NCBI RefSeq assembly: GCF_002954265.1
Contig: NZ_PPSL01000002.1
Span: 372,001 to 436,000, forward strand
Length of the DNA stretch: 64,000 nucleotides
Direction of reading: 5' to 3'
Origin: Flavipsychrobacter stenotrophus
Lineage (GTDB): Bacteria; Bacteroidota; Bacteroidia; Chitinophagales; Chitinophagaceae
The position numbers were made by a program, and so were the translations under genes. This document shows positions 1 through 64,000 of the stretch, piece after piece (position 1 is the stretch's first letter; each line of letters opens with the position of its first letter). The notes under the pieces were generated by a model. The model searched no databases. It was not told the DNA's origin and saw only the letters and a list, made by a program, of their open reading frames with translations.

Positions 1-1
1 C

Positions 2-877
2 AAAAAACAAGCCGCACGCAACCTCTTTCTCCACTCCGACAGAACCCGTGCCGAGATCGCCGACCTCATCGACATTAACACCAAAACACTCTACCTGTGG
101 ATCAAACACGGCCGCTGGGAACAAATGAAGACCGCAGCAAGGCAAACACCCGCATCCCTGTTGCAGGATGTGTATGATCACATCGAGGCAGTCAACAATA
201 AAATAAAAGCCCGCGAAGATCGGTGCCCCACCTGGCAGGAAGTAGAAATGCTGCGTAAACTATTCGCATCAACAAAACACATCCAGAAACTCAATATCGG
301 CTCATACATCGAAGCATTTACCGAACTGACCTCCTTTATCAACGACCATGACAGCGAGCTGGGTAAGGCAGTAGTCACCCTAACAGACAAATACATAAAA
401 GGCTTGGTTAGCCCGTTCCACCCCACAGCCTACAAAAACGTAAGTGATGTCAAGGACAACCTCGAAGCCATAGAACAAGAGGAAGAAAAAGACATGGCCG
501 AACTTCAGCGGGAAGAAGTGGCTCTGGCAGATCATGAATCAAACAAAGCGGAAACCAATACAGCCATCATCATCCTGCTTACATCTAACCACGGATCTCA
601 GGCAGACAATAACACACCCGCACAAGCAACACAACCCACACAAGATCTTACTCCCGACACAACAACAAAGTCACACACCCTTTCTTCACTCCCACTCTTA
701 AAATGTACACCATCACTCTTTACCCGTCCTCCACTCACCCACCGCTATTTGGGAATGATTTTTCAGGTAGTCGGCAATCATCGGGCATTCTTTCTTTACA
801 TAAACCATTCAAAACCAAACAATAATTCAAATTCTATGCCCGATGAAAATTTTCGCCAAACAGGGCATGATTGGTGA
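2..877 (+). CDS. Phage terminase small subunit-like HTH protein (5' end outside window)
   Basis: The reading frame is open from the left edge, so the true start lies upstream; the first ATG inside the window (125) would cut off a good helix-turn-helix. Before that ATG the frame encodes an HTH with the core AEIADLIDINTKTLYLWIK followed by GRWEQMK, the pattern seen in gpP-like and terminase small subunit N-termini. A helical middle part with a DKYIKGL segment is also typical of such proteins. The C-terminal part is low complexity (Thr, Gln, Pro), and the last ~30 codons lie in a dispersed 88-bp repeat, so the native C-terminus may have been replaced. No terminase large subunit follows, which suggests a remnant or solitary copy. 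Function inferred only from the HTH pattern. Confidence 0.5.
   Translation, partial: KKQAARNLFLHSDRTRAEIADLIDINTKTLYLWIKHGRWEQMKTAARQTPASLLQDVYDHIEAVNNKIKAREDRCPTWQEVEMLRKLFASTKHIQKLNIGSYIEAFTELTSFINDHDSELGKAVVTLTDKYIKGLVSPFHPTAYKNVSDVKDNLEAIEQEEEKDMAELQREEVALADHESNKAETNTAIIILLTSNHGSQADNNTPAQATQPTQDLTPDTTTKSHTLSSLPLLKCTPSLFTRPPLTHRYLGMIFQVVGNHRAFFLYINHSKPNNNSNSMPDENFRQTGHDW
781..868 (+). repeat. 88-bp dispersed element, copy 1
   Basis: Begins with TCGGGCAT, has an internal ATGCCCGA and ends with CAGGGCAT. It aligns along its whole length with 1212-1299, with scattered substitutions. It lies inside the 3' end of the HTH gene. Confidence 0.75.
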
Positions 878-974
878 GATCAATTTGACATTTCTCTGAA
901 GGGGCGAGGCACCTGTCGCAACTATCGCGAGAGTTAGCCCCGATCATCTCGGGGCTCTCGTGACGATATGATTT

Positions 975-1148
975 GACGGGTCTCTGACCCTAAGTGTTCG
1001 AAAAGAGTAAAACTGCTCGTGATATGTCCCGTAGGGACTACCGGTTTGTAGTAAAACGTAACAAAAAATGGGCATTGCCCCGTCAGGGGCAACCCTTTTC
1101 TAAGCACATTAATAACTTTCCTAACACTTCTGGCCTCTGACCCGACAC
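975..1148 (+). repeat. 174-bp CGGGTC/GACCCG element, copy A
   Basis: Starts GACGGGTC and ends GACCCGAC, giving short terminal inverted repeats. Conserved internal blocks are GTTCGAAAAGAGTAAAAC, GTTTGTAGTAAAAC and a GGGCATTGCCC-type hairpin. It matches 10975-11150 in the opposite orientation over its whole length. Confidence 0.8.
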
Positions 1149-1211
1149 ACTACATAAGCAAGAAATTCCGCCCTTATCTTTCGCTCCCCATACCCACTTC
1201 GTCGGGCACGA

Positions 1212-1299
1212 TCGGGCATACAACTATTTCATAACCCATTTAAAACCAATCAATAATCAAAATTCCATGCCCGATAAAAATTTGCACCAAACAGGGCAT
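1212..1299 (+). repeat. 88-bp dispersed element, copy 2
   Basis: Same length and order of motifs as copy 1 (TCGGGCAT, ATGCCCGA, CAGGGCAT), in direct orientation 431 bp downstream, in non-coding DNA. Confidence 0.75.
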
Positions 1300-1405
1300 T
1301 TCCGCCGTTGTCGGTCTTCTCACCAACAACCATCAGGCCGGTTCTTTTTAGGATAACCCAAAACGGCTTATCACTGGTCGAAGCGTCCCGCTTGCGAAAA
1401 AATAC

Positions 1406-1458
1406 GGAAGCGAGACGCTTCCATTAGATAGGACGAAGGGAGACCCTTCGACCAGTGG
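1406..1458 (+). repeat. Double-hairpin element, copy 1
   Basis: Hairpin GGAAGCGAGACGCTTCC, a short spacer, then a second hairpin GGACGAAGG...CCTTCGACC followed by AGTGG. Upstream at 1372 an inverted CACTGGTCGAAG mirrors the right end, so the complete unit may be 1372-1458. Confidence 0.7.
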
Positions 1459-1575
1459 GAGTAATATCCTAGCTTTTCACCAAGATAGGACCAAAGACGA
1501 AGAAGAGCTTAGAGGCGCAAGATTGAGTCTCCACAGCGGATGGACTCAGCGACCCGATACTAGATTGCTTTGTTC

Positions 1576-1591
1576 CCTGCCGGCAGGCAGG
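1576..1591. repeat. CCTGCCGGCAGGCAGG palindrome
   Basis: A short GC-rich palindrome. A longer version occurs at 24580-24599 and a degenerate one near 57840. Probably a dispersed intergenic element. Confidence 0.55.
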
Positions 1592-1680
1592 CTCACAAAG
1601 ACCGGCTAATGTATCAGCTTGTTACTAGCTGGCAATTGAGCCATTACGCAATTCAGCCATTATCAATGTACATTTGTGTT

Positions 1681-2307
1681 ATGCCGCTACTTAAAGAATG
1701 GAATATAGGGGATCATGGCCGGGGTGCTATATGGAAGGTGGAGGAAGATGAGGCTTTTTTTGCTGAAAAGACAGGGATAGTGTCTGATATAAAGAATGAG
1801 AAGCGTAGGATAGAGCACCTGGCAGGGCGCTATTTGCTCACTCATTTGGAAGAAGAATTTCCGCTGCACACCATTCAAAAGGATGAACATGACAAACCCC
1901 GTATACCCGATGACCAGTTTCATTTCTCTATTTCACACTCATGGCCTTATATAGCGGTGGCGGTAGACCCTGTAGACGCTGCAGGTATAGATATACAGAC
2001 GTGGCACCCAAGGATAGATAACATAAAGCATAAATTTTTGTCGGAAGGAGAGCAGGAGACCATGTGCCACGATCCTAAATACTTTACGCTGGCGTGGTGC
2101 GCTAAAGAGGCGGTATATAAGTGGCATGGCCGCAGGGGGATTGACTTTAAAGAACACCTGCCGATCACTTATTTCAGCACTTCGCTAGATATTAATATTT
2201 ACATGAAATTGAATAAAATGCCGGAAATGGTATTTACAAAAAACTTTATAACTACTGATTTTGCTTGCTCTTACGTGGATCACGCCCAACCCTGGGCAAT
2301 ATACTAA
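1681..2307 (+). CDS. 4'-phosphopantetheinyl transferase superfamily protein
   Basis: 208 aa, Sfp/AcpS-like fold. It would transfer the phosphopantetheine arm of CoA to a serine of an acyl or peptidyl carrier protein in the cytoplasm. Visible motifs: FSISHS (82-87), GIDIQ (102-106) with the metal-binding Asp104, and WCAKEAVYK (139-147) with Glu143 and Lys147. The usual GxDxE has Gln instead of Glu at 106. The start at 1681 (MPLLKEW) was chosen because the upstream frame back to 1570 runs through repeat DNA; the ATG at 1666 is an alternative. No carrier protein or synthase is adjacent, so the substrate is unknown. Confidence 0.85.
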   Translation: MPLLKEWNIGDHGRGAIWKVEEDEAFFAEKTGIVSDIKNEKRRIEHLAGRYLLTHLEEEFPLHTIQKDEHDKPRIPDDQFHFSISHSWPYIAVAVDPVDAAGIDIQTWHPRIDNIKHKFLSEGEQETMCHDPKYFTLAWCAKEAVYKWHGRRGIDFKEHLPITYFSTSLDINIYMKLNKMPEMVFTKNFITTDFACSYVDHAQPWAIY

Positions 2308-2330
2308 TACAATACAATAAATAAACATGT

Positions 2331-2352
2331 GACATTTTTCAAGAAAAATGTC
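2331..2352. promoter_or_regulatory. Hairpin upstream of glutamine synthetase
   Basis: Perfect inverted repeat GACATTTTT/AAAAATGTC with a 4-base loop, between the transferase gene and the glutamine synthetase start. It could end the upstream transcript or be an operator. It argues against the glnN-like start at 2348, which lies inside it. Confidence 0.45.
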
Positions 2353-2407
2353 GAAATATTTCTCCAATTCTGAAATATTTTCTAGATTCGCACAAAATTT
2401 AATATCT

Positions 2408-4600
2408 ATGGCGAATTTACGTTTTCAGGCCCTGCAGTCATTGCAGAACGAAGAGAAGATCGTTTCCGGGTACAGTGAGAAGAAGATCACTACCATGTTC
2501 GGAAGCAACGTATTTACAGGTCGCGCCATGCGCGAATCACTGAGCGATGAGGCCTATAAGAGCCTTATGAATTCAGCGAAGTCGGGCCAGCGTATCGAGC
2601 GCCGCATAGCAGACCAGGTAGCCGTGGGTATGAAAGCCTGGGCCGAAGAGCGTGGTGTTACTCACTTCACGCACTGGTTTCAGCCACTTACCGGTACTAC
2701 TGCCGAAAAACATGATTCATTTTTTACCATTAAGAGCGATGGCTCTGCGATAGAACTTTTTGACGGCGAAGCGCTGATACAGCAGGAGCCTGATGCATCG
2801 AGCTTCCCTAACGGTGGTATCCGTGCTACATTTGAAGCACGTGGTTATACCGCATGGGATCCATCATCACCCGCATTCATAATGGAAGCAGGCTCGGGTA
2901 AGACACTTTGCATACCTACTATATTCATTGCTTACAATGGTGAGTCGCTTGACCATAAAGCTCCTTTGCTGAAGTCGATAGCAGCACTGGATAAGGCAGC
3001 GGTAGATGTGTGCCATTACTTTGATAAGAACGTAACTAAGGTAACCGCTACCCTGGGATGGGAGCAGGAGTACTTTGTAGTAGATGAGGCACTGGCCAAT
3101 GCGCGCCCTGACCTTATGATGTGCGGACGTACATTGCTGGGCCATGGTCCTGCAAAGGGTCAGCAGCTGGAGGATCACTACTTCGGTTCTATCCCTGAGC
3201 GTGTATATGCCTTCATGCAGGATTTCGAACAGGAGTCTTACAAACTGGGTATTCCATTGCGCACCCGCCACAACGAGGTAGCACCATCACAGTTTGAGTG
3301 TGCACCTATGTTTGAAGAAGTGAACATAGCTGTTGACCACAATACATTGCTGATGGACGTAATGACCAAGGTGGCCAAGCGTCATAAGCTGAAGGCGCTG
3401 ATGCACGAAAAGCCATTTGCAGGTGTGAACGGTAGCGGCAAGCACAATAACTGGAGCCTTGCTACAGATACGGGTGTAAACCTGCTGTCACCAGGCAAGA
3501 CACCACGTACCAACCTTATGTTCCTTACCTTCTTTGTGAACACTATTAAGGCGGTACATGATCATGCTGATCTGCTGCGCGGTGCTATTGCTTCTGCCAA
3601 CAATGATCACCGCCTGGGTGCCAATGAAGCGCCACCGGCTATTATATCTGTATACCTGGGTAAGTACCTTACACAGGTGCTGGATGAAGTAGAATCAAGG
3701 GTTAAGGAGAAATTCACCGAGCAGGATGAAGTGATCCTGAAGCTGGACATACATAAACAATTGCCTGAGGTATTGATGGACAATACCGACCGTAACCGTA
3801 CCAGTCCTTTTGCCTTCACAGGTAATAAGTTCGAGTTCCGCGCGGTAGGTTCTTCTGCCAACTGCGGCTCGCCAATGGTGGTGTTGAACACCATTATGAC
3901 CGATACGCTGAGGAAGTTCAAGAAGGAAGTAGATACGCTGATAGAGAAGGGTGAGAAGAAGGAAATAGCAGTATTGCAGATATTGCGCAGCTATATTACC
4001 GAGAGCAAGAAGATCCGTTTTGAAGGGGATAACTACAGTGCTGAGTGGGCTGAAGAAGCTGCCCGCCGCGGGTTGAACAACTTTAAGACAACTCCTGAAG
4101 CTCTTGATGCTTATGTTACCGACAAGTCTAAGCAGCTGTTCTTTGACAATGGTATCTTCAGCAAGCGCGAACTGGAAGCCCGCCACGAGATCATGCTGGA
4201 AGATTATGTAAAGAAGGTACAGATCGAAGCCCGCATAATAGGCTACCTGGCTACCAACCACATATTGCCTGCTGCCATAGAGTATCAGAACACTATGATC
4301 ACCAATGTAAAGGGCCTTAAGGAAATAGGACTGGATGAAAGCGGCTACAAAGCGCAGCTGAACCTGGTGAAGGTGATGAGCAACCACATACAGCACATCA
4401 ATGACAATGTGGAAACGATGATACAGGCCCGCAAGGATGCCAACAACATAGATGATATGCATCACCGCGCATTGGCTTATTGCCACAAGGTGAAGCCTTA
4501 CTTCGATACCATCCGCTACCATGCAGATAAGCTGGAACTGATAGTTGACGATAAGTTGTGGCCATTACCAAAGTATCGCGAACTGTTGTTCATGAGGTAA
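2408..4600 (+). CDS. glnN: Glutamine synthetase type III
   Basis: 730 aa, the usual length for the GSIII family, which is much longer than type I enzymes. It joins ammonia to glutamate using ATP, the entry point of nitrogen assimilation. Seen: GWEQEYFVVD, the RTRHNEVAPSQFE segment, GVNGSGKHNNWS, and NNDHRLGANEAPPA, all typical catalytic blocks of this family, followed by the long C-terminal extension. Start 2408 (MANLRFQALQSL) was chosen over 2348 because the extra 20 residues lie in an AT-rich leader with a hairpin and do not resemble GSIII N-termini. A terminator follows. Confidence 0.95.
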   Translation: MANLRFQALQSLQNEEKIVSGYSEKKITTMFGSNVFTGRAMRESLSDEAYKSLMNSAKSGQRIERRIADQVAVGMKAWAEERGVTHFTHWFQPLTGTTAEKHDSFFTIKSDGSAIELFDGEALIQQEPDASSFPNGGIRATFEARGYTAWDPSSPAFIMEAGSGKTLCIPTIFIAYNGESLDHKAPLLKSIAALDKAAVDVCHYFDKNVTKVTATLGWEQEYFVVDEALANARPDLMMCGRTLLGHGPAKGQQLEDHYFGSIPERVYAFMQDFEQESYKLGIPLRTRHNEVAPSQFECAPMFEEVNIAVDHNTLLMDVMTKVAKRHKLKALMHEKPFAGVNGSGKHNNWSLATDTGVNLLSPGKTPRTNLMFLTFFVNTIKAVHDHADLLRGAIASANNDHRLGANEAPPAIISVYLGKYLTQVLDEVESRVKEKFTEQDEVILKLDIHKQLPEVLMDNTDRNRTSPFAFTGNKFEFRAVGSSANCGSPMVVLNTIMTDTLRKFKKEVDTLIEKGEKKEIAVLQILRSYITESKKIRFEGDNYSAEWAEEAARRGLNNFKTTPEALDAYVTDKSKQLFFDNGIFSKRELEARHEIMLEDYVKKVQIEARIIGYLATNHILPAAIEYQNTMITNVKGLKEIGLDESGYKAQLNLVKVMSNHIQHINDNVETMIQARKDANNIDDMHHRALAYCHKVKPYFDTIRYHADKLELIVDDKLWPLPKYRELLFMR

Positions 4601-4621
4601 TAGACATTAATGATACCCCTG

Positions 4622-4656
4622 CAAAGCCTTCTATTTATAGGGGGCTTTGTTGTTTT
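4622..4656 (+). terminator. Terminator after glutamine synthetase
   Basis: Stem CAAAGCC/GGCTTTG around an AT loop, followed by a TTGTTTT run, 21 bp after the glutamine synthetase stop. Confidence 0.7.
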
Positions 4657-4701
4657 AACGAACGTCATCTTTTTTGGCTTAGTTTTTCAATACCTTGCAG
4701 T

Positions 4702-5295
4702 GTGATCTGGCCGTATGTCTATGTGTTTTTTGCTGCGCTACTTGTTGACCTGGTGCCGTTTTTTGGTCCACCGGCATGGATAGTGATGGTATTCTTCCAG
4801 ATGCGATATCACCTGGATATCTGGATGGTGCTGGTAGTGGGTGTGATCGGATCGACCATTGGCCGCTATACACTGAGTAAATACATTCCTTACTTATCTG
4901 ACAAGATTATCCTGCCCAAAAAGAATGAAGACATTCACTTTATTGGCGAAAAGCTGGGTAATGCTGGTTGGAAGGTGCCTGCCTTCGTGTTTCTGTATAC
5001 CTTGATGCCCTTGCCTTCCACACCGCTATTTACGGCCAGTGGAATGGCCCGCGTCAATGCCATAAGAATACTTCCCGCATTCTTTATCGGTAAGTTTACC
5101 AGCGATATGGTGATGGTGATGACAGGAGACTACTTTGCTACCAATGCCACAGACATTGCGCATGGCATGCTCACCTGGAAGAGTATTACCGGAAGCCTGC
5201 TGGGCGTGATGATCATTGCAGTCTTCCTGTTCATTGACTGGCGGAAGTTGCTACAGGACAAGAAGCTGAGGCTGAATTTCCATGTGTGGAAGTGA
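4702..5295 (+). CDS. VTT/DedA-like (SNARE-associated type) membrane protein
   Basis: About 197 aa if started at GTG 4702. The frame is open from 4558, but that part overlaps the end of the glutamine synthetase gene and the terminator at 4622-4656, so a start after the terminator is more likely; no ATG is available before the first membrane segment. Hydrophobic segments: residues ~2-22, a re-entrant-like region FFGPPAWIVMVFF, VLVVGVIGSTIGRY, a PAFVFLYTLMPLPSTPLF stretch, and a C-terminal span. The G-R-Y and PLPSTPLF patterns fit VTT-domain proteins, thought to act in lipid scrambling or transport. Exact substrate not deducible. Confidence 0.6.
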   Translation: MIWPYVYVFFAALLVDLVPFFGPPAWIVMVFFQMRYHLDIWMVLVVGVIGSTIGRYTLSKYIPYLSDKIILPKKNEDIHFIGEKLGNAGWKVPAFVFLYTLMPLPSTPLFTASGMARVNAIRILPAFFIGKFTSDMVMVMTGDYFATNATDIAHGMLTWKSITGSLLGVMIIAVFLFIDWRKLLQDKKLRLNFHVWK

Positions 5296-5329
5296 TGAGT
5301 GGCATTTAGTTCGAGGATGTTTGCTTAAT

Positions 5330-5412
5330 CAGACATCCGATACCTTCGGCATCGTTTCAAAATTCCTATTTCATTTTGCTATAGACATCTGACACCTTCG
5401 GCGTCATGACAT
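5330..5412. repeat. Paired CTTCGG stem-loop element, copy 1
   Basis: Two half-units of the type AGACATCCGATACCTTCGG, each followed by CATC or CGTC, separated by about 35 bp of AT-rich DNA and ending near CATGACATG. Nearly the same as 18577-18660. Confidence 0.75.
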
Positions 5413-5451
5413 GATGTTAGCGCTTAAACCAATGCCATTGGGTTGCTCTCG

Positions 5452-5477
5452 CTATTTATGTTGCCCTTTCAGGGCTG
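5452..5477. repeat. GCCCTTTCAGGGC micro-hairpin
   Basis: CTATTTATGTTGCCCTTTCAG followed by GGCT: one of at least nine similar small hairpins in gaps of this window (others near 7630, 7683, 9046, 9113, 15699, 15765, 18528). Confidence 0.6.
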
Positions 5478-5507
5478 GCTAATTTGCTAAGTCAAGGTAT
5501 TGATCTA

Positions 5508-6227
5508 TTAAGGTAATAGCAGCAATGCAAGTAACCCAAGTACCCAAGCAAAGACATTGGCCGCAGCTATAAATATACCATGCCTGATTGAGCTATCATT
5601 GTAAGTGGCAATACGCTTACCGTTGGGCAGTGTGGTGCGCGCTACAAGTATAGACCAAGCAATAGCAGGACTAAACAAGCCCGGGAATAACCATTTTACA
5701 TTGGGGAATAAAGTAGGTACGTGGTTTTGTTGTTGGATGCCAATCAAGAGAAATGGATACAATGCTAGAACATAGCCGATAATGATGAGAGTGCCACTGG
5801 CAGGTTTTCTTTGAGATAATACTGTGAGGCGTTTATCCTGCATCTGCTTCCGTTCCTCACTATTAAATACGACCCCTTTGCTTTTCAGTAAGGCTGTGGC
5901 CACGGCATAGTTGTCTGCGCCCCATTCATCGGCTTTGGCAATTACGTCTTTTAGTTCGTCGGTGCTGAGTGCAAGCAGCGGGTGGCCGGGTTCTATTCCT
6001 GCAATGTCTATCTCAACGGAGTGCAGCACGTTATTGGCTTTGTCAAAGTCTTCGGGTGCTATGCGCAATACATAATCATCAACATAATCGCCTACCTGCA
6101 GGAACACATCGCCACGTTTGGCTTTTTTGGCCACATCGGCTGTGATACCTGCGTTTTGTAGTTTGTCGGCAATGGCTTGCGCGTCGGCCTGGTTGGAGAA
6201 TGATTGAAAGTTGATGAGGTTGTTCAT
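5508..6227 (-). CDS. DUF2007-like signal-transducing membrane protein
   Basis: 239 aa. Residues ~1-75 resemble the small alpha/beta DUF2007 fold (INFQSFSNQADAQAIADKL start, then a DYVLRIAPEDFDKAN block), which is thought to be a regulatory or sensing domain. A helical linker (~80-125) follows, then three hydrophobic segments (~145-165, ~180-195, ~215-238) that would anchor the protein in the inner membrane. It stands alone between repeat-rich gaps, so its partner is unknown. Confidence 0.65.
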   Translation of the reverse strand: MNNLINFQSFSNQADAQAIADKLQNAGITADVAKKAKRGDVFLQVGDYVDDYVLRIAPEDFDKANNVLHSVEIDIAGIEPGHPLLALSTDELKDVIAKADEWGADNYAVATALLKSKGVVFNSEERKQMQDKRLTVLSQRKPASGTLIIIGYVLALYPFLLIGIQQQNHVPTLFPNVKWLFPGLFSPAIAWSILVARTTLPNGKRIATYNDSSIRHGIFIAAANVFAWVLGLLALLLLP

Positions 6228-6280
6228 AGCGTGTGTTGTATGATGGTTTGTATTTATAATTAGGTGGTGGAATTGCTTAA

Positions 6281-6365
6281 ACAGACATGCGATACCTTCG
6301 GCAGCGATCCCAGTTATTCTGGGGTTTTACTATAGACATGTGATACCTTCGGCATCATTACGTGG
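6281..6365. repeat. Paired CTTCGG stem-loop element, copy 2
   Basis: Two ACAT(G)CGATACCTTCGG-type half-units about 50 bp apart with a TTTTACTATAGACAT linker. The more diverged of the four copies. Confidence 0.65.
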
Positions 6366-6391
6366 AATTTATCTCTAACAAATAACATTGT

Positions 6392-7531
6392 TTATACCCC
6401 CGCCGGTAACGGTTTGTTGGTCACCATATACTGCATACGTAAGGCCATAGCCAGGAGTTGTGTTTTGGAATGGGCGTTGCGCTCTATGTAGAACATGGTG
6501 TCTGTGATGGTGCCGATCATCTTGTCGAATGCATCGAAGGTAGTCTTTGTGGCGGCCAGTTTTCTGACGAACTGTGCTTCTGCTTCGGGTAGAGACAATG
6601 GCATGTCGGGGGTATAGCGTGCTCTTATTGCCTGCTCCAGCAATTGAATGATGTAGTGCAGGAAGTTTTTTTGCTGCTCACGGCCTGCCTTGGACCATTC
6701 ATCGGCAAACTTGGTAAGGGCTATGCCGTTGTTGGTGAAGATGGAGTTGAAGAGGTCTTTTACACCGGGGAACAGGTCGTTATCGGTATGGTTAGACAGG
6801 CGCAATGCTTCGGTATAGCTACCCATAGCTATGTGGGCTATTTGTGCGGCACGTGTAGGGTCTGTTACTGCACGATAGGTCAACGCCTCGGCAATGTCTT
6901 TAGGGTGCAGCGGTGCCAGCTTTACAGACTGTGTTCGCGATAGTATGGTAGGTAGTATGTCTTCCAGATCTTCTGCTATGAAGATGATAGTGGTGTCGTG
7001 TGGCGGTTCTTCAATGAGCTTCAGCAGGATGTTACCTTCTTTACGCAGGTATTCGGGGCGCCAGATGATCTGCACCTTGCGGCCGCCTTCGTATGATTTG
7101 AGGTTGAGGGTATCTATGATCTCGCGGCACTCTTCGGCTACTATGTTGCCCTGCTTGTTCTCGGCATTGATGTGTTGCAGCCACTCGTAAGTAGTGCCGT
7201 ATGGGGTTTGTTGTATGAACTCGCGAAACTCCTGGATGTAGAGCTTGCTCATCCCCTTATTACCAGGCTTTGGTGGTATGGTAGGGAATGTCATGTGCAC
7301 ATCGGCATGCTCCAGGCGAGATACCTTGCGGCAGTTAACGCAATGTCCGCAGGAGTCGTTTTCGGTCTTTTCGGTGCAGAAAATGAATTGTGCCAGTGCC
7401 AGCCCCATGGGTAGGCCGCCGGTGCCCTCATTGCCAACCAGCAGCAATGCATGCGGAAACACATTGTTGTGCCACATCTTCGTCAATCCTTCTTTTGCCG
7501 GTTGCTGCCCTACTACGTCTTTGAATAACAT
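6392..7531 (-). CDS. holB: DNA polymerase III subunit delta'
   Basis: 379 aa clamp-loader subunit that helps load the sliding clamp at replication. N-terminal AAA+ domain with a Cys4 zinc module (Cys52, Cys61, Cys64, Cys67; CGHCVNC). The Walker A region reads GNEGTGGLP, with Gly where an ATPase has Lys, as expected for the non-hydrolysing delta' subunit. Downstream are the conserved SYEGGRKVQIIW and LIEEPPHDTTIIF blocks and the LPTILSRTQ sensor region. It is transcribed away from a repeat-filled gap, with no obvious partner gene. Confidence 0.9.
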   Translation of the reverse strand: MLFKDVVGQQPAKEGLTKMWHNNVFPHALLLVGNEGTGGLPMGLALAQFIFCTEKTENDSCGHCVNCRKVSRLEHADVHMTFPTIPPKPGNKGMSKLYIQEFREFIQQTPYGTTYEWLQHINAENKQGNIVAEECREIIDTLNLKSYEGGRKVQIIWRPEYLRKEGNILLKLIEEPPHDTTIIFIAEDLEDILPTILSRTQSVKLAPLHPKDIAEALTYRAVTDPTRAAQIAHIAMGSYTEALRLSNHTDNDLFPGVKDLFNSIFTNNGIALTKFADEWSKAGREQQKNFLHYIIQLLEQAIRARYTPDMPLSLPEAEAQFVRKLAATKTTFDAFDKMIGTITDTMFYIERNAHSKTQLLAMALRMQYMVTNKPLPAGV

Positions 7532-7838
7532 GGGTACAAATTTAGGGAATATAATGGCTCAATTGTGGAATGTGGCAATGTGAAAACGAAGACGTTGCTT
7601 ATGGCATTTTTGTTTAGGTTGGCATATACAATTATGTCGCCCTTTCAGAGGGCTTGTTCGTATGATCCTAATAAGTGTTGCCAGCCTATATAGGAGTACG
7701 CCCTTACAGGGCTTTGTGTTAGGTGGTTTGAGACGTAGGGCTAACGCCCTACGCTATTGAGTCAGCTCTTTCAGAGCTATTCATTGCATACTCATCCTTA
7801 CCTTAATAAAGTTCCCTTCAACCATTTAAAAATGTAGG
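7532..7838. other. Gene-free gap with micro-hairpins
   Basis: No gene seen. It contains four small hairpins of the GCCCTTTCAGAGGGC, GCCCTTACAGGGC, GTAGGGCTAACGCCCTAC and GCTCTTTCAGAGC types. They have different stems but the same TTTCA or TTACA loops. Confidence 0.65.
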
Positions 7839-8915
7839 CTAAACTATACTCATCAAGCTATAAGCGGCTATGAGCGGGCTTTGTTTTTTGGAAAGTTCAT
7901 GTCCACGCTCGCCCATGAGGAGGAGTTCTTTATCGGTGGCGGACATGAGCCGGATAATGGCTTGTTTGAGGCTTTCTTTATTGCCGCTTTCGAAGATGAA
8001 GCCGTTGTAGTTGTTGACGACCATATCATCGGCTGCGCCAACGTTGGTGGAGCAGATGACGGGGAGACCCAGCATGGCAAATTCATGTACCACTACGCCC
8101 CATGGTTCTTTGACGCTGGGCAGGCAATAGGCGGTCCAGTCCTTGCTGTTCTCAGCCAGCTCTGCGCCGCTCATAAAGCCTTTGATATTGATAAATGGTT
8201 CATTGGCAGAGATCTCATCTCCGCTGCCCACAAGGGTGAGTTGCCAGTCGTTATTGAGTTCTTTGCGGGCAGCAAGGAATGCATCTATGAGTATGTCTAT
8301 ACCTTTTGTTTTGGCGAAGCGGCCGGCATAGACGAGGTTGTGCGGAACACGCTGTTGTTTGTGGGTCCTGTTCTTTTCATATGCGCCTGCAAATACGCGG
8401 CTGTCTGCTGTGAGCAGGTTGCTAATGATGCGTTCGTTGGGGTAGCCCATTCTACGGGCAAATTCATATTGCCTGCGGCCGGGCACCCAGAAGTAATCGA
8501 AGTATTTACCGTAGAGGCGATGGCTCATTATGGCAGCCAATTTTTGTTTATTTGTACCTTCCCACTGGTTGTCGCTGCCGGTTACGATCTTACATTTGCT
8601 CCAGCTCTTCATGTCCATGATGCCTTCGAGGTAGAGGGCATCCATGCGGCCGGAGACGTACATGATAAAGGGATCGATGCGTTTGAGGAAGGCGATAATG
8701 GATTGTTTATCGAATGCAGATCGTTTATGAAAGGTGATGCCTTTTTCGTTTTCAGGGACAAACGGGGTGCGTTTGTTCTGGTCCCAGCTAATGCACTCCA
8801 CCTCTACGTTAAATTCTTCCACAAGGGCCCGCATCACCGATATGGCATAGGGCATTATCTCAGAATACAGGTAAACGATCTTTTTCAATGTTGTGTTGTT
8901 TAATGTTTCATTCAA
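7839..8915 (-). CDS. Glycosyltransferase family 4-type protein
   Basis: 358 aa, GT-B fold. It would move a sugar from a nucleotide donor to a cell-surface glycan or glycolipid. The C-terminal half has the Glycos_transf_1 pattern: NLVYAGRFAKTKGIDILIDA, a WQLTLVGSGDE strand, and the E-x7-E motif in EPWGVVVHEFAMLGLPVI (two Glu contacting the donor). The N-terminal acceptor half is less conserved. A second GT-B enzyme lies about 360 bp upstream on the same strand, so both may serve one polysaccharide pathway, but a repeat-filled gap separates them. Acceptor and sugar cannot be told. Confidence 0.85.
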   Translation of the reverse strand: MNETLNNTTLKKIVYLYSEIMPYAISVMRALVEEFNVEVECISWDQNKRTPFVPENEKGITFHKRSAFDKQSIIAFLKRIDPFIMYVSGRMDALYLEGIMDMKSWSKCKIVTGSDNQWEGTNKQKLAAIMSHRLYGKYFDYFWVPGRRQYEFARRMGYPNERIISNLLTADSRVFAGAYEKNRTHKQQRVPHNLVYAGRFAKTKGIDILIDAFLAARKELNNDWQLTLVGSGDEISANEPFINIKGFMSGAELAENSKDWTAYCLPSVKEPWGVVVHEFAMLGLPVICSTNVGAADDMVVNNYNGFIFESGNKESLKQAIIRLMSATDKELLLMGERGHELSKKQSPLIAAYSLMSIV

Positions 8916-9273
8916 TTTAATTCACCCGCCGATTGTTGCGACCCTAAGGGGCGCTGTGTTGAAGGCTGGTATTTTGCTACAAAACTTTTGACCCTACGGG
9001 GCAATGACAATTAATGTAACAAGTCTCTCACTTCTCTTACTTAGCTATGTCGCCCTTACAGGGCTAGGGTTCTGTAGTCATTTGTTCGAGGGGTTGAAAC
9101 CCCTCGCTATTTATGTCGCCCTTTCAGGGCTTTATGTTTAATAAGGGAGCATCCTTATTGCGTCAAAACGAGTACGTCCTGATGTTGTTATCACCCCCGA
9201 TTTTGGGCAAACTACGTTGCCCAAAATAGTCCCCTTTTAAAATAAGAGGGGAATTGTTGCTTAGTGCATAAAG
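8916..9273. other. Gene-free gap with several repeat types
   Basis: No coding region seen. It contains a GACCCTACGGGGCAATGAC unit (8991-9009, also found in related form at 31980-32004), GCCCTTACAGGGC (near 9049), a GAGGGGTTGAAACCCCTC hairpin (9089-9106, repeated at 15742-15759), and GCCCTTTCAGGGC (near 9117). Confidence 0.6.
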
Positions 9274-10263
9274 TTACAACCTACTCAACTCTTCATACAC
9301 TTCTGCGTACTGTTGTGCTATGATTTCGTATTGATAGGGTGTTATGTTTTTCAGGCCTTTTTGTACTACTTCATTATATAGTCCGCGATCATTAATTAGT
9401 CTGTCTATTGCTGCGCCAATTTCTTCCGGCTTTGTTGGGTCTACCAGTAAGCAGGTGTCTTCGGCCACTTCTTTCATGGCGCCGATGTTGCTTGTAATTA
9501 CCGGTCGACCAACCGATTGCGCTTCAATGATGGGCATGCCGAAACCTTCATAAAATGAGGCCATAAACATGATGTCACATTCTTTATAGCGGGTATATAC
9601 TTCTTCGTCAGTTAGCTTGCTGTAGAGTGTATGGGCAATGCCATAGTCTTTTAGTTTTGCCGTATCAGCATCTGATGGCCACCCGATAATATCGAGGTGC
9701 ACATTTCTGCCTTTAGCAGCTTCAAGTAAGCCATTGAGGTTTTTATGCACCCCGGTTCCCATCATAAGGATGCGTGGCACATTATGCAACTGAGTTTTTT
9801 CTGAATATTGAAATATGGGCTTTACCGGATCGTAGATGAGCCTTATTCTGTCTTCGGGAAAATTGAAGTATTCAGTGAGTTTGTTGTAGGTAAATTTTGA
9901 TACAACGGTAACTATATCCACATATTTGAGTGGTAGCTGAAACCAGAATAGCTTATAGATGAGGAAGTGTAGCTTACTTCTGTTCTTCAATGTGTCGTAA
10001 TGACCCATGTCGTGAACAGTAAGTATGTTTTTCTTTCCCCTAAGGCCTAATGCCAGGAAGTTGACATCACCGGTGATGTGATTGATTACATCAGCATGTT
10101 TGCCGGCCAGCATGGTATTCTGATAGCGGGATAGTGCAGGATCGCAATAAAATTCTTTGATCTCTACTTTCCCTTTCAGGCAATCTTTTACTAACCTGAA
10201 TATACCTTCTATAGAAACTCCTGTTTTTCTTGGCTCTCTGTAGAAGTATGTTACTGACTGCAT
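9274..10263 (-). CDS. Glycosyltransferase family 4-type protein
   Basis: 329 aa, GT-B fold. The N-terminal half has a TVHDMGHYD block and VTVVSKFTYNKL, typical of family-4 glycosyltransferases. The C-terminal half has PRILMMGTGVHKNLNGLLEA (donor-binding start) and the E-x7-E motif in EGFGMPIIEAQSVGRPVITS. It would work at the cytoplasmic face in surface polysaccharide assembly. The beta-sandwich protein gene lies 68 bp upstream on the same strand. Sugar specificity unknown. Confidence 0.87.
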   Translation of the reverse strand: MQSVTYFYREPRKTGVSIEGIFRLVKDCLKGKVEIKEFYCDPALSRYQNTMLAGKHADVINHITGDVNFLALGLRGKKNILTVHDMGHYDTLKNRSKLHFLIYKLFWFQLPLKYVDIVTVVSKFTYNKLTEYFNFPEDRIRLIYDPVKPIFQYSEKTQLHNVPRILMMGTGVHKNLNGLLEAAKGRNVHLDIIGWPSDADTAKLKDYGIAHTLYSKLTDEEVYTRYKECDIMFMASFYEGFGMPIIEAQSVGRPVITSNIGAMKEVAEDTCLLVDPTKPEEIGAAIDRLINDRGLYNEVVQKGLKNITPYQYEIIAQQYAEVYEELSRL

Positions 10264-10331
10264 ATGTAATTAAATATTGGAACGCGGGCTAAAGATAGAA
10301 AATAATTTTGCGGCGGGCGGTTATCAAACTA

Positions 10332-10919
10332 TCAATCCTCAAAACCCAGGTTTTCGGGCAGGCGTTTTTGGGAGGTGTCGCACATGACATCAGTAACAAC
10401 GATGGTTGACGGACCAACTTCTTCGAAGTTGATATCATCGAACCATACCTGGCCGGGGCCGTGAAGCAAGGCGCCAAAAGTGATCTTAGATGCGTTCAAT
10501 GGTACGTCCAGCTCTATAGCGTATTGTGTCCAGTTCGTATTGTTCTTGATCGGGCGATCGTGCATGTTATCGAATGATATTGGCTCTTTACTGCCCTCTT
10601 TATCTACCCTGAGGTAGAAGCCCGCCCATGCTGTTACTCCACGCGACTTCATGTAGCCGGTCATTTTTATCCTTTTCCCTAAATAGTTTTGAGACGATAT
10701 AGTTTGTATGAGTGAAGCGTATTCGTCTCCGAAGTATTCTTTTTTGCTCGCGCGTATAACGCCACAGGCCTTGCCTTCGTGGCCGTTGATCTTGAAAAGT
10801 CCCAGCTCATATTTGTCGGGGGCAGAGCCAGATATACGCCATCCTTTAGGGATGAGGAAGGAGCATAAAAATACTATTATGCCTATAAATAGTAGATTAG
10901 CGGGTAGGCTGTTTTTCAT
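10332..10919 (-). CDS. Membrane-anchored beta-sandwich (CBM-like) protein
   Basis: 195 aa. One N-terminal hydrophobic segment (~8-24) that looks like an anchor or signal. The rest is rich in beta strands and ends in WTQYAIELDVP, FGALLHGPG and VWFDDINFEEV, a pattern seen in jelly-roll carbohydrate-binding-like domains. Its place next to glycosyltransferase genes fits a cell-envelope glycan role, but this is inference. No family name can be assigned with certainty. Confidence 0.6.
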   Translation of the reverse strand: MKNSLPANLLFIGIIVFLCSFLIPKGWRISGSAPDKYELGLFKINGHEGKACGVIRASKKEYFGDEYASLIQTISSQNYLGKRIKMTGYMKSRGVTAWAGFYLRVDKEGSKEPISFDNMHDRPIKNNTNWTQYAIELDVPLNASKITFGALLHGPGQVWFDDINFEEVGPSTIVVTDVMCDTSQKRLPENLGFED

Positions 10920-10974
10920 ACTTAAAGTTACCGGGAATAATGTGATTTTTTATGGGTTGGCACGCTAGTGTTAC

Positions 10975-11150
10975 GTGTCGGGTTGGAGATCTGATAAAGA
11001 TGTCGAAAAGTTACTAAAGCCCTTAGATAAGGGTAACCCCTGACGGGCAATGTCCCTTTTTTGTTAGGTTTTACTACAAACCGCTAGACCCCAGGGGACA
11101 TATAACGAGCTGTTTTACTCTTTTCGAACACTTGTGGTTCGAGACCCGAT
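10975..11150 (-). repeat. 176-bp CGGGTC/GACCCG element, copy B
   Basis: Reverse complement matches 975-1148 from end to end, including the terminal CGGGTC and ACCCGACAC. Internal blocks GTTCGAAAAGAGTAAAAC and GTTTGTAGTAAAAC are the same or nearly so. Confidence 0.8.
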
Positions 11151-11202
11151 AAACTGTTTAGTCAATAGAGCGCTGTGTTACGTTTTGCGATAGTGGAGGT
11201 TC

Positions 11203-11254
11203 GGAAGCGAGACGCTTCCATGAATGGGACGAAGCGGGACGCTTCGACCAGTGG
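11203..11254 (+). repeat. Double-hairpin element, copy 2
   Basis: GGAAGCGAGACGCTTCC, spacer CATGAATG-like, then GGACGAAGCGGGACGCTTCG followed by ACCAGTGG. Confidence 0.7.
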
Positions 11255-11299
11255 ATGAGGCTCTTTCAGAGCTAGTTCATTTGCTTATTTCAATGACAT

Positions 11300-11413
11300 T
11301 GCCTGACAGGGCAATGTCCCTTTTTTGTTAGGTTTTACTACAAACCGCAAGTTCACAGGGGATATATAACGAGCTGACTCGCCCTTTTCGAACACTTATG
11401 GTCGGAGATTCGT
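11300..11413 (-). repeat. CGGGTC element, copy C (truncated)
   Basis: Matches the left two thirds of copies A and B (ACTACAAACCGC, TATAACGAGCTG, TTTTCGAACACTT on the plus strand). The right third of the element is missing. Confidence 0.7.
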
Positions 11414-11489
11414 TAAATTATGTAGTCATGAGCGTGCTAGGCTAATTCTCACGACGGTGAGCGTCGAGTTGCGAACCTTTGTTTTCGGG

Positions 11490-11589
11490 AATCGGGAGAT
11501 TCCCTACCGATAGGACGAAGTCGGAAGACTTCGTCCAGCGCAGGGACGCTGCCATGAATGGGACGAAGCGGGACGCTTCGTCCAGTGGG
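11490..11589 (+). repeat. Double-hairpin elements, copy 3 (composite)
   Basis: A run of hairpins: GGGAGATTCCC, GGACGAAGTCGGAAGACTTCG, CAGGGACGCTG and GGACGAAGCGGGACGCTTCG followed by TCCAGTGG. It looks like two units fused or one expanded unit. Confidence 0.6.
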
Positions 11590-11711
11590 AATGCTACTAC
11601 GTACTCAAAGATAACCGGCCCGATGAGCCAGTCGGGAGACTGGCAACCGCCAGGACCCCGAAATAATCGGGATAAACTGCGACAGAGTCTACGCCCAGCA
11701 CCTTGTCTTTA

Positions 11712-12407
11712 CTATGGTGCTACAGGCACATCTGCTTTTTTATCGGCACTGCTGAAGACGTATTGTACGAGGTTGGCACCCATTTGCAGGGCGGCTATGT
11801 GTTTTTCGGGACTGTCGTGGTGTACCTCGTAGTCTTCCCAACCGTCGCCAAGGTCGGTCTCGTAGCTGTAAAAGCATACCAGGCGCCCCTTGTAAATAAG
11901 GCCATATCCCTTAGGTGGCTTGTTATCATGCTCGTGTACCTTAGGGAGTCCATTAGGGAAATTGAACTTCTGGTGATAGATAGCGTAGGTAAATGGCAGC
12001 TCTACCAATTCCAGTTCGGGGAATACCTTCTTTAGTGCCGGGCGAACATAAGGATCAAGGCCGTAGTTGTCATCTATATGCAGGAATCCACCCGCTTCAA
12101 GGTATTTACGCAGGTTGGTAGCTTCGGCATCGCTAAGCGCCCAGCGGCCATGGCCTGTCATGTGTACAAAGGGATAGTTGAACAGCTCGTTGCTACCTAC
12201 TTCTACCCTTGCTTCCTGCAGGCTGAAAGTAGTATGCAATTGCTCATTGCAATAGGCTGCAAGATTCTTTAAAGAAGTAGGATTGGCATACCAGTCGCCG
12301 CCGCCATTGTAGACAAGAAGTGCCAATTTTATATTCTGTGCAGACACCTGCATGCTTATGAACAAGCAAATAAATAAAACGCAGTATCTCTTAATCCTTC
12401 CCATCAT
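11712..12407 (-). CDS. DUF4159 domain-containing secreted protein
   Basis: 231 aa (230 if the second Met at 12404 is used). Signal peptide at ~8-24 ending SAQ. The mature part has FVHMTGHGRWALSDAE, LRKYLEAGGFLHIDDNYG and GLDPYVRPALKKVFPE, the DUF4159 pattern; the fold is related to glutamine amidotransferase-like domains of unknown substrate. Its start overlaps the rsmE stop by 14-17 bases, so the two are probably translated together, although no functional link is known. Confidence 0.85.
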   Translation of the reverse strand: MMGRIKRYCVLFICLFISMQVSAQNIKLALLVYNGGGDWYANPTSLKNLAAYCNEQLHTTFSLQEARVEVGSNELFNYPFVHMTGHGRWALSDAEATNLRKYLEAGGFLHIDDNYGLDPYVRPALKKVFPELELVELPFTYAIYHQKFNFPNGLPKVHEHDNKPPKGYGLIYKGRLVCFYSYETDLGDGWEDYEVHHDSPEKHIAALQMGANLVQYVFSSADKKADVPVAP

Positions 12408-13119
12408 TGATCATGTTAAAATGCGCACAAGCTGCTATGGCTGCGGTTTCTGTGCGTAAGCGCTGGTTGCCCAACGTCACGGGTTTAAAACCATAGTCCA
12501 TACACAAACTTACTTCATCAAATCTGAAATCCCCTTCAGGGCCGATAAGTATAACAGTTTCTGAACTTGGTTTTAACATTTCTGCAAACGGGGTTCTTGG
12601 CTGCTCACTAATGCAATGGGCAATGTACTTGTCTTTGATGTGGCCGAACTTTTTTACTACCTCCGCAATGGTCATCATGTCAGACAGTTCGGGCATGTAA
12701 TCCTGTTGCGATTGCAGCAATGCCGATGTCAACAACTTCTCCCAACGTTCCTGCCTGAAATGTACTTTCTCAGACCGTGCGGCAGAGATAGGTGTAATGG
12801 AGGCAACACCCAACTCAGTAGCTTTTTCAAGCAGCCATTCGTTGCGGCTGTTGTTTTTGGTAAATGCCACGCAAAGGTGCAGGCTGTGCTGCTTATGTTC
12901 GGAAAGAGTAACCTGCTGCAGTACTACATCGCACCTGTGTCTTTCGGCACTTCTGATGGTTCCTACCGCAACATTTCCTTTACCGTCGGTAATCCTCAGC
13001 TCATCACCTGCTTCCATTCTCAACACCTGCCATATATGTTTGGCCGTTGCATCGTCGAGGGTTATCGTTTCGTTTTCTATTAACTTTCCATTAAAATAAA
13101 ATCTAGCGAGATTGGGCAT
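12391..13119 (-). CDS. rsmE: 16S rRNA (uracil-1498-N3)-methyltransferase
   Basis: 242 aa SPOUT-class enzyme that uses S-adenosylmethionine to methylate U1498 of 16S rRNA. The knotted C-terminal domain shows VILIGPEGDFRFDEV and VTLGNQRLRTETAAIAA, the family's SAM-binding loops. The N-terminal PUA-like part starts MPNLARFYFNGK and has HIWQVLRMEAGDELRITDG. Gene order ECF sigma factor, rsmE, DUF4159 on one strand with short gaps suggests one transcript. Confidence 0.95.
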   Translation of the reverse strand: MPNLARFYFNGKLIENETITLDDATAKHIWQVLRMEAGDELRITDGKGNVAVGTIRSAERHRCDVVLQQVTLSEHKQHSLHLCVAFTKNNSRNEWLLEKATELGVASITPISAARSEKVHFRQERWEKLLTSALLQSQQDYMPELSDMMTIAEVVKKFGHIKDKYIAHCISEQPRTPFAEMLKPSSETVILIGPEGDFRFDEVSLCMDYGFKPVTLGNQRLRTETAAIAACAHFNMINDGKD

Positions 13120-13143
13120 CCTGCAAAATAAAGAAAAAATTTA

Positions 13144-13722
13144 TTAACGTAAAACCATTTGGTTATCAGTTACCATTTTTCTCAAATTAAGAAGTGCATA
13201 GCGCATTCTACCCAAGGCAGTATTGATACTTACACCTGTAAGTTCTGATATCTGCTTGAAACTCTGATCGGCATATATGCGCATTACTATAACTTCTCTC
13301 TGCTCCTCGGGTAGTAATTCCACCATTTTGCGTACGCTTTCGTGTACCTGGCGGGTCTCAATACCATCAGAAGCCATATCGCCGGCACCAAAAAGTACGG
13401 AGATATCCTGTCCGTCGGGCAGGGAGATAGGCACTTGCTGGCGGGAGCGGCGGAAATGATCCATACACAAGTTATGACCCACTCTTATAGCCCATGGCAA
13501 AAATTTGCCCTGCTCGGAGTAGCGGCCACCTTTTATGGTTTTAATGATCTTTAAGAAGGTATCCTGAAAAATGTCTTCGGCCAGGTACTTATCTTTCACC
13601 AACATGTATATAGAAGTATATACTTTGTCTTTGTGACGGGTGATGAGTACTTCAAGGGCTCTTTCATTACCTTCTGTATAGGCATGGGCTAACTGGGCGT
13701 CAGAATACTGGGATAACTGCAT
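13144..13722 (-). CDS. ECF-type RNA polymerase sigma factor
   Basis: 192 aa from the Met at 13722 (MQLSQYSDAQL); an upstream Met at 13773 would add 17 residues that do not look like a sigma N-terminus. Region 2: ALEVLITRHKDKVYTSIYML, DIFQDTFLKI, GKFLPWAIRVGHNLCMDHFR. Region 4: LPEEQREVIVMRIYADQSFK, then a helix-turn-helix with TGVSINTALGRMRYALLNLR. It would direct RNA polymerase to a special promoter set. No anti-sigma gene is adjacent, so it may be controlled at expression level. Confidence 0.92.
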   Translation of the reverse strand: MQLSQYSDAQLAHAYTEGNERALEVLITRHKDKVYTSIYMLVKDKYLAEDIFQDTFLKIIKTIKGGRYSEQGKFLPWAIRVGHNLCMDHFRRSRQQVPISLPDGQDISVLFGAGDMASDGIETRQVHESVRKMVELLPEEQREVIVMRIYADQSFKQISELTGVSINTALGRMRYALLNLRKMVTDNQMVLR

Positions 13723-14038
13723 AAATCTACTTTTTAGAACGTGGCATATAGGGGTGCCAACTGTTGTTTGCAATAATGTTAAAGTAGAAGTATGTTCGCT
13801 ATAGAAGAGATTTTAAGATTAAATACGATGCAAAAAAGTCAAAAAAAACGACACTACCAAAATTAAATTAACACTTCAGAATGTCGTTTTTTAACTGTTC
13901 CTATATACTAAGACGACAAATGAAGAAGAAACGTTAGTAATTTTCTAAAAAAATGTTGAAGATTTTTATTTCGAATGTTTTATCGCCGTTTTTAATCAAT
14001 AGTTTATAAAGTATTAGAGCAACTGAGGCGTAATAACC
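13723..14038. other. AT-rich gap upstream of the sigma factor
   Basis: No gene or strong repeat seen. Very AT-rich between 13800 and 14030. It should carry the promoter of the sigma factor operon, but I could not identify a clear TAnnTTTG element on the minus strand. Confidence 0.4.
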
Positions 14039-15133
14039 CTAATCCATTCGGCTGAGCCATTCCTCTAAAATGGGTTTATAAAGCTGGTATTTGTCGCTGA
14101 AAAGCGCTGAATGGCGGTTCATGTGCGCAAAAGCGGGCACCATTTTGGGGAGGTCTATGTTTTTCTGCGTTGCAGCCATGAAAAAGCGGGATTCGGAGAG
14201 GTAGGTAGCGAGATACTCCTGTTCGGTTTGTCCGGGAGTGGGAATAAGTATGCCACTCTTGCCAAGTAGCATAAGGTCCATAATGGTTGAGTAGCCGCTG
14301 CGGCAGACCACCACTGCAGCACCCTGTATAACATGGGCCAGTTCAGCGCCACCCAGCCGGGCATGGTACGTTATGTGACCGGGAATATCGGCAGGTGCGT
14401 TTTGCTCCTTTCCTGCCACAAAAACTACTTTACCGGTAAAGGCTTTGGCCTGCTGCCAGAGTATCTTTTCCAGGATAGATCTTTGCGGTTCGGGGCCGGA
14501 AAGCAATATGAGCAGATAGCCATCCCAATTTCTTTTAGGTCCGGCATCCTGAAACTGTGATAGCAGGCCAATATACTGAGCATCTAGCGGCAGGTGCTTA
14601 GGGTGAGATAGTTGTCCGCCGAGATTGATATCGCCTTTCACATCGGGTACCCAAACCCCGTCGAATTGTGCCAGAAATTTATAATGCAGCTTCTGTATCA
14701 ACCGGTTGGAACCCTTGCCCATTCCTGTTTGCACTTCCAACTGATGCGTGATAATGATGGACGGTACGCTCTGGTGATGCAGGCCATACCTGTTGTCTGA
14801 TATAATACCGTCTATATTGAGTTGTTTTATGTGGCGCTGCAGCCATTGCTCTTCCCTTTTTATAGCGGCACAGATTGAGGGAACACTACCCAGCAGGCTT
14901 ATCTTACCCAGCTTGTCGTGTGCGGAATAAGTGACATTATAGCCATCCAGATGAACGGTTTCTATATCGCCATAAATATTCTCAATAAATGACCGTTGCC
15001 AGTGGTTGCAAGCCACTATAACTTTGTGACCCAGCGCTTTGAGGTGGTTTATGATGGGAATGCAGCGCGTGGTATGCCCAAGCCCCCAGTCGAGTGGCGC
15101 CACCAATATTCGCTTGCTTATATTATTGCTCAA
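14039..15133 (-). CDS. GT28/MurG-like glycosyltransferase
   Basis: 364 aa GT-B protein. The N-terminus has RILVAPLDWGLGHTTRCIPI, a glycine-rich loop as in MurG- and UGT-type enzymes. The C-terminal half has LLILLSGPEPQRS, a VVCRSGYSTIMDLMLLGKSG block and IPTPGQTEQEYLA, the donor-binding pattern of GT28. Many Bacteroidota encode this protein as a single gene annotated as glycosyltransferase. Substrate unknown. The small plus-strand gene at 15161 begins 27 bp upstream in the opposite direction. Confidence 0.85.
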   Translation of the reverse strand: MSNNISKRILVAPLDWGLGHTTRCIPIINHLKALGHKVIVACNHWQRSFIENIYGDIETVHLDGYNVTYSAHDKLGKISLLGSVPSICAAIKREEQWLQRHIKQLNIDGIISDNRYGLHHQSVPSIIITHQLEVQTGMGKGSNRLIQKLHYKFLAQFDGVWVPDVKGDINLGGQLSHPKHLPLDAQYIGLLSQFQDAGPKRNWDGYLLILLSGPEPQRSILEKILWQQAKAFTGKVVFVAGKEQNAPADIPGHITYHARLGGAELAHVIQGAAVVVCRSGYSTIMDLMLLGKSGILIPTPGQTEQEYLATYLSESRFFMAATQKNIDLPKMVPAFAHMNRHSALFSDKYQLYKPILEEWLSRMD

Positions 15134-15160
15134 TAATTTCCCTATTTTTACAAAACTAGT

Positions 15161-15307
15161 ATGAAAAAGAAGATAGGGAGAATAATTATTTATACTTTTT
15201 TAGGATTTGCGTTGGTAGAACTAGCAGAAGGTTGTGTAAGCGCCAGTAAGAAGTGCGGCTGTGGCAGCGACCTGATGAATGCTTACAGGCGCCCGAGAAG
15301 AAGATAA
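15161..15307 (+). CDS. Small Cys-rich membrane or secreted protein (48 aa)
   Basis: Starts ATG at 15161 and stops TAA at 15305-15307. The protein begins MKKKIGRIIIYTFLGFALVE, a Lys-rich head with one hydrophobic segment, then EGCVSASKKCGCGSD and an Arg-rich tail ending RRPRRR. The first Cys could be a lipoprotein acylation site but the residues before it (AEG) fit a lipobox poorly. It is divergent to the GT28-like gene. Too small for confident family assignment; the ordered composition supports a real gene. Confidence 0.5.
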   Translation: MKKKIGRIIIYTFLGFALVELAEGCVSASKKCGCGSDLMNAYRRPRRR

Positions 15308-15319
15308 AAACTGTATTAT

Positions 15320-15559
15320 ATGTGGGAGAGACAAAACACGTGGATCCATTACGTTAAGAACATCATTGCTGCCGATATTTCATCAGCCATATTTTTGGCT
15401 TCCTTCCTGCGTCGCAGCAATATGAACAAAAGCTACATTGCCCACCTTGAGGCCATAGACCTGCAACGCTATAAGGCGATCAGCAAACAAAATAAGGTGA
15501 GGGCCGCGCTCAACGAAGCAGCGAGTACACCATTTATCTTTTTTGTAGGGAAGAACTGA
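15320..15559 (+). CDS. Small hypothetical protein (79 aa)
   Basis: Starts 12 bp after the 48-aa gene on the same strand, which suggests co-transcription. Sequence has a hydrophobic stretch NIIAADISSAIFLASFL and a charged C-terminal half. A later Met (15422) would give a 45-aa soluble peptide. No family recognised. Confidence 0.4.
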   Translation: MWERQNTWIHYVKNIIAADISSAIFLASFLRRSNMNKSYIAHLEAIDLQRYKAISKQNKVRAALNEAASTPFIFFVGKN

Positions 15560-15987
15560 GGAGTCTGAACCAATCCGCGTCTATAAACATCCGACACCTT
15601 CGGCATCGTTTTCCTGAGTTAATGCCAAATCTATAGACATCCGATACCTTCGGCATCATCGCAAGGACTCAAATGTCATATTGTCTGCTTACATTTTCAT
15701 GTCGCCCTTACAGGGCTTATGTATTGGATATTTTCTGTACGTGGGGTTGAAACCCCTCGCTATTTATGTCGCTCTTTCAGAGCTTGCTCCCTTGCGTTAG
15801 GGTAATGACACCAATAGAGCCGAATGTTGATATACAAATAATGAAAATCAAACGAGTAATTGTTATGAATGGGCAGATAAAAGTATTGTTAAGTGCATGT
15901 ATTCCGGTACAAGCCCAACTTTCTTTTAATTACTTTTGTCGTTTTTGGCCTATTATCTTATTTTAGCAGAATAGCACAACTAAGTGA
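15560..15987. other. Gap with repeats upstream of hydrolase
   Basis: Contains paired CTTCGG stem-loops (15580-15660), GCCCTTACAGGGC (near 15702), GGGGTTGAAACCCC (15743-15758) and GCTCTTTCAGAGC (near 15770). An open frame at 15766-15966 starts in the repeats and has no protein-like pattern. Confidence 0.6.
15580..15660. repeat. Paired CTTCGG stem-loop element, copy 3
   Basis: CTATAAACATCCGACACCTT and CTATAGACATCCGATACCTT, each continued by CGGCATC, separated by about 30 bp. Confidence 0.75.
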
Positions 15988-16746
15988 ATGGAATACGAAA
16001 TTAAACATTCTGGAAAATTCAATTACCTCGAAGAGGGTACCGGCGAGCCATTAGTACTTCTGCATGGCTTGTTTGGCGCATTGAGTAATTTCAAAGACCT
16101 GGTCGATCATTTTAAACAATCTTACAGGGTAATTATACCATTATTGCCTCTTTTTGACCTGACATTGCTGGAAACCAGCGTTGCCGGCCTATCGAGGTTT
16201 GTGACTAAGTTTATAGATCATCAGCAACTTAAAGATGTGCACCTACTGGGCAATTCACTAGGTGGCCATGTGGGTCTGGTGTATGTGTTAAAGCATCCTG
16301 AAAAAGTAAAGACCATCACGCTTACCGGCAGCTCGGGCCTGTTTGAGAACGGCATGGGCGAAACCTACCCTAAGCGTGGTGACAGAGAATATATACGCAA
16401 GAAAACAGAACTTACGTTTTACGACCCTAAAGTAGCTACCAAAGAACTGGTTGATGAGGTATTTGAGATAGTGAACTCACGAATGAAGGCGCTGAAGATC
16501 ATATCATTAGCGCGCTCAGCCATCAAACACAACCTGGGTGATGAACTGAACACGATAACTACGCCTACGTGCCTGATATGGGGTAAGAACGATACGATAA
16601 CGCCACCAATGGTAGCCGAAGAGTTCAAGACACTGATCCCTAATTCGGAACTGCACTGGATAGACAAGTGCGGGCATGCGCCGATGATGGAAGTGCCTGA
16701 AGAGTTTAATAAGATCCTTGCCGAGTTTTTGAACAAACACAAATAA
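15988..16746 (+). CDS. Alpha/beta-fold hydrolase
   Basis: 252 aa. Catalytic triad visible: nucleophile Ser90 in GNSLGG (88-93), Asp202 in GKNDTITP, His230 in KCGHAPMMEVP. The oxyanion-hole motif LLHGLFG is at 24-30. Such enzymes cleave esters, thioesters or C-C bonds; the substrate cannot be told here. No signal peptide, so cytoplasmic. The CBS-domain gene follows by about 100 bp on the same strand. Confidence 0.92.
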   Translation: MEYEIKHSGKFNYLEEGTGEPLVLLHGLFGALSNFKDLVDHFKQSYRVIIPLLPLFDLTLLETSVAGLSRFVTKFIDHQQLKDVHLLGNSLGGHVGLVYVLKHPEKVKTITLTGSSGLFENGMGETYPKRGDREYIRKKTELTFYDPKVATKELVDEVFEIVNSRMKALKIISLARSAIKHNLGDELNTITTPTCLIWGKNDTITPPMVAEEFKTLIPNSELHWIDKCGHAPMMEVPEEFNKILAEFLNKHK

Positions 16747-16849
16747 CCTGCATTGTCAGCCGAGTGACATAATACTGTACCAAAGGGTTTGGAAGTGCAG
16801 TCTGGCTTTCAATTTGTGATACACTAACTATAAACGAAACCCGAGGGAT

Positions 16850-17512
16850 ATGAGCATGACGCGGTTAATTTCACCTTTAGTACCCACCTTATTACCCACC
16901 GATACCGGCAGTAAGGCAATGGAGCTGATGGAAGAGAATAAGTTGACAGAATTGCCTGTGGTAGTGGATGAAATGTTTGTGGCACTGGTAAAAGAGGACG
17001 ACCTGATAGATATGGACGACCCTGAAACAGCACTACAGGACACGGGCTTATTACTTACTTACAAGCCGGCTATACCTGCTTCGGCACATCCTTACGAGGC
17101 TTTACGCCTGATGACACAGATGGAGCTTGATGTACTGCCCATTGTAACCTTTGAACAGAAGTACATTGGCGCCATAACAGGGGCAACCATGCTGAAATAC
17201 ATTGCTGATGGCAGTAGTATTGAAGTAGCCGGAGGCATTATAGTACTGGAAATGGAAGCACGCAATTACAGCCTTTATGAAATAGCGCGTATTTGCGAAA
17301 ATGAGGATGTGACCATTATGAACTCGCAGGTATACACTACACCGGAAGGCACGATGGAAGTGACCATAAAGACCAACAGAACAGCTTTGGAGGCAGTAGT
17401 ATCTTCCCTGGAAAGACATGACTACCGAATAAAGGAAGTATTTGGCGACCAGAAGAATATGGAAGATGTGATGGGCAAGTACAACCTGCTGATGAATTAC
17501 CTGAATATGTGA
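16850..17512 (+). CDS. CBS-domain protein (AcuB-like)
   Basis: 220 aa. Two CBS motifs form a likely adenine-nucleotide-binding module: residues ~8-60 (LLPTDTGSKAMELMEENKLT) and ~75-125 (ASAHPYEALRLMTQMELDV). The C-terminal ~130-210 has the beta-alpha-beta order of an ACT-like domain (GGIIVLEMEARNYSLYEIAR). This is the AcuB layout, a regulatory protein. An alternative start is the Met two codons later. No enzyme partner is fused. Confidence 0.85.
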   Translation: MSMTRLISPLVPTLLPTDTGSKAMELMEENKLTELPVVVDEMFVALVKEDDLIDMDDPETALQDTGLLLTYKPAIPASAHPYEALRLMTQMELDVLPIVTFEQKYIGAITGATMLKYIADGSSIEVAGGIIVLEMEARNYSLYEIARICENEDVTIMNSQVYTTPEGTMEVTIKTNRTALEAVVSSLERHDYRIKEVFGDQKNMEDVMGKYNLLMNYLNM

Positions 17513-17586
17513 TAAAAGGTAAAAACTTAAAAGTAAAAATTGAATACCGCACCTGTTATTGCGGAAAGAATTAAGCATAGAAACTA

Positions 17587-18171
17587 ATGATAGCAATAGA
17601 CCATGTACTGCTGAGCGATGAGATAGTTGAAGAGAACTTTCTTTGCGACCTTAATAAGTGTAAGGGCGGGTGTTGTGTGGACGGTGATTGCGGTGCGCCG
17701 ATAACGCACGAAGAGTCTATGATCATTGCCCAGTTATACCCCAAGATAAAACCACACCTGGAGCCCGCCTACCTTGATGAGATAGAAAGACAGGGTACTC
17801 ATACTACTGATCCTGAACATGGGTTAGTGACACCAACCGTTAATGGCGGCATATGTGTATATGGCTATACTGATGAGCTTGGCATTGTGAAATGCGGTAT
17901 AGAGAAGGCCTGGAAAGAAGGACATATCAACTTCAGGAAGCCGATCTCTTGCCACCTGTTCCCAATACGCATTGTATCTAACCCCGGCTATGAGCTGGTG
18001 AATTATGAACCAAGGCAGTCTTTATGCAAACCCGCATGCAAGCAGGGCAATAAGCTAAAAGTGCCTGTCTATAAGTTCCTTAAAGACGCACTCATCCGTA
18101 AGTATGGAGAAGAGTTTTATGACACTCTTTCGGCTGTAGCAGACAAGATGAAAGCAGACAAAAAATACTAG
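17587..18171 (+). CDS. DUF3109 family protein
   Basis: 194 aa. Cys-rich N-terminus CDLNKCKGGCCVDGDCG and later Cys in GGICVYGYT, CGIEKAW, CHLFPIR, and CKPACKQG, the pattern of the DUF3109 family, which resembles YkgJ-type metal-cluster or zinc-binding proteins. Function unknown. It is followed by a strong terminator. The short gap to the CBS gene contains the AT-rich AAAACTTAAAAGTAAAAA motif seen elsewhere in this window. Confidence 0.88.
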   Translation: MIAIDHVLLSDEIVEENFLCDLNKCKGGCCVDGDCGAPITHEESMIIAQLYPKIKPHLEPAYLDEIERQGTHTTDPEHGLVTPTVNGGICVYGYTDELGIVKCGIEKAWKEGHINFRKPISCHLFPIRIVSNPGYELVNYEPRQSLCKPACKQGNKLKVPVYKFLKDALIRKYGEEFYDTLSAVADKMKADKKY

Positions 18172-18190
18172 CAATTCTAACCAATATATT

Positions 18191-18228
18191 AACGGCAGAG
18201 CGTGCGAAACGCTCTGCCGTTATGTTTT
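18191..18228 (+). terminator. Terminator after DUF3109 gene
   Basis: Perfect 13-bp stem (18191-18203 with 18209-18221, AACGGCAGAGCGT type) with a GCGAA loop, followed by TATGTTTTAA. It may also serve the converging minus-strand lipoprotein gene. Confidence 0.8.
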
Positions 18229-18258
18229 AATGTAGGATCTCTAGTTCTATCCACCATA

Positions 18259-18417
18259 TCAATGGCGGCCGCGACCGTAGTGATGACCATTATCATGATG
18301 TCCACTGTGTCTTTGGTAGTAAGTACCACCGCCTCTGTGAGGTGTGCTGATAAGGCAAGAGGTGAGGTTCATGCTCACTACCATTATTGCTATGAGTATC
18401 ATTAATTTTCGTTTCAT
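18259..18417 (-). CDS. Small His/Gly-rich lipoprotein (52 aa)
   Basis: ATG at 18417, stop TGA at 18261-18259. The N-terminus MKRKLMILIAIMVVSMNLTS followed by Cys21 is a clear lipoprotein signal with lipobox LTSC. The mature part is about 32 residues with seven His, many Gly and Arg (GHHDNGHHYGRGRH end). It would be lipid-anchored at the envelope; a His-rich tail suggests metal binding, but that is inference. It converges with DUF3109 across the terminator. No family recognised. Confidence 0.65.
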   Translation of the reverse strand: MKRKLMILIAIMVVSMNLTSCLISTPHRGGGTYYQRHSGHHDNGHHYGRGRH

Positions 18418-18429
18418 AAAATATCTTAT

Positions 18430-18455
18430 TGATTAAGTACCGTGTTACTTAATCA
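18430..18455. promoter_or_regulatory. Operator-like inverted repeat upstream of the small lipoprotein
   Basis: TGATTAAGTA and TACTTAATCA form perfect 10-bp arms with a 6-bp spacer. It lies 13 bp upstream of the ATG at 18417. It could be a repressor site or a 5'-UTR hairpin. Confidence 0.5.
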
Positions 18456-18576
18456 GTGTGATGAAAACCATGCCACGCAATATGTCCGTTGTAGGGTTGC
18501 ATATACGGAGGTGTGATGCCAGAGTTGTTTCGCCCCTTTAGGGCTTTGTCATTAAAGTAAGCGAAGGGTGCCTAAC

Positions 18577-18660
18577 CAGACATCCGATACCTTCGGCATC
18601 GTTTCCCAATTTCCATCTCATTTTGCTATAAACATCTGATACCTTCGGCATCATGACATG
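18577..18660. repeat. Paired CTTCGG stem-loop element, copy 4
   Basis: CAGACATCCGATACCTTCGG half-unit, AT-rich linker ending TCATTTTGCTAT, second half-unit AAACATCTGATACCTTCGG and CATGACATG end. Very close to copy 1 including the linker. Confidence 0.78.
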
Positions 18661-18810
18661 GAATTAGCACCTTACCGTATGGTACTAACCTTCATGGCTG
18701 CTAACCTGACAATAGCAACACTTCCTGCTCACTTTGGTTATAAGGTTTTGGAGCATCAACACCATTTAGTTACTAAGCAAATCAGCCATTATTTTTATTA
18801 TTTTTACAGT

Positions 18811-20076
18811 ATGCGCGTATTTAAGTTTGGAGGTGCTTCTATAGCTACCCCCGAAAAAATGGAGGCCTTGCTTCCGATCATCAGTAATGAACATGAACCT
18901 GTACTACTTGTTGTATCTGCATTGGGTAAATCTACCAATGCACTGGAAAAGATAGTAAACGCCGCATGTGCAGGAAATAAGAATGAAGCTATACATCTTG
19001 CGGAGCAGCTGGAACTGGAACACCTGGACTATGCCCGCGCGCTGCTGGATGAAACCCATTTTATTAAAGCCGCAGACGCACTTCATACCTACTTCAATGA
19101 GTTGAAAAGAGGGATCAAACTAGCAGACAGCAGCCGTTATGATTTTTCTTACGACCAGGTAGTGTGCCTGGGCGAGATCTGCTCTACCCTACTCCTGCAT
19201 TTCTATCTTGTACAGAAGGGGCTCCCGTTTGACTGGGTAGATGCGCGTACCGTTATTCGCACAGATGACACTTATAGAGATGCCGGCGTAGACTGGAATT
19301 ACAGCAAGCAACAGGTGCAAGCAGTTATAGGCCGTAAAATGAAGGCAGGCAGATCTATACTCACACAGGGATTTATAGGCGCTACTATCAACGGAGATTC
19401 TGTAACACTGGGCAGAGAAGGATCGGACTACACAGCAGCAATGCTGGCGGCAATGCTACAGCTGGAATCTGTGACCATATGGAAAGACGTAGAAGGGTTC
19501 CTGAATGCTGATCCAAAGATGTTTTCCAACACGGTAAAGATAGAAGCACTCTCTTATAACGAGGTGATAGAAATGGCGTTCTACGGCGCGCAGATCATAC
19601 ACCCCAAAACCATAAAGCCACTACAGAACAATAACATACCGCTCTACGTAAAGTGTTTCCTTGATCCATCGCTTAGCGGCACTACCATACAAGCAGAAGT
19701 AACAGGCATCAACTACCCTCCACTTATTGTACTGAAGCACGACCAGGTATTGCTGCAGGTAACATCCCGCGACTTCTCTTTTATAACGGAAGATAATCTG
19801 AGCAGGCTGTATGCCTTGTTCCATGCCAAAAAGATAAAGGTGAACCTGATACAGAATGCCGCCATCAGCTTTGTAGCATGCATAGATAACCGCGCAGATA
19901 AGATAAAGGACCTGACCGAAGAACTAAACAAGGACTATAAGGTATTATCAAACGAGAACGTAAGCCTGCTGACCATACGCCATTATACACCTGAAGTGGT
20001 GGAACAGCTCACCGCCAACAAGCAGATATTGCTGAAGCAGGAAACGAGGAAGACACTGCAGGTGGTGATGAAGTAA
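18811..20076 (+). CDS. Aspartate kinase
   Basis: 421 aa monofunctional aspartokinase, first step of lysine, threonine and methionine synthesis (phosphorylates aspartate). Start 18811 (MRVFKFGGAS) chosen: KFGGAS is the canonical N-terminal ATP-binding motif, and the upstream 51 codons lie partly in repeats. Seen: LVVSALGKSTNALE, LGREGSDYTAAML, WKDVEGFLNADPKMF, MAFYGAQIIHPKT, then two ACT-type segments for allosteric control. No homoserine dehydrogenase fusion. Strong terminator follows. LysC- or ThrA-type feedback cannot be told. Confidence 0.92.
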   Translation: MRVFKFGGASIATPEKMEALLPIISNEHEPVLLVVSALGKSTNALEKIVNAACAGNKNEAIHLAEQLELEHLDYARALLDETHFIKAADALHTYFNELKRGIKLADSSRYDFSYDQVVCLGEICSTLLLHFYLVQKGLPFDWVDARTVIRTDDTYRDAGVDWNYSKQQVQAVIGRKMKAGRSILTQGFIGATINGDSVTLGREGSDYTAAMLAAMLQLESVTIWKDVEGFLNADPKMFSNTVKIEALSYNEVIEMAFYGAQIIHPKTIKPLQNNNIPLYVKCFLDPSLSGTTIQAEVTGINYPPLIVLKHDQVLLQVTSRDFSFITEDNLSRLYALFHAKKIKVNLIQNAAISFVACIDNRADKIKDLTEELNKDYKVLSNENVSLLTIRHYTPEVVEQLTANKQILLKQETRKTLQVVMK

Positions 20077-20099
20077 TATCGAACAGAATTTGAACGCAT

Positions 20100-20136
20100 A
20101 TTCCCGGTTAGCTAAGATTAACCGGGAATTATTTTT
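20100..20136 (+). terminator. Terminator after aspartokinase
   Basis: Perfect 11-bp stem ATTCCCGGTTA/TAACCGGGAAT (20100-20110, 20119-20129) followed by TATTTTTT. Confidence 0.88.
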
Positions 20137-20234
20137 TGTGCGGTCTAACATATCGCAGACTTATTACGTCTAAATAGATACAGCGTACTTTATTATTGTT
20201 TAATATTGACTATCAATCACATAAAATTGTCACT

Positions 20235-21830
20235 ATGAAGAAATGGCTACTTATTCTTTCCGTATTATTTACCGGCATAGCTAATGCCCAGAATTATCAA
20301 TGCCTGCAGTTCGGGCCAAAAAATTACTTTACTAATGGTGATGGTTATTTACGGGGTATAAGGATAGACTCCGTGAGTGTGGTGGGTAGTGATACTATTT
20401 ATCATGCGTTTCATACGCCGAGGCTTGCGAAGTATATGGACGGAACTAGCCTGGCAACTGTATCTGACACAGATGGTGGCAGTTGGTTAGGTAAAAATGT
20501 GGTGCAACAGACCAATGGTGTATGGCAGTTTGATAATTTGTGGCATGATACAGTTTTTATCAACACACAAGGTGCGCTAGGTGACTCATGGCCGTTTTTT
20601 AATGACACTACCGACATCCATTATACTGCTACTATTACTGCGGTAGACACCATGACCCTCTTGGGAAGCCTTGACTCCGTGAAAACAATTACTATAAATG
20701 CAGACTCGGCAGGGATTCCCCGGCTGACTGATCCGGTAAACAATTTCAAAATAATTTTGAGCAAAGATCATGGCTTTGCACAGGTTTTTGACCTCTATAC
20801 TTTTCCTTATCACCAACCCAACCTGCAATCTAACATTATGGATCTGGATTATTATCTGGATCTGGTGGTAAGAAAAATAATAGGTGTTGGTGATGCCTGG
20901 GTGGCACCCTATCACGGTGATTTACCGGATACCATTAATTCCGTATTCAAGCTTATCCACCTACATAACCCTACTCTGAAAGATGTGTACGATTATGCAG
21001 TTGGAGATGTATACGAGACCTTTTATGAGAAAGACCAGAACGATATTTACATGCTCTTTCACAATGAATATGTAGATACTGTAGTATCTGCGCATCATAC
21101 GCCAGATTCGTCAACCTATTCCATTCAGGATCATTCCAGCGAAGAGTATTACTATTACGGAGCTCCTCCAACTCCCGTTTTTACCAGCCACTCAACTCTT
21201 ATTCCTTCTGGTTATGATACCACTTTGTTATTCAATGAAAGTCTCATGCCCGAAGAAAAAGGTAATCGGCATACTTACCACTATATGCCTGAGATGGGGC
21301 CCGATTCGGCATACTGCCCGATAAAGGGGCAGTATGTTGCTTCTGTGAATGAATTGGTTTGCTCGGGCCCGACATGCTATATAAATTTTACAGCAAGTCA
21401 TCACGGGTTTGATTATACATTAATGGCGTCGCGTGATTCGACTTTCTATATTGGGTATGGACTATGGAGTATAAACTACAAAGATGCAAATACAGATATA
21501 GACCAGCACATTACCTATTACTACAAGGGCGGGGTAGTTTGTTTCGGAGGATTTAAATGGTTGAACGGCATCAATGACATAAACGCTCCTATAACAGAAG
21601 TCCAGCTTGTGCCTAACCCGGCCAATGAGTTATTGACGGTAAAAACGAATATTACCGGAGGGTACACGATAAGTGTAACGAATATGCTGGGGCAAACGGC
21701 CTTGTCTATACGCGCATTAAATGTAGAAGAGAAAGTAGATATCAGCCAATTGAGCACCGGGCTTTATAATGTTACTATAGCTGACGATCAGGGCAACCGT
21801 ATCAATAGGAAATTGGTGATAGCACATTAA
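20235..21830 (+). CDS. T9SS-secreted protein with type A sorting domain
   Basis: 531 aa from ATG 20235 (MKKWLLILSVLF signal peptide ending ANA-Q); an upstream in-frame Met at 20196 is not preceded by a good leader. The long middle part has no recognised enzyme domain. The C-terminal ~75 residues match the Por/T9SS type A sorting domain: LVPNPANELLTV, GYTISVTNMLGQTAL, STGLYNVTI and a basic end RKLVIAH. It is cargo for the gldJ/porU/porV machine encoded 15 kb away. Confidence 0.85.
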   Translation: MKKWLLILSVLFTGIANAQNYQCLQFGPKNYFTNGDGYLRGIRIDSVSVVGSDTIYHAFHTPRLAKYMDGTSLATVSDTDGGSWLGKNVVQQTNGVWQFDNLWHDTVFINTQGALGDSWPFFNDTTDIHYTATITAVDTMTLLGSLDSVKTITINADSAGIPRLTDPVNNFKIILSKDHGFAQVFDLYTFPYHQPNLQSNIMDLDYYLDLVVRKIIGVGDAWVAPYHGDLPDTINSVFKLIHLHNPTLKDVYDYAVGDVYETFYEKDQNDIYMLFHNEYVDTVVSAHHTPDSSTYSIQDHSSEEYYYYGAPPTPVFTSHSTLIPSGYDTTLLFNESLMPEEKGNRHTYHYMPEMGPDSAYCPIKGQYVASVNELVCSGPTCYINFTASHHGFDYTLMASRDSTFYIGYGLWSINYKDANTDIDQHITYYYKGGVVCFGGFKWLNGINDINAPITEVQLVPNPANELLTVKTNITGGYTISVTNMLGQTALSIRALNVEEKVDISQLSTGLYNVTIADDQGNRINRKLVIAH

Positions 21831-21876
21831 TAGCATTATTCATTAACTAGTACGTTTTTGTACAAAAACAACTTAT

Positions 21877-22025
21877 GTGGAGCCGCAAGATCTTGCGTCT
21901 CTACGTACGCTAATAATCTGGTGACTGAAAACGACTTCTGTGGAGACGCATAATTACGTTGCTACGTACTTAATGCACTGGTGTCCGAAAACAACTGCTG
22001 TGGAGACGCAATTATGCGTCTCTAC
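21877..22025. repeat. Three-unit REP palindrome array
   Basis: Palindromes starting at 21877, 21940 and 22000 (GTGGAG...CGCAAG, GTGGAGACGCATAA, GTGGAGACGCAATT), each with a downstream arm ending CTAC (or GCTAC). The 60-63 bp period includes a partly conserved spacer CTGGTG...GAAAACRACT. It lies between convergent genes and overlaps the ccmF stop. Confidence 0.8.
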
Positions 22026-24558
22026 CAGAGGTGAAATTCGTTACTTTACCGGGACCTTCTGTTCTACCAGTTTGTCTTTTGAACCGCCCATTGTGAGGAG
22101 CTTGGCCGAGGCTGATGAAGAAGCCGATGACCATTATGATAACGCCTAACCACAGTACATTGATGTATGGGAATACCAGTGCTTTGAGGACTATGTAATC
22201 ATCCATCGGGTTGGTTTGTTTTACCTTGATCTCGGCGGATGCGGAGTCGGCTGATTTTACGATGATGTTTTCCAGCCTTGCATACAGATCCATAGAGTGT
22301 ACGGTATCTTCTATACGGTATACCGACTCCCTGTTGTGTACTACATAGATAGGTGCCATCTGGTGTACGCCACCATACATGTCATGAACGGTAAGATTGG
22401 CTGAGACTGCAATATCATCCGGTCCGCCCACATAGCGCGGGTCTTTTACCTCGCGGGAGAATCCGTTGAAGATCATGAAGCCATTGTCGAGATAAACGGT
22501 ATCGCCGGGCTTACTAACAAAGTTACTCTTGTAGGTGCTGGTGTCAGACTTGGCTTTATCTGTTGCCATGCTGATGTAGGTAAATATATCCCTGTTCCAA
22601 TAGTGCTTGGTAGACGGATTGGCACTCAGGCCGCTCTCATTGCCCTTAGGATTGATAAAGGCATCAGGGTAAAGCATGAACTCTTCTTCCACCTTCTTAG
22701 CGGCAGAATCGAGGCGTTCGAACTTCACCTTGTAGTATACTCTTCTATCCTTACCCGGCACACTACTATCGCCTATGTAAGTGGCGAAGTAATCGCCCAT
22801 GGCCACGCCCCTTCCCAATGGTAGCAGCTCGTTTTCACGGCTTTCAATAGCTTCTTCTTCGGCAGTATTTTTATTGAATGTAAAAGCTTCACCGGTCGTA
22901 TTGAGTGATATAGCATGCTTGTTGTAAGACGAAAGCAGGATACCCAGCAACACAGCACCGAAACCAAAGTGCGCAACGGAAGGGCCGAGGTTCTTGAACT
23001 TCAACTTCTGTATAACAATGCCATATGTAAGACTGGCAACGATAGCGAAGCATGAAGTAAACAGCATTACCGAGTATTGAGGTGTAGTTATTTTCTGTCC
23101 GTAACCAATGGCCAACGACATAACAGCTGATATAGCGGTAACAATACCAATTCTCTTCCACAGGGTTTTGGCATCGGTATTCTTATACTTCATGAACAAA
23201 GTAAGGCCGGAAAGGAGTCCAATAATAATGGCTATCCACACCTGCTGATTGTTATAATCTCGCACCAGGTTGGTAGATGGTGCAAAATCTTTACCGGTTA
23301 TTTTCTTGGCCAATGGCGCCCATACAGGCAATGAAGTAATAGTAATGATCATTACCGCTGAGATACACAGTACCGCAGAGCCTATGAACATCCAGAACTC
23401 GCGGGATAATGTTGCTTCTTCGCTCTTGATGCGTGGCAAGGTCTTCCAGCGCCATGCCAGCAGACCAATAGCTATAGCCAGCAGCAACCCTATTACTGAC
23501 AGCAGGTGGTAGGTAAGGGCTTCGCCATCACCTGTAAACGCGTGTACGGAAGTTTTACCCAATATACCAGTGCGGGTAAGGAAGGTAGAGTACCAGATGA
23601 GCAAGTGCGACAACATGAGGAATATCAGTGTCATGGTGAGTGCCCTGCCTGTACTCTTGAAAATAACCAGGGTATGCAGACCGGCTATAAGCACCAGCCA
23701 AGGCACAAGGGAGGCGTTCTCTACAGGATCCCATGCCCAGTAGCCACCAAAGTTGAGCGACTCATAAGCCCATGCACCACCCATGATGATACCTGTACCC
23801 AATACCGCACCACCTACCAAAGACCAGGCAATAGTAGGCTTTATGAATGTTTTATAATCACCCTTCCACAATGCTGCAATACAAAACGCGAATGGTATAA
23901 GCGACAATGCAAACCCCAGGAACAGGATGGGTGGATGGATGACCATCCAGTAATTCTGCAGGGATATGTTGAGGCCATTACCATCTTTGATAAAGCTCAT
24001 GTAGTTAGGTGTGCTGAATATCGGTGCTTCCTGCATGGCATACCGCAGTAACTGGAATGGTGTGCTACCTATTTTGATGCTGTCACCAAAATATAAGCCC
24101 AGCAGCATGGTACCCAGTATTACCTGCGTCATGGCAATGATGGTCATGGTGCGGGTTTCGAGTGTTTTGGCTGTGCGCATCACTACCAGGCCCAGTATGC
24201 TGTGCCAGAACATCCAGAGCATAAAGCTGCCCTCCTGCCCTTCCCAGAAACACGATAGAAGATACTTACCCGGCAGATCGTATGAGGAATGCGACCAGGC
24301 ATAGTGGTATTCAAAAAGGTGATTGGTAATGATGTAGTAGAGGGTAACAAAGATGGATATGATGGCGGCAGTATGCAGCATAAACCCGCCGCGGGCCATT
24401 TTGAGCCAGGCATTATTGCCCAGCGGATCTTTTTGTTCCTGCCTAACCGCGTTGAAGTAACTGAATGTGCTGAACAGCGCCGCTACAAAAGAAGTGATTA
24501 CAAAGAAATATCCCAGTTTCCCGGGCATCAGATGCTCTCCTAAAAATTCTGCAGCCAT
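22012..24558 (-). CDS. ccmF: Cytochrome c biogenesis protein CcmF/CcsA
   Basis: 848 aa multi-spanning inner-membrane heme-handling protein of cytochrome c maturation; about 14 hydrophobic spans. The tryptophan-rich heme motif GGYWAWDPVENASLVPWL is visible, with conserved His-containing loops (YHYAWSHSSYDLP, IHPPILFLGF). A long periplasmic C-terminal domain precedes a final span. The last codons (GRDA-stop) are read from a REP palindrome. ccmE lies 172 bp upstream on the same strand, so they likely act together. Confidence 0.93.
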   Translation of the reverse strand: MAAEFLGEHLMPGKLGYFFVITSFVAALFSTFSYFNAVRQEQKDPLGNNAWLKMARGGFMLHTAAIISIFVTLYYIITNHLFEYHYAWSHSSYDLPGKYLLSCFWEGQEGSFMLWMFWHSILGLVVMRTAKTLETRTMTIIAMTQVILGTMLLGLYFGDSIKIGSTPFQLLRYAMQEAPIFSTPNYMSFIKDGNGLNISLQNYWMVIHPPILFLGFALSLIPFAFCIAALWKGDYKTFIKPTIAWSLVGGAVLGTGIIMGGAWAYESLNFGGYWAWDPVENASLVPWLVLIAGLHTLVIFKSTGRALTMTLIFLMLSHLLIWYSTFLTRTGILGKTSVHAFTGDGEALTYHLLSVIGLLLAIAIGLLAWRWKTLPRIKSEEATLSREFWMFIGSAVLCISAVMIITITSLPVWAPLAKKITGKDFAPSTNLVRDYNNQQVWIAIIIGLLSGLTLFMKYKNTDAKTLWKRIGIVTAISAVMSLAIGYGQKITTPQYSVMLFTSCFAIVASLTYGIVIQKLKFKNLGPSVAHFGFGAVLLGILLSSYNKHAISLNTTGEAFTFNKNTAEEEAIESRENELLPLGRGVAMGDYFATYIGDSSVPGKDRRVYYKVKFERLDSAAKKVEEEFMLYPDAFINPKGNESGLSANPSTKHYWNRDIFTYISMATDKAKSDTSTYKSNFVSKPGDTVYLDNGFMIFNGFSREVKDPRYVGGPDDIAVSANLTVHDMYGGVHQMAPIYVVHNRESVYRIEDTVHSMDLYARLENIIVKSADSASAEIKVKQTNPMDDYIVLKALVFPYINVLWLGVIIMVIGFFISLGQAPHNGRFKRQTGRTEGPGKVTNFTSGRDA

Positions 24559-24579
24559 TTTATAAGTAAAAATTTAAAA

Positions 24580-24599
24580 CCTGCCTGCCGGCAGGCAGG
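24580..24599. repeat. CCTGCCTGCCGGCAGGCAGG palindrome
   Basis: Perfect 20-bp palindrome between ccmF and ccmE. The AT-rich AAAACTTAAAAGT motif borders it on both sides. Confidence 0.6.
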
Positions 24600-24730
24600 G
24601 TGAAAACTTAAAAGTTGTTTCATCAGCATACTATCATGTATAGTTTTCTGCCGTAAAACATCAAAATTGGTTGATCGCTCCTGAAAAATCAAATGCAATA
24701 ACCTATAACCGTATTGAAAGCAGACATATA

Positions 24731-25126
24731 TTATGCACCCTCTCCTACAACCATATCTTTCTTGTACTTAGACGGGCACTTCATTTGTATACCGCTGCAT
24801 ACAAACTTATTGTCCTGCATGTATCCCTTCATCACGAGCTGTTCTGACTTGTCGATATCGCGTGGAGGCGCACCGTTGATGAACACAACCTGCGTCATGT
24901 TACCGGCTTTATCTTTTGCGAAGAAGGTAAACTTGTTAGGATCGGTCTTGGCATCGTAGTTAATGCCCTTTGACTTATCAAAAAAGCCTATAACATGGTA
25001 AGATTTGCCGGGAGTCTTAGCGGCAGAACCAAATGTCTCGTACGTGCTGAAATTGATGAATGTGGCAGAAATACCTGCTATAGCCACTACAACCAATAAC
25101 AACAATGCAATATGTATCTTTTTCAT
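24731..25126 (-). CDS. ccmE: Cytochrome c maturation protein CcmE with CxxxY motif
   Basis: 131 aa heme chaperone, N-terminal membrane anchor (~5-25) and an OB-fold periplasmic domain that would carry heme to apocytochrome. Standard CcmE has the heme-binding His in an HxxxY motif; here the site reads CPSKY, Cys117 with Tyr121, as in the CcmE variant known from some deltaproteobacteria and archaea. It pairs with ccmF downstream and with the c-type di-heme protein at 27723-28733. Confidence 0.85.
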   Translation of the reverse strand: MKKIHIALLLLVVVAIAGISATFINFSTYETFGSAAKTPGKSYHVIGFFDKSKGINYDAKTDPNKFTFFAKDKAGNMTQVVFINGAPPRDIDKSEQLVMKGYMQDNKFVCSGIQMKCPSKYKKDMVVGEGA

Positions 25127-25343
25127 AAAAATCTATGAGCTACAAAGTTAAGGTAATCGGGGGAAGTTCATTTCTGTAATATTTTTTTAACATAACCCAA
25201 GAAAACAGAATGTGAGCGCATTTTGTTTCATGAACATAGCTGACAAAAAACTCATCCAAAACGGGGGAAACAAATACTATCTCGTTTATTCCAGCAGGTA
25301 GTGACGTTTGTGAAAGAGTAGACGATGCTTACATAAATGCGGG

Positions 25344-25376
25344 GGACTGCCTCTTTAGTAGAGACAGTCCTTTTTC
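25344..25376 (+). terminator. Hairpin with T-run upstream of thioredoxin-like gene
   Basis: Stem GGACTGCCTCT/AGAGACAGTCC (one mismatch, 25344-25354 with 25360-25370) followed by TTTTTCT. No gene lies upstream on this strand within about 3 kb, so this may be a leader attenuator or a relic. It argues against translation from 25337. Confidence 0.5.
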
Positions 25377-25414
25377 TATTAAAAAATTTAAACCCGTATC
25401 TTTATAGAACAGGT

Positions 25415-26239
25415 ATGAACAAAATATACATCATATTATTTTTACTGCTGGCTTTTGGGCCGTGCGATGCACAACCTGCCAATGGATCAGTAGCGCCCGA
25501 CTTCACTTTTACTGATATCAATGGAGTGTCGCGCCACCTTTATAGCTACCTGGATTCAGGCAAGTATGTAGCGCTGGATATTTCAGCTACCTGGTGTCAC
25601 CCATGTTGGGACTATCATACTACAGGAACACCCGATAGCTTGTATACATTGCATGATATGCCGGGTGATAATACTTGGCGGGTATTTTTTATTGAGGGAG
25701 ATGGTTCTACCAATTCAGCAGACCTGAACGGCACAGGCACCAGCACACAGGGCGACTGGGTGACCGGCAGTAACTACCCTATCATAGATCCACCAACAGG
25801 CGTGGCGCTCAGCGATTTTTTATCGGGTTACAATATCAATTTCTTTCCTACACTGCTTATTATTTGCCCCAACAGGCAAGTATACCAGGACACACTGAAC
25901 ACGGGCGCAAAACCTATGGTAGCCACCTGGGAGTATGCAGCTGATAAATGTGGTACACTTGGTGTGAGCAATGAAAGGCAGGCAACAGCAATGTCGGTTT
26001 ACCCTAATCCTGTGGCTGACAATGCAACAATACATTGTTGGCTAAAGAATGCCGCCGATGTGAGGATAACAGTGGCCAATATTATGGGGCAGGTAGTTTT
26101 GGAAGAAAGTTACGGGCCGCTGGCGGTTGGTGACCATGCATTGGATTGTAATACAAGTATGCTAACATCGGGGTTGTATTTTTTTACAGTGTATGAAAAT
26201 AATATAGGCCGTGCGCGGGTAAAGGTGGTGGTGGAGTGA
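25415..26239 (+). CDS. Secreted thioredoxin-fold protein with T9SS sorting domain
   Basis: 274 aa. Signal peptide MNKIYIILFLLLAFG...DAQ. Residues ~22-185 form a TlpA/peroxiredoxin-like domain with redox-active Cys61-His-Pro-Cys64 in ATWCHPCW and the cis-Pro loop NFFPTLLII. C-terminal type A sorting domain: VYPNPVADNATI, VRITVANIMGQVV, TSGLYFFTVYEN. Likely a cell-surface or secreted disulfide-handling protein. Start 25415 gives a proper signal peptide, unlike the open frame from 25337. Confidence 0.87.
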   Translation: MNKIYIILFLLLAFGPCDAQPANGSVAPDFTFTDINGVSRHLYSYLDSGKYVALDISATWCHPCWDYHTTGTPDSLYTLHDMPGDNTWRVFFIEGDGSTNSADLNGTGTSTQGDWVTGSNYPIIDPPTGVALSDFLSGYNINFFPTLLIICPNRQVYQDTLNTGAKPMVATWEYAADKCGTLGVSNERQATAMSVYPNPVADNATIHCWLKNAADVRITVANIMGQVVLEESYGPLAVGDHALDCNTSMLTSGLYFFTVYENNIGRARVKVVVE

Positions 26240-26286
26240 TGTTGGTGGGTTTAGAGGCTGCGTCTGGCATGTGTGGCTCATGTTAT

Positions 26287-26312
26287 GTGGAGACGCAATT
26301 ATGCGTCTCTAC
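26287..26312. repeat. REP palindrome (GTGGAGACGC type)
   Basis: Near-perfect palindrome starting GTGGAGACGC and ending GCGTCTCTAC. It sits between convergent genes, 47 bp after the upstream stop. Confidence 0.8.
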
Positions 26313-26335
26313 CACTTGCCGTGAATAATATGTCT

Positions 26336-26363
26336 CAAAAAAAGCCGGAGCAATGCCCCGGCT
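26336..26363 (-). terminator. Terminator for the YHYH gene
   Basis: On the minus strand AGCCGG...CCGGCT stem (26343-26348 with 26358-26363) followed by a run of seven T. Confidence 0.75.
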
Positions 26364-26399
26364 GATTGGTTATGAGTAGTCTGTTTATTCTGTGGTCTG

Positions 26400-27707
26400 T
26401 TATTGTTGGATAACCAGTTTCTGCACTTCAGCAGCGCCTGTTTGCTTATTGAAGCATTTTACAAAGTACAGCCCTGAGCTTAAGTTAATGTTGATGTCCA
26501 TGTTGTTTTTATCAATGGTGGTTGATAGTACTGTTGCGCCTAACTGGTTGTAGATGACCACCTCTGTAAATGCATCGGCTGTAGTAACAAGCGATATATG
26601 ATCGGCAGCAGGATTGGGATACATGCTGAATTTTGTTCCGGCAGCAATAATATCTTCAATGCCGTTGGTTATGGGACTAAGGCAAGACGTAACACCTGCA
26701 GGCATAGACAGCGACGTACCCATGCCAAAGTTGCCCTGGTCGGGCTGACCGTAGTAGTAGATGCCAATGTAGTAGGGGAATGCCGCTGCACCGGTAGCAT
26801 CGGTTGTAACAAAGTAAGCGTAGGTGCCGGCAGGATATTCAGGAGTACGACAGAAGCGGCCATTGTATTCATCAACATCGCCGCCATTAGTAGAAAGCCA
26901 CTCGTAGTCCTCACAATAAGTACCGATAGGGTAAGTAGTGCTCACATCGGGGCCGTATTGCGCTGATGTTAGCACAGTCCCATCGGGCAGCGTGTGGCGG
27001 GTAGTAATGCTACGCATGCTGTAGCCCGACTTCATACGGGTAACACCACTTGTTGAATCCATGGGGTTAGTGTATCCATAAGGACCGTAAACAGGATAAC
27101 CATCAAAGGCAAAACCAACCAGCGGTGAGTGCTTACCTGCGGGCGTGTTCCTGTAATACCTGTAAGGTGTAGTGTGGGTATGGTAGGCTCCCTGCTGCTG
27201 CGGATGCGCGCCAAAAGCGGTATCCAGTACAAAGCCTTCAGACAGTCCTACTTCCACATTCCATATACCTAGTCCACCCGGACCGCCAACATTGGCAGTA
27301 CCATTCCATGAGTTGGCATTGGTCAAACCGTAGATAGGAATACCGTTAAGTAACGAGCCGATGGCACCTACCTTTGGCGATATTACTTTGGTGGTAGCCA
27401 CTACCGGATTGCGGGGAAAGCGGAAGACATAGTTTTGTGCCAGGCAGCTTCCGGGGTTCATGTACTTGCCCATATTGTCGGTAAGCCCCTGCGCTCTCAC
27501 CCATATAGAATCTGTGGAGTAACACATCTTCAATACATCGGCTGAGTCGGCAGAGTTGGTGAATACATACACGGGCGGTCCACTGGTTGCGGTCTGATTC
27601 CAATAGCTCCCTAATTTACCATTCAGGTTCATGGTCCATGCGCTGATGTTGGCCTGAGCATTGGCCAGGGCGGGGCTTAATAGCAGTAAGAATAATAACT
27701 TCTTCAT
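26400..27707 (-). CDS. YHYH-domain secreted protein with T9SS sorting domain
   Basis: 435 aa. Signal peptide to ~18 (ANA-Q). The main part matches the YHYH domain: GLTNANSWNG, AYHTHTTP (YHTH in place of YHYH), then VGFAFDGYPVYGPYG. C-terminal sorting domain with YPNPAADHISLV and GLYFVKCFN. YHYH proteins are of unknown function, with His-rich motifs that suggest metal binding. It lies 15 bp downstream of the di-heme peroxidase gene on the same strand, a likely operon. Confidence 0.87.
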   Translation of the reverse strand: MKKLLFLLLLSPALANAQANISAWTMNLNGKLGSYWNQTATSGPPVYVFTNSADSADVLKMCYSTDSIWVRAQGLTDNMGKYMNPGSCLAQNYVFRFPRNPVVATTKVISPKVGAIGSLLNGIPIYGLTNANSWNGTANVGGPGGLGIWNVEVGLSEGFVLDTAFGAHPQQQGAYHTHTTPYRYYRNTPAGKHSPLVGFAFDGYPVYGPYGYTNPMDSTSGVTRMKSGYSMRSITTRHTLPDGTVLTSAQYGPDVSTTYPIGTYCEDYEWLSTNGGDVDEYNGRFCRTPEYPAGTYAYFVTTDATGAAAFPYYIGIYYYGQPDQGNFGMGTSLSMPAGVTSCLSPITNGIEDIIAAGTKFSMYPNPAADHISLVTTADAFTEVVIYNQLGATVLSTTIDKNNMDININLSSGLYFVKCFNKQTGAAEVQKLVIQQ

Positions 27708-27722
27708 GTGTACTTCTGTTGT

Positions 27723-28733
27723 TTAATTATTAACGAACTCAAACTTTTTATTTTTCAGAAACTCTTCATCAGTAAGCGTCTTCAGGAATAGTATAATATC
27801 TCCTTTGTTCTGCTCGGTAAGCATCAATTTCTTTTGCAGGTGAACAGATAGTGTGCTACTCTGCTGCACATGTTCTGAATACTGGAATAACACCATCTGC
27901 AGGTTGCGGAAACGACCATCGTGCATGTAGGGATAAGTGACCTCAATATTGCGCAATGTGGGCACTTTGAACTTTAGTGAATCGCCTGCATTATGCGTTA
28001 TCTTAACCCGCCCACCATCGGCCAGCGATTCGTCTACAGCCAATCCATTATTTTCGAACTGCCCATTTGTAAACAACGGCTCTTTGTGGCATGCAGCGCA
28101 ATCTTGTTTGAACAGTGCATAGCCATTTGCTTCCCTCTTTGTAAATGTGTCTGCGCCATTCATTACCCTGTCGTACCTGGCATTGGCGCTTACCAGTGTG
28201 AGCATAAACTGTGAGAGGCTTTGCATGATCATATCCACTGTTATCAGCGAGTCGCCGAATGCCCTGAAAAACAGATCGGGATAGTTGCTTGTGGCCTTCA
28301 ACTTTGCCACCACATGTTCCATTGTTTCATCCATCTCCAGCGGATTAGTGATAGGTTTCTGCGCCTGCAGATCGAGCTGCGTTACAGAGCCATCCCACAT
28401 AAAACTATTGCTCCACGCCAGGTTCATCAGCGCAGGTGAATTGCGCGGACCTATCTTACCTTCTATGCCATGACTAAGGCTATGGTCGGTATGTGCAAAG
28501 GCCGTGTATTGTGCATGACAGCTATTGCAGGATATGGTATTATCCCGGGACAATAATGTTTCATTGAACAACCTTTTACCCATTTCTACCTTTTGTGGAT
28601 CTAACGGATTTTTCTTGAAATTATAAGCGGGTTTAGGCCAGCCTGCAGGCACCACAAACCGATCGGCAGGCTTCCTGCTGAACGACAATAGCCCCAATGC
28701 CATTACCACCCCTATAATGATCCACGTCTTCAT
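27723..28733 (-). CDS. Di-heme cytochrome c peroxidase/MauG-like protein
   Basis: 336 aa from Met at 28733 (MKTWIIIGVVMALGLLSF leader). Two heme c sites: Cys69-Asn-Ser-Cys72-His73 and Cys212-Ala-Ala-Cys215-His216. Also PRNSPALMNLAW, FMWDGSVTQL and YPYMHDGRFRNL, typical of the bacterial di-heme CCP/MauG/MbnH superfamily. The frame is open to 28898, but that start lies inside the terminator of the upstream gene. It may reduce peroxide or oxidise a partner protein; the periplasmic partner could be a neighbour. It depends on cytochrome c maturation, whose genes ccmF and ccmE lie nearby. Confidence 0.92.
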   Translation of the reverse strand: MKTWIIIGVVMALGLLSFSRKPADRFVVPAGWPKPAYNFKKNPLDPQKVEMGKRLFNETLLSRDNTISCNSCHAQYTAFAHTDHSLSHGIEGKIGPRNSPALMNLAWSNSFMWDGSVTQLDLQAQKPITNPLEMDETMEHVVAKLKATSNYPDLFFRAFGDSLITVDMIMQSLSQFMLTLVSANARYDRVMNGADTFTKREANGYALFKQDCAACHKEPLFTNGQFENNGLAVDESLADGGRVKITHNAGDSLKFKVPTLRNIEVTYPYMHDGRFRNLQMVLFQYSEHVQQSSTLSVHLQKKLMLTEQNKGDIILFLKTLTDEEFLKNKKFEFVNN

Positions 28734-28865
28734 GCTTACCATTCTTAGACGGCTCAACAGTGTTTTTCCTTCGGACAGACGGCATTCTTTTTTTGGAAGG
28801 AACCGATATTTTTTGGATGAAAAATAATACCCATTCATTAAACGATGACAATTATATACTTGAGC

Positions 28866-28900
28866 AAAAAAAATGCCCTCTCCGGGTGGAGAAGGCATTT
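28866..28900 (-). terminator. Terminator after BNR-type protein gene
   Basis: On the minus strand a 13-bp stem AAATGCCTTCTCC/GGAGAGGGCATTT (one mismatch) with a 4-base loop and a run of eight T. It separates this gene from the di-heme peroxidase and so fixes the latter's start. Confidence 0.85.
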
Positions 28901-28922
28901 CATAAATAGTAAGGAAATCGAA

Positions 28923-30374
28923 TTATTCTATTATCAGTTTGCTGTAATAGCTTTTACCCGCATCATCGCCCATTACAAAATAATATGCGCCGGTCGCAAT
29001 ACCTGGTATTGAGAAGACAGCCGTACCATTCTTTAAAGATGGTACTAAGGCTATATTTCTACCCATATTATCGGTAAGGTAAGCATAGGTTATTGTGTTG
29101 ATCTTGCCCATTGGTACCGTGAAGTTATCGCTGGCAGGATTTGGATAAATGCTGATCATTTCTTTGCGGCTAATATTGGCAACAGATACAGGTGTGTAAG
29201 TACCTTTTATGTACATCACCTTGCCTGTATTATCATCTTCCCACACCACATGTATTTCCCCGCTCTTCATGGCCACGTCGGCATTCATAACACCGCTACC
29301 TGTAGCACCGGGTAGATTGGTATAGCCTGAAAGACCACCCAAAATATTACTGGTAAAAGAGTATGCGATACCATTGCCGGAAGAGGTGTTCTGCTTCCAT
29401 ACTGCAATTGCACTATTACCCACGTTGGCAATGCGGGGATAGTTTTGAGAAGATAGGCCAGTGAACATACCTGTTATCTTTTTCTGTGCGGTGACTGCAG
29501 TCATGGTTGCAATGTTTGTTTTGCTCAGGTAGACATAAGGCATACCAGATGCGTTGCTCATGAAAACAGTGTAGACGCTATCACCCAATACAAAACCATC
29601 AGGCCCGCTCGATGGGCAGGACATGATCATCCAGTTAGAAGTATCAGCCACCCTATTGTTGTAAAATGAAGCTCCGCTGTTGTTGGAAAGGCCCATCCAT
29701 ATATCGCGGATATTGCTTAGGTTATTCCTGAATAAAACCAGTGTATTGGTATCTGATGAAATGATCGATGCGGGGCAGCAATCGCAAACATCGCCGGAAG
29801 CACCGCTAGCCAACGCATCGGGTGAAAAGGTCATTCCGTAATTGGCGGATCTTGTTACTACATATCGCGCATCTGCAAATGCACTATTGAATTTCATGAA
29901 CGCTATCTGCGGATTACCTGTCTTAGTGGTTGTAACTATAGGGAAGCGGGACATGTTCGTATCAATGTTGTCTATTCTCACTGTATCGGAGAAGGTCATC
30001 CCGCCGTCATAAGAATGGGTGAGGTACATGTGGTTCATGTTCATATTTTCGGGAGAACGCTTCACAGCCACGTAAATAGTATCGCCAAATGCAGCCATAT
30101 CAGGCCCCGCCCACGATTGTGCAAATACATTTATTCCTCCGCTCACTGTCACAGGAGTAGTAAATCCTGTACCGTTCCATTTGGCAAATAATGCTTTTGT
30201 ATCTGTCTGTCCCCAAAGTACATATGGGCTGCCGCTCCTGTTCAGCGCTATCCGCGGATGCAGGTTAGCACCTGTTGCTGTAGTTACAGTAACGGGTGTG
30301 CCCCAGGTTATAGTCTGGGAAATTGCGCTTAATGCGGGCAGGGTAAGTGCCAGTAGTGTAAAAAGTCTCTTCAT
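28923..30374 (-). CDS. BNR/sialidase-like secreted protein with T9SS sorting domain
   Basis: 483 aa from Met at 30374 (MKRLFTLLALTLPALSAISQ signal). Repeated beta-propeller-like blades with YDGGMTFSD, ANYGMTFSPD and NNSGASFYNN (Asp-box-like S/N-x-G-x-[ST]-[FW]). A Cys cluster VCDCCPAS and a further MSCPSSG are unusual and could hold metal or heme-like ligands. C-terminal sorting domain: IYPNPASDNFTV, TGAYYFVMG, YYSKLIIE. It need not be a sialidase. It sits beside the di-heme peroxidase. Confidence 0.82.
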   Translation of the reverse strand: MKRLFTLLALTLPALSAISQTITWGTPVTVTTATGANLHPRIALNRSGSPYVLWGQTDTKALFAKWNGTGFTTPVTVSGGINVFAQSWAGPDMAAFGDTIYVAVKRSPENMNMNHMYLTHSYDGGMTFSDTVRIDNIDTNMSRFPIVTTTKTGNPQIAFMKFNSAFADARYVVTRSANYGMTFSPDALASGASGDVCDCCPASIISSDTNTLVLFRNNLSNIRDIWMGLSNNSGASFYNNRVADTSNWMIMSCPSSGPDGFVLGDSVYTVFMSNASGMPYVYLSKTNIATMTAVTAQKKITGMFTGLSSQNYPRIANVGNSAIAVWKQNTSSGNGIAYSFTSNILGGLSGYTNLPGATGSGVMNADVAMKSGEIHVVWEDDNTGKVMYIKGTYTPVSVANISRKEMISIYPNPASDNFTVPMGKINTITYAYLTDNMGRNIALVPSLKNGTAVFSIPGIATGAYYFVMGDDAGKSYYSKLIIE

Positions 30375-30393
30375 CTTTTCGGTTTTATTAAAA

Positions 30394-30401
30394 CAAAAAT
30401 A
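30394..30401 (-). promoter_or_regulatory. Putative -7 element (TATTTTTG) of the BNR-type gene
   Basis: Minus-strand TATTTTTG matches the Bacteroidota TAnnTTTG consensus and lies 20 bp before the ATG at 30374. The -33 element is not clear. Confidence 0.4.
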
Positions 30402-30509
30402 ATGCATTCGTCATGATATAAAAAGTATATTTATGGGTGCTTAGCCATTTAATTGGTGGTAAATGCCTGGTGGTACATTTTTGATGTGTTGTTCTTTAAG
30501 TTAATATTT

Positions 30510-31892
30510 ATGAGAACATTATCCTTTCTTACCGTTCTACTATTATTGTGCTGCATGTATGCAAGCGCACAATATGACACCCGTATCAAACACATACCCA
30601 AGCACAAGCCGGCAGACTCGGCAGAGTATGATGACGGCGAGGAGGAAATGGACGATGACATGGACATGAGCGACCAGCCCAAGAAAATGAAATCCATGCC
30701 CAGTGCATTATCACTATATCTGCCCATGAACAGAAACGGATCGGGCACCAGCTGGTTGCCAGATGCGGCGCCAATGTATGGGTACATGATGCACCATAAG
30801 GAATGGATGTTCATGTCCCATGGAGATATCTATATAAGATACAACAAACAAGACATTACCAATGCAGGCAGCAGAGGTGGCGATAAAATAGATGCCCCAG
30901 ATATGCTGATGGGAATGGCACAAAGAAAAATAGGGACGAAGGGTTTATTGCACTTTAATGTGATGCTGTCTACTGATGCTATAATAGCGGGAGGTAGCGG
31001 GTATCCACTGCTCTTTCAAACAGGCGAGTCGTGGAAGAACCAGCCTTTGGTAGACCGCCAGCATCCTCATGACCTATTCTCCGAACTATCGGCAAGTTAT
31101 TCATATGCCCTATCAGATAAGTCTGACGCGTTCATTTACATTGGCTATCCCGGAGAGCCTGCACTGGGGCCCGTAACGTTTATGCACCGTACATCGGGTA
31201 TGTTTGGCCCCGACGCCCCCATAGGGCACCACTGGCAGGATGCTACACATATCACCTTTGGGGTGGCTACGCTTGGTATACGTTATGGCCGGTTCAGATT
31301 GGAGGGGTCTTCGTTTACAGGCAGAGAGCCTGATGAGGACAGATACGCATTTGACAAACCAAGGTTTAACTCTTTTAGCAGCAGACTATCTTATAACCCA
31401 AGCGCCAACTGGGCTATACAGGTATCATCCGGGTTTATTAAAAGCCCTGAAGCGCTGGCACCGGGTGAAGATATTGTGCGCACCACTGCGTCTGCCACTT
31501 ATGTACATCCTATGGGTAAGAATAAGTTTGTTTCCGCTACTGCGGTATTGGGACAAAATCTTATTGACGGACAAGACGCATCTAACTCTGCCCTACTTGA
31601 GGCAACTTTAAAGCTGAAGAAACTGGCATTGTATACCCGCTACGAATTTGTACAGAAAACAGGCGAAGAACTGAACCTGCCGGGCATTATTTACCGCCTT
31701 GATAAGCAATACCCTGTTCATGCACTTACACTTGGGGGCAGCTATGATGTGTACAGCTTTAAAGGTGTGACCATGGCGGCCGGTGCGCAGCTAGCCGCGT
31801 ATAAAGGAGACAAGGCGTTAAATTCATTGTATGGAGAAATGCCTATATCGGGCGAGGTCTTCCTTCATTTTTATCCGAGATTGATGAACTAA
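30510..31892 (+). CDS. Outer-membrane beta-barrel-like protein with Met/His-rich N-terminus
   Basis: 460 aa from ATG 30510 (MRTLSFLTVLLLLCCMYASA signal). After it comes an acidic, Met-rich stretch (EEEMDDDMDMSD) and MYGYMMHHKEWMFMSHG. The remaining part alternates short beta-strand-like segments (HFNVMLST, SASYSYALSD, FAFDKPRFN, GGSYDVYSF) and ends in Asn. HPHDLFSEL is a conserved-looking motif. This fits an outer-membrane barrel; Met and His content suggests metal handling. It is divergent from the BNR-type gene. Family not named with certainty. Confidence 0.65.
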   Translation: MRTLSFLTVLLLLCCMYASAQYDTRIKHIPKHKPADSAEYDDGEEEMDDDMDMSDQPKKMKSMPSALSLYLPMNRNGSGTSWLPDAAPMYGYMMHHKEWMFMSHGDIYIRYNKQDITNAGSRGGDKIDAPDMLMGMAQRKIGTKGLLHFNVMLSTDAIIAGGSGYPLLFQTGESWKNQPLVDRQHPHDLFSELSASYSYALSDKSDAFIYIGYPGEPALGPVTFMHRTSGMFGPDAPIGHHWQDATHITFGVATLGIRYGRFRLEGSSFTGREPDEDRYAFDKPRFNSFSSRLSYNPSANWAIQVSSGFIKSPEALAPGEDIVRTTASATYVHPMGKNKFVSATAVLGQNLIDGQDASNSALLEATLKLKKLALYTRYEFVQKTGEELNLPGIIYRLDKQYPVHALTLGGSYDVYSFKGVTMAAGAQLAAYKGDKALNSLYGEMPISGEVFLHFYPRLMN

Positions 31893-32075
31893 TACGAGTT
31901 AGACATTAAAAAATCAAGGTTGTGTTGGGCGCGAACCTACGGCTCGCGGATCAGGAATAGGCCCTGTATACTACAAACCTTTTGCACCTACGGCGCAATG
32001 ACATGAATTGTATTTCTAATTTTGATGCTTAACCAGCACAACAGATTATAACGTATTTATTGCATCACCTTCACT
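31893..32075. other. Short gap with GACCCTACGGGGCAATGAC-like unit
   Basis: ACTACAAACCTTTTGCACCT and CGGCGCAATGAC near 31970-32003 resemble 8983-9009. A GCGAACCTACGGCTCGCGG palindrome lies near 31930. No gene seen. Confidence 0.5.
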
Positions 32076-32083
32076 TACCTTTG
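32076..32083 (+). promoter_or_regulatory. Putative -7 element TACCTTTG
   Basis: Exact match to TAnnTTTG 29 bp before the DUF445 ATG. A -33 TTG lies only 13 bp upstream, which is short, so only the -7 part is supported. Confidence 0.4.
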
Positions 32084-32112
32084 CAACCGTTTTACTTACG
32101 ATCATTATACCT

Positions 32113-32721
32113 ATGCATAGTTTATCATTCTGGGCACAGCCCTTTGTTTCTGCATTTATTGGTTGGTTTACTACGTGGCTGGCTTTTTACATGCTGTTTC
32201 ACCCGCGTAAGCCCATTCACATTTTCGGGTTAACGATACAGGGGATCTTCCCGAAGCGGCAGCATATATTTGCTCAGAAGCTGGGTAGCGTAGTGGCCAA
32301 TGACCTTTTGAATGCAGCTCAAATAGCCGAAAAGATTAAGGACCCCGATCAGCTGGCTGCGGTAATGCCGGATATTGAAAAGCATATAGACACGTTCCTC
32401 AATACACGCCTGAAAGAAAAGATGCCGGTAATCTCCATGTTTGTTGGGCAGGGCATGCTGGAAAAAGTGAAAGAGGGACTGATGGAGGAAATTGAAATAA
32501 TGCTGCCTGAAGTGATCGGCAAATATGCAGATAACCTGGTGCATAAAATAGATGTGCAAAAGATGGTGACTGATAAGGTTGCGGGCTTCTCATCAGACAA
32601 GCTGGAAGAGATACTGGCCACTGTGATGAAGCGCGAATTCAGGCTTATTGAAGGCATTTGCGGTGTGTTCGGCTTCCTGATAGGATTGATACAAATGGGA
32701 TTGAGTTTTGTACATTTCTAA
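32113..32721 (+). CDS. DUF445 family membrane protein
   Basis: 202 aa. N-terminal membrane span with GWFTTWLAFYMLFHPRKPI and the GLTIQGIFPKRQ motif of DUF445/YheB-like proteins, a helical middle (~60-170), and a C-terminal hydrophobic span (FGFLIGLIQMGLSF). Function unknown. Its stop is 6 bp from the stop of the converging UbiA-like gene. Confidence 0.85.
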   Translation: MHSLSFWAQPFVSAFIGWFTTWLAFYMLFHPRKPIHIFGLTIQGIFPKRQHIFAQKLGSVVANDLLNAAQIAEKIKDPDQLAAVMPDIEKHIDTFLNTRLKEKMPVISMFVGQGMLEKVKEGLMEEIEIMLPEVIGKYADNLVHKIDVQKMVTDKVAGFSSDKLEEILATVMKREFRLIEGICGVFGFLIGLIQMGLSFVHF

Positions 32722-32727
32722 GCCCTG

Positions 32728-33567
32728 TTATAACAATAGAACCAGTAAAGAGTACACGATCATTACGCCATCGGCATAAATAAGGTAATTACGTTCGCTG
32801 TTGTGTGTCTTCAGGTATTCGGCTACATACCTGGTGACTATAGCAGTGATCACTACTGCTACCAGCCTGTACCATAGCGGATAACGCAGGTATTGAACGA
32901 TGCCGGCAAGCATAAATAAGATCAACGAAATATTGATCACCGTATAGCTATTCTTTATGCCCACTATCTGCGGAAAGGTATTGATATTGCTGGCAATGTC
33001 ATCCTTCACATCTCGTATGTCAAAGATGATGCACAGTGAGAAAATAAACATGAACCGCACTACAATTTCGTAAGGGAAGTCGCTTACGTGCCTTTGCCAG
33101 TAGAGCATGGGCAATACAGATGTTACTATCGTCCATACACTAGCCAAAGACAATATCTTCAGCCAGCCAAAATCGCGCAACCGTTTCTTTGTTTTGAATG
33201 GCAATAATGGCATAGAATAGGCAAAAGATATGAACCCCAGTACGGCACAGGCGATCAACATTTTTTCAGACAGTAAGACACGAAAACTTGCTGCCATCAT
33301 AAACAGGCCAATAAAAGACATTAGCGCATATACCTGCCGGTGCCAGCTGGTAAGCCGCGGCAAGCCTACCTCAACAGACTTTCTCCGCTTCACCGCTTTA
33401 TGCAGGTTGTAGACAACAAGCGTACAACCATAGACGAACACGTCAAGCTGATTGAACCACGGGATAGGAATATCATTGACGAGCCGCTCGGTAGCCATGC
33501 ACAGGCCCATAGCGCAAAATGCGGTAAATGAGCTTGTCAGCAAAAACCAGTCGAGGAGTTTCTTCAT
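32728..33567 (-). CDS. UbiA-superfamily-like membrane protein
   Basis: 279 aa, about eight hydrophobic spans. The second Asp-rich motif of UbiA prenyltransferases is visible as FDIRDVKDDIASN with the following FPQIVG; the YSMPLLPF and RLRDFGWLK loop also fits. The first Asp-rich motif (NDxxD) is not seen; the matching region reads VVYNLHKAVKR, so the catalytic diphosphate site may be changed. May transfer a prenyl or another group in lipid or quinone synthesis, but activity is not certain. Confidence 0.65.
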   Translation of the reverse strand: MKKLLDWFLLTSSFTAFCAMGLCMATERLVNDIPIPWFNQLDVFVYGCTLVVYNLHKAVKRRKSVEVGLPRLTSWHRQVYALMSFIGLFMMAASFRVLLSEKMLIACAVLGFISFAYSMPLLPFKTKKRLRDFGWLKILSLASVWTIVTSVLPMLYWQRHVSDFPYEIVVRFMFIFSLCIIFDIRDVKDDIASNINTFPQIVGIKNSYTVINISLILFMLAGIVQYLRYPLWYRLVAVVITAIVTRYVAEYLKTHNSERNYLIYADGVMIVYSLLVLLL

Positions 33568-33605
33568 TGAATAATTTGGCTTTGTAAAAGTCGCTATTCC
33601 TATCC

Positions 33606-33643
33606 AAAAAACGGCAAAGCCCCGAACTTCCGTACGGGGCTTT
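33606..33643 (-). terminator. Terminator after acyl-CoA carboxylase gene
   Basis: Minus-strand stem AAAGCCCCG/CGGGGCTTT followed by GCCGTTTTTT. It lies 40-80 bp after the carboxylase stop and ahead of the UbiA-like gene. Confidence 0.8.
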
Positions 33644-33684
33644 ACGAATAAAACACTTTTTACTTTTAAGTTTTTACTTTTTAC

Positions 33685-35223
33685 TTACAGTGGCACGTTA
33701 CCATGCTTGCGCTTAGGATTGACAACCACCTTATTTTCCAGCATCTTAAATGCTTTGATCAGCTTAGCGCGGGTAGCTTCAGGAAGTATTACTTCATCAA
33801 CAAAGCCCCTTGCGGCAGCTACATATGGGTTGGCAAATTTTTCAATGTATTCAGCTTCCTTTTCAGCGATCTTAGAGTATTGGTCTGCAGCTTCTGATAT
33901 CTCTTTCTTGAAGATGATCTCTGATGCACCCTTGGCTCCCATTACCGCTATCTCGGCTGTAGGCCATGCATAGTTCATGTCGGCACCAATGTGCTTCGAG
34001 TTCATTACATCATATGCACCACCATATGCCTTGCGAGTGATCACCGTGATCTTAGGTACGGTTGCTTCACTCAGCGCATACAATAACTTAGCACCATTAA
34101 TGATGATACCCTGCCACTCCTGGTCGGTACCCGGCAGGAAGCCCGGCACATCTACCAACACCAGCAATGGTATATTAAAGGCGTCGCAGAAGCGCGTAAA
34201 GCGCGCACCCTTGCGGCTCGCATTATTGTCTAACACACCGGCAAGATAAGCGGGTTGATTAGCTACAATACCTATGCTGCGGCCACCTATGCGCGCAAAA
34301 CCCACAACAATGTTTTCCGCCCACTGTTTATGCACCTCCAGGAAAGAATCTTCATCAGTAATTTCGGCTATTACATCTTTAATGTCATAAGGCTGATTGG
34401 GATTTTCAGGAATGATACTGTTTAATGCTTCTCTTGTTTCATTACCTGCTTCATAAGGATATACCGGGGCATCGTCCTCACAATTCTGCGGCATGTAGCT
34501 AAGCAGGTTCTTAATGTTCTCTATACACTCTACCTCATTGGCACAAGCGAAGTGTGTAACGCCCGACTTAGACGCATGTGTATTTGCACCGCCAAGCTCT
34601 TCACTGGTAACAGTTTCATGGGTTACTGTCTTCACAACGTTGGGGCCTGTGACAAACATGTAAGAGGTATTTTCCACCATCATTATAAAGTCGGTAATAG
34701 CAGGTGAGTAAACCGCACCACCGGCGCATGGGCCCATGATAGCAGATATCTGCGGTATCACACCCGATGCCTTTACATTGCGATGAAAGATATCGGCGTA
34801 ACCACCTAATGATACTACACCTTCCTGTATACGTGCACCACCACTATCGTTAAGACCAATAAGAGGGGCACCGTTCTGCGCAGCCAGATCCATGATCTTT
34901 ACTATCTTCTCTGCGTGGGTCTCAGACAAGCTACCACCAAATACGGTAAAATCCTGAGAATAGACGTATACCTGTCGGCCATTGACAGTTCCATACCCGG
35001 TCACCACACCATCGCCAAGGTATGTTTCATTTTCCATGTGAAAATCACGGCTTCTATGCGTTACCAGCATCCCTATCTCTTCAAAAGATCCCTCATCGAG
35101 CAGGAGCAGCAGCCTTTCGCGGGCGGTGAGCTTGCCCTTTTTGTGCTGCGATTCTATACGTTTTACACCACCACCCAGGTGGGCTTCTTTTATCTTTTCT
35201 TTGAGTATTGATACCTTATCCAT
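33685..35223 (-). CDS. pccB: Acyl-CoA carboxylase beta (carboxyltransferase) subunit
   Basis: 512 aa, usual length. It moves carboxyl from biotin to propionyl-CoA or a related acyl-CoA, in cytoplasmic carboxylase complexes. Seen: [93 protein letters not shown]. The biotin carboxylase (alpha) subunit is not in this window. Substrate may be propionyl- or another short-chain acyl-CoA. The AT-rich TTTTTACTTTTAAG motif precedes its terminator. Confidence 0.92.
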
Positions 35224-35323
35224 GCTTATTGTATAAATGACAAAACAAACCTAATACAAAAATATTTGAGAACAACGAACTACATTGAAAACCATATCTA
35301 TTTAGCTAAGATAATCAGCAGCT

Positions 35324-36613
35324 CTACTCAGGCAGAGCAGCCGCCATCACTTCCATTTTACTGCCCCGCGAGCCTTTGATCAATATAGAACTGTTGACCG
35401 GAGGATGTTGCGCCACATACGCAGCAGCGTCTGTGGAGTTTTCAAACCACATATGGGCGCTCTTTACAGTAGCAAACTCCTTACCCACCAGTATTACGCC
35501 TGCCCACTCATACTTGTCTATCAGTGCTACCAATTCTGCATGTTCGTGCTGCTCTTCTGTACCCATTTCCCGCATACCGCCTATCCATAACATTTTACCC
35601 GGCAGATCTGCTTTCGCAAAATTTTCCATTGCGGCTTTCATACTGGTGGGGTTAGCATTATAGGCATCTAGTATCACCTGGTTATTGCCCTTTTTCAGCC
35701 ATTGAGAACGGCTGTTGTCGGGATTATAAGCAGCGAGCGCTGCTTGTATTTCCTGCAGACTTACACCAAAATGCTCGCCTGCAGCTACCGCCAACAGTAC
35801 ATTAGGGAAATTATATTCGCCAACAAGGTGAGTAGTTAAGGTCACCGGCTCATCATCGGTATCTACCTCTACATTCAGGAATACCCCGTTCATTACCGGC
35901 CTGCCTGTATAGCCCGCCGGGTGAGATCCATAAGTTATCTGCTCACTAATGCCGTCAGCCATTGGTTCCAGGTATTCAAGATCAGTATTCAGAAAAATGG
36001 TCCCGCCTGTTTCACGGATAAAATCATACAACTCACCCTTTCCTTTCCTTACTCCTTCTATGCCGCCAAAGCCTTCTATATGGGCCTTACCACAATTAGT
36101 GATCACGCCATAATCGGGCAGTGCTATTTCGCAATAAGATGCTATCTCTTTTTGGTGGTTGGCCCCCATTTCTATAATGGCCATCTGCGCATCCTTCTTT
36201 ATCTTAAGAATGGTAAGCGGCACACCTATATGATTGTTCAGGTTGCCCTCAGTAGCGTAGGTAATATATTTACGGCTCAATACTACTGCCAGCAACTCTT
36301 TGGTAGTTGTTTTGCCATTAGAGCCTGTAATAGCTATAAAGGGGATATCCATTTGCTGCCTGTGGTACTTAGCCAGCTGCTGCAGCGTTTGCAGCGTATT
36401 ATCGACAACTATACACTTGTCACCCACCGCAAATGCTGCATTGTCAATAACAGCATATGCCGCACCTTTTTGCAGTGCTTCGGCAGCAAATGTATTGCCA
36501 TCAAAATTAGGCCCGCTCAAGGCGAAGTAAATATCTCCCTGCTTTATCTTCCGGGTATCTGTCTGTACAGAAGGATACCTGAGATAGCGTTCATACAATT
36601 CCTTTATTTCCAC
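35324..36613 (-). CDS. murF: UDP-MurNAc-tripeptide D-Ala-D-Ala ligase
   Basis: 429 aa Mur ligase. It adds D-Ala-D-Ala to the peptidoglycan precursor, using ATP. P-loop AITGSNGKTTTKELLA, the QMAIIEMGANHQKEIA strand, NCGKAHIEGFGG, LDAYNANPTSMKAAM. N-terminal part has KIKQGDIYFAL. Usual length for Bacteroidota (about 430). Its promoter region is bounded by the gldJ terminator upstream. Confidence 0.95.
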   Translation of the reverse strand: MEIKELYERYLRYPSVQTDTRKIKQGDIYFALSGPNFDGNTFAAEALQKGAAYAVIDNAAFAVGDKCIVVDNTLQTLQQLAKYHRQQMDIPFIAITGSNGKTTTKELLAVVLSRKYITYATEGNLNNHIGVPLTILKIKKDAQMAIIEMGANHQKEIASYCEIALPDYGVITNCGKAHIEGFGGIEGVRKGKGELYDFIRETGGTIFLNTDLEYLEPMADGISEQITYGSHPAGYTGRPVMNGVFLNVEVDTDDEPVTLTTHLVGEYNFPNVLLAVAAGEHFGVSLQEIQAALAAYNPDNSRSQWLKKGNNQVILDAYNANPTSMKAAMENFAKADLPGKMLWIGGMREMGTEEQHEHAELVALIDKYEWAGVILVGKEFATVKSAHMWFENSTDAAAYVAQHPPVNSSILIKGSRGSKMEVMAAALPE

Positions 36614-36643
36614 AACCGGTCAATTTATTGAAGTAATTACTGT

Positions 36644-36680
36644 AAAAATAAACAACCCCCTTCTTATTACGAAGGGGGTT
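36644..36680 (-). terminator. Terminator after gldJ
   Basis: AACCCCCTTC/GAAGGGGGTT (36654-36663 with 36671-36680) followed on the minus strand by GTTTATTTTTA. It separates gldJ from murF. Confidence 0.78.
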
Positions 36681-36715
36681 GCAAAGAGTTATTCAATATT
36701 AGTTATTGCTATTAA

Positions 36716-38284
36716 TTAGCGTCTGCGGTTCTTCTCGCGGCCAAAGCCGTTACCTGCAGGCTCATTGTTACCGTTAGGGCTACCCAGGCGATCAACTACG
36801 CAACGGAAACCGATGGTGTTTGATGACAAATTACCCTGAATGTAACGACGTGTACCCGGTGCCAACCAATAAGCGCGGTCAGCCCATGATCCACCCTTGT
36901 AAACCTTAGTAGAGTCATTGATCAAAGTGTTGATACCATACTGATACTGACCATAATTCATCTTGTCCAACTGTCCACCTGCGTAAGAAGTATCACCATC
37001 TTTATAAGAATACAGGTTAGAACTTCTGATCTGGCGACCCTGTTGTGATGATTCATTTGCTGGAACGCGTGTGTATGGAATGTGACCGGTAGAATCTCTT
37101 TCTTCCACAGTACCATCTTCCTGGAACTGCTGTCTCATGTACTCATTACCACGGAAAGAACGGAAACCATCAACATCATCGTGAGAGTTCGGACGGTAAG
37201 TATCCATAACCCACTCATTAACGTTACCGGCCATGTTATACAGACCCAAAGCATTCGGATGGTATGTTCTAACCTTTGCAGTGATATCAGCATTGTCATT
37301 CAAACCACCTGCAACACCCATGTAGTCACCGGCACCTCTCATGAAGTTACCCATGAATTCACCCTGGTACATATTGTGGATATCGTAGCGGGTAGTATTT
37401 CTAGGTCCCCAGCCGTATACGTTATTATCTGTAACAACTTCTTCACCACGACGACGCTTAGTTTCCGGAGCCGGGTTATTACCTGCAGAACCCAGAGCAG
37501 CATATTCCCACTCAGCTTCTGTTGGCAGGCGATAGTCTGGCATAAAGATACCGTCAGACATATTGTAAGGACGTGTACCTGATCCGTTCGCATCAAGATC
37601 TGATTTCTGACGACCACCATTAGTACCCTGATACTGACCGTTCATGTAAGTCTCAGTAGTGAATACGTCTTCACCTGTCTGGTTAACATTTGGCTGCAAA
37701 GCTCCTGCGGCAATGAGCAAATACTCATTCACGCGGTCTGTACGCCATTTGCAATAATCACTTGCCTGGTACCAGTTAACACCCACAACCGGATAGTTAT
37801 CATAAGCAGCCGCACGGAAGTAATTCTTCACGTAAGGCTCGTTATAACCCAATGGTGAACGCCATACAGTAGAATCGGGCAATGCAGCCACTACTACTTC
37901 AGGAAGGTCATTTGCGTAAGCACGGCCTAACCAATAGATATATTCGCGGTAGCTGATGTTGGCCAATTCCGTTTCATCCATATAAAATGAAGAAACAGAA
38001 ACTGTACGCCTGTTATTATTGTTTTCTCCGGTTACCAATTCATCATCCTTGGCACCCATTGTAAAACGACCGCCCTGCACGAGAGTCATACCCACCGGGG
38101 TCTGCTGACCCTGATATCCTAAAGCCACATCAAAACCACCCCAACGGCGATCATTCAATGGCCAACCGGTAGTGTTGGAAAACCCATCTCCCTTACCTTC
38201 CTTACGTGAACGGGATGTACAAGCAGAAAAAAGTGTGGAAACTCCAATACAAAGTAAAGTGACGCCTATTAATTTTCTTTTCAT
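36716..38284 (-). CDS. gldJ: Gliding motility/T9SS lipoprotein GldJ
   Basis: 522 aa from Met at 38284. Lipoprotein signal with Cys22 (LFSAC). The body is a formylglycine-generating enzyme (SUMF1)-like fold: VQGGRFTMGAKDDE, VGVNWYQASDYCKWR, YRLPTEAEWEYAA, GLYNMAGNVNEWVMD, KGGSWADRAYW and IGFRCV. In Flavobacterium, GldJ is an outer-membrane lipoprotein needed for gliding and T9SS. Its neighbours porU and porV are the same as in that genus, which supports GldJ over GldK. Here gldJ is divergent from porU. Confidence 0.9.
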   Translation of the reverse strand: MKRKLIGVTLLCIGVSTLFSACTSRSRKEGKGDGFSNTTGWPLNDRRWGGFDVALGYQGQQTPVGMTLVQGGRFTMGAKDDELVTGENNNNRRTVSVSSFYMDETELANISYREYIYWLGRAYANDLPEVVVAALPDSTVWRSPLGYNEPYVKNYFRAAAYDNYPVVGVNWYQASDYCKWRTDRVNEYLLIAAGALQPNVNQTGEDVFTTETYMNGQYQGTNGGRQKSDLDANGSGTRPYNMSDGIFMPDYRLPTEAEWEYAALGSAGNNPAPETKRRRGEEVVTDNNVYGWGPRNTTRYDIHNMYQGEFMGNFMRGAGDYMGVAGGLNDNADITAKVRTYHPNALGLYNMAGNVNEWVMDTYRPNSHDDVDGFRSFRGNEYMRQQFQEDGTVEERDSTGHIPYTRVPANESSQQGRQIRSSNLYSYKDGDTSYAGGQLDKMNYGQYQYGINTLINDSTKVYKGGSWADRAYWLAPGTRRYIQGNLSSNTIGFRCVVDRLGSPNGNNEPAGNGFGREKNRRR

Positions 38285-38495
38285 AATAAAACTCAAAGAT
38301 TTGACGGTATTAGTCTGACAAACTGTTAAATCAAGGAACAATGTTAGTACTTTCTTTTCAGATTTTCAAGCATTCCCAACCACAAAAATAAAATTTACGT
38401 AAATAATTCTTTTGTCCACACAAAATATACGTTAAATTTTCTCGTTGTTATACCATGGCAATTGCCGTTTCTCAGCCTTTCTGACCATATTTAAG

Positions 38496-38503
38496 TAATT
38501 TTG
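38496..38503 (+). promoter_or_regulatory. Putative -7 element (TAATTTTG) of porU
   Basis: Matches TAnnTTTG, 55 bp before the porU ATG at 38559. A clear -33 element at proper spacing was not found. Confidence 0.4.
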
Positions 38504-38558
38504 AGAAAGAGGTTTTTTGCCGGTTGAAAAATTCAAAAAATTATTACCTCCTGGTTAT

Positions 38559-41500
38559 ATGAAAAAATTAATTATTAACTATTCTACCCTTTTGCTGTTG
38601 TCGCTTACCGCAGCAGCACCTGCCCATGCTTACACTACTGCTTACCAGGTAAGCAGTAATAATATACATACAGGCTATATAAGCGAAAAGGTATGGTTGA
38701 AAGCATATGCCAAACCACAGGTTGTAATTTCGGGCATCTCTTATACCACTGGTGTTGCGCTACCTTCCGATGCGGCAGCGGGCAACCAGACCGATGTAGT
38801 TGTGAGGCTGGGCATGGATAGAAAGAGGCCATTTGCGGTGATCAGCGTACCTGCTTATAAAGCAACAGCTATAGCGGGCATTGCAGACCAGGTAACAGGC
38901 TTTACACTCGATATTACCGAGACTGAATTGCCACCAACTACAACTGCATCAAAAACTACTTCAGCAACCAATTCTGTGCTATCAACCGGCACATGGTATA
39001 AGATAGGGCTTACTAAAACAGGTTTGTACAAACTTGATGGCGCCTTTTTCACCTCCATGGGCGTAAACCTTGCAGATGTCAATCCGGCAAACATCAGGAT
39101 CTTTGGCAATGGCGGCACCATGCTTTCTGAAGATAACGCACAGCCCAGGATCAGTGACCTTGCTGAGAATAATATATGGGTGAACGATGGCGGCGACAAT
39201 GCTTTTAATACCGGCGACTATGTAGTGTTTTATGGCTCAGGCCCTACTGCCATGGTGAAAGACAGCGCCAAACAGCGGTTTACACACCTCAACAATCTTT
39301 ACACAGATACAGCATACTACTTTATTACTTTCAATAATGGCGCTGGCGCAAGGGTTCAGACTCAGGGTTCTGTGCCAACACCTAATACCACCGCTACCAC
39401 GTTCAACTTCTTTGATGTGAACGACCAGGACCTGATCAACCCTACAGGTTACAGCAAAAGCTGGTTCAACGACAAATACTCTCCGGACATTAATATCAGT
39501 ACCAAATCTTACAGCTTCGACCTGGGCGACAATATTGCAACACTGGAGTGTAAGGTAAAGTTTGCCTGCCACCAGGAAGCAGCAAACAGCACTATTGTAG
39601 CTACGCTGAATGGCGCACCTATGGGTAATGCACTTTTCGACACCCCTACCCCAACGGCCGCAGATATTTTGTTAACACATCGTGCGCCAACATGGACCGT
39701 ACCTTGTAATTCAAGAACAGCCAATATCACAATTACTTTCAATGCTGCCGCGGGCGACCCATCATCCAAAGGCTATCTTGATTATATAGAACTGAATGGC
39801 CGCAGAAATCTGAACATTGGTGGCAACCAGCTTAATTTCAGAGACTGGTCGACAACCGGTGCAGGAAAGATCACTAATTACCAGTTGACCAACGCTAACG
39901 GCTTTACAAAAGTGTGGGACGTGACCGATCCTCTGCACCCTGTAATGATGCAGGGAACACTATCCGGCAGTACCTATTCATTTACTCAGAATGCCAATAT
40001 GCTACATGAATTTGTAGCCATGAATAATGAGGCATTATATAGCGCCTACTACGTTGGCGGCGTACCTAACCAAAACCTGCATGCCAGCACAGCAGCAGAT
40101 CTGATCATAATTACCGACGTATCATTTCTACAGGCAGCACAGCGATTGGCCGATTTCCACGCCAGCCACGATCACCTGCGCACGGCAATAGCTACTACCC
40201 GTGATATTTACAATGAATTTTCATCTGGAGCACAAGACCTTAGCGCTATAAGAGATTATGTGCGTATGATGTATAAGAATGCCGGCACCGACAGTGCTGA
40301 CATTCCGCGCTACTTGTTGCTTTTGGGAAGTGCTTCTTATGACTATAAGCATCGCGTAGCCAACAACGCTAATCTTGTGCCTACGTTTGAATCTACCAAT
40401 GATTCCAACTCCATTAATAGCTTCCTTAGCGATGATTTTTATGGATTCCTCGACGACTCGGAAAACATAGAAGATGGGAGTGTGGTCAACGCTCTTGATA
40501 TTGGTTCAGGCCGTATATCAGCCAGAAACCTGACTGTAGCAAATGATGTGGTCGATAAGATCATTCATTACAAATCAACAGCTACACTAGGCCCATGGCG
40601 CCTGTCAACCACTTTCGCCGCTGATAATAACGACCCCGCAGGGTTCCACGCGGACGATGCAGAACTGGTTTGCGCACAACTCGTTCAAAGCACCAAAAAC
40701 CTGTATAATGAGCAGAAGGTGTACCTGGATGTTATACCGTTTGTAAACACTCCGGCAGGCGACAGATGCCCTAATGCCAATACATCGCTCAATGACCAGA
40801 TCTATAAGGGCGCATTCATGATCAACTACAATGGCCATGGCCGTAATGATCTGCTGGCGCATGAGCGTATACTGACGCAGGACGACTACAGCCAATGGGC
40901 AAACATTGACAAACTGCCATTCATGATCACTGCCACCTGCGATTTTGGCCAGTTCGATCATCCCGAATTTATTTCGGCAGCAGAACAGTTGCTTTTCGAC
41001 ACTAAGGGTGGTGTTATAGCCATGATCACGACTACACAGGCTGTATTCTCTTCATACAATAAGGAGATGAACAGAGAATATGTAGAATCTCAGTTCACCA
41101 GGAATGCGAATGGCAGGTGGAATACTTTCGGCGATGCGGTAAGAGCAGGAAAGAACTTAACCTACATAAATCTTCAGCCCGAATCTGTACTCGCCAATTT
41201 CCGTAAATGGACATTGCTTGGCGACCCCGCACTGACCCCCAATTTCCCTGAAAATAAGGTGACCATCGATAGCATTCTTGATGGTGCAACAATGGAAGTC
41301 GCCGACACGGTAAGAGCCCTTGGCATGTACACCATTAAAGGCACCATACGCGACAATAATAATAACGTTATTAATGATTTCAACGGTTCACTCACTATGT
41401 CGTTTTTCGACAAGGCAAGAAACGTTTCGTTTCCTGCGGGATATAGCAGAAAGTCATTTGCTGTGCAAGACAACCTGATCTACAAGGGTAAGGTTTCCGT

Positions 41501-42323
41501 AACTAATGGTCAGTTTTCAATCACTTTCATTACGCCTAAGGATATCAATTACTTCTTCGGAAAAGGTAAAATAAGCACTTACGCCGAAAACGGAGTAACA
41601 GACGCTGCGGGTATGGATACATCTATAGCTATAGGAGGTTATTCGGCTAATCCTGTAAACAATGATGTACCGCCTACAGTAAGACCATTTATGAATGACA
41701 GCGCGTTTATTAATGGTGGCATTACCGGCACTAATACTTCTTTGTTTGTCATCCTTAGTTCGCTTACCGGCATTAATGTATCGGGCTACGGCATTGGTCA
41801 TGATCTTACAGCAGTGCTCGATGGCAATGTGGAGCTGCCTTACATTTTGAATGACTATTACGAAACAGCTCCTAATACATTCCAGTTGGGTTTTGCCAAG
41901 TATCCACTTACAGGCCTGCCCGACGGTGTGCATACCATAAGAGTGAAGGCATGGGATGTAAACAATAATGTTGGTGAAGGATCGGTAGATTTTGTGGTGA
42001 TCAAAGGCGAGCTATTTGCTATTCAGAATCTGGGCAACTATCCTAATCCGTTCGGTGGCCTTACACACTTTGTATTCGAGCACAACCACCCCGATGAATT
42101 GATGAATGTAGAGATCAACATATTCAATACAGCCGGCGCCCTGGCCAAAACGATCAAAGAAACCTTTACACCGGGCGGCAGCCGCAGCTCAGATATTACC
42201 TGGGATGGCACCGATAATGGCGGTTCTCCGTTACCATCAGGCGTATACGTTTACAGACTGAACATATCAACAGAAAAAGGTTATAAGACCTCTGCATACC
42301 AAAAGCTGGCAATCATACGTTAA
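38559..42323 (+). CDS. porU: Type IX secretion sortase PorU (C25 gingipain-like)
   Basis: 1254 aa. PorU removes the C-terminal sorting domain from T9SS cargo and joins the cargo to A-LPS at the outer surface. Start ATG 38559 gives a clean signal peptide; a TTG at 38517 is less likely. C25 protease domain: catalytic His760 in NYNGHGRND and Cys794 in TATCDFGQFD, then GGVIAMITTTQAV. Residues ~1165-1254 (GNYPNPFGGLTHFVF, PSGVYVYRLN) form a FlgD/sorting-like domain. porV follows 87 bp downstream. Confidence 0.95.
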   Translation: MKKLIINYSTLLLLSLTAAAPAHAYTTAYQVSSNNIHTGYISEKVWLKAYAKPQVVISGISYTTGVALPSDAAAGNQTDVVVRLGMDRKRPFAVISVPAYKATAIAGIADQVTGFTLDITETELPPTTTASKTTSATNSVLSTGTWYKIGLTKTGLYKLDGAFFTSMGVNLADVNPANIRIFGNGGTMLSEDNAQPRISDLAENNIWVNDGGDNAFNTGDYVVFYGSGPTAMVKDSAKQRFTHLNNLYTDTAYYFITFNNGAGARVQTQGSVPTPNTTATTFNFFDVNDQDLINPTGYSKSWFNDKYSPDINISTKSYSFDLGDNIATLECKVKFACHQEAANSTIVATLNGAPMGNALFDTPTPTAADILLTHRAPTWTVPCNSRTANITITFNAAAGDPSSKGYLDYIELNGRRNLNIGGNQLNFRDWSTTGAGKITNYQLTNANGFTKVWDVTDPLHPVMMQGTLSGSTYSFTQNANMLHEFVAMNNEALYSAYYVGGVPNQNLHASTAADLIIITDVSFLQAAQRLADFHASHDHLRTAIATTRDIYNEFSSGAQDLSAIRDYVRMMYKNAGTDSADIPRYLLLLGSASYDYKHRVANNANLVPTFESTNDSNSINSFLSDDFYGFLDDSENIEDGSVVNALDIGSGRISARNLTVANDVVDKIIHYKSTATLGPWRLSTTFAADNNDPAGFHADDAELVCAQLVQSTKNLYNEQKVYLDVIPFVNTPAGDRCPNANTSLNDQIYKGAFMINYNGHGRNDLLAHERILTQDDYSQWANIDKLPFMITATCDFGQFDHPEFISAAEQLLFDTKGGVIAMITTTQAVFSSYNKEMNREYVESQFTRNANGRWNTFGDAVRAGKNLTYINLQPESVLANFRKWTLLGDPALTPNFPENKVTIDSILDGATMEVADTVRALGMYTIKGTIRDNNNNVINDFNGSLTMSFFDKARNVSFPAGYSRKSFAVQDNLIYKGKVSVTNGQFSITFITPKDINYFFGKGKISTYAENGVTDAAGMDTSIAIGGYSANPVNNDVPPTVRPFMNDSAFINGGITGTNTSLFVILSSLTGINVSGYGIGHDLTAVLDGNVELPYILNDYYETAPNTFQLGFAKYPLTGLPDGVHTIRVKAWDVNNNVGEGSVDFVVIKGELFAIQNLGNYPNPFGGLTHFVFEHNHPDELMNVEINIFNTAGALAKTIKETFTPGGSRSSDITWDGTDNGGSPLPSGVYVYRLNISTEKGYKTSAYQKLAIIR

Positions 42324-42349
42324 TACAATGGCCGTATCTCAATTAAATA

Positions 42350-42380
42350 TTGTGATAGTGGGCAAAAAGGAATATTTTTG
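42350..42380 (+). promoter_or_regulatory. porV promoter (TTG-N20-TATTTTTG)
   Basis: TTG at 42350-42352 and TATTTTTG at 42373-42380, spacing 20, matching the Bacteroidota housekeeping promoter. It lies 31 bp before the porV ATG and lets porV be expressed apart from porU. Confidence 0.7.
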
Positions 42381-42410
42381 CAAAACTTTAAATAAAACAA
42401 TAATAACAAA

Positions 42411-43586
42411 ATGGCAAAACATTTTGCAATTGCAAGCTTAACACTATTAGCCGGTCTTGTGTCTTTTAATGGCCGGGCCCAGAATGTAAACGGTACCCAG
42501 AACTTTGTTACTACAGCAGTTCCCTTTCTGAGAATTACCCCCGATGCCCGTGCAGGTGCCATGGGAGATGCTGGTATTGCTACCACACCAGATGCAAACG
42601 CACAATACTGGAACGTTGCTAAACTGGCCTTTTCTGAGAAGAATTATGGTATCTCTGCTACATATACTCCATGGTTGAAGGACCTCGTTCCGGATATCTT
42701 CCTGGCTTATATTTCCGGCTATGCCAAAATAGGCAAGGATAATAACCAGACAATCAGCGCATCTATGCGTTATTTCTCTTTGGGTAATATCAACTACACT
42801 ACCAATACGGGCGACCCTAATGGTACAGGTCAGCCACGTGAGTATTCTTTCGATGTTGGCTATTCACGTAAGTTGTCTGAAAATTTCTCTACAGGTGTAA
42901 GCCTCAGGTATATCCACTCTGCTATCGCATCGGGCGTAAGCTACCTTGCGGGTAACAACTACAAGCCGGGTAATGCATTGTCTGCCGACGCAGGTGTATT
43001 CTACACTAAGAGGAAAGAAAAAGATGATATCCATGTCAACACCCTTAACCTGGGTGCGGTAGTAAGTAACCTTGGTTCTAAGATATCTTACAACTCCAGC
43101 AGAAAGGATTTCATACCAATGAACCTTGGCCTGGGTGTAGCGTATACTACTCAGTTCGACCAGTATAACAAGATGACTTTTGCCTTTGACGTAAACAAAC
43201 TACTGGTACCAGCGCTGAATAGCTCAGATACACAGGTAGGTATCATCAGCGGTGTGTTTTCGTCATTCGGTGGTGGCAACCAATTGCAGAAGCTAGATCT
43301 TTCTTTGGGACTTGAATATTGGTACCAGGATCAGTTCGCTGTGCGTGCAGGTTACTTCTACGAAGACAAGAGCAATGGTGACCGTCAGTATATAACTGCA
43401 GGACTGGGTGTTAAGTACAATGTATTCCAGATCAATGCGGCATACATCGTTCCGCAGGGCAGCGGTACTACCCGCAACCCATTGTCTAACACAGTACGTT
43501 TCTCATTGCTGTTCGAATTCGACAAGATCAACAAAGCCGCTGCAGACGATGCACCAGCTGATGTTGCTCCACCGGCAGCCAACTAA
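42411..43586 (+). CDS. porV: T9SS outer-membrane protein PorV
   Basis: 391 aa FadL-like outer-membrane barrel. PorV works with PorU as the shuttle that takes T9SS cargo from the translocon to the attachment complex. Signal peptide to ~24 (RAQ). LRITPDARAGAMGDAGIATT and the PDANAQYWNVAKLAF block are typical for the PorV family, as is the final barrel segment NTVRFSLLFEFD. It is followed by a very strong terminator. Confidence 0.95.
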   Translation: MAKHFAIASLTLLAGLVSFNGRAQNVNGTQNFVTTAVPFLRITPDARAGAMGDAGIATTPDANAQYWNVAKLAFSEKNYGISATYTPWLKDLVPDIFLAYISGYAKIGKDNNQTISASMRYFSLGNINYTTNTGDPNGTGQPREYSFDVGYSRKLSENFSTGVSLRYIHSAIASGVSYLAGNNYKPGNALSADAGVFYTKRKEKDDIHVNTLNLGAVVSNLGSKISYNSSRKDFIPMNLGLGVAYTTQFDQYNKMTFAFDVNKLLVPALNSSDTQVGIISGVFSSFGGGNQLQKLDLSLGLEYWYQDQFAVRAGYFYEDKSNGDRQYITAGLGVKYNVFQINAAYIVPQGSGTTRNPLSNTVRFSLLFEFDKINKAAADDAPADVAPPAAN

Positions 43587-43610
43587 TTTAACAATAGATT
43601 TTTTATAGAA

Positions 43611-43641
43611 AGAGCGCTCCGGTTGGAGCGCTCTTTTTTTG
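43611..43641 (+). terminator. Terminator after porV
   Basis: AGAGCGCTCC/GGAGCGCTCT with a 4-base loop (43611-43634) and a TTTTTTT run. Confidence 0.9.
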
Positions 43642-43710
43642 TGGCTGTGTGGTTATTAAAAATACACAAATGAAAACAGCTATTGTATATGTGCTGCGCC
43701 CCGCCGCTTT

Positions 43711-43736
43711 GGAGACGCAAAATCTTGCATCTCTAC
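43711..43736. repeat. REP palindrome, left of RAYT gene
   Basis: GGAGACGCAAAATCTTGC..CTCTAC palindrome 16 bp from the RAYT stop. It shares its flank (GCCGCTT before, GAAC after) with the copy at 63449-63474. Confidence 0.8.
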
Positions 43737-43752
43737 GAACCGCCATTGGCAA

Positions 43753-44268
43753 TTATTTTCTATAAAATTTATCTTCCTGCCATCTTTGTGGATTAGTGAT
43801 AATGTAGTTCCTTATTTTCAGATATTCCTCTTCATTGAGAATTATGTGATCATGAAAACGAGGTTGCCATTTAAACACAATATTGTTTTCATTGGCATAA
43901 TTCGTTACTCCAATTTTATAACCCAGCATGATTGACCCAAGATTTTTCGACTGCGGACCAAAACTACTTCCTGATTGCTCCTTTTGGTTGTCAAATGTTC
44001 TATTTATCCCAATAATTCCGTGTACATGATTGGGCATGACTGTGAATACATCCACGTCAACAAATGGAAAATGTTGCGGGATCGCCAGCCAACAATCATT
44101 TGCGACAATGCCTAAGGGCGACCAATGGATTTTTTCGTTGGTGATCGACCCAAAATACTGTTCCTTGTTAAAGGTACATAGAGTGACAAAATATGCCGCA
44201 CTGCTGCTATAATCCCATGATCTCAGCCTGGTAGATTCTACTCGATATTTATTGTAAAACAGAGACAC
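43753..44268 (-). CDS. REP-associated tyrosine transposase (RAYT, IS200-like)
   Basis: 171 aa, Y1/HUH single-strand DNA nuclease family. HUH motif His81-Val-His83 in VMPNHVHGIIG. N-terminal AYFVTLCTFNKEQYFG and C-terminal WQPRFHDHIILNEEEYL and RNYIITNPQRW are typical of RAYT proteins. The catalytic Tyr is not assigned with certainty: Tyr117, Tyr124 and Tyr155 are candidates, and the usual YY pair before DHII is replaced by RFHDHII. Flanked on both sides by GTRG-type palindromes, which is the known setting of RAYT genes (REPtrons). It likely handles palindromes of this type in the genome. Confidence 0.9.
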   Translation of the reverse strand: MSLFYNKYRVESTRLRSWDYSSSAAYFVTLCTFNKEQYFGSITNEKIHWSPLGIVANDCWLAIPQHFPFVDVDVFTVMPNHVHGIIGINRTFDNQKEQSGSSFGPQSKNLGSIMLGYKIGVTNYANENNIVFKWQPRFHDHIILNEEEYLKIRNYIITNPQRWQEDKFYRK

Positions 44269-44382
44269 TATAACTATTATTAGTACTGGATCGTAATATA
44301 CTTATTCTTGCAAAAAATACAGATAATTATGAAGAAGGCTCTTAGTCAGGCCAGCAGGTGGTAATTCAAAGATTACACGTAG

Positions 44383-44407
44383 GTAGAGACGCAAGATTTT
44401 GCGTCTC
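44383..44407. repeat. REP palindrome, right of RAYT, unit 1
   Basis: Starts GTAGAGACGCAAG, ends TTTTGCGTCTC. The GTAG foot matches the GTRG tetranucleotide recognised by RAYT proteins in known systems. Confidence 0.82.
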
Positions 44408-44449
44408 CCCAGTGGCTGGGTGCGATGCGTAAACTCCGGTCGTGTCGCC

Positions 44450-44477
44450 GTAGAGACGCAAAATTTTGCGTCTCTAC
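44450..44477. repeat. REP palindrome, right of RAYT, unit 2
   Basis: Perfect palindrome from GTAGAGACGC to GCGTCTCTAC, 67 bp start-to-start from unit 1, in a BIME-like pair. Its end lies 13 bp downstream of the stop of the giant gene at 44490 and could act as its terminator. Confidence 0.85.
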
Positions 44478-44489
44478 CTACTGTTATTG

Positions 44490-47400
44490 TTACTCACCCA
44501 CCACAACCCTTTCCGTCACCTTACCGCTGGCAGTTATCGCGGATATCATGTAGGTGCCGGCGGCTACATTCATTTGCACCTGTTCCTTTCTATTCGTCAT
44601 TGTATTCCATTCCTTAACCACCCTTCCTAAAAGATCAGTTACAACCATGTGAACAGGCTCCGTTTCAGAAGAGGAAAGTTGCAGCATAAATGACCCGTTA
44701 TTAGGATTGGGTACAATGCTCATATTACATTGGATAGCACCAACATTAGCTACCGCAACTGCTCCATTGTAATAGGTCTTCTGCATACAACCATTGCGGG
44801 TGGTAATGACCCAATAATACTTACCTGCAAGGTCCGGCGCAGGATTATAATAATTCTGATTGGTCTCACCTGATAATAATGTAGAATCAAGTGTGATCAC
44901 ATCATCATAACCCCACTGGTAGGTATCTTCATCAGAAGGGGCACATACAAATTGGTGATCGAAATAGATAACAGAAGGCAGATCAGATATACCACCATCA
45001 ACCAGCACCGCAAAAGAATCTCGCTGTGCACAACCCGATGACAGCATGGTAGCGGTTAGGTATATCCAGCCAATACCTGGGGTAGAGAAACTAACTAAAC
45101 TATTTCTACCACCTGCACCGGTAGCCCATATAGCAGCCGGGCTTGTAGCCGTCCAGGTATAATGCTCTCCGGCATAAACCGTATCCAGTGTTCCGAAGTT
45201 TTGGTACAGCGTATTCAAACACACCACTGGCGGGCTCTTAATGTCTATATGCGGCATGTGTGCGCCCGGGCTGAGTATCACATCCAACTGCTGCACGTTA
45301 GCGCAGCCATTGGCAGTGATCGTGAATACATACACCACCATCACATTGCTATCGGTGGTATTGACCACACTATCATGAATGGCACCTGTACCCAATGAAC
45401 TTGGCGGAGTAATGCCTGTCACAGCAGCTCTTGTCCAGCTATAGGCTGCACCTGGTGTTGCACTCAAAGGCACATAATCAAATACAGTTCCACCACACAA
45501 CGAAGCAGCTAGTGAACTGGTAAGCCTTGGCGTAGGATTAACCCTTACTACAACATGCTGCGTATCCGCGCAACCATTGGCAACAAGAGCCACAGTATAG
45601 GTTACAATTACGGGCAGTGCAGTAGTATTATCCAACACTTCTGAGATCAAGCCTACGCCGCCGCCCGCGCTACTGGCAATACCCGGTGTCAGATCCCTGC
45701 TCCAGACAAACGACGCACCAAGCGTTACAGTAGAAGGAAGATAGGTAAACACCGTGCTATCACAAATAGCAGCAGGCGTTAATGTGCTCGTGAGCACAGG
45801 AGCTGTATTAACTGTAACAATATGATGCGCAGAGAGCACATTGCAACCAAGGCTTACTGTGTAACTGATAACCACTGTACCTGCTGAAATACCCGTCACT
45901 ACACCACCGCTTGTTACAAATGCAATACCTGTGTTACTGCTGCTCCAGGTTCCGCCATTGACTGTATCAGCCAATACTATAGATGCCCCGCGACAAACCG
46001 CTGACGGACCCGTAATGATACCTGTATCAGGCAGCGCATCTACTATAACTATGTGTATTGCCGCAACACTACCGCAGGCATTGGTAACCGTATAAGAGAT
46101 GGTATCTGTACCCGGACTTATTGTACTAACAAATCCTGCAGCCGATACCGTTGCCGCGCCATTACTTGCCGACCACACCCCACCCGAAGCAGTAGCAGTA
46201 AGAGAGACTGTACTGGCCAGACATAGATGGGTTGGTCCGCTTATTGTACCTGCAAGCGGCAATGGATTAACTGTAATTGAAGTAGAAGTTGTAGCCGTAC
46301 CACATACGCTTGTAGCGGCATAAGATATAGTAACCACCCCACCCGATATGCCGGTAACAACACCCGCAGTATCTACAGTTGCTATAGAAACGCTATCTGA
46401 CGTCCATACACCACCGGTAACGGTATTGGCGAGTGTTATAACCTGTCCCTGGCAAACTGTATTGACTCCTGATATAGTATCTACGTACGGTGAATTATTA
46501 ACAACGATATTTTTAGTAGCTACTGCTGATCCGCAGATATTTGTTGTGGTATATAGTATTGTATCAGCTCCGTTAGCCACTCCCGTAACTATACCACCCG
46601 ATACTGTTGCACTGGCATTTGTAGCGCTCCATACGCCACCAGCTACTGCATTAGTTAATGTAAGTACAGTACCTACACAAACACTGGACAGCCCATTGAT
46701 CACACCCGCTGGTGGCAGCGTATCTATGACCACAACATGAGTTGCAGATACCGAGCCGCAGATATTTGAAATAGTGTAGGTGATCGTATCAACTCCCTGT
46801 GTGGCACCAGTAACTATACCGCCAATAACAGTAGCATGAGCATTTGATGCTGTCCATGTACCACCACTAACACTATCGGTCAAGGTAATAGACTGTCCAG
46901 CACATACCGAACCTGGGCCTGTGATAAGACTTACCGACGGAGACAAATTAACGGTCATCACCCTACTTACTACATCACTACCACAACCATTAGTAACTGT
47001 ATAATTGATCGTATCAATACCCGGGTTTATACCTGACACAACACCCGACACGACAGTAGCTGAGCCATTAGTTGCCGCCCATACTCCACCAGTAGCAGAT
47101 GGCACCAACGTAGTCTGCGCTCCCGTACATACCGACGTAGCGCCTGTAAGCGTACCCGCATGTGGCAAAGGATTTACCGTTATCATTTGCGTATCGGTAG
47201 CAGTACCGCAGCCATTGGTTACAGAATAAGAAATAACCACATTACCCGCTACCACACCACCAACGACACCGCCACTCACTGTTGCTACAGCAGCATTACC
47301 CGACGCCCATGAGCCGGATGCTACCGTGCTCGTCAATGTTATCAATGAACCTTCACAAACACTCACTGGGCCGGAAACAACACCCGCATTAGGAGAAAGA

Positions 47401-50400
47401 TCTACCTGCACCAGCTGTGTGTCCACATCTGTACCGCAACTGTTGGTAATAGAGTAAGAGATAATAGCTATTCCAACTGTAGCACCATGCACCACTCCCG
47501 CCGCCACACTCGCAACCGTTGGGTCGCTGGAAGTCCACGTGCCACCCGTTGTTAGATTCGCAAGCGTAAGATTCACCCCGGTACACACTAAATGCCCACC
47601 GGTAATAATACCCGCATGTGCCAATGGATTTACCGTAATCATCTGCGTATCAACAGCAGTACCACAGCTATTCACTACGCTATAAGATATGATTACATTG
47701 CCCGCTGCCACTCCATAAACAACACCACCGCTTACAGTTGCGGTTGCATTGTTAGCAGATATCCAGCTACCGGTTGTAGCCGTATTATTTAACGTGATCA
47801 CCGAGCCTTCGCACACCACTCGTGTTGGCCCTGTGATCGAGCCGGCATCAGGAGACAGATTCACATTCACCAATTGCGTATCCACGGCTGTACCGCAGCT
47901 GTTAGTTACAGAATAAGATATGATAGCAACACCCGGTGTAGCACCATGAACCACACCTCCTGTCACACTGGCTATTGCCGGTGCATCACTGGTCCAGGTG
48001 CCGCCTGTTGTCCCATTCGTCAGTGTTATATTCAATCCCGTACAAACAGTGTGTGCGCCATTAATAGTGCCCGCATTGGGCAATGGCAATACCACTATCA
48101 TTTGAGTATCATATGCAGTGCCGCATGCTGCTGTTGCTGAGTACGAGATGATCACCAAACCTGCACTCACACCTGTCACAACGCCGCCACTATTTATTGT
48201 TGCACCTGCACCACCACTCAACCATGTGCCGGTGCTCACTGTATTATTAAGTGTTATGCTGCTACCCACACAAACAGAAGCCGCTCCACTTATATGCCCC
48301 GCGTCCGGACTCAGTTCAACCGCCACGAGCTGCGTATCTACCGCAGTGCCGCAGCTATTGGTAACAGAATAAGAAATTATTGGCAGCCCCACAGATACAC
48401 CATGCACCACCCCACCAACTACAGTCGCCGATGCATCGCTACTGGTCCATGTGCCGCCACCTGTTGCATTGGTGAGTGTAATGTCAAAGCCGGTACACAC
48501 TCTGTGCAATCCCGTTATATTCCCGGCATTTGGCTGTGGCAATACCACTATATTCTGGGTATCTACCGCCACTCCGCAGGCACCCGTAAAACTATAAGAG
48601 ATCAATGCATTTCCTGCTGCTACTGCAGTCACAACTCCACTATTCGTCACGGTAGCAGTACCTGTTGCACTACTGCTCCATGTACCACCGGCCACACTTG
48701 TTGTCAATGAGATCTGCGTACCTGCACACACAGCAGTTGGTCCACCTATAGTACCGGGCGTTGTAGCCGATATCACTGTTACCATTTGCGTATCTACCTG
48801 CGTTCCACATACTGTGCTCGCTGTATAAGATATTATTGCACTACCACCCACGGCGCCATGTACTACGCCACCTACCACACTGGCTATTGCCGGAGCACTG
48901 CTGCTCCACGCACCACCTGTAGCGGTATTAGTCAGCGTTATGTTAGTACTTACGCACACATCACCTGGCCCGACTATTGTACCTGCATTGGGCTGCGGAT
49001 TAACCACTACCATCTGGGTATCGGTTGCTGTTCCACAACTGTTGGCAACACTATATGATATTATCACATTACTTGCAGCTACGCCGGTTACCACACCGCC
49101 GCTCACAGTTGCTCTTGCAGTATTACTACTTATCCACGTACCGCCACTTGCCGGGTCAGTAAGGGTTATTGTAGTACCTGCACACACTGCAGTAGGCCCT
49201 GTAATAGTTCCTGCGTTAGGCGTCGCATCGATAGTTAACAGCAAAGTATCTGTTGCCGTACCACAGCCATTGGTTGATGTTACAGAATAAGAGATAATGG
49301 CCACTCCCACACTTGCACCACCAGCAGTTCCGCCGGCGTTTATAGTAGCGACGCTCGTATTACTACTGCTCCATGTTCCCGGTCCGACGGTATTAGAATA
49401 AGGTGCGCCGGTAACCGTGCCATTACACAAACTCGTAGGCCCTGTTGTCAGGCCCACAACAGGCAACGGAAACACCCGCACCATTTGTGTATCACTTAAA
49501 GAGCCGCAGCTATTCGTTACCGTATAAGAAATGATGGTTGTGCCTATACTTGCCCCACCTACTACACCACCGCTCACTGTTGCCACTGCGGGCACAGAGC
49601 TGCTCCACACACCGCCCGATGTAGTATCCGTCAGTGTAATGGAAGAACCTGCACATACCGTATTGACAGTACCTGTTATTGTTCCCGTCACGGGCGCCAC
49701 ATTCACTATAAACGGAACAGTAGCAGCTGCACTACCGCAGCCATTGGTCAACGTATAGCTGATAATAGTGCTGCCCACAAGGGCCACACTCGTCACCATC
49801 CCAACTCCGTTTACCGTAGCTATCCAAGTATTATTAGATGACCATACACCGCCTGTAGCAGTATCAGCCAGCGTTGTTGTTTGCCCTGCACCGCATACAG
49901 CTGCGGTACCTGTTATTACCCCTGCAGATGGTGTGGTCTTCACCGTATCTACTTTTGTTGCGCTGATCAGGCCACAGGTATTGGTAAGTGAGTAGGTAAT
50001 ATTTACGACGCCTGTATGCAGACCATTAACAGTCACGGAAGTTCCGGCTGGGGTTATCGTCGCTATAAACGCATCTCCCGTCGCCCATGTGCCACCGGTC
50101 ATTGTGTTGGTGAGGGTTATAGGCGTTCCTATACACTGGCTTACCGGGCCTGCTATGGCAGGTACTACAATCACCGAATCAAACGTAATAACGAACCTCC
50201 TGCTGCTGGTATCACCCCCAGCTATCTTGTACAATATTACCGTGTCCTTACCCGGCAGGTGTGGTGTCAACATACCTGTAGCAGTATCTATAGAAGCCAA
50301 TGTATTATTGGTCAGGGTCCATACCCCACCAATTGTGCCGCTGGTCAACGTTATGGCCGGAGCCGAAGCACAGATTATATGGGGACCGGATATAGTATCC

Positions 50401-51965
50401 ATTATAGGTAGTGGGTAATCACGGAAAATGGTAATAGTTCCCTGTCTGTTATTTGTTGCCACAATTTCAGGGTATCCATCGCCGTCTAGATCTCCCAGAT
50501 TGACTCCAAGCGGAGTTGTCCCAGTAAGAAAATCTAGTTTAGTCGCTAAAGTGCCGGCTGTGAAAGCCGCGCCTGTAATAGATGTATTTCTGAAAACGGA
50601 TATCCTGCTCGGAGCTGCATCTGCAACAACAATATCGGGCTTGCCATCACCATTTAGGTCTCCTATTGCTATTCCCGCCGGCGATGCAAGTGTCACATAA
50701 GTCACTACAGCTGCAAAAGTTGAAGCGTCTATTACCCCTGGAGTACCAATGTTTCTATATAATCCAACCTGGTTGGAACTTGTAGACGTAACCGCAATAT
50801 CCAATTTACCATCACCATCTATATCTACACTTTGAATATCTGATAATTTCCCTGGTGCAGGCAGTATTATTCTCGGGGCAAAATCAATGATTCCGCCCAC
50901 TGAAATATTCTTCAGTACAGAAACTGTTTCGGAAGAATCATCTGCAACTCCGATATCCGCCAAACCATCACCATCCAGGTCACCTGTGCTAATGCCAATC
51001 GGCAGAACGCCACACTTAAAAGCTCCGATAACATTCAAACTAATGTTGCCTACAGTACTTGTATTCTGAAGTAAGACCACATTTGCGGAATCCCTACAGG
51101 TAACTGCAACATCCACTTTACCGTCTTTGTCAAAATCAGCTATTCCTATTACATAGGGGGCAACACCTGTTGGCGACACCTGAAATTCCACCATCGAAGC
51201 AAAAGTAATGTTGCCGGTTGTAGACGTGTTTCTGTAAACAGCCACCTTTCCCCCTCCTAATTGCGGCAAAACAAGGTCTAACATCCCGTCTCCATCTATA
51301 TCTGCCAATTTCACATTTGCAGGCTGATTACCGCCCGGCAAACTGCCGGAAGGCAAAACAACGCCAACCGGAGAAAAGGATGCATTGCTTATCCAACCAG
51401 GAGTACTTATATTTCTGTAAATGACAAGGTTCCCAAAGTTAGGAGGATCATGTCGGTTTGTCGTCACTAAATCCGGCTTACCATCTCCGTCAAGATCTCC
51501 CAATACTGTTATGTAAGAATACGCAGGATCAGAAAATGAACCAATCGCATTATACCCTACTGTCAACAATGTAGTATTTCTTATATTTATCGTATCCTGG
51601 TAAAAATAAGAGCTGTTAAAGGTTGGTAAATATTTGTCAACCTGATAACCCGTGAGATGATTTGTAGTATTCAACACCGATACAGGCCCAAACACAGCGC
51701 CCGTATCTACCGTTACTGTAAGTTGTGTTGCAGTAGCACCAATTACAAATGCCCTTGTAGAGCCAAAATAAACAATATTATTAGCTGGCAGCAGGTCAAA
51801 GCTACTACCCGATATTGTTATAGTAGATCCTGTGGTAGCTATAGATGGAGAAACAGACGTAATAACAGGCGCCTGCCCGTACCCCGGCACAGTGCACAGT
51901 AATATAAAAATAAGACAAGAGTATCTTAAATAAGCAAGAGGGTTATTAAGTAAAAGAGTGTTCAT
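44490..51965 (-). CDS. Giant T9SS-secreted Ig-like repeat protein
   Basis: 2491 aa. Signal peptide (LIFILLCTVPGYGQ), an IPT/TIG domain (~32-105: PVITSVSPSIATTGSTITIS), then seven FG-GAP calcium motifs of the type DLDGDGKPD, which suggest a seven-bladed propeller (~120-520). About 20 Ig-like units of ~75 aa follow (core VCAG-x-ITLT ... GGTW ... GVV.G ... IISYSVTN.CGT), then PKD-like segments and a C-terminal sorting domain (NPNNGSFMLQL ... AAGTYMIS). Likely exported to the surface as adhesin or matrix. Neighbouring 1734-aa gene has the same layout. Confidence 0.9.
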   Translation of the reverse strand: MNTLLLNNPLAYLRYSCLIFILLCTVPGYGQAPVITSVSPSIATTGSTITISGSSFDLLPANNIVYFGSTRAFVIGATATQLTVTVDTGAVFGPVSVLNTTNHLTGYQVDKYLPTFNSSYFYQDTINIRNTTLLTVGYNAIGSFSDPAYSYITVLGDLDGDGKPDLVTTNRHDPPNFGNLVIYRNISTPGWISNASFSPVGVVLPSGSLPGGNQPANVKLADIDGDGMLDLVLPQLGGGKVAVYRNTSTTGNITFASMVEFQVSPTGVAPYVIGIADFDKDGKVDVAVTCRDSANVVLLQNTSTVGNISLNVIGAFKCGVLPIGISTGDLDGDGLADIGVADDSSETVSVLKNISVGGIIDFAPRIILPAPGKLSDIQSVDIDGDGKLDIAVTSTSSNQVGLYRNIGTPGVIDASTFAAVVTYVTLASPAGIAIGDLNGDGKPDIVVADAAPSRISVFRNTSITGAAFTAGTLATKLDFLTGTTPLGVNLGDLDGDGYPEIVATNNRQGTITIFRDYPLPIMDTISGPHIICASAPAITLTSGTIGGVWTLTNNTLASIDTATGMLTPHLPGKDTVILYKIAGGDTSSRRFVITFDSVIVVPAIAGPVSQCIGTPITLTNTMTGGTWATGDAFIATITPAGTSVTVNGLHTGVVNITYSLTNTCGLISATKVDTVKTTPSAGVITGTAAVCGAGQTTTLADTATGGVWSSNNTWIATVNGVGMVTSVALVGSTIISYTLTNGCGSAAATVPFIVNVAPVTGTITGTVNTVCAGSSITLTDTTSGGVWSSSVPAVATVSGGVVGGASIGTTIISYTVTNSCGSLSDTQMVRVFPLPVVGLTTGPTSLCNGTVTGAPYSNTVGPGTWSSSNTSVATINAGGTAGGASVGVAIISYSVTSTNGCGTATDTLLLTIDATPNAGTITGPTAVCAGTTITLTDPASGGTWISSNTARATVSGGVVTGVAASNVIISYSVANSCGTATDTQMVVVNPQPNAGTIVGPGDVCVSTNITLTNTATGGAWSSSAPAIASVVGGVVHGAVGGSAIISYTASTVCGTQVDTQMVTVISATTPGTIGGPTAVCAGTQISLTTSVAGGTWSSSATGTATVTNSGVVTAVAAGNALISYSFTGACGVAVDTQNIVVLPQPNAGNITGLHRVCTGFDITLTNATGGGTWTSSDASATVVGGVVHGVSVGLPIISYSVTNSCGTAVDTQLVAVELSPDAGHISGAASVCVGSSITLNNTVSTGTWLSGGAGATINSGGVVTGVSAGLVIISYSATAACGTAYDTQMIVVLPLPNAGTINGAHTVCTGLNITLTNGTTGGTWTSDAPAIASVTGGVVHGATPGVAIISYSVTNSCGTAVDTQLVNVNLSPDAGSITGPTRVVCEGSVITLNNTATTGSWISANNATATVSGGVVYGVAAGNVIISYSVVNSCGTAVDTQMITVNPLAHAGIITGGHLVCTGVNLTLANLTTGGTWTSSDPTVASVAAGVVHGATVGIAIISYSITNSCGTDVDTQLVQVDLSPNAGVVSGPVSVCEGSLITLTSTVASGSWASGNAAVATVSGGVVGGVVAGNVVISYSVTNGCGTATDTQMITVNPLPHAGTLTGATSVCTGAQTTLVPSATGGVWAATNGSATVVSGVVSGINPGIDTINYTVTNGCGSDVVSRVMTVNLSPSVSLITGPGSVCAGQSITLTDSVSGGTWTASNAHATVIGGIVTGATQGVDTITYTISNICGSVSATHVVVIDTLPPAGVINGLSSVCVGTVLTLTNAVAGGVWSATNASATVSGGIVTGVANGADTILYTTTNICGSAVATKNIVVNNSPYVDTISGVNTVCQGQVITLANTVTGGVWTSDSVSIATVDTAGVVTGISGGVVTISYAATSVCGTATTSTSITVNPLPLAGTISGPTHLCLASTVSLTATASGGVWSASNGAATVSAAGFVSTISPGTDTISYTVTNACGSVAAIHIVIVDALPDTGIITGPSAVCRGASIVLADTVNGGTWSSSNTGIAFVTSGGVVTGISAGTVVISYTVSLGCNVLSAHHIVTVNTAPVLTSTLTPAAICDSTVFTYLPSTVTLGASFVWSRDLTPGIASSAGGGVGLISEVLDNTTALPVIVTYTVALVANGCADTQHVVVRVNPTPRLTSSLAASLCGGTVFDYVPLSATPGAAYSWTRAAVTGITPPSSLGTGAIHDSVVNTTDSNVMVVYVFTITANGCANVQQLDVILSPGAHMPHIDIKSPPVVCLNTLYQNFGTLDTVYAGEHYTWTATSPAAIWATGAGGRNSLVSFSTPGIGWIYLTATMLSSGCAQRDSFAVLVDGGISDLPSVIYFDHQFVCAPSDEDTYQWGYDDVITLDSTLLSGETNQNYYNPAPDLAGKYYWVITTRNGCMQKTYYNGAVAVANVGAIQCNMSIVPNPNNGSFMLQLSSSETEPVHMVVTDLLGRVVKEWNTMTNRKEQVQMNVAAGTYMISAITASGKVTERVVVGE
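47163..48534 (-). repeat. Dimeric higher-order repeat in the giant gene
   Basis: Ig-like units 9-14 alternate between two subtypes: units 9, 11, 13 share VCTG...VHG...DTQLV...LSPDA, and units 10, 12, 14 share SxITLNN...TGxW...DTQMI. This indicates amplification of a two-unit block of about 455 bp. Confidence 0.75.
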
Positions 51966-52184
51966 AAGGTCTTGATTAACAATTCACTAGCAACAAACAA
52001 AAATGTTGTTGCATTCCGGGTAATATGCTTCTCTTTAAAAGTATATTACGCAAATATACATAATATACTGTTGAGATATGCTGCACCCGATTAACAATTT
52101 CATTAACTAACAGTCAATATCGCCGTAAGTAAAAACAGAGTACAAACAAATCATTCCTTCCACCTTTTTAGAAGCAGAACTAAC

Positions 52185-52219
52185 AAAAAATGGCCCCGAT
52201 GAGTTTCATCGGGGCCATT
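52185..52219 (-). terminator. Terminator after the 1734-aa protein gene
   Basis: AATGGCCCCGATGA/TCATCGGGGCCATT (52189-52219) followed on the minus strand by a run of T. It lies 20 bp past the stop. Confidence 0.9.
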
Positions 52220-52238
52220 AATATTCTACCTGAACAAT

Positions 52239-55200
52239 TTATTTACCCAATTCAAAATGTATTGTCTTACTCAGGTGCTCAGAGTGTACATTCAATATGT
52301 ACATACCATTGGCCAGCTCATTATCCAGTACTACCGTATTGTCTATCGCTCCGCCCGCTGCATTAAACTGGTTGCGGTACACCACCTGACCAAGCATATT
52401 GGTTATTTCTACGCTTATTTCTTCGTCGGTAGTAATACCCACATTACCATGTATCACAAAGTTACCCTTGGTAGGGTTAGGCATTACACGAATGTCGCTG
52501 TTAGGTACATTCACCTGGCTCACACCCACATTACCACCTATCGCTATCTCTTGAGATGCGTATACAGATGTATTGTTACAATAATCTGTATTGGTCATGA
52601 TACATGTAAATGAATCACCGGTTGCCAATACATTAGTAGAGTAAGTGGTAGTGTTAGCACCCGGTATTAATATACCGTTCTTCTTCCACCTGTAGGTAGG
52701 TGCCAGACCCGGATTAGTAGGATGCGCAGTAAACGTAGCCGTCATACCCGGCGCCAATATATACCCCGGACTCACACTCAGGTAAATATCCGGTATAGCT
52801 ACCGGTATCACTGTTACAGAGTGCGGTGCGCTGGTGGCTACAGAATAGTTGATACAAGGGAAATTACTTGTCATTTCTACTGTCACTACATCGCCGGTAG
52901 TACCCATATAAGCAAGGCTTCCTGCGGTACCGGCTGGCACACCATTCACCTTCCATACATACGTCGGGTGTGTACCACCGCCGGTCATTATTGTTGAGTA
53001 GGCAATCGGATAACCCTCACAGGCACTATCCGAACCGATCATTGTGATCGTCGGGTTCAGGTATGGACTAACTGTAAGTCTTAAGGTATCTACTGCTGTA
53101 TCTACCAGCGGACAAATGTAGTTGCTGTGTATCACTACTCTTATAAAATCATTATTGGCAGGTACGTACGTAAATGTACTGCCCGGACCTACATTGATAC
53201 CGTTGATGTTCCAGTTAAATGTAGGTGCCGCGCCGCCAAACACTGGATTCGGATTCAGCGTTACAGGATTACCGAGGCACGTTGTATCGCCAATACCTGT
53301 TGCCAGATTAAGTATAGGCGTTCTGCGGGTGATCACCACCATCTTTACAAAAGACTTTGCTGTTGCCGGCGATGGACACTGCGCGCTGCTCGTCATTACC
53401 ACACTTACAGAATCTCCGTTAAGCGGAATATACGAGAACGATGGTCCCGTTCCTGCAGGTAGTGTATTTACTCTCCACTGGAAGGTTGGCGTAGGTCCCG
53501 GATTTATAGTATTAGCCGTATACGTCACCAGTGTATTCTGACATACTGTCGCTACAGATCCTGTAAGCGTAAGCGTAGGACTTGTAGTTATAGACACCAA
53601 TGGAGTAAGTATAGGATAAGAAGTAACTGTCATGGTATCTCTGCAACCAAAGCCAGGTGTAGTAAATGTAATGAGGGCTGTGTTTATTGATGGCGATGGG
53701 CCTGTTACCACACCACGCACCACACCTGTTACAGAGTCTACCTTTACCAGGTTGGTATCAGAACTTGTCCAGTAGCCAAATGCCGAATCTACTATCAGGT
53801 TGCTGGTAAAGCCCTGGCATACCGAAGTAGGCCCCGTTACGGTTGGACCGGGATTAATAGTTATAGGAGAGAATACAAAACATGATGTAGCAGTGAGCGT
53901 ATAGCTGATAAACGCTGTACCACCCGACATACCTATCAGCTCACCGGTATTTGTGTTAATGCTGGCTACAGCAGGGTTACTACTGCTCCAGGTACCCAGC
54001 GTTGTAGCATCGCTTAATGTTATAGTAACATTAGGGCATATTGTAGATATGCCTGAAATAGCTGCCGGAGGCGGAGTAACTGTCATGGTATGTGTGGCAT
54101 AACAGCTTGAACCTGCGATAGAATAAGTAATAGTAGTCGTTCCCAATGTTGCTCCCGAAACAATACCAATAGCATTAACCGGTGCTACTACAGAGTTACT
54201 GCTGCTCCATACACCACCCGATGGCGTATCTACCAGGTTGGTAAAGCCACCAAGGCATACTGTTGCAGAACCTGTTATAGGGCCCGGGCTAGGGAATACT
54301 GATATCGTCGTACCTACTGCACAACCTGTAGAAGGAATGGTATAACTAACTGTAGCAATACCCAGTGCATTACCTGTTATAAAACCCGTTGTGGCATCAA
54401 TAGAAGCAACAGATAAAGGAGTTGCTGTCCAGTTACCACCTGCAGGTGAACTGGTTAATGAAGTAGTTGCGCCACGACAAATGGTTGGTCCGCCGCTTAT
54501 AGGCGTTGGCAAAGTATTTACCGTAAATGGTGTAAGTGCTACGCTGCAACCTGTAGATGTTTGTGTAAAGCTGATAGTAGCATTACCTGCGGCAATACCA
54601 TTGACTACGCCAGATGATGTGCCTATGCTTACAAAACCGCCCACCTGGCTCCAGGTACCCGGTGCCGATGCATTGGTGAGTGTTATCGAAGAACCCACGC
54701 ACACAGAGCTCCCACCAAGTATTGGCGCGGGGCTATTGTATACATTTACTATAACCGTATCATAGCAGCCACCGGTTATTGTATAGGAAATAACAGATGT
54801 ACCACCTGCTACACCACCTACTCCACCTGTGCCGGTTACAGTTGCCGCGGCAGTATTCGTACTCAGCCATGTACCACCGCCCGTTGTATTAAACAGAGAG
54901 ATCGTATTACCCGGACAAACATTGAATGTACCCGTTATTGCGGCGGGGCTTAAGTTTACAGTTATTGGATAGAGTTGAGATGCCGTACCGCAACCATTGG
55001 TAAGCGTATAGCTTATCGTCACCGCACCCGCGGCAATGCCATGCACCATGCCCGAAGCAGACACAGTAGCTTTTGTATTGTCGCTCGATGTCCATGTACC
55101 CAATGGTGTAGTATTCGTCAGCGTCATATTAGCACCGGTACATACAGATGTAGGACCGCCGATAGCCGCTATTACAGGGCCTGCAGTTACCGTAACAAGA

Positions 55201-57443
55201 GCTGTATCATAGCAGCCGCCAATAGTATAAGATATAATAGCAGTACCTGCGCTTACCGCATGTACTACTCCGCCCGGGCTTGTTATTGTGGCAACAGGCA
55301 AATTATTGCTCGACCACGTTCCCGTAGGTGTAGTATTGTTTAGCGTTGCCGAAGACCCTGCGCACAATGTAGTGGTCCCCGTTATCGCTGCCGGAGATTG
55401 ATTGACCGTTATAGGCCCGTATGTCTGGCTGGCTGCTCCACAGGTATTAGATACCGCATAGGTAATGGTAACGCTGGTACCCGATGTAAGACCGGTTACC
55501 GTACCGCCAACTACAGTAGCCACGGTCGGGGCAGAACTGCTCCAGGTACCTAACGGAGTTGCGTCTGATAATGATATTGTAGTACCTGTACACAATGAAG
55601 TTGATGTACCCGAAATAGGTGCCACAACAGGGAATACACTTACAGTGAAAGGCTTTCTTAAAAGAGTAGCGGTATCGCCATTACAGATAATACGGTAATA
55701 CACCGTATCCGAACCCGCAGCCAACGGAGTTACAGCACCGGTTGCAGTATCTATAGTAGCAAAAGTGGTATTTAATACAGACCAGTAACCACCGGTTACA
55801 ACATCCTTAAATGTATCTACGTTCGGTACGCATATCAAGGCAGGTCCTGTAATTGGCGCAGTAATAGGTAATGGATAATTTCTAAAAACGGAGATAGAAG
55901 CAACTTGACTATTTGCAGTTACCACATCTGGTTTTGTATCCCCATCAACGTCAGCTACTGATACACCTACCGGACCGGCACCCGTTGTAAAAGTTAAAGT
56001 AGAATCTAACGTTATGGTTCCCGATACAGAATTATTCCTATATAAGGTTACTTTACCGCCTGACACATCTCCAAGTAATATGTCCACTTTACCATCCGCA
56101 TCGATATCTCCACTAGCTAAACCTACAGGATAGGTGGCAAATATTGGAAAATCAGTTCTTGACGCAAATGAAGCTGCAGTGATCGAACCAATTGTAGACT
56201 GATTTTTAAAAACAGAGAAACTACCTGCTACGAAACCCGGATATGAAAGGTCATTTCCAGTTACAAAAATATCGGTTTTACCATCCATATCAACATCACT
56301 GGCCATAACTTGCTGCCCATGCATCCCTATTGGAATATCCATATTGATGTAAGTTGACAAATTAAAATTACCTGCACCACTGGAAGTATTACGAAAAACG
56401 GTCACTGAACCGTTTATTGTTCCCGCGGAGGCTCTGTTTGCCACAGCAATATCAGGTTTACCGTCACCATCAAAATCAGAAGCACAAATACTTACCGGAT
56501 CTGCATCTGTTGGTAACGAGAAGGTATTCGTTGTAAATAAATTTGGGAATCCAGCATTTCCAACAGGAGGAGTAAGTATGCCGTTAGCAAATATTTTTAC
56601 CTGGTCAGCACCTGCGGTAATTACATTAACAATGGTTGCGGCAACATCAGGCCTGCCGTCACCGTCAAAATCTTCAATTGCTAACTCGTAAACTTTACCT
56701 GAAGGGACGAGAGTTCTGGGAGTCGCCAAAGTTATTGTAGTACCCGAACTAATGTTTCTGCATATAGAAACCGCTCCACCGCCGCCGCTACAGCCAACAA
56801 TTACATCAATTTTGCCGTCACCATCCATATCTGCGAATCTAATATTAGATGGACCCGTTGGAACGGTATAGTTAATTGGCGCAGCATACGACCCTGTAGT
56901 TATTGATCCACCGCTGCCTATAAACCTATACATTGAAATAGTAGTAGTTCCGTTATTAGCTACAACCATATCTAATTTACCATCACCATCAAGGTCAGCA
57001 AAAGCAGCAATATACGGCTGCGCCCCTGTTGTGAAATCAACTTTCGGCTTAAAGTTGTATGCACCAGGCACAAAGCAACTGTTCATATAACGAGGGAGAA
57101 AAGGAGAAGAGAAAAAGCCGGTACGGTTGGTAACTAAACCAGTATTTACCACCTTAACTCCTGCAATCCCGGCACCTGCGGGCACCGTTACAGTCATATT
57201 AGTGGCTGTTGCTGCCGTGGGTATTGCCTTAACACCTCCGAAATAAATGATGTTATTTGCCAGTGTCGTATTAAAATTCGTTCCCGTGATGGTAATAGTA
57301 TTTCCAGGTATTTCCGTATTAGGGGTAACAGAACTGATAGTCGGCTGCCCGTTAGCGGATTTACTAGTGAGAACAAGAGAAGAAAGAGCCAACGCACACA
57401 CACCAAAAAAGCTCTTCACACGTGGGTAATAGATTTTAATCAT
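52239..57443 (-). CDS. Large T9SS-secreted Ig-like repeat protein (paralog)
   Basis: 1734 aa. Signal peptide, IPT/TIG domain (TISSVTPNTEIPGNTITITG), seven FG-GAP motifs (DLDGDGKLDMV, DFDGDGKPDIA and others), about a dozen Ig-like units (ICPNVTITLSDATTLGTWSS and similar), then four PKD-like units of ~100 aa with the pattern PTFxWxxNG...NDxVxVxMTSN..C. It ends in a sorting domain (VMPNPTKGNFVIHG, EISVEITNMLGQVV, LANGMYILNV). Same order of domains as the 2491-aa gene next to it, on the same strand, with its own terminator. A duplicated and diverged pair. Confidence 0.88.
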   Translation of the reverse strand: MIKIYYPRVKSFFGVCALALSSLVLTSKSANGQPTISSVTPNTEIPGNTITITGTNFNTTLANNIIYFGGVKAIPTAATATNMTVTVPAGAGIAGVKVVNTGLVTNRTGFFSSPFLPRYMNSCFVPGAYNFKPKVDFTTGAQPYIAAFADLDGDGKLDMVVANNGTTTISMYRFIGSGGSITTGSYAAPINYTVPTGPSNIRFADMDGDGKIDVIVGCSGGGGAVSICRNISSGTTITLATPRTLVPSGKVYELAIEDFDGDGRPDVAATIVNVITAGADQVKIFANGILTPPVGNAGFPNLFTTNTFSLPTDADPVSICASDFDGDGKPDIAVANRASAGTINGSVTVFRNTSSGAGNFNLSTYINMDIPIGMHGQQVMASDVDMDGKTDIFVTGNDLSYPGFVAGSFSVFKNQSTIGSITAASFASRTDFPIFATYPVGLASGDIDADGKVDILLGDVSGGKVTLYRNNSVSGTITLDSTLTFTTGAGPVGVSVADVDGDTKPDVVTANSQVASISVFRNYPLPITAPITGPALICVPNVDTFKDVVTGGYWSVLNTTFATIDTATGAVTPLAAGSDTVYYRIICNGDTATLLRKPFTVSVFPVVAPISGTSTSLCTGTTISLSDATPLGTWSSSAPTVATVVGGTVTGLTSGTSVTITYAVSNTCGAASQTYGPITVNQSPAAITGTTTLCAGSSATLNNTTPTGTWSSNNLPVATITSPGGVVHAVSAGTAIISYTIGGCYDTALVTVTAGPVIAAIGGPTSVCTGANMTLTNTTPLGTWTSSDNTKATVSASGMVHGIAAGAVTISYTLTNGCGTASQLYPITVNLSPAAITGTFNVCPGNTISLFNTTGGGTWLSTNTAAATVTGTGGVGGVAGGTSVISYTITGGCYDTVIVNVYNSPAPILGGSSVCVGSSITLTNASAPGTWSQVGGFVSIGTSSGVVNGIAAGNATISFTQTSTGCSVALTPFTVNTLPTPISGGPTICRGATTSLTSSPAGGNWTATPLSVASIDATTGFITGNALGIATVSYTIPSTGCAVGTTISVFPSPGPITGSATVCLGGFTNLVDTPSGGVWSSSNSVVAPVNAIGIVSGATLGTTTITYSIAGSSCYATHTMTVTPPPAAISGISTICPNVTITLSDATTLGTWSSSNPAVASINTNTGELIGMSGGTAFISYTLTATSCFVFSPITINPGPTVTGPTSVCQGFTSNLIVDSAFGYWTSSDTNLVKVDSVTGVVRGVVTGPSPSINTALITFTTPGFGCRDTMTVTSYPILTPLVSITTSPTLTLTGSVATVCQNTLVTYTANTINPGPTPTFQWRVNTLPAGTGPSFSYIPLNGDSVSVVMTSSAQCPSPATAKSFVKMVVITRRTPILNLATGIGDTTCLGNPVTLNPNPVFGGAAPTFNWNINGINVGPGSTFTYVPANNDFIRVVIHSNYICPLVDTAVDTLRLTVSPYLNPTITMIGSDSACEGYPIAYSTIMTGGGTHPTYVWKVNGVPAGTAGSLAYMGTTGDVVTVEMTSNFPCINYSVATSAPHSVTVIPVAIPDIYLSVSPGYILAPGMTATFTAHPTNPGLAPTYRWKKNGILIPGANTTTYSTNVLATGDSFTCIMTNTDYCNNTSVYASQEIAIGGNVGVSQVNVPNSDIRVMPNPTKGNFVIHGNVGITTDEEISVEITNMLGQVVYRNQFNAAGGAIDNTVVLDNELANGMYILNVHSEHLSKTIHFELGK

Positions 57444-57946
57444 AAAATATAATTAAGATTTTTCAATTCTATATTGATTCTGACCGTTTTACGCAAATAA
57501 TAGCACTCATTTTTACTGACTTACCTATATACACGCATACACCACCCCTACAGGGGTAGCAACAAATCAAGGATAAAAATAGGAAAAAATTTGCAATATT
57601 ATATTTTTAACACCCTAAAGTGACAATTTTTATTTTAGAATGCGTATAGGTCGAATCACATAGAAGAAATTCCATCTTTTGTCCATTAACCACTCTCCTC
57701 TTTTTGAAAGATGAGTACCCGCCTTTTCGGCGGGGGAGGTGATTAACTGCTTACAGGCACCGTAACCCTTAATAAACAATAAGATACAGCACCCTTAAAA
57801 GCAAAATAAATTACCCATCTGTCACCCTGGCGTCCTAGAAGCCTGCTTGCCGGTAGACAGGGGGCGACCGATTGCATGGGGCCCGCTCTTTTTGAGACAA
57901 ATTGAACAGAAGAACGATCTATTACAGATGACATTTCCCTCCTAAA

Positions 57947-58033
57947 AAAACATATCCACAGAAAATAGCGCCACCGAAACCCTTACCCACAGCTCATTAC
58001 AGCCGATTTTTTCGCAAATTTTGTGGATATGTT
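57947..58033. repeat. Inverted AAACATATCCACA repeat with three DnaA-box-like 9-mers
   Basis: AAACATATCCACA (57948-57960) and its complement TGTGGATATGTTT (58022-58034). 9-mers at 57952-57960 (ATATCCACA), 57983-57991 (TTACCCACA) and 58022-58030 (TGTGGATAT) each differ by one base from TTATCCACA or its complement. Confidence 0.5.
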
Positions 58034-58171
58034 TATTTTATAAATTCAATTTCCCTCATTAATTTACACCCGATTCAGGGAAAACCGCCTGCACAGCTCT
58101 TTGATCTACGAACCCTAACACCACAAAAAACGTAGGGGCTGAAAATCTTCAGCCCTGCGCAACACTGGCGA

Positions 58172-58223
58172 CACTGGTCGAAGCGTCTCGCTTCGTCCTC
58201 GTTAATGGAAGTGTATCGCTTCC
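58172..58223 (-). repeat. Double-hairpin element, copy 4 (inverted)
   Basis: Starts CACTGGTCGAAGCGTCTCGC and contains GGAAGTGTATCGCTTCC. It is the reverse complement of the layout of copies 1 and 2. Confidence 0.7.
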
Positions 58224-58277
58224 GAGACAACGTGTAAACCTGCTTCGGGACGAGGCACTGCCACATTTCATAAAAAA

Positions 58278-58325
58278 AGTGGCAGCATGTAGCAGAAAGT
58301 GGCAGGAAGTGGCAGATAGTGGCAA
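58278..58325. repeat. AGTGGCAG 10-bp tandem repeats
   Basis: Five units at an exact 10-bp period: AGTGGCAG at 58278, 58298 and 58308, AGTGGCAA at 58318 and a degenerate TGTAGCAG at 58288. Inverted CTGCCACTT copies follow at 58389 and 58408. Confidence 0.75.
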
Positions 58326-58662
58326 TTTGTTAAAATCTGCTAAAAACCTTTCCCAACAAGCACTTCCGCCACCTACCCCCAACCAAAACTGCCACTTTTC
58401 TGAAAAACTGCCACTTTTTCTAAAACGGCCAATACACTCACTGCGCTCGTCCGCGATTGTATCGCGGATGCTACGGCGGGGCGTTTGTAACGCCCGTATT
58501 GTAGCAGTAAACAAATACAGAGACTATATAACTAACATGTAAATCTATTCCGGGACGAGACCCTTTATCCTGACCATCACGATTCAGACATCTCCTCACC
58601 CCCAAAAAGCACCATATAAATATTATTATCTTAAAACCCTTATTTTTATGTCCGTCAAATTA

Positions 58663-58670
58663 TATATTTG
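58663..58670 (+). promoter_or_regulatory. Putative -7 element TATATTTG
   Basis: Exact TAnnTTTG match 46 bp before the ATG at 58717. A start at 58648 would lie upstream of it, so the later start is chosen. Confidence 0.5.
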
Positions 58671-58716
58671 CGATGGTTTCGGGCAAACCCGGCAAACAAT
58701 TCAAAAAAACACACAC

Positions 58717-59181
58717 ATGGCAGGGCGTTTTACATTATTACTTTTTGTTCCTATTTTCTTGTTCTGTTCTTCTGTATTCGCCGGAGACCACAATTATTTC
58801 CAGCATAAAAAGATATTCTACCTGTGCTCTATTCAAAAAGAGTGCTTTTACTGCGAGTCTTGCTCTAAAGAAATGTACAAGATCAAGATAAAGAATAATG
58901 TAGATAAGAAAATAAAGAGCATCTTCTATCAGTATTACTCTCCTGTTTATAAAAAAGTGATCACCAAAGAAGCCGTAATAGAAGGCGACCAGATAGAAAG
59001 CCAGAACATTGGCCTGTTATATATATGCGTTCAAAACAAGCTTCACTGGGCCATCAGCAAAATAGTTTATGCCGATGACACAGACGAAACATTCCTTGTA
59101 GAAGGCCCGTTAAAGAAATTTCACCAGGATGCCGATGAGTGCGATTGCAACATCACACCAACCGACAGAAGAGGTAACTAA
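58717..59181 (+). CDS. Secreted hypothetical protein (154 aa)
   Basis: Signal peptide MAGRFTLLLFVPIFLFCSS...VFA-G. The mature part has a Cys-rich block (YLCSIQKECFYCESCSKEM), Lys-rich beta-strand-like repeats and a C-terminal DECDCN. A possible metal-binding or disulfide-rich periplasmic protein. No family recognised. Followed by a terminator. Confidence 0.6.
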   Translation: MAGRFTLLLFVPIFLFCSSVFAGDHNYFQHKKIFYLCSIQKECFYCESCSKEMYKIKIKNNVDKKIKSIFYQYYSPVYKKVITKEAVIEGDQIESQNIGLLYICVQNKLHWAISKIVYADDTDETFLVEGPLKKFHQDADECDCNITPTDRRGN

Positions 59182-59209
59182 AAACTAAATTCTAATAGCA
59201 ATAAATTGA

Positions 59210-59236
59210 AAAGCGTCCCTATGCGGGGCGCTTTTT
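59210..59236 (+). terminator. Terminator after the 154-aa protein gene
   Basis: AAAGCGTCCC/GGGGCGCTTT (one mismatch) followed by TTTTTT. Confidence 0.78.
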
Positions 59237-59276
59237 TAGCCTTACCAGGCAAATAAATTCAGCTAAACGCCACCCC

Positions 59277-59573
59277 ATGCAACAAATAACATCCGTAGAA
59301 CTGAAACAATGGGAGGCCGCCGGCCATGACTACCGGCTGATAGACATACGTGAACAATGGGAGCGCGAACAATTCAATATAGGTGGCGCACACATCCCCA
59401 TGGGTGATCTCATTAGCCGCCTGGGCGAAATACCGAAGGACCAGGACGTAGTGCTGTACTGTGAAAAAGGCATCCGCAGCACCATAACCATACAAAGACT
59501 AGAGGGCTATGGATATAACAACCTCTTCAATCTATCGGGCGGCATGAAAGCCTGGCGGGAAGCAGGCCTGTAA
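59277..59573 (+). CDS. Rhodanese-like domain protein
   Basis: 98 aa single-domain rhodanese, which may transfer sulfur from a persulfide. Active-site Cys62 in YCEKGIRS; LIDIREQWEREQFNIGGAHIP is the typical N-terminal block; GGMKAWREAGL ends the domain. Its stop TAA directly abuts the stop of the converging LD-carboxypeptidase gene. Confidence 0.9.
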   Translation: MQQITSVELKQWEAAGHDYRLIDIREQWEREQFNIGGAHIPMGDLISRLGEIPKDQDVVLYCEKGIRSTITIQRLEGYGYNNLFNLSGGMKAWREAGL

Positions 59574-60464
59574 TTACCTCACCAGTTTTGCGCCGCCTGC
59601 ATTTACGGTCAGCGTATGCCGCATACCCAATGCCAGCGTATAATTCACATCCTGGTGCCCACAGGGAAAATTGAAGCAAACCGGGTAATCATACTCCTTT
59701 ACCTTATCCCATATTATTTCTTCAATGGTCTGTCCGAATGGCCTTTCTGTATCCTGCAGGTCAGTAAACCCACCTAATACAAGCCCTGTAAGACCATCCA
59801 GTTTACCGGCACGTTTCAACTGCAGCAGCATACGATCTATATGATACAAATGCTCGCCAAGATCTTCTAAAAACAATATTTTACCCTTCGTATCTACATC
59901 CGAACTAGTCCCTATCATATGCACAAGCAACGACAAATTACCACCTGTAAGCACACCTGTTCCCCTTCCGGATTTGTTAAAGCTTGCGGCCGGAATAATA
60001 TATTGCTCTGGCTCGCCTGCCAGCGCACGCTTCAGCGACAGCAGGTAGTCTTCGTTTTCTGTTTCTGGCTTAAACGCGCCACACATGGGGCTGTGCAGCG
60101 TAGGTATACCCAGCGTAGCAGTAATATGGCTATGCAGAACAGTGATGTCACTAAATCCGCAAACCCACTTTGGCCGGGCTTTAAAAGCATTAAAATCGAG
60201 ATCATCAATAATACGGCTCATGCCATAGCCGCCTCTGCCCATCAATATGGCGTCAATTTCAGGATCATCCAACATAGCCTGCATATCCGCAAGGCGCTCG
60301 TGGTCGGTACCCGCAAAATAGTGAAACTCATTGCCCACCGTTTTACCCACCTTCACCTTATACCCCCAGCGCTCCAGCACCGTTATAGCATACTGTATTC
60401 TTTCTGCCGATACATACCCCGATGGACAAGTGATACCAATAACTCCGCCCTGTTGTAAATTCAT
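59574..60464 (-). CDS. ldcA: LD-carboxypeptidase (S66 family)
   Basis: 296 aa. Removes the terminal D-Ala from murein tetrapeptides during peptidoglycan recycling; cytoplasmic (no signal peptide). Catalytic triad visible: Ser105 in GFSD, Glu200 in FLED, His270 in PCGHQ. GRGGYGMSRIIDDLD and GGNLSLL are conserved blocks. Family length about 300 aa. The gene converges with the rhodanese gene with no spacer. Confidence 0.92.
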   Translation of the reverse strand: MNLQQGGVIGITCPSGYVSAERIQYAITVLERWGYKVKVGKTVGNEFHYFAGTDHERLADMQAMLDDPEIDAILMGRGGYGMSRIIDDLDFNAFKARPKWVCGFSDITVLHSHITATLGIPTLHSPMCGAFKPETENEDYLLSLKRALAGEPEQYIIPAASFNKSGRGTGVLTGGNLSLLVHMIGTSSDVDTKGKILFLEDLGEHLYHIDRMLLQLKRAGKLDGLTGLVLGGFTDLQDTERPFGQTIEEIIWDKVKEYDYPVCFNFPCGHQDVNYTLALGMRHTLTVNAGGAKLVR

Positions 60465-60673
60465 GATAAACCAAAAGTAAGGAACGCTGCCAGTTGTACA
60501 AAGATGGTTAGGGAAAAAATGCCATTAAACCCTTTGTTATTGAATAGTTACCGCTAATTGTTTTACCTCTGATAGTATTTTATCTGTATAACTAAACGCT
60601 TATCTTCGTCCCTAAGAAAAACAGTCCAGCATTGGTTTTGTAGTTTTTACTTTTAAAAATTTTACTTTTTCAT

Positions 60674-62065
60674 ATGGCATTAATCAAATCAATTTCAGGA
60701 ATAAGAGGTACAATAGGCGGCACACCAGGCAAAAGCCTGACGCCAATAGATGTAGTGAAATTCACCACTGCATATGGTGCATGGGTAGCCAGCCAGGGCA
60801 CTAATAAGAAGATAGTTATTGGTCGTGATGGCCGTATTTCCGGCGGCATGGTACGCGACCTGGTAGTGGCAACGCTGCAAGGCATAGGCTGCGATGTGGT
60901 AGACCTGGGGCTGAGCACCACACCTACTGTAGAAATGGCAGTGAAGATGGAAAACGCAGGGGGCGGTATCATACTTACAGCAAGCCATAATCCTAAACAA
61001 TGGAATGCACTAAAGTTGCTGAACCATGAGGGCGAATTCCTGAATGCAGCCGAAGGCCAGTGGATACTGGACTATGCGGAAAAGACCGAACCAACCTACG
61101 CAGAGATAGACAACATAGGCACTCAGCGTAATGATGACACCTACATTCAGAAACACATAGACATAATACTGGCTCATCCACTGGTAGACGTAGCTGCAAT
61201 TAAGGCCATGAACTATAGCGTGGTGCTTGATTCTGTTAACTCTACCGGTACCATATCAGTACCACCATTACTGCGTGCACTGGGTGTAAATGACATAACA
61301 GTAATTAATGAAGAAGTAACGGGCCATTTCGCTCACAACCCTGAGCCACTGCCTGAAAACCTGGTAGACCTCTGCAATGCAGTAAAAGAAAAGAAGGCAA
61401 CCCTGGGCATAGCTGTAGATCCTGATGTGGACAGGCTTTGCTTTGTATGCGAAGACGGTTCATTATTTGGCGAAGAGTATACACTGGTAGCTGTAGCCGA
61501 CTATATATTGAGCAACAAAAAAGGCAATACTGTCTCTAATCTCTCATCTACCCGCGCACTGCAGGATGTAACAGAGAAGCACGGCGGCAAGTACTTTCCA
61601 AGCGCAGTAGGCGAAGTGAACGTAGTCAAGAAGATGAAGGAAAACAATGCAGTAATAGGCGGCGAAGGCAATGGCGGTATTATAGTGCCTGAACTGCACT
61701 ATGGCCGCGATGCACTCATTGGTATAGCGTTATTCCTTACTCACCTGGCAAAGAAAGGATTGTCTGTAAAGGCATTGCGCAACACCTACCCTAACTACTT
61801 CATCTCTAAGAACAAGATAGACCTACCTGAAGGCCTGAATGTAAAAGCTATATTCGAAGAGATCAAAAAGAAGTATGCTGCACAGCCTATCAACACAGAA
61901 GATGGCCTGCGTATAGACTTTGATAAGGATTGGGTGCACCTGCGTACTTCAAATACAGAGCCAATAATAAGGGTATACTCGGAAAGCAAAGACGAAGCCA
62001 GTGCTAATAATGTAGCGCAAACGATAATGACGGCAATAAAAGAACTTATGGCCGTAACTGCATAA
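60674..62065 (+). CDS. glmM: Phosphoglucosamine mutase
   Basis: 463 aa phosphohexomutase. It converts glucosamine-6-P to glucosamine-1-P for peptidoglycan and glycan precursor synthesis. Phosphoserine site Ser104 in LTASHNP; metal loop DPDVDRLCFV; sugar-binding GGEGNGG; phosphate-binding RTSNTEPIIRVYSE. Phosphomannomutase function cannot be ruled out. The next gene starts 2 bp after its stop, so they form an operon. Confidence 0.9.
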   Translation: MALIKSISGIRGTIGGTPGKSLTPIDVVKFTTAYGAWVASQGTNKKIVIGRDGRISGGMVRDLVVATLQGIGCDVVDLGLSTTPTVEMAVKMENAGGGIILTASHNPKQWNALKLLNHEGEFLNAAEGQWILDYAEKTEPTYAEIDNIGTQRNDDTYIQKHIDIILAHPLVDVAAIKAMNYSVVLDSVNSTGTISVPPLLRALGVNDITVINEEVTGHFAHNPEPLPENLVDLCNAVKEKKATLGIAVDPDVDRLCFVCEDGSLFGEEYTLVAVADYILSNKKGNTVSNLSSTRALQDVTEKHGGKYFPSAVGEVNVVKKMKENNAVIGGEGNGGIIVPELHYGRDALIGIALFLTHLAKKGLSVKALRNTYPNYFISKNKIDLPEGLNVKAIFEEIKKKYAAQPINTEDGLRIDFDKDWVHLRTSNTEPIIRVYSESKDEASANNVAQTIMTAIKELMAVTA

Positions 62066-62067
62066 AA

Positions 62068-62547
62068 ATGGCATCTGACCAGGACAATAAAGTGAATGAC
62101 CTCCTCAATGATATGCAGGCCGAGATGACCGAAAGGCAGGCTGAGCGCTACGTAAGGAGAATAAAACATGGTAGGGCGGCGATAGTATTCGTCGCCTTTA
62201 TCTATGTTGTAAAGCTGATACGGGTCTTAGACAACTTTGAACAGGCAAAAAGCGCAAGCTATCTGTTTGGCGGTATCATTGCTTTATATGCATCGCTGTT
62301 CGTACTTAGCCGGACAAACGCTTATACCGGCCTGCTAATAGCTACGATAGCATACCTACTTGTTGTAGCCATAACCATGATAATGGAGATGACGATAATA
62401 GCAGAAAACCCTATAGCGGAGATAGCCGGCATACAGCGGGCTGCCTACTTATCGACCATAATTGTACGGATCGGTATCTTTTACTTCCTTATCTACGGCA
62501 TGAAGTATGCTAAGAAATTTGAGGCATTGTATGCCGATGGAGAATAG
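62068..62547 (+). CDS. Hypothetical four-span membrane protein
   Basis: 159 aa. Charged N-terminus (~1-36) then about four hydrophobic spans (~37-52, ~63-80, ~86-106, ~128-146). Starts 2 bp after the glmM stop, so co-transcribed and possibly coupled in translation. No family recognised. Confidence 0.7.
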   Translation: MASDQDNKVNDLLNDMQAEMTERQAERYVRRIKHGRAAIVFVAFIYVVKLIRVLDNFEQAKSASYLFGGIIALYASLFVLSRTNAYTGLLIATIAYLLVVAITMIMEMTIIAENPIAEIAGIQRAAYLSTIIVRIGIFYFLIYGMKYAKKFEALYADGE

Positions 62548-62570
62548 ATGTCTTTGACTATCTTTAATAC

Positions 62571-63416
62571 ATGAAACCACTTTCCATTATCATCATATGC
62601 CTGTTCTTTTTTTCCTGTAAGGAGAAGAAGGCAGATAATGATTGGGGTAAAATGGATCTGCACGGGAAGGTGAAAACGTTGGTAGAGAAGGATTACATGT
62701 TGGATACTACCGGCAGTAATAAGGGGAAGCATCTAAGGTGGACTAAAACTTTCAAATTCAATTTAAATGGCCTGCTTATAGAAAACGAGCAACTCGATGA
62801 AAAGAATAAATCGATGTTCAGATACACTTACACATATGGTGCCGCAAACCGGATAAGAGAGGAGCGAGGATATGCTGATAATGTGATGGCCACCACCCGC
62901 TATACATATGATACTATAAACCACACCACCCTGAAAAATTTCTTTCCTTTTGATGGCAGTTCGATACTTATACAAGCTAAGTATCAATATAACAAAGGGG
63001 GCCAACTCCTCAGCACAATCATGAGTATTCCGGCCAGCGCACCCGATACGGGTTTGAAGATAATGTCGAACGAGGTGTTTGTGTATGACAAGAAAGGAAA
63101 CAAAGTAAAGAGTATATATACCCATTCGGATAGCTTCAGGGAGACCACTATTTATGCCTACGACGAGCATGGTAACTGCATCAGTGAGGTTGCAGATACA
63201 GCATTGCCACACCGTGCAATAAGAACCACTCGCAAGTTTGACGAAAAGGATAATTTGATTGAAGAGAGATCTTATGAAGCAGATGGCAGCATCCACTCAC
63301 AAAAGAAAATAGAATACAGATCTTTCGACAAGGCAGGCAACTGGTTGGTGCAGTATATACATTGGAAAGATCTGGGGACAACGGTTATAGAGCGGAGTAT
63401 TGAGTATTATCCGTGA
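62571..63416 (+). CDS. Lipoprotein with YD/RHS-like repeats
   Basis: 281 aa. Lipoprotein signal MKPLSIIIICLFFFSCKEKK with Cys16. The body has repeats of Tyr-containing motifs such as YTYTYGAANRI, RYTYDTINH, AYDEHGNCISE and FDEKDNLIEE that resemble the YD-repeat strands of RHS-like proteins, but without the toxin end. It lies 23 bp after the glmM-linked membrane protein. Confidence 0.75.
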   Translation: MKPLSIIIICLFFFSCKEKKADNDWGKMDLHGKVKTLVEKDYMLDTTGSNKGKHLRWTKTFKFNLNGLLIENEQLDEKNKSMFRYTYTYGAANRIREERGYADNVMATTRYTYDTINHTTLKNFFPFDGSSILIQAKYQYNKGGQLLSTIMSIPASAPDTGLKIMSNEVFVYDKKGNKVKSIYTHSDSFRETTIYAYDEHGNCISEVADTALPHRAIRTTRKFDEKDNLIEERSYEADGSIHSQKKIEYRSFDKAGNWLVQYIHWKDLGTTVIERSIEYYP

Positions 63417-63448
63417 TTGCCAATTTACATCGTTAAGCTCTGCCGCTT

Positions 63449-63474
63449 AAGAGACGCAAAATCTTGCGTCTCTA
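63449..63474. repeat. REP palindrome
   Basis: AAGAGACGCAAAATCTTGCG continuing to TCTCTACGAAC. Shares its GCCGCTT and GAAC flanks with the copy at 43711. The GTAG foot is not kept (TTAA). Confidence 0.75.
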
Positions 63475-63648
63475 CGAACATTCAATTAATTTACATTATC
63501 CTGCATAATGCATCCCATACAATCATAACCAACACAGACCAGCAACCACTGGCACGGTATTTATTGGTTATTCTCTGAGGTAGTGGATTTTTAAGCTACT
63601 GCCTTGAATATTTGCACCAAACAGTTGCTAATAAAAATCAATAACACA

Positions 63649-64000
63649 ATGGCCAACGCACCAGCAGCATCATATAAAGGCATACTTGAAGAGGCCGGTA
63701 ACCAGGTACTTTTTATGTTCCGCTTCTTCAGAAATATTTTCCGCTTCGACTTTGAGTGGGAGGAATTTATACGCCAGTGCTATATGATCGGATATAAATC
63801 TTTTCCGCTTGTGGGTATAACGGGGTTTATTATAGGTTTCGTTATCACACTACAGTCTGAACCTACCATGAAGGCTTTTGGGGCAGAAAGTTTTATACCC
63901 AAGATGGTAGCGATATCATTGATACGCGAGATATGCCCCGTAGTAATAGCATTGATATGCGCCGGTAAAATATCATCGGGGATTGGCGCTGAACTGGGTA
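63649..64000 (+). CDS. MlaE-family ABC transporter permease (3' end outside window)
   Basis: 117 codons visible, MANAPAASYKGILEEAGNQV start. Shows the MlaE core: membrane span GITGFIIGFVITLQS, and SLIREICPVVIALICAGKIS followed by SGIGAEL. This is the inner-membrane permease of an Mla-type lipid transport system; the ATPase and MCE partners would be beyond the window. Upstream TTGAATATTTGC may be its promoter. Confidence 0.85.
   Translation, partial: MANAPAASYKGILEEAGNQVLFMFRFFRNIFRFDFEWEEFIRQCYMIGYKSFPLVGITGFIIGFVITLQSEPTMKAFGAESFIPKMVAISLIREICPVVIALICAGKISSGIGAELG

Follow-up and report, generated by a model that had tools for sequence, protein, structure and literature searches.

A RAYT gene amid a dispersed family of GTAG-footed REPs in Flavipsychrobacter stenotrophus

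The 64,000-nucleotide stretch of DNA analysed here (the window) very probably holds a REPtron, that is, a single-strand DNA endonuclease retained by the host (RAYT) amid a family of REPs that it most likely recognises. The locus is clearly a new member of an established class of enzyme-and-repeat pairs (RAYT with REP) and not a new system. A first-pass annotation had proposed a RAYT with its own REPs as probable substrates. This proposal is upheld by the match to NF047646 (below its cut-off), the fold match to 4ER8, the position of the repeats outside ORFs and their enrichment in genomes with this RAYT type, whereas the unusual nucleophile that went with it was not retained.

The RAYT gene and its predicted protein

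The genes of the locus and the REPs of the window are listed below; type 1 REPs have a palindrome of 22 nt and type 2 REPs one of 20 nt.

21880..21904, - strand: REP with symmetric centre and one stem mismatch, oriented from its CTAC end (palindrome 21880-21901)
about 21943-21962: degenerate REP copy, read by eye
22003..22025, - strand: REP of type 2 (palindrome 22003-22022)
26290..26312, - strand: REP of type 2 (palindrome 26290-26309)
42411..43586, + strand: neighbouring gene (391 aa, ORF list), convergent with the RAYT gene
43712..43736, - strand: REP of type 1 with one stem mismatch, downstream of the RAYT gene, GTAG on the - strand
43753..44268, - strand: RAYT (TnpAREP) gene (171 aa, GTG start, ORF list)
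44383..44477, no strand: REPIN-like pair of inverted REPs with GTAG outside, lying between the RAYT and 2491-aa genes
44383..44407, + strand: type 1 REP, forming the left half of the inverted pair that lies upstream of the RAYT gene, its GTAG on the + strand
44453..44477, - strand: right-hand REP of the same pair, with a symmetric centre and a GTAG at either end (double foot)
44490-51965: 2491-aa gene, with the RAYT gene in tandem behind it
63451..63475, - strand: REP of type 1 (palindrome 63451-63472)

The 171-aa HUH/Y1 protein with an HVH motif described in the first-pass annotation corresponds to the ORF at 43753-44268 (-), which carries NHVH and has 4ER8 as its fold match. Palindromes indeed lie on both sides of the gene, one at 43712-43733, 19 bp from the RAYT stop codon, and two upstream of the start (44386-44407 and 44453-44474) within the inverted pair. 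The product of the 391-aa gene is presumably PorV-like. A genome search recovered one copy of the RAYT gene and no second RAYT of the same kind, and PADLOC found 0 families on the sequence. The gene is under purifying selection against one close relative, G298 (41/513 positions differ, dN 0.049, dS 0.248, dN/dS 0.20). Five other Y1_Tnp-type proteins were detected in the genome by Pfam (L001-L005), three as stronger and two as weak matches. One of the stronger three has an inner TGA and L003 has YINSQHEHH, the weak two having NHAH or NHMH with YIHNNP; by these motifs they look like other TnpAY1 subclasses.

The motifs of the window RAYT are NHVH, with H81 and H83, W134-Q135, and YIITNP, with the catalytic tyrosine Y155. 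No match was obtained with this protein in a Pfam search, and the NCBIfam model NF047646 (REP_Tyr_transpos), which matches 15/15 rows of our family alignment A2, scored it below cut-off (E 2.3e-12, 47 bits for a cut-off of 80). Searching the PDB with phmmer gave a weak match to the E. coli TnpAREP structure 4ER8 (E 0.096). Within the aligned stretch, Y155, W134-Q135 and H141 face the same residues of the E. coli enzyme (Y115, W94-Q95 and H101) and D140 faces E100, whereas L144 faces R104. The AlphaFold model (pLDDT 81.2, pTM 0.76) retrieved 4ER8 as the first and best fold match (E 1.3e-6, TM 0.60), followed by the ISDra2 and IS608 transposases. Two features expected of a RAYT (TnpAREP) were found, one on the protein and one on the DNA side: an HUH motif and a single catalytic tyrosine in a predicted HUH-Y1 fold, and GTRG-foot REPs that flank the gene and are dispersed in the genome.

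The first-pass annotation had suspected an unusual nucleophilic tyrosine. This doubt rested on the wrong tyrosine, since the catalytic one lies in YIITNP and not before DHII, and we dropped it: Y155 is invariant across the 15 rows of A2 and aligns with Y115, whose exchange in Y115F gives a catalytic mutant of E. coli TnpAREP (PMC8266576). Judging from the aligned residues, the odd feature of the window RAYT is instead L144 at the presumed foot-reading position, the matching E. coli arginine being one of those associated with contacting GTAG (PMC6006769; PMC8266576). An arginine occupies this position in 91/99 family ORFs, the window's own included among the 99 (85 recognised by motif match and 6 by visual reading of rows without such a match), as it does in the RAYT of G298; the eight others have Lys (3), Gln (2), Thr (1), His (1) and the leucine of the window.

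The REP family of the window and of the genome

A genome-wide count, a consistent orientation and an excess in intergenic DNA, which the first-pass annotation had proposed to look for, were all observed. The pattern GAGACGCN{2,14}GCGTCTC occurs at 50 places per strand in the genome (5.43 Mb, 21 contigs) vs 0 for the reversed pattern. One of the 50 places, C12:320274, was dropped as a terminator-like hairpin with a different centre. Statistics were computed on 55 REP copies, near-copies included and at least four further listed near-copies left out; 34 copies are of type 1 and 21 of type 2. The copies were oriented by their centre, asymmetric in 51 and symmetric in four, the latter being oriented by script default.

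GTAG stands at the 5' end in 51/55 oriented copies, whereas the opposite end has GTGG in 25, GTAG in 6 and other sequences in 24, so that a GTRG foot is present there in 31/55. The earlier statement that most copies have a GTAG or GTGG foot was therefore correct but had missed this asymmetry; one GTAG is kept while the other end drifts, so most copies are no strict double-foot elements. Conservation of the palindrome proves nothing, since the palindrome was the search criterion; the flanks, however, were free, and they delimit a bounded unit. Information content reaches 1.7-2.0 bits at GTA and falls to at most 0.24 beyond 7 bases 5' of the core and at most 0.16 beyond 14 bases 3' of it. The unit shared by type 1 copies, about 44 bp long, reads 5'-GTTC GTAG AGACGCAAGATTTTGCGTCTC CACAGCGGCTGGGC-3'. 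The predicted fold of a type 1 single strand is a 9-bp stem with GTA unpaired beside it. The REP at 43712-43736 is predicted to fold in this way, GTA unpaired (z -2.7, 6/200 shuffles equally good), and the inverted pair at 44383-44477, with a spacing of 67 bp, has a single-strand fold with z -10.4 (0/200 shuffles equally good).

Within the window, a 22-mer search allowing at most 3 mismatches gave 5 matches vs 0 in each of 100 dinucleotide shuffles. The recurrence of the palindrome reported near 21877-22025, 26287 and 63449 was borne out by palindromes at 21880, 22003, 26290 and 63451; a further match at 10691 was set aside as a chance match with a long loop. Seven of the 55 copies fall within the window (21880-63472), the genome average being about 0.65. 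REP density may be higher near the RAYT gene, which is only a hint because the window was picked for its REPs. Another small palindrome, present as GAAGCGAGACGCTTC or in reverse complement, lies at 1407, 11204 and 58180 of the window, with 7 matches in the genome stretches examined; it contains GAGACGC, yet it is no REP of the RAYT-linked family. Other short repeats cluster near REPs (for instance at L030, L036 and L018), ACGAATACGTCC being present 11 times and AAAGTGGCAGTT 17 times in the stretches examined.

The REPs avoid coding DNA: 49/55 copies lie outside ORFs of at least 90 aa, as called by a simple longest-ORF script, although 86% of the window segment is coding by the same limit (52/55 and 84% at a limit of 150 aa). 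The spacers of the 49 are convergent for 23, tandem for 21 and divergent for 4, one copy lying at an edge. Neighbouring copies within 260 bp form eight pairs. The four closest (60, 67, 74 and 75 bp) are inverted with GTAG outside, and the remaining four (101-238 bp) are direct. REPINs are inverted REP pairs a short distance apart. The window genome has such pairs at short spacing, but most of its copies are single, with four close inverted pairs among 55. A literature search with GTAGAGACG returned no bacterial-repeat paper by title among the matches listed, and we found no paper on repetitive extragenic palindromes in Chitinophaga in the open-licence literature.

RAYTs and REPs in related genomes

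We compared 294 genomes of the same family, scoring the RAYT as present when the A2 profile matched with E < 1e-10 (54 genomes, a few with fragments or stops) and counting weaker matches, many of them to other RAYT-like proteins, as absence. The pattern GTAGAGACN{8,16}GTCTC was found at least 10 times, both strands summed, in 16/54 genomes with the RAYT and 7/240 without it (Fisher p 2e-8), and the window's own stem at least 10 times in 8/54 vs 2/240 (p 2.7e-5), these p-values being only a guide since genomes of one family are related. The reversed-pattern control gave at most 1 per strand and genome in one count and at most 2 in the other. Relatives lacking the gene had been named in the first-pass annotation as a comparison that could refute its reading. 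Counts are higher on average with the gene, but seven genomes are exceptions and speak against any strict coupling of gene and repeat. These are G103 and G284 (both 100% complete), G026 (98%), and G262, G074, G090 and G283 (89-92%); the listed matches of G284 form a tandem array. Fewer than 10 palindromes were counted in 38/54 RAYT-bearing genomes, a count that covers this stem only.

The 391-aa neighbour protein is present in 11/11 genomes of the genus, and the DNA downstream of its gene was read in six of the ten returned loci, the motif having missed the other four. In G298 (99% identity, 74% complete) the RAYT occupies the same place with slightly diverged REPs on both sides. G262 (92%) has the same two neighbours separated by a spacer of about 0.3 kb with neither RAYT gene nor REP; elsewhere it holds 19 palindromes, one of them a terminator-like hairpin and most of them type 2 or near type 2, and no such RAYT gene was found in this genome. 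Other neighbours surround the 391-aa gene locus in G296, G166 and G295. In G089, of the same genus (L073, C30), the RAYT loses its frame near the end and continues, in one frame, into a long ORF downstream, and an inverted REP pair adjoins the gene.

REP turnover was followed by script at 61 REP-like places in the examined DNA of the window genome, 29 of which had both flanks placed in G298 (at 18 of them, by recount, each flank reached at least 85% identity). G298 has a REP at 13 of these 18 sites, of the same type in 10 and of the other type in 3. At the remaining 5 the script found none, one site having a degenerate copy, one a REP start at the edge and three seeming REP-less. These counts lean to shared sites, as the G298 DNA was examined only around its own REPs. 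Among the type switches, C12:35408 (L021) is supported by three-genome alignments, with a type 2 REP both in the window genome and in G262 (L221), which is more distant, and a type 1 REP in G298 (L267), where the sequence 5' of GTAG is different, the gene beside it is the same and the 3' tail starts similarly. C11:1014133 aligns well on the left side only, and the orthology of C12:368314 is unsure because of repeat-rich flanks. Between G298 and the window genome we recovered no single REP cleanly inserted into an otherwise empty site; the gap inspected in most detail, L238 against about 35260-35324 of the window, is a complex replacement.

A scan of genome contigs gave at least 560 relatives. 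The best 80 of them, which were kept, belong to Bacteroidota, Chloroflexota, Planctomycetota, Cyanobacteriota, Pseudomonadota and several candidate phyla. Adding the loci from the family genomes brought the total to 110, and 98 of these have an intact ORF with the motifs. By raw count, a GTRG hairpin lies within 1 kb at 89 of these 98 loci, inside the ORF at 63/98 and outside it at 61/98. The REP stem type follows the RAYT tree across the 98 loci. After GTRG, 60 loci have an AGAC stem and 15 a GGGC or GGGT stem; 4 changes on the tree suffice for the GGGC group, vs 14.2 in shuffles, its rows being almost one clade (14 of 15). Hairpin and protein distances are correlated with relatedness left in (Mantel r 0.50, or 0.34 for AGAC alone; 0/2000 permutations as high). 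RAYT-REP coevolution has been reported earlier (PMC2817692; PMC8266576). The residue at the position of E. coli E100 is associated with the first stem base (D with 57 A and 11 G, E with 6 A and 13 G, Fisher p 2.6e-5), but because nearly all GGGC stems fall in a single clade, the association may merely reflect the history of that clade, and we rejected a residue-to-stem code as independent covariation. A CAAnnnnTTG centre was likewise dropped as a marker for the clade to which the window RAYT belongs (16/89 loci, 10 changes on the tree).

The window RAYT fits best with group 4, or TnpAREP subclass 2.4 with 'double foot' REPs, to judge from its near-complete signature, 4ER8 as top fold match and the GTRG hairpin at 89/98 related loci. 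As described in PMC6006769, this subclass has the signature NH[IFV]H, WQ and YIxNNP, is abundant in Cyanobacteria and Bacteroidetes, and has both canonical and 'double foot' REPs, with REP insertions inside the gene that are frequent, not universal. The likeness extends to NHVH, WQ, a tyrosine motif with NP, a host in the Bacteroidetes, and REPs beside the gene with GTAG at one end and a complement-like sequence at the other. The window protein differs in having YIITNP, without the first N of NNP, a distance of 74 between HUH and tyrosine against a published median of 88, and L144 at the foot-contact position. A double-foot REP beside the gene is found at 44453-44477, whereas most genome copies keep one GTAG, and no REP was found inside the window RAYT gene, in contrast to 63/98 related loci. 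The perfect stem of the window-genome REPs contrasts with the bulged stem of E. coli REPs (PMC8266576). The GTAG-tagged REPs and HH pairs (dimers) set out in PMC3733652, whose 'bacteroid' passage concerns CGTC repeats, are similar as far as their description goes: they are short intergenic palindromes with a GTAG end, in close pairs with GTAG outside, few of them in divergent spacers. The in vitro work on TnpAREP in PMC8266576 covers groups 2 and 3, and none on group 4 enzymes was found in the open-licence literature.

Mechanism, rival explanations and meaning

By analogy with the E. coli, S. maltophilia and Marinomonas enzymes, from which all steps after folding are taken, we propose that a single-stranded REP folds and that the RAYT binds the folded REP. 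The enzyme would be guided by the 5' GTAG next to the hairpin, choosing the cut site through this foot; in the published model, GTAG pairs with CT or CA near the hairpin (PMC8266576). Y155, together with H81, H83 and a metal ion, would then attack the strand, cutting near the hairpin and rejoining it afterwards, and single REPs or inverted REP pairs would be spread between genes. Binding, cleavage, guidance by GTAG and mobilisation by the window RAYT are thus put forward as its probable activities. The seven palindrome-rich genomes without a detected RAYT of this kind, the 38/54 RAYT-bearing genomes with fewer than 10 palindromes of this stem, the lost GTAG-contact arginine, the missing Pfam match, the NCBIfam score below cut-off and the lack of a clean single-REP insertion count against the REPtron.

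The same observations could in part be explained by hairpins kept for roles in RNA or DNA (transcript ends, mRNA stability, topology), with a RAYT adjacent by history and inactive on them, L144 being a sign of its decay. We consider this quite unlikely. The dN/dS of 0.20 between the window and G298 genes and the association of RAYT and repeats across genomes of the family both argue against it, as does the retention of GTAG in 51/55 copies despite drift at the opposite end, something that a mere hairpin function would not call for. It would account for the avoidance of divergent spacers (4/55 copies), the persistence of palindromes in genomes without detected RAYT, the leucine at position 144 and the out-of-frame RAYT end in G089. 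A full insertion sequence of the IS200/IS605 type, moving as a unit, is highly improbable: several copies with the same ends were not found but a single one, and the tyrosine motif is YIITNP and not YxENQ (Y[IV]ENQ with several IS copies in subclass 1.1). Position and neighbours of the gene are, moreover, the same in G298, even though the HUH/Tyr fold, its matches to the ISDra2 and IS608 transposases and the hairpins bounding the gene would suit such an element.

A further reading, possible though doubtful, is that only the type 1 REPs belong to the window RAYT and that type 2 (21/55) comes from another, lost RAYT. The REPs adjoining the gene are indeed of type 1 or have the symmetric 22-nt centre, likewise in G298, and the 19 palindromes of G262, where no such RAYT was found, are mostly of type 2 or close to it. 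The two types also differ in the bases preceding GTAG on its 5' side (GTTC in 18/34 of type 1, TCTG in 8/21 of type 2), but the outer stem, GTAG and the kinds of 3' tail are common to both, and the genome has no second RAYT of the same kind.

The type switch at C12:35408 raises the idea that REPs of this family are exchanged in place, the RAYT swapping the GTAG-side cassette of a resident REP. We regard this as unlikely, and ordinary recombination between REPs may explain the switch. If in-place exchange were true and general, it would mean transposase-driven repeat conversion, with the RAYT not only inserting REPs, and the change from arginine to leucine at the GTAG contact would be one of guide reading, not decay.

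The window genome, G298 (gene in place) and G262 (same neighbours, no gene) form a compact natural comparison in which one can ask about the nature of the double-foot REP, the reading of GTAG and the fate of REPs without a RAYT. As the REP stem follows the RAYT tree over 98 loci, the protein-DNA code of the group is testable. The REPtron itself is ordinary in kind; the points worth testing are the leucine at the putative foot-reading position and the one good in-place switch of REP type.
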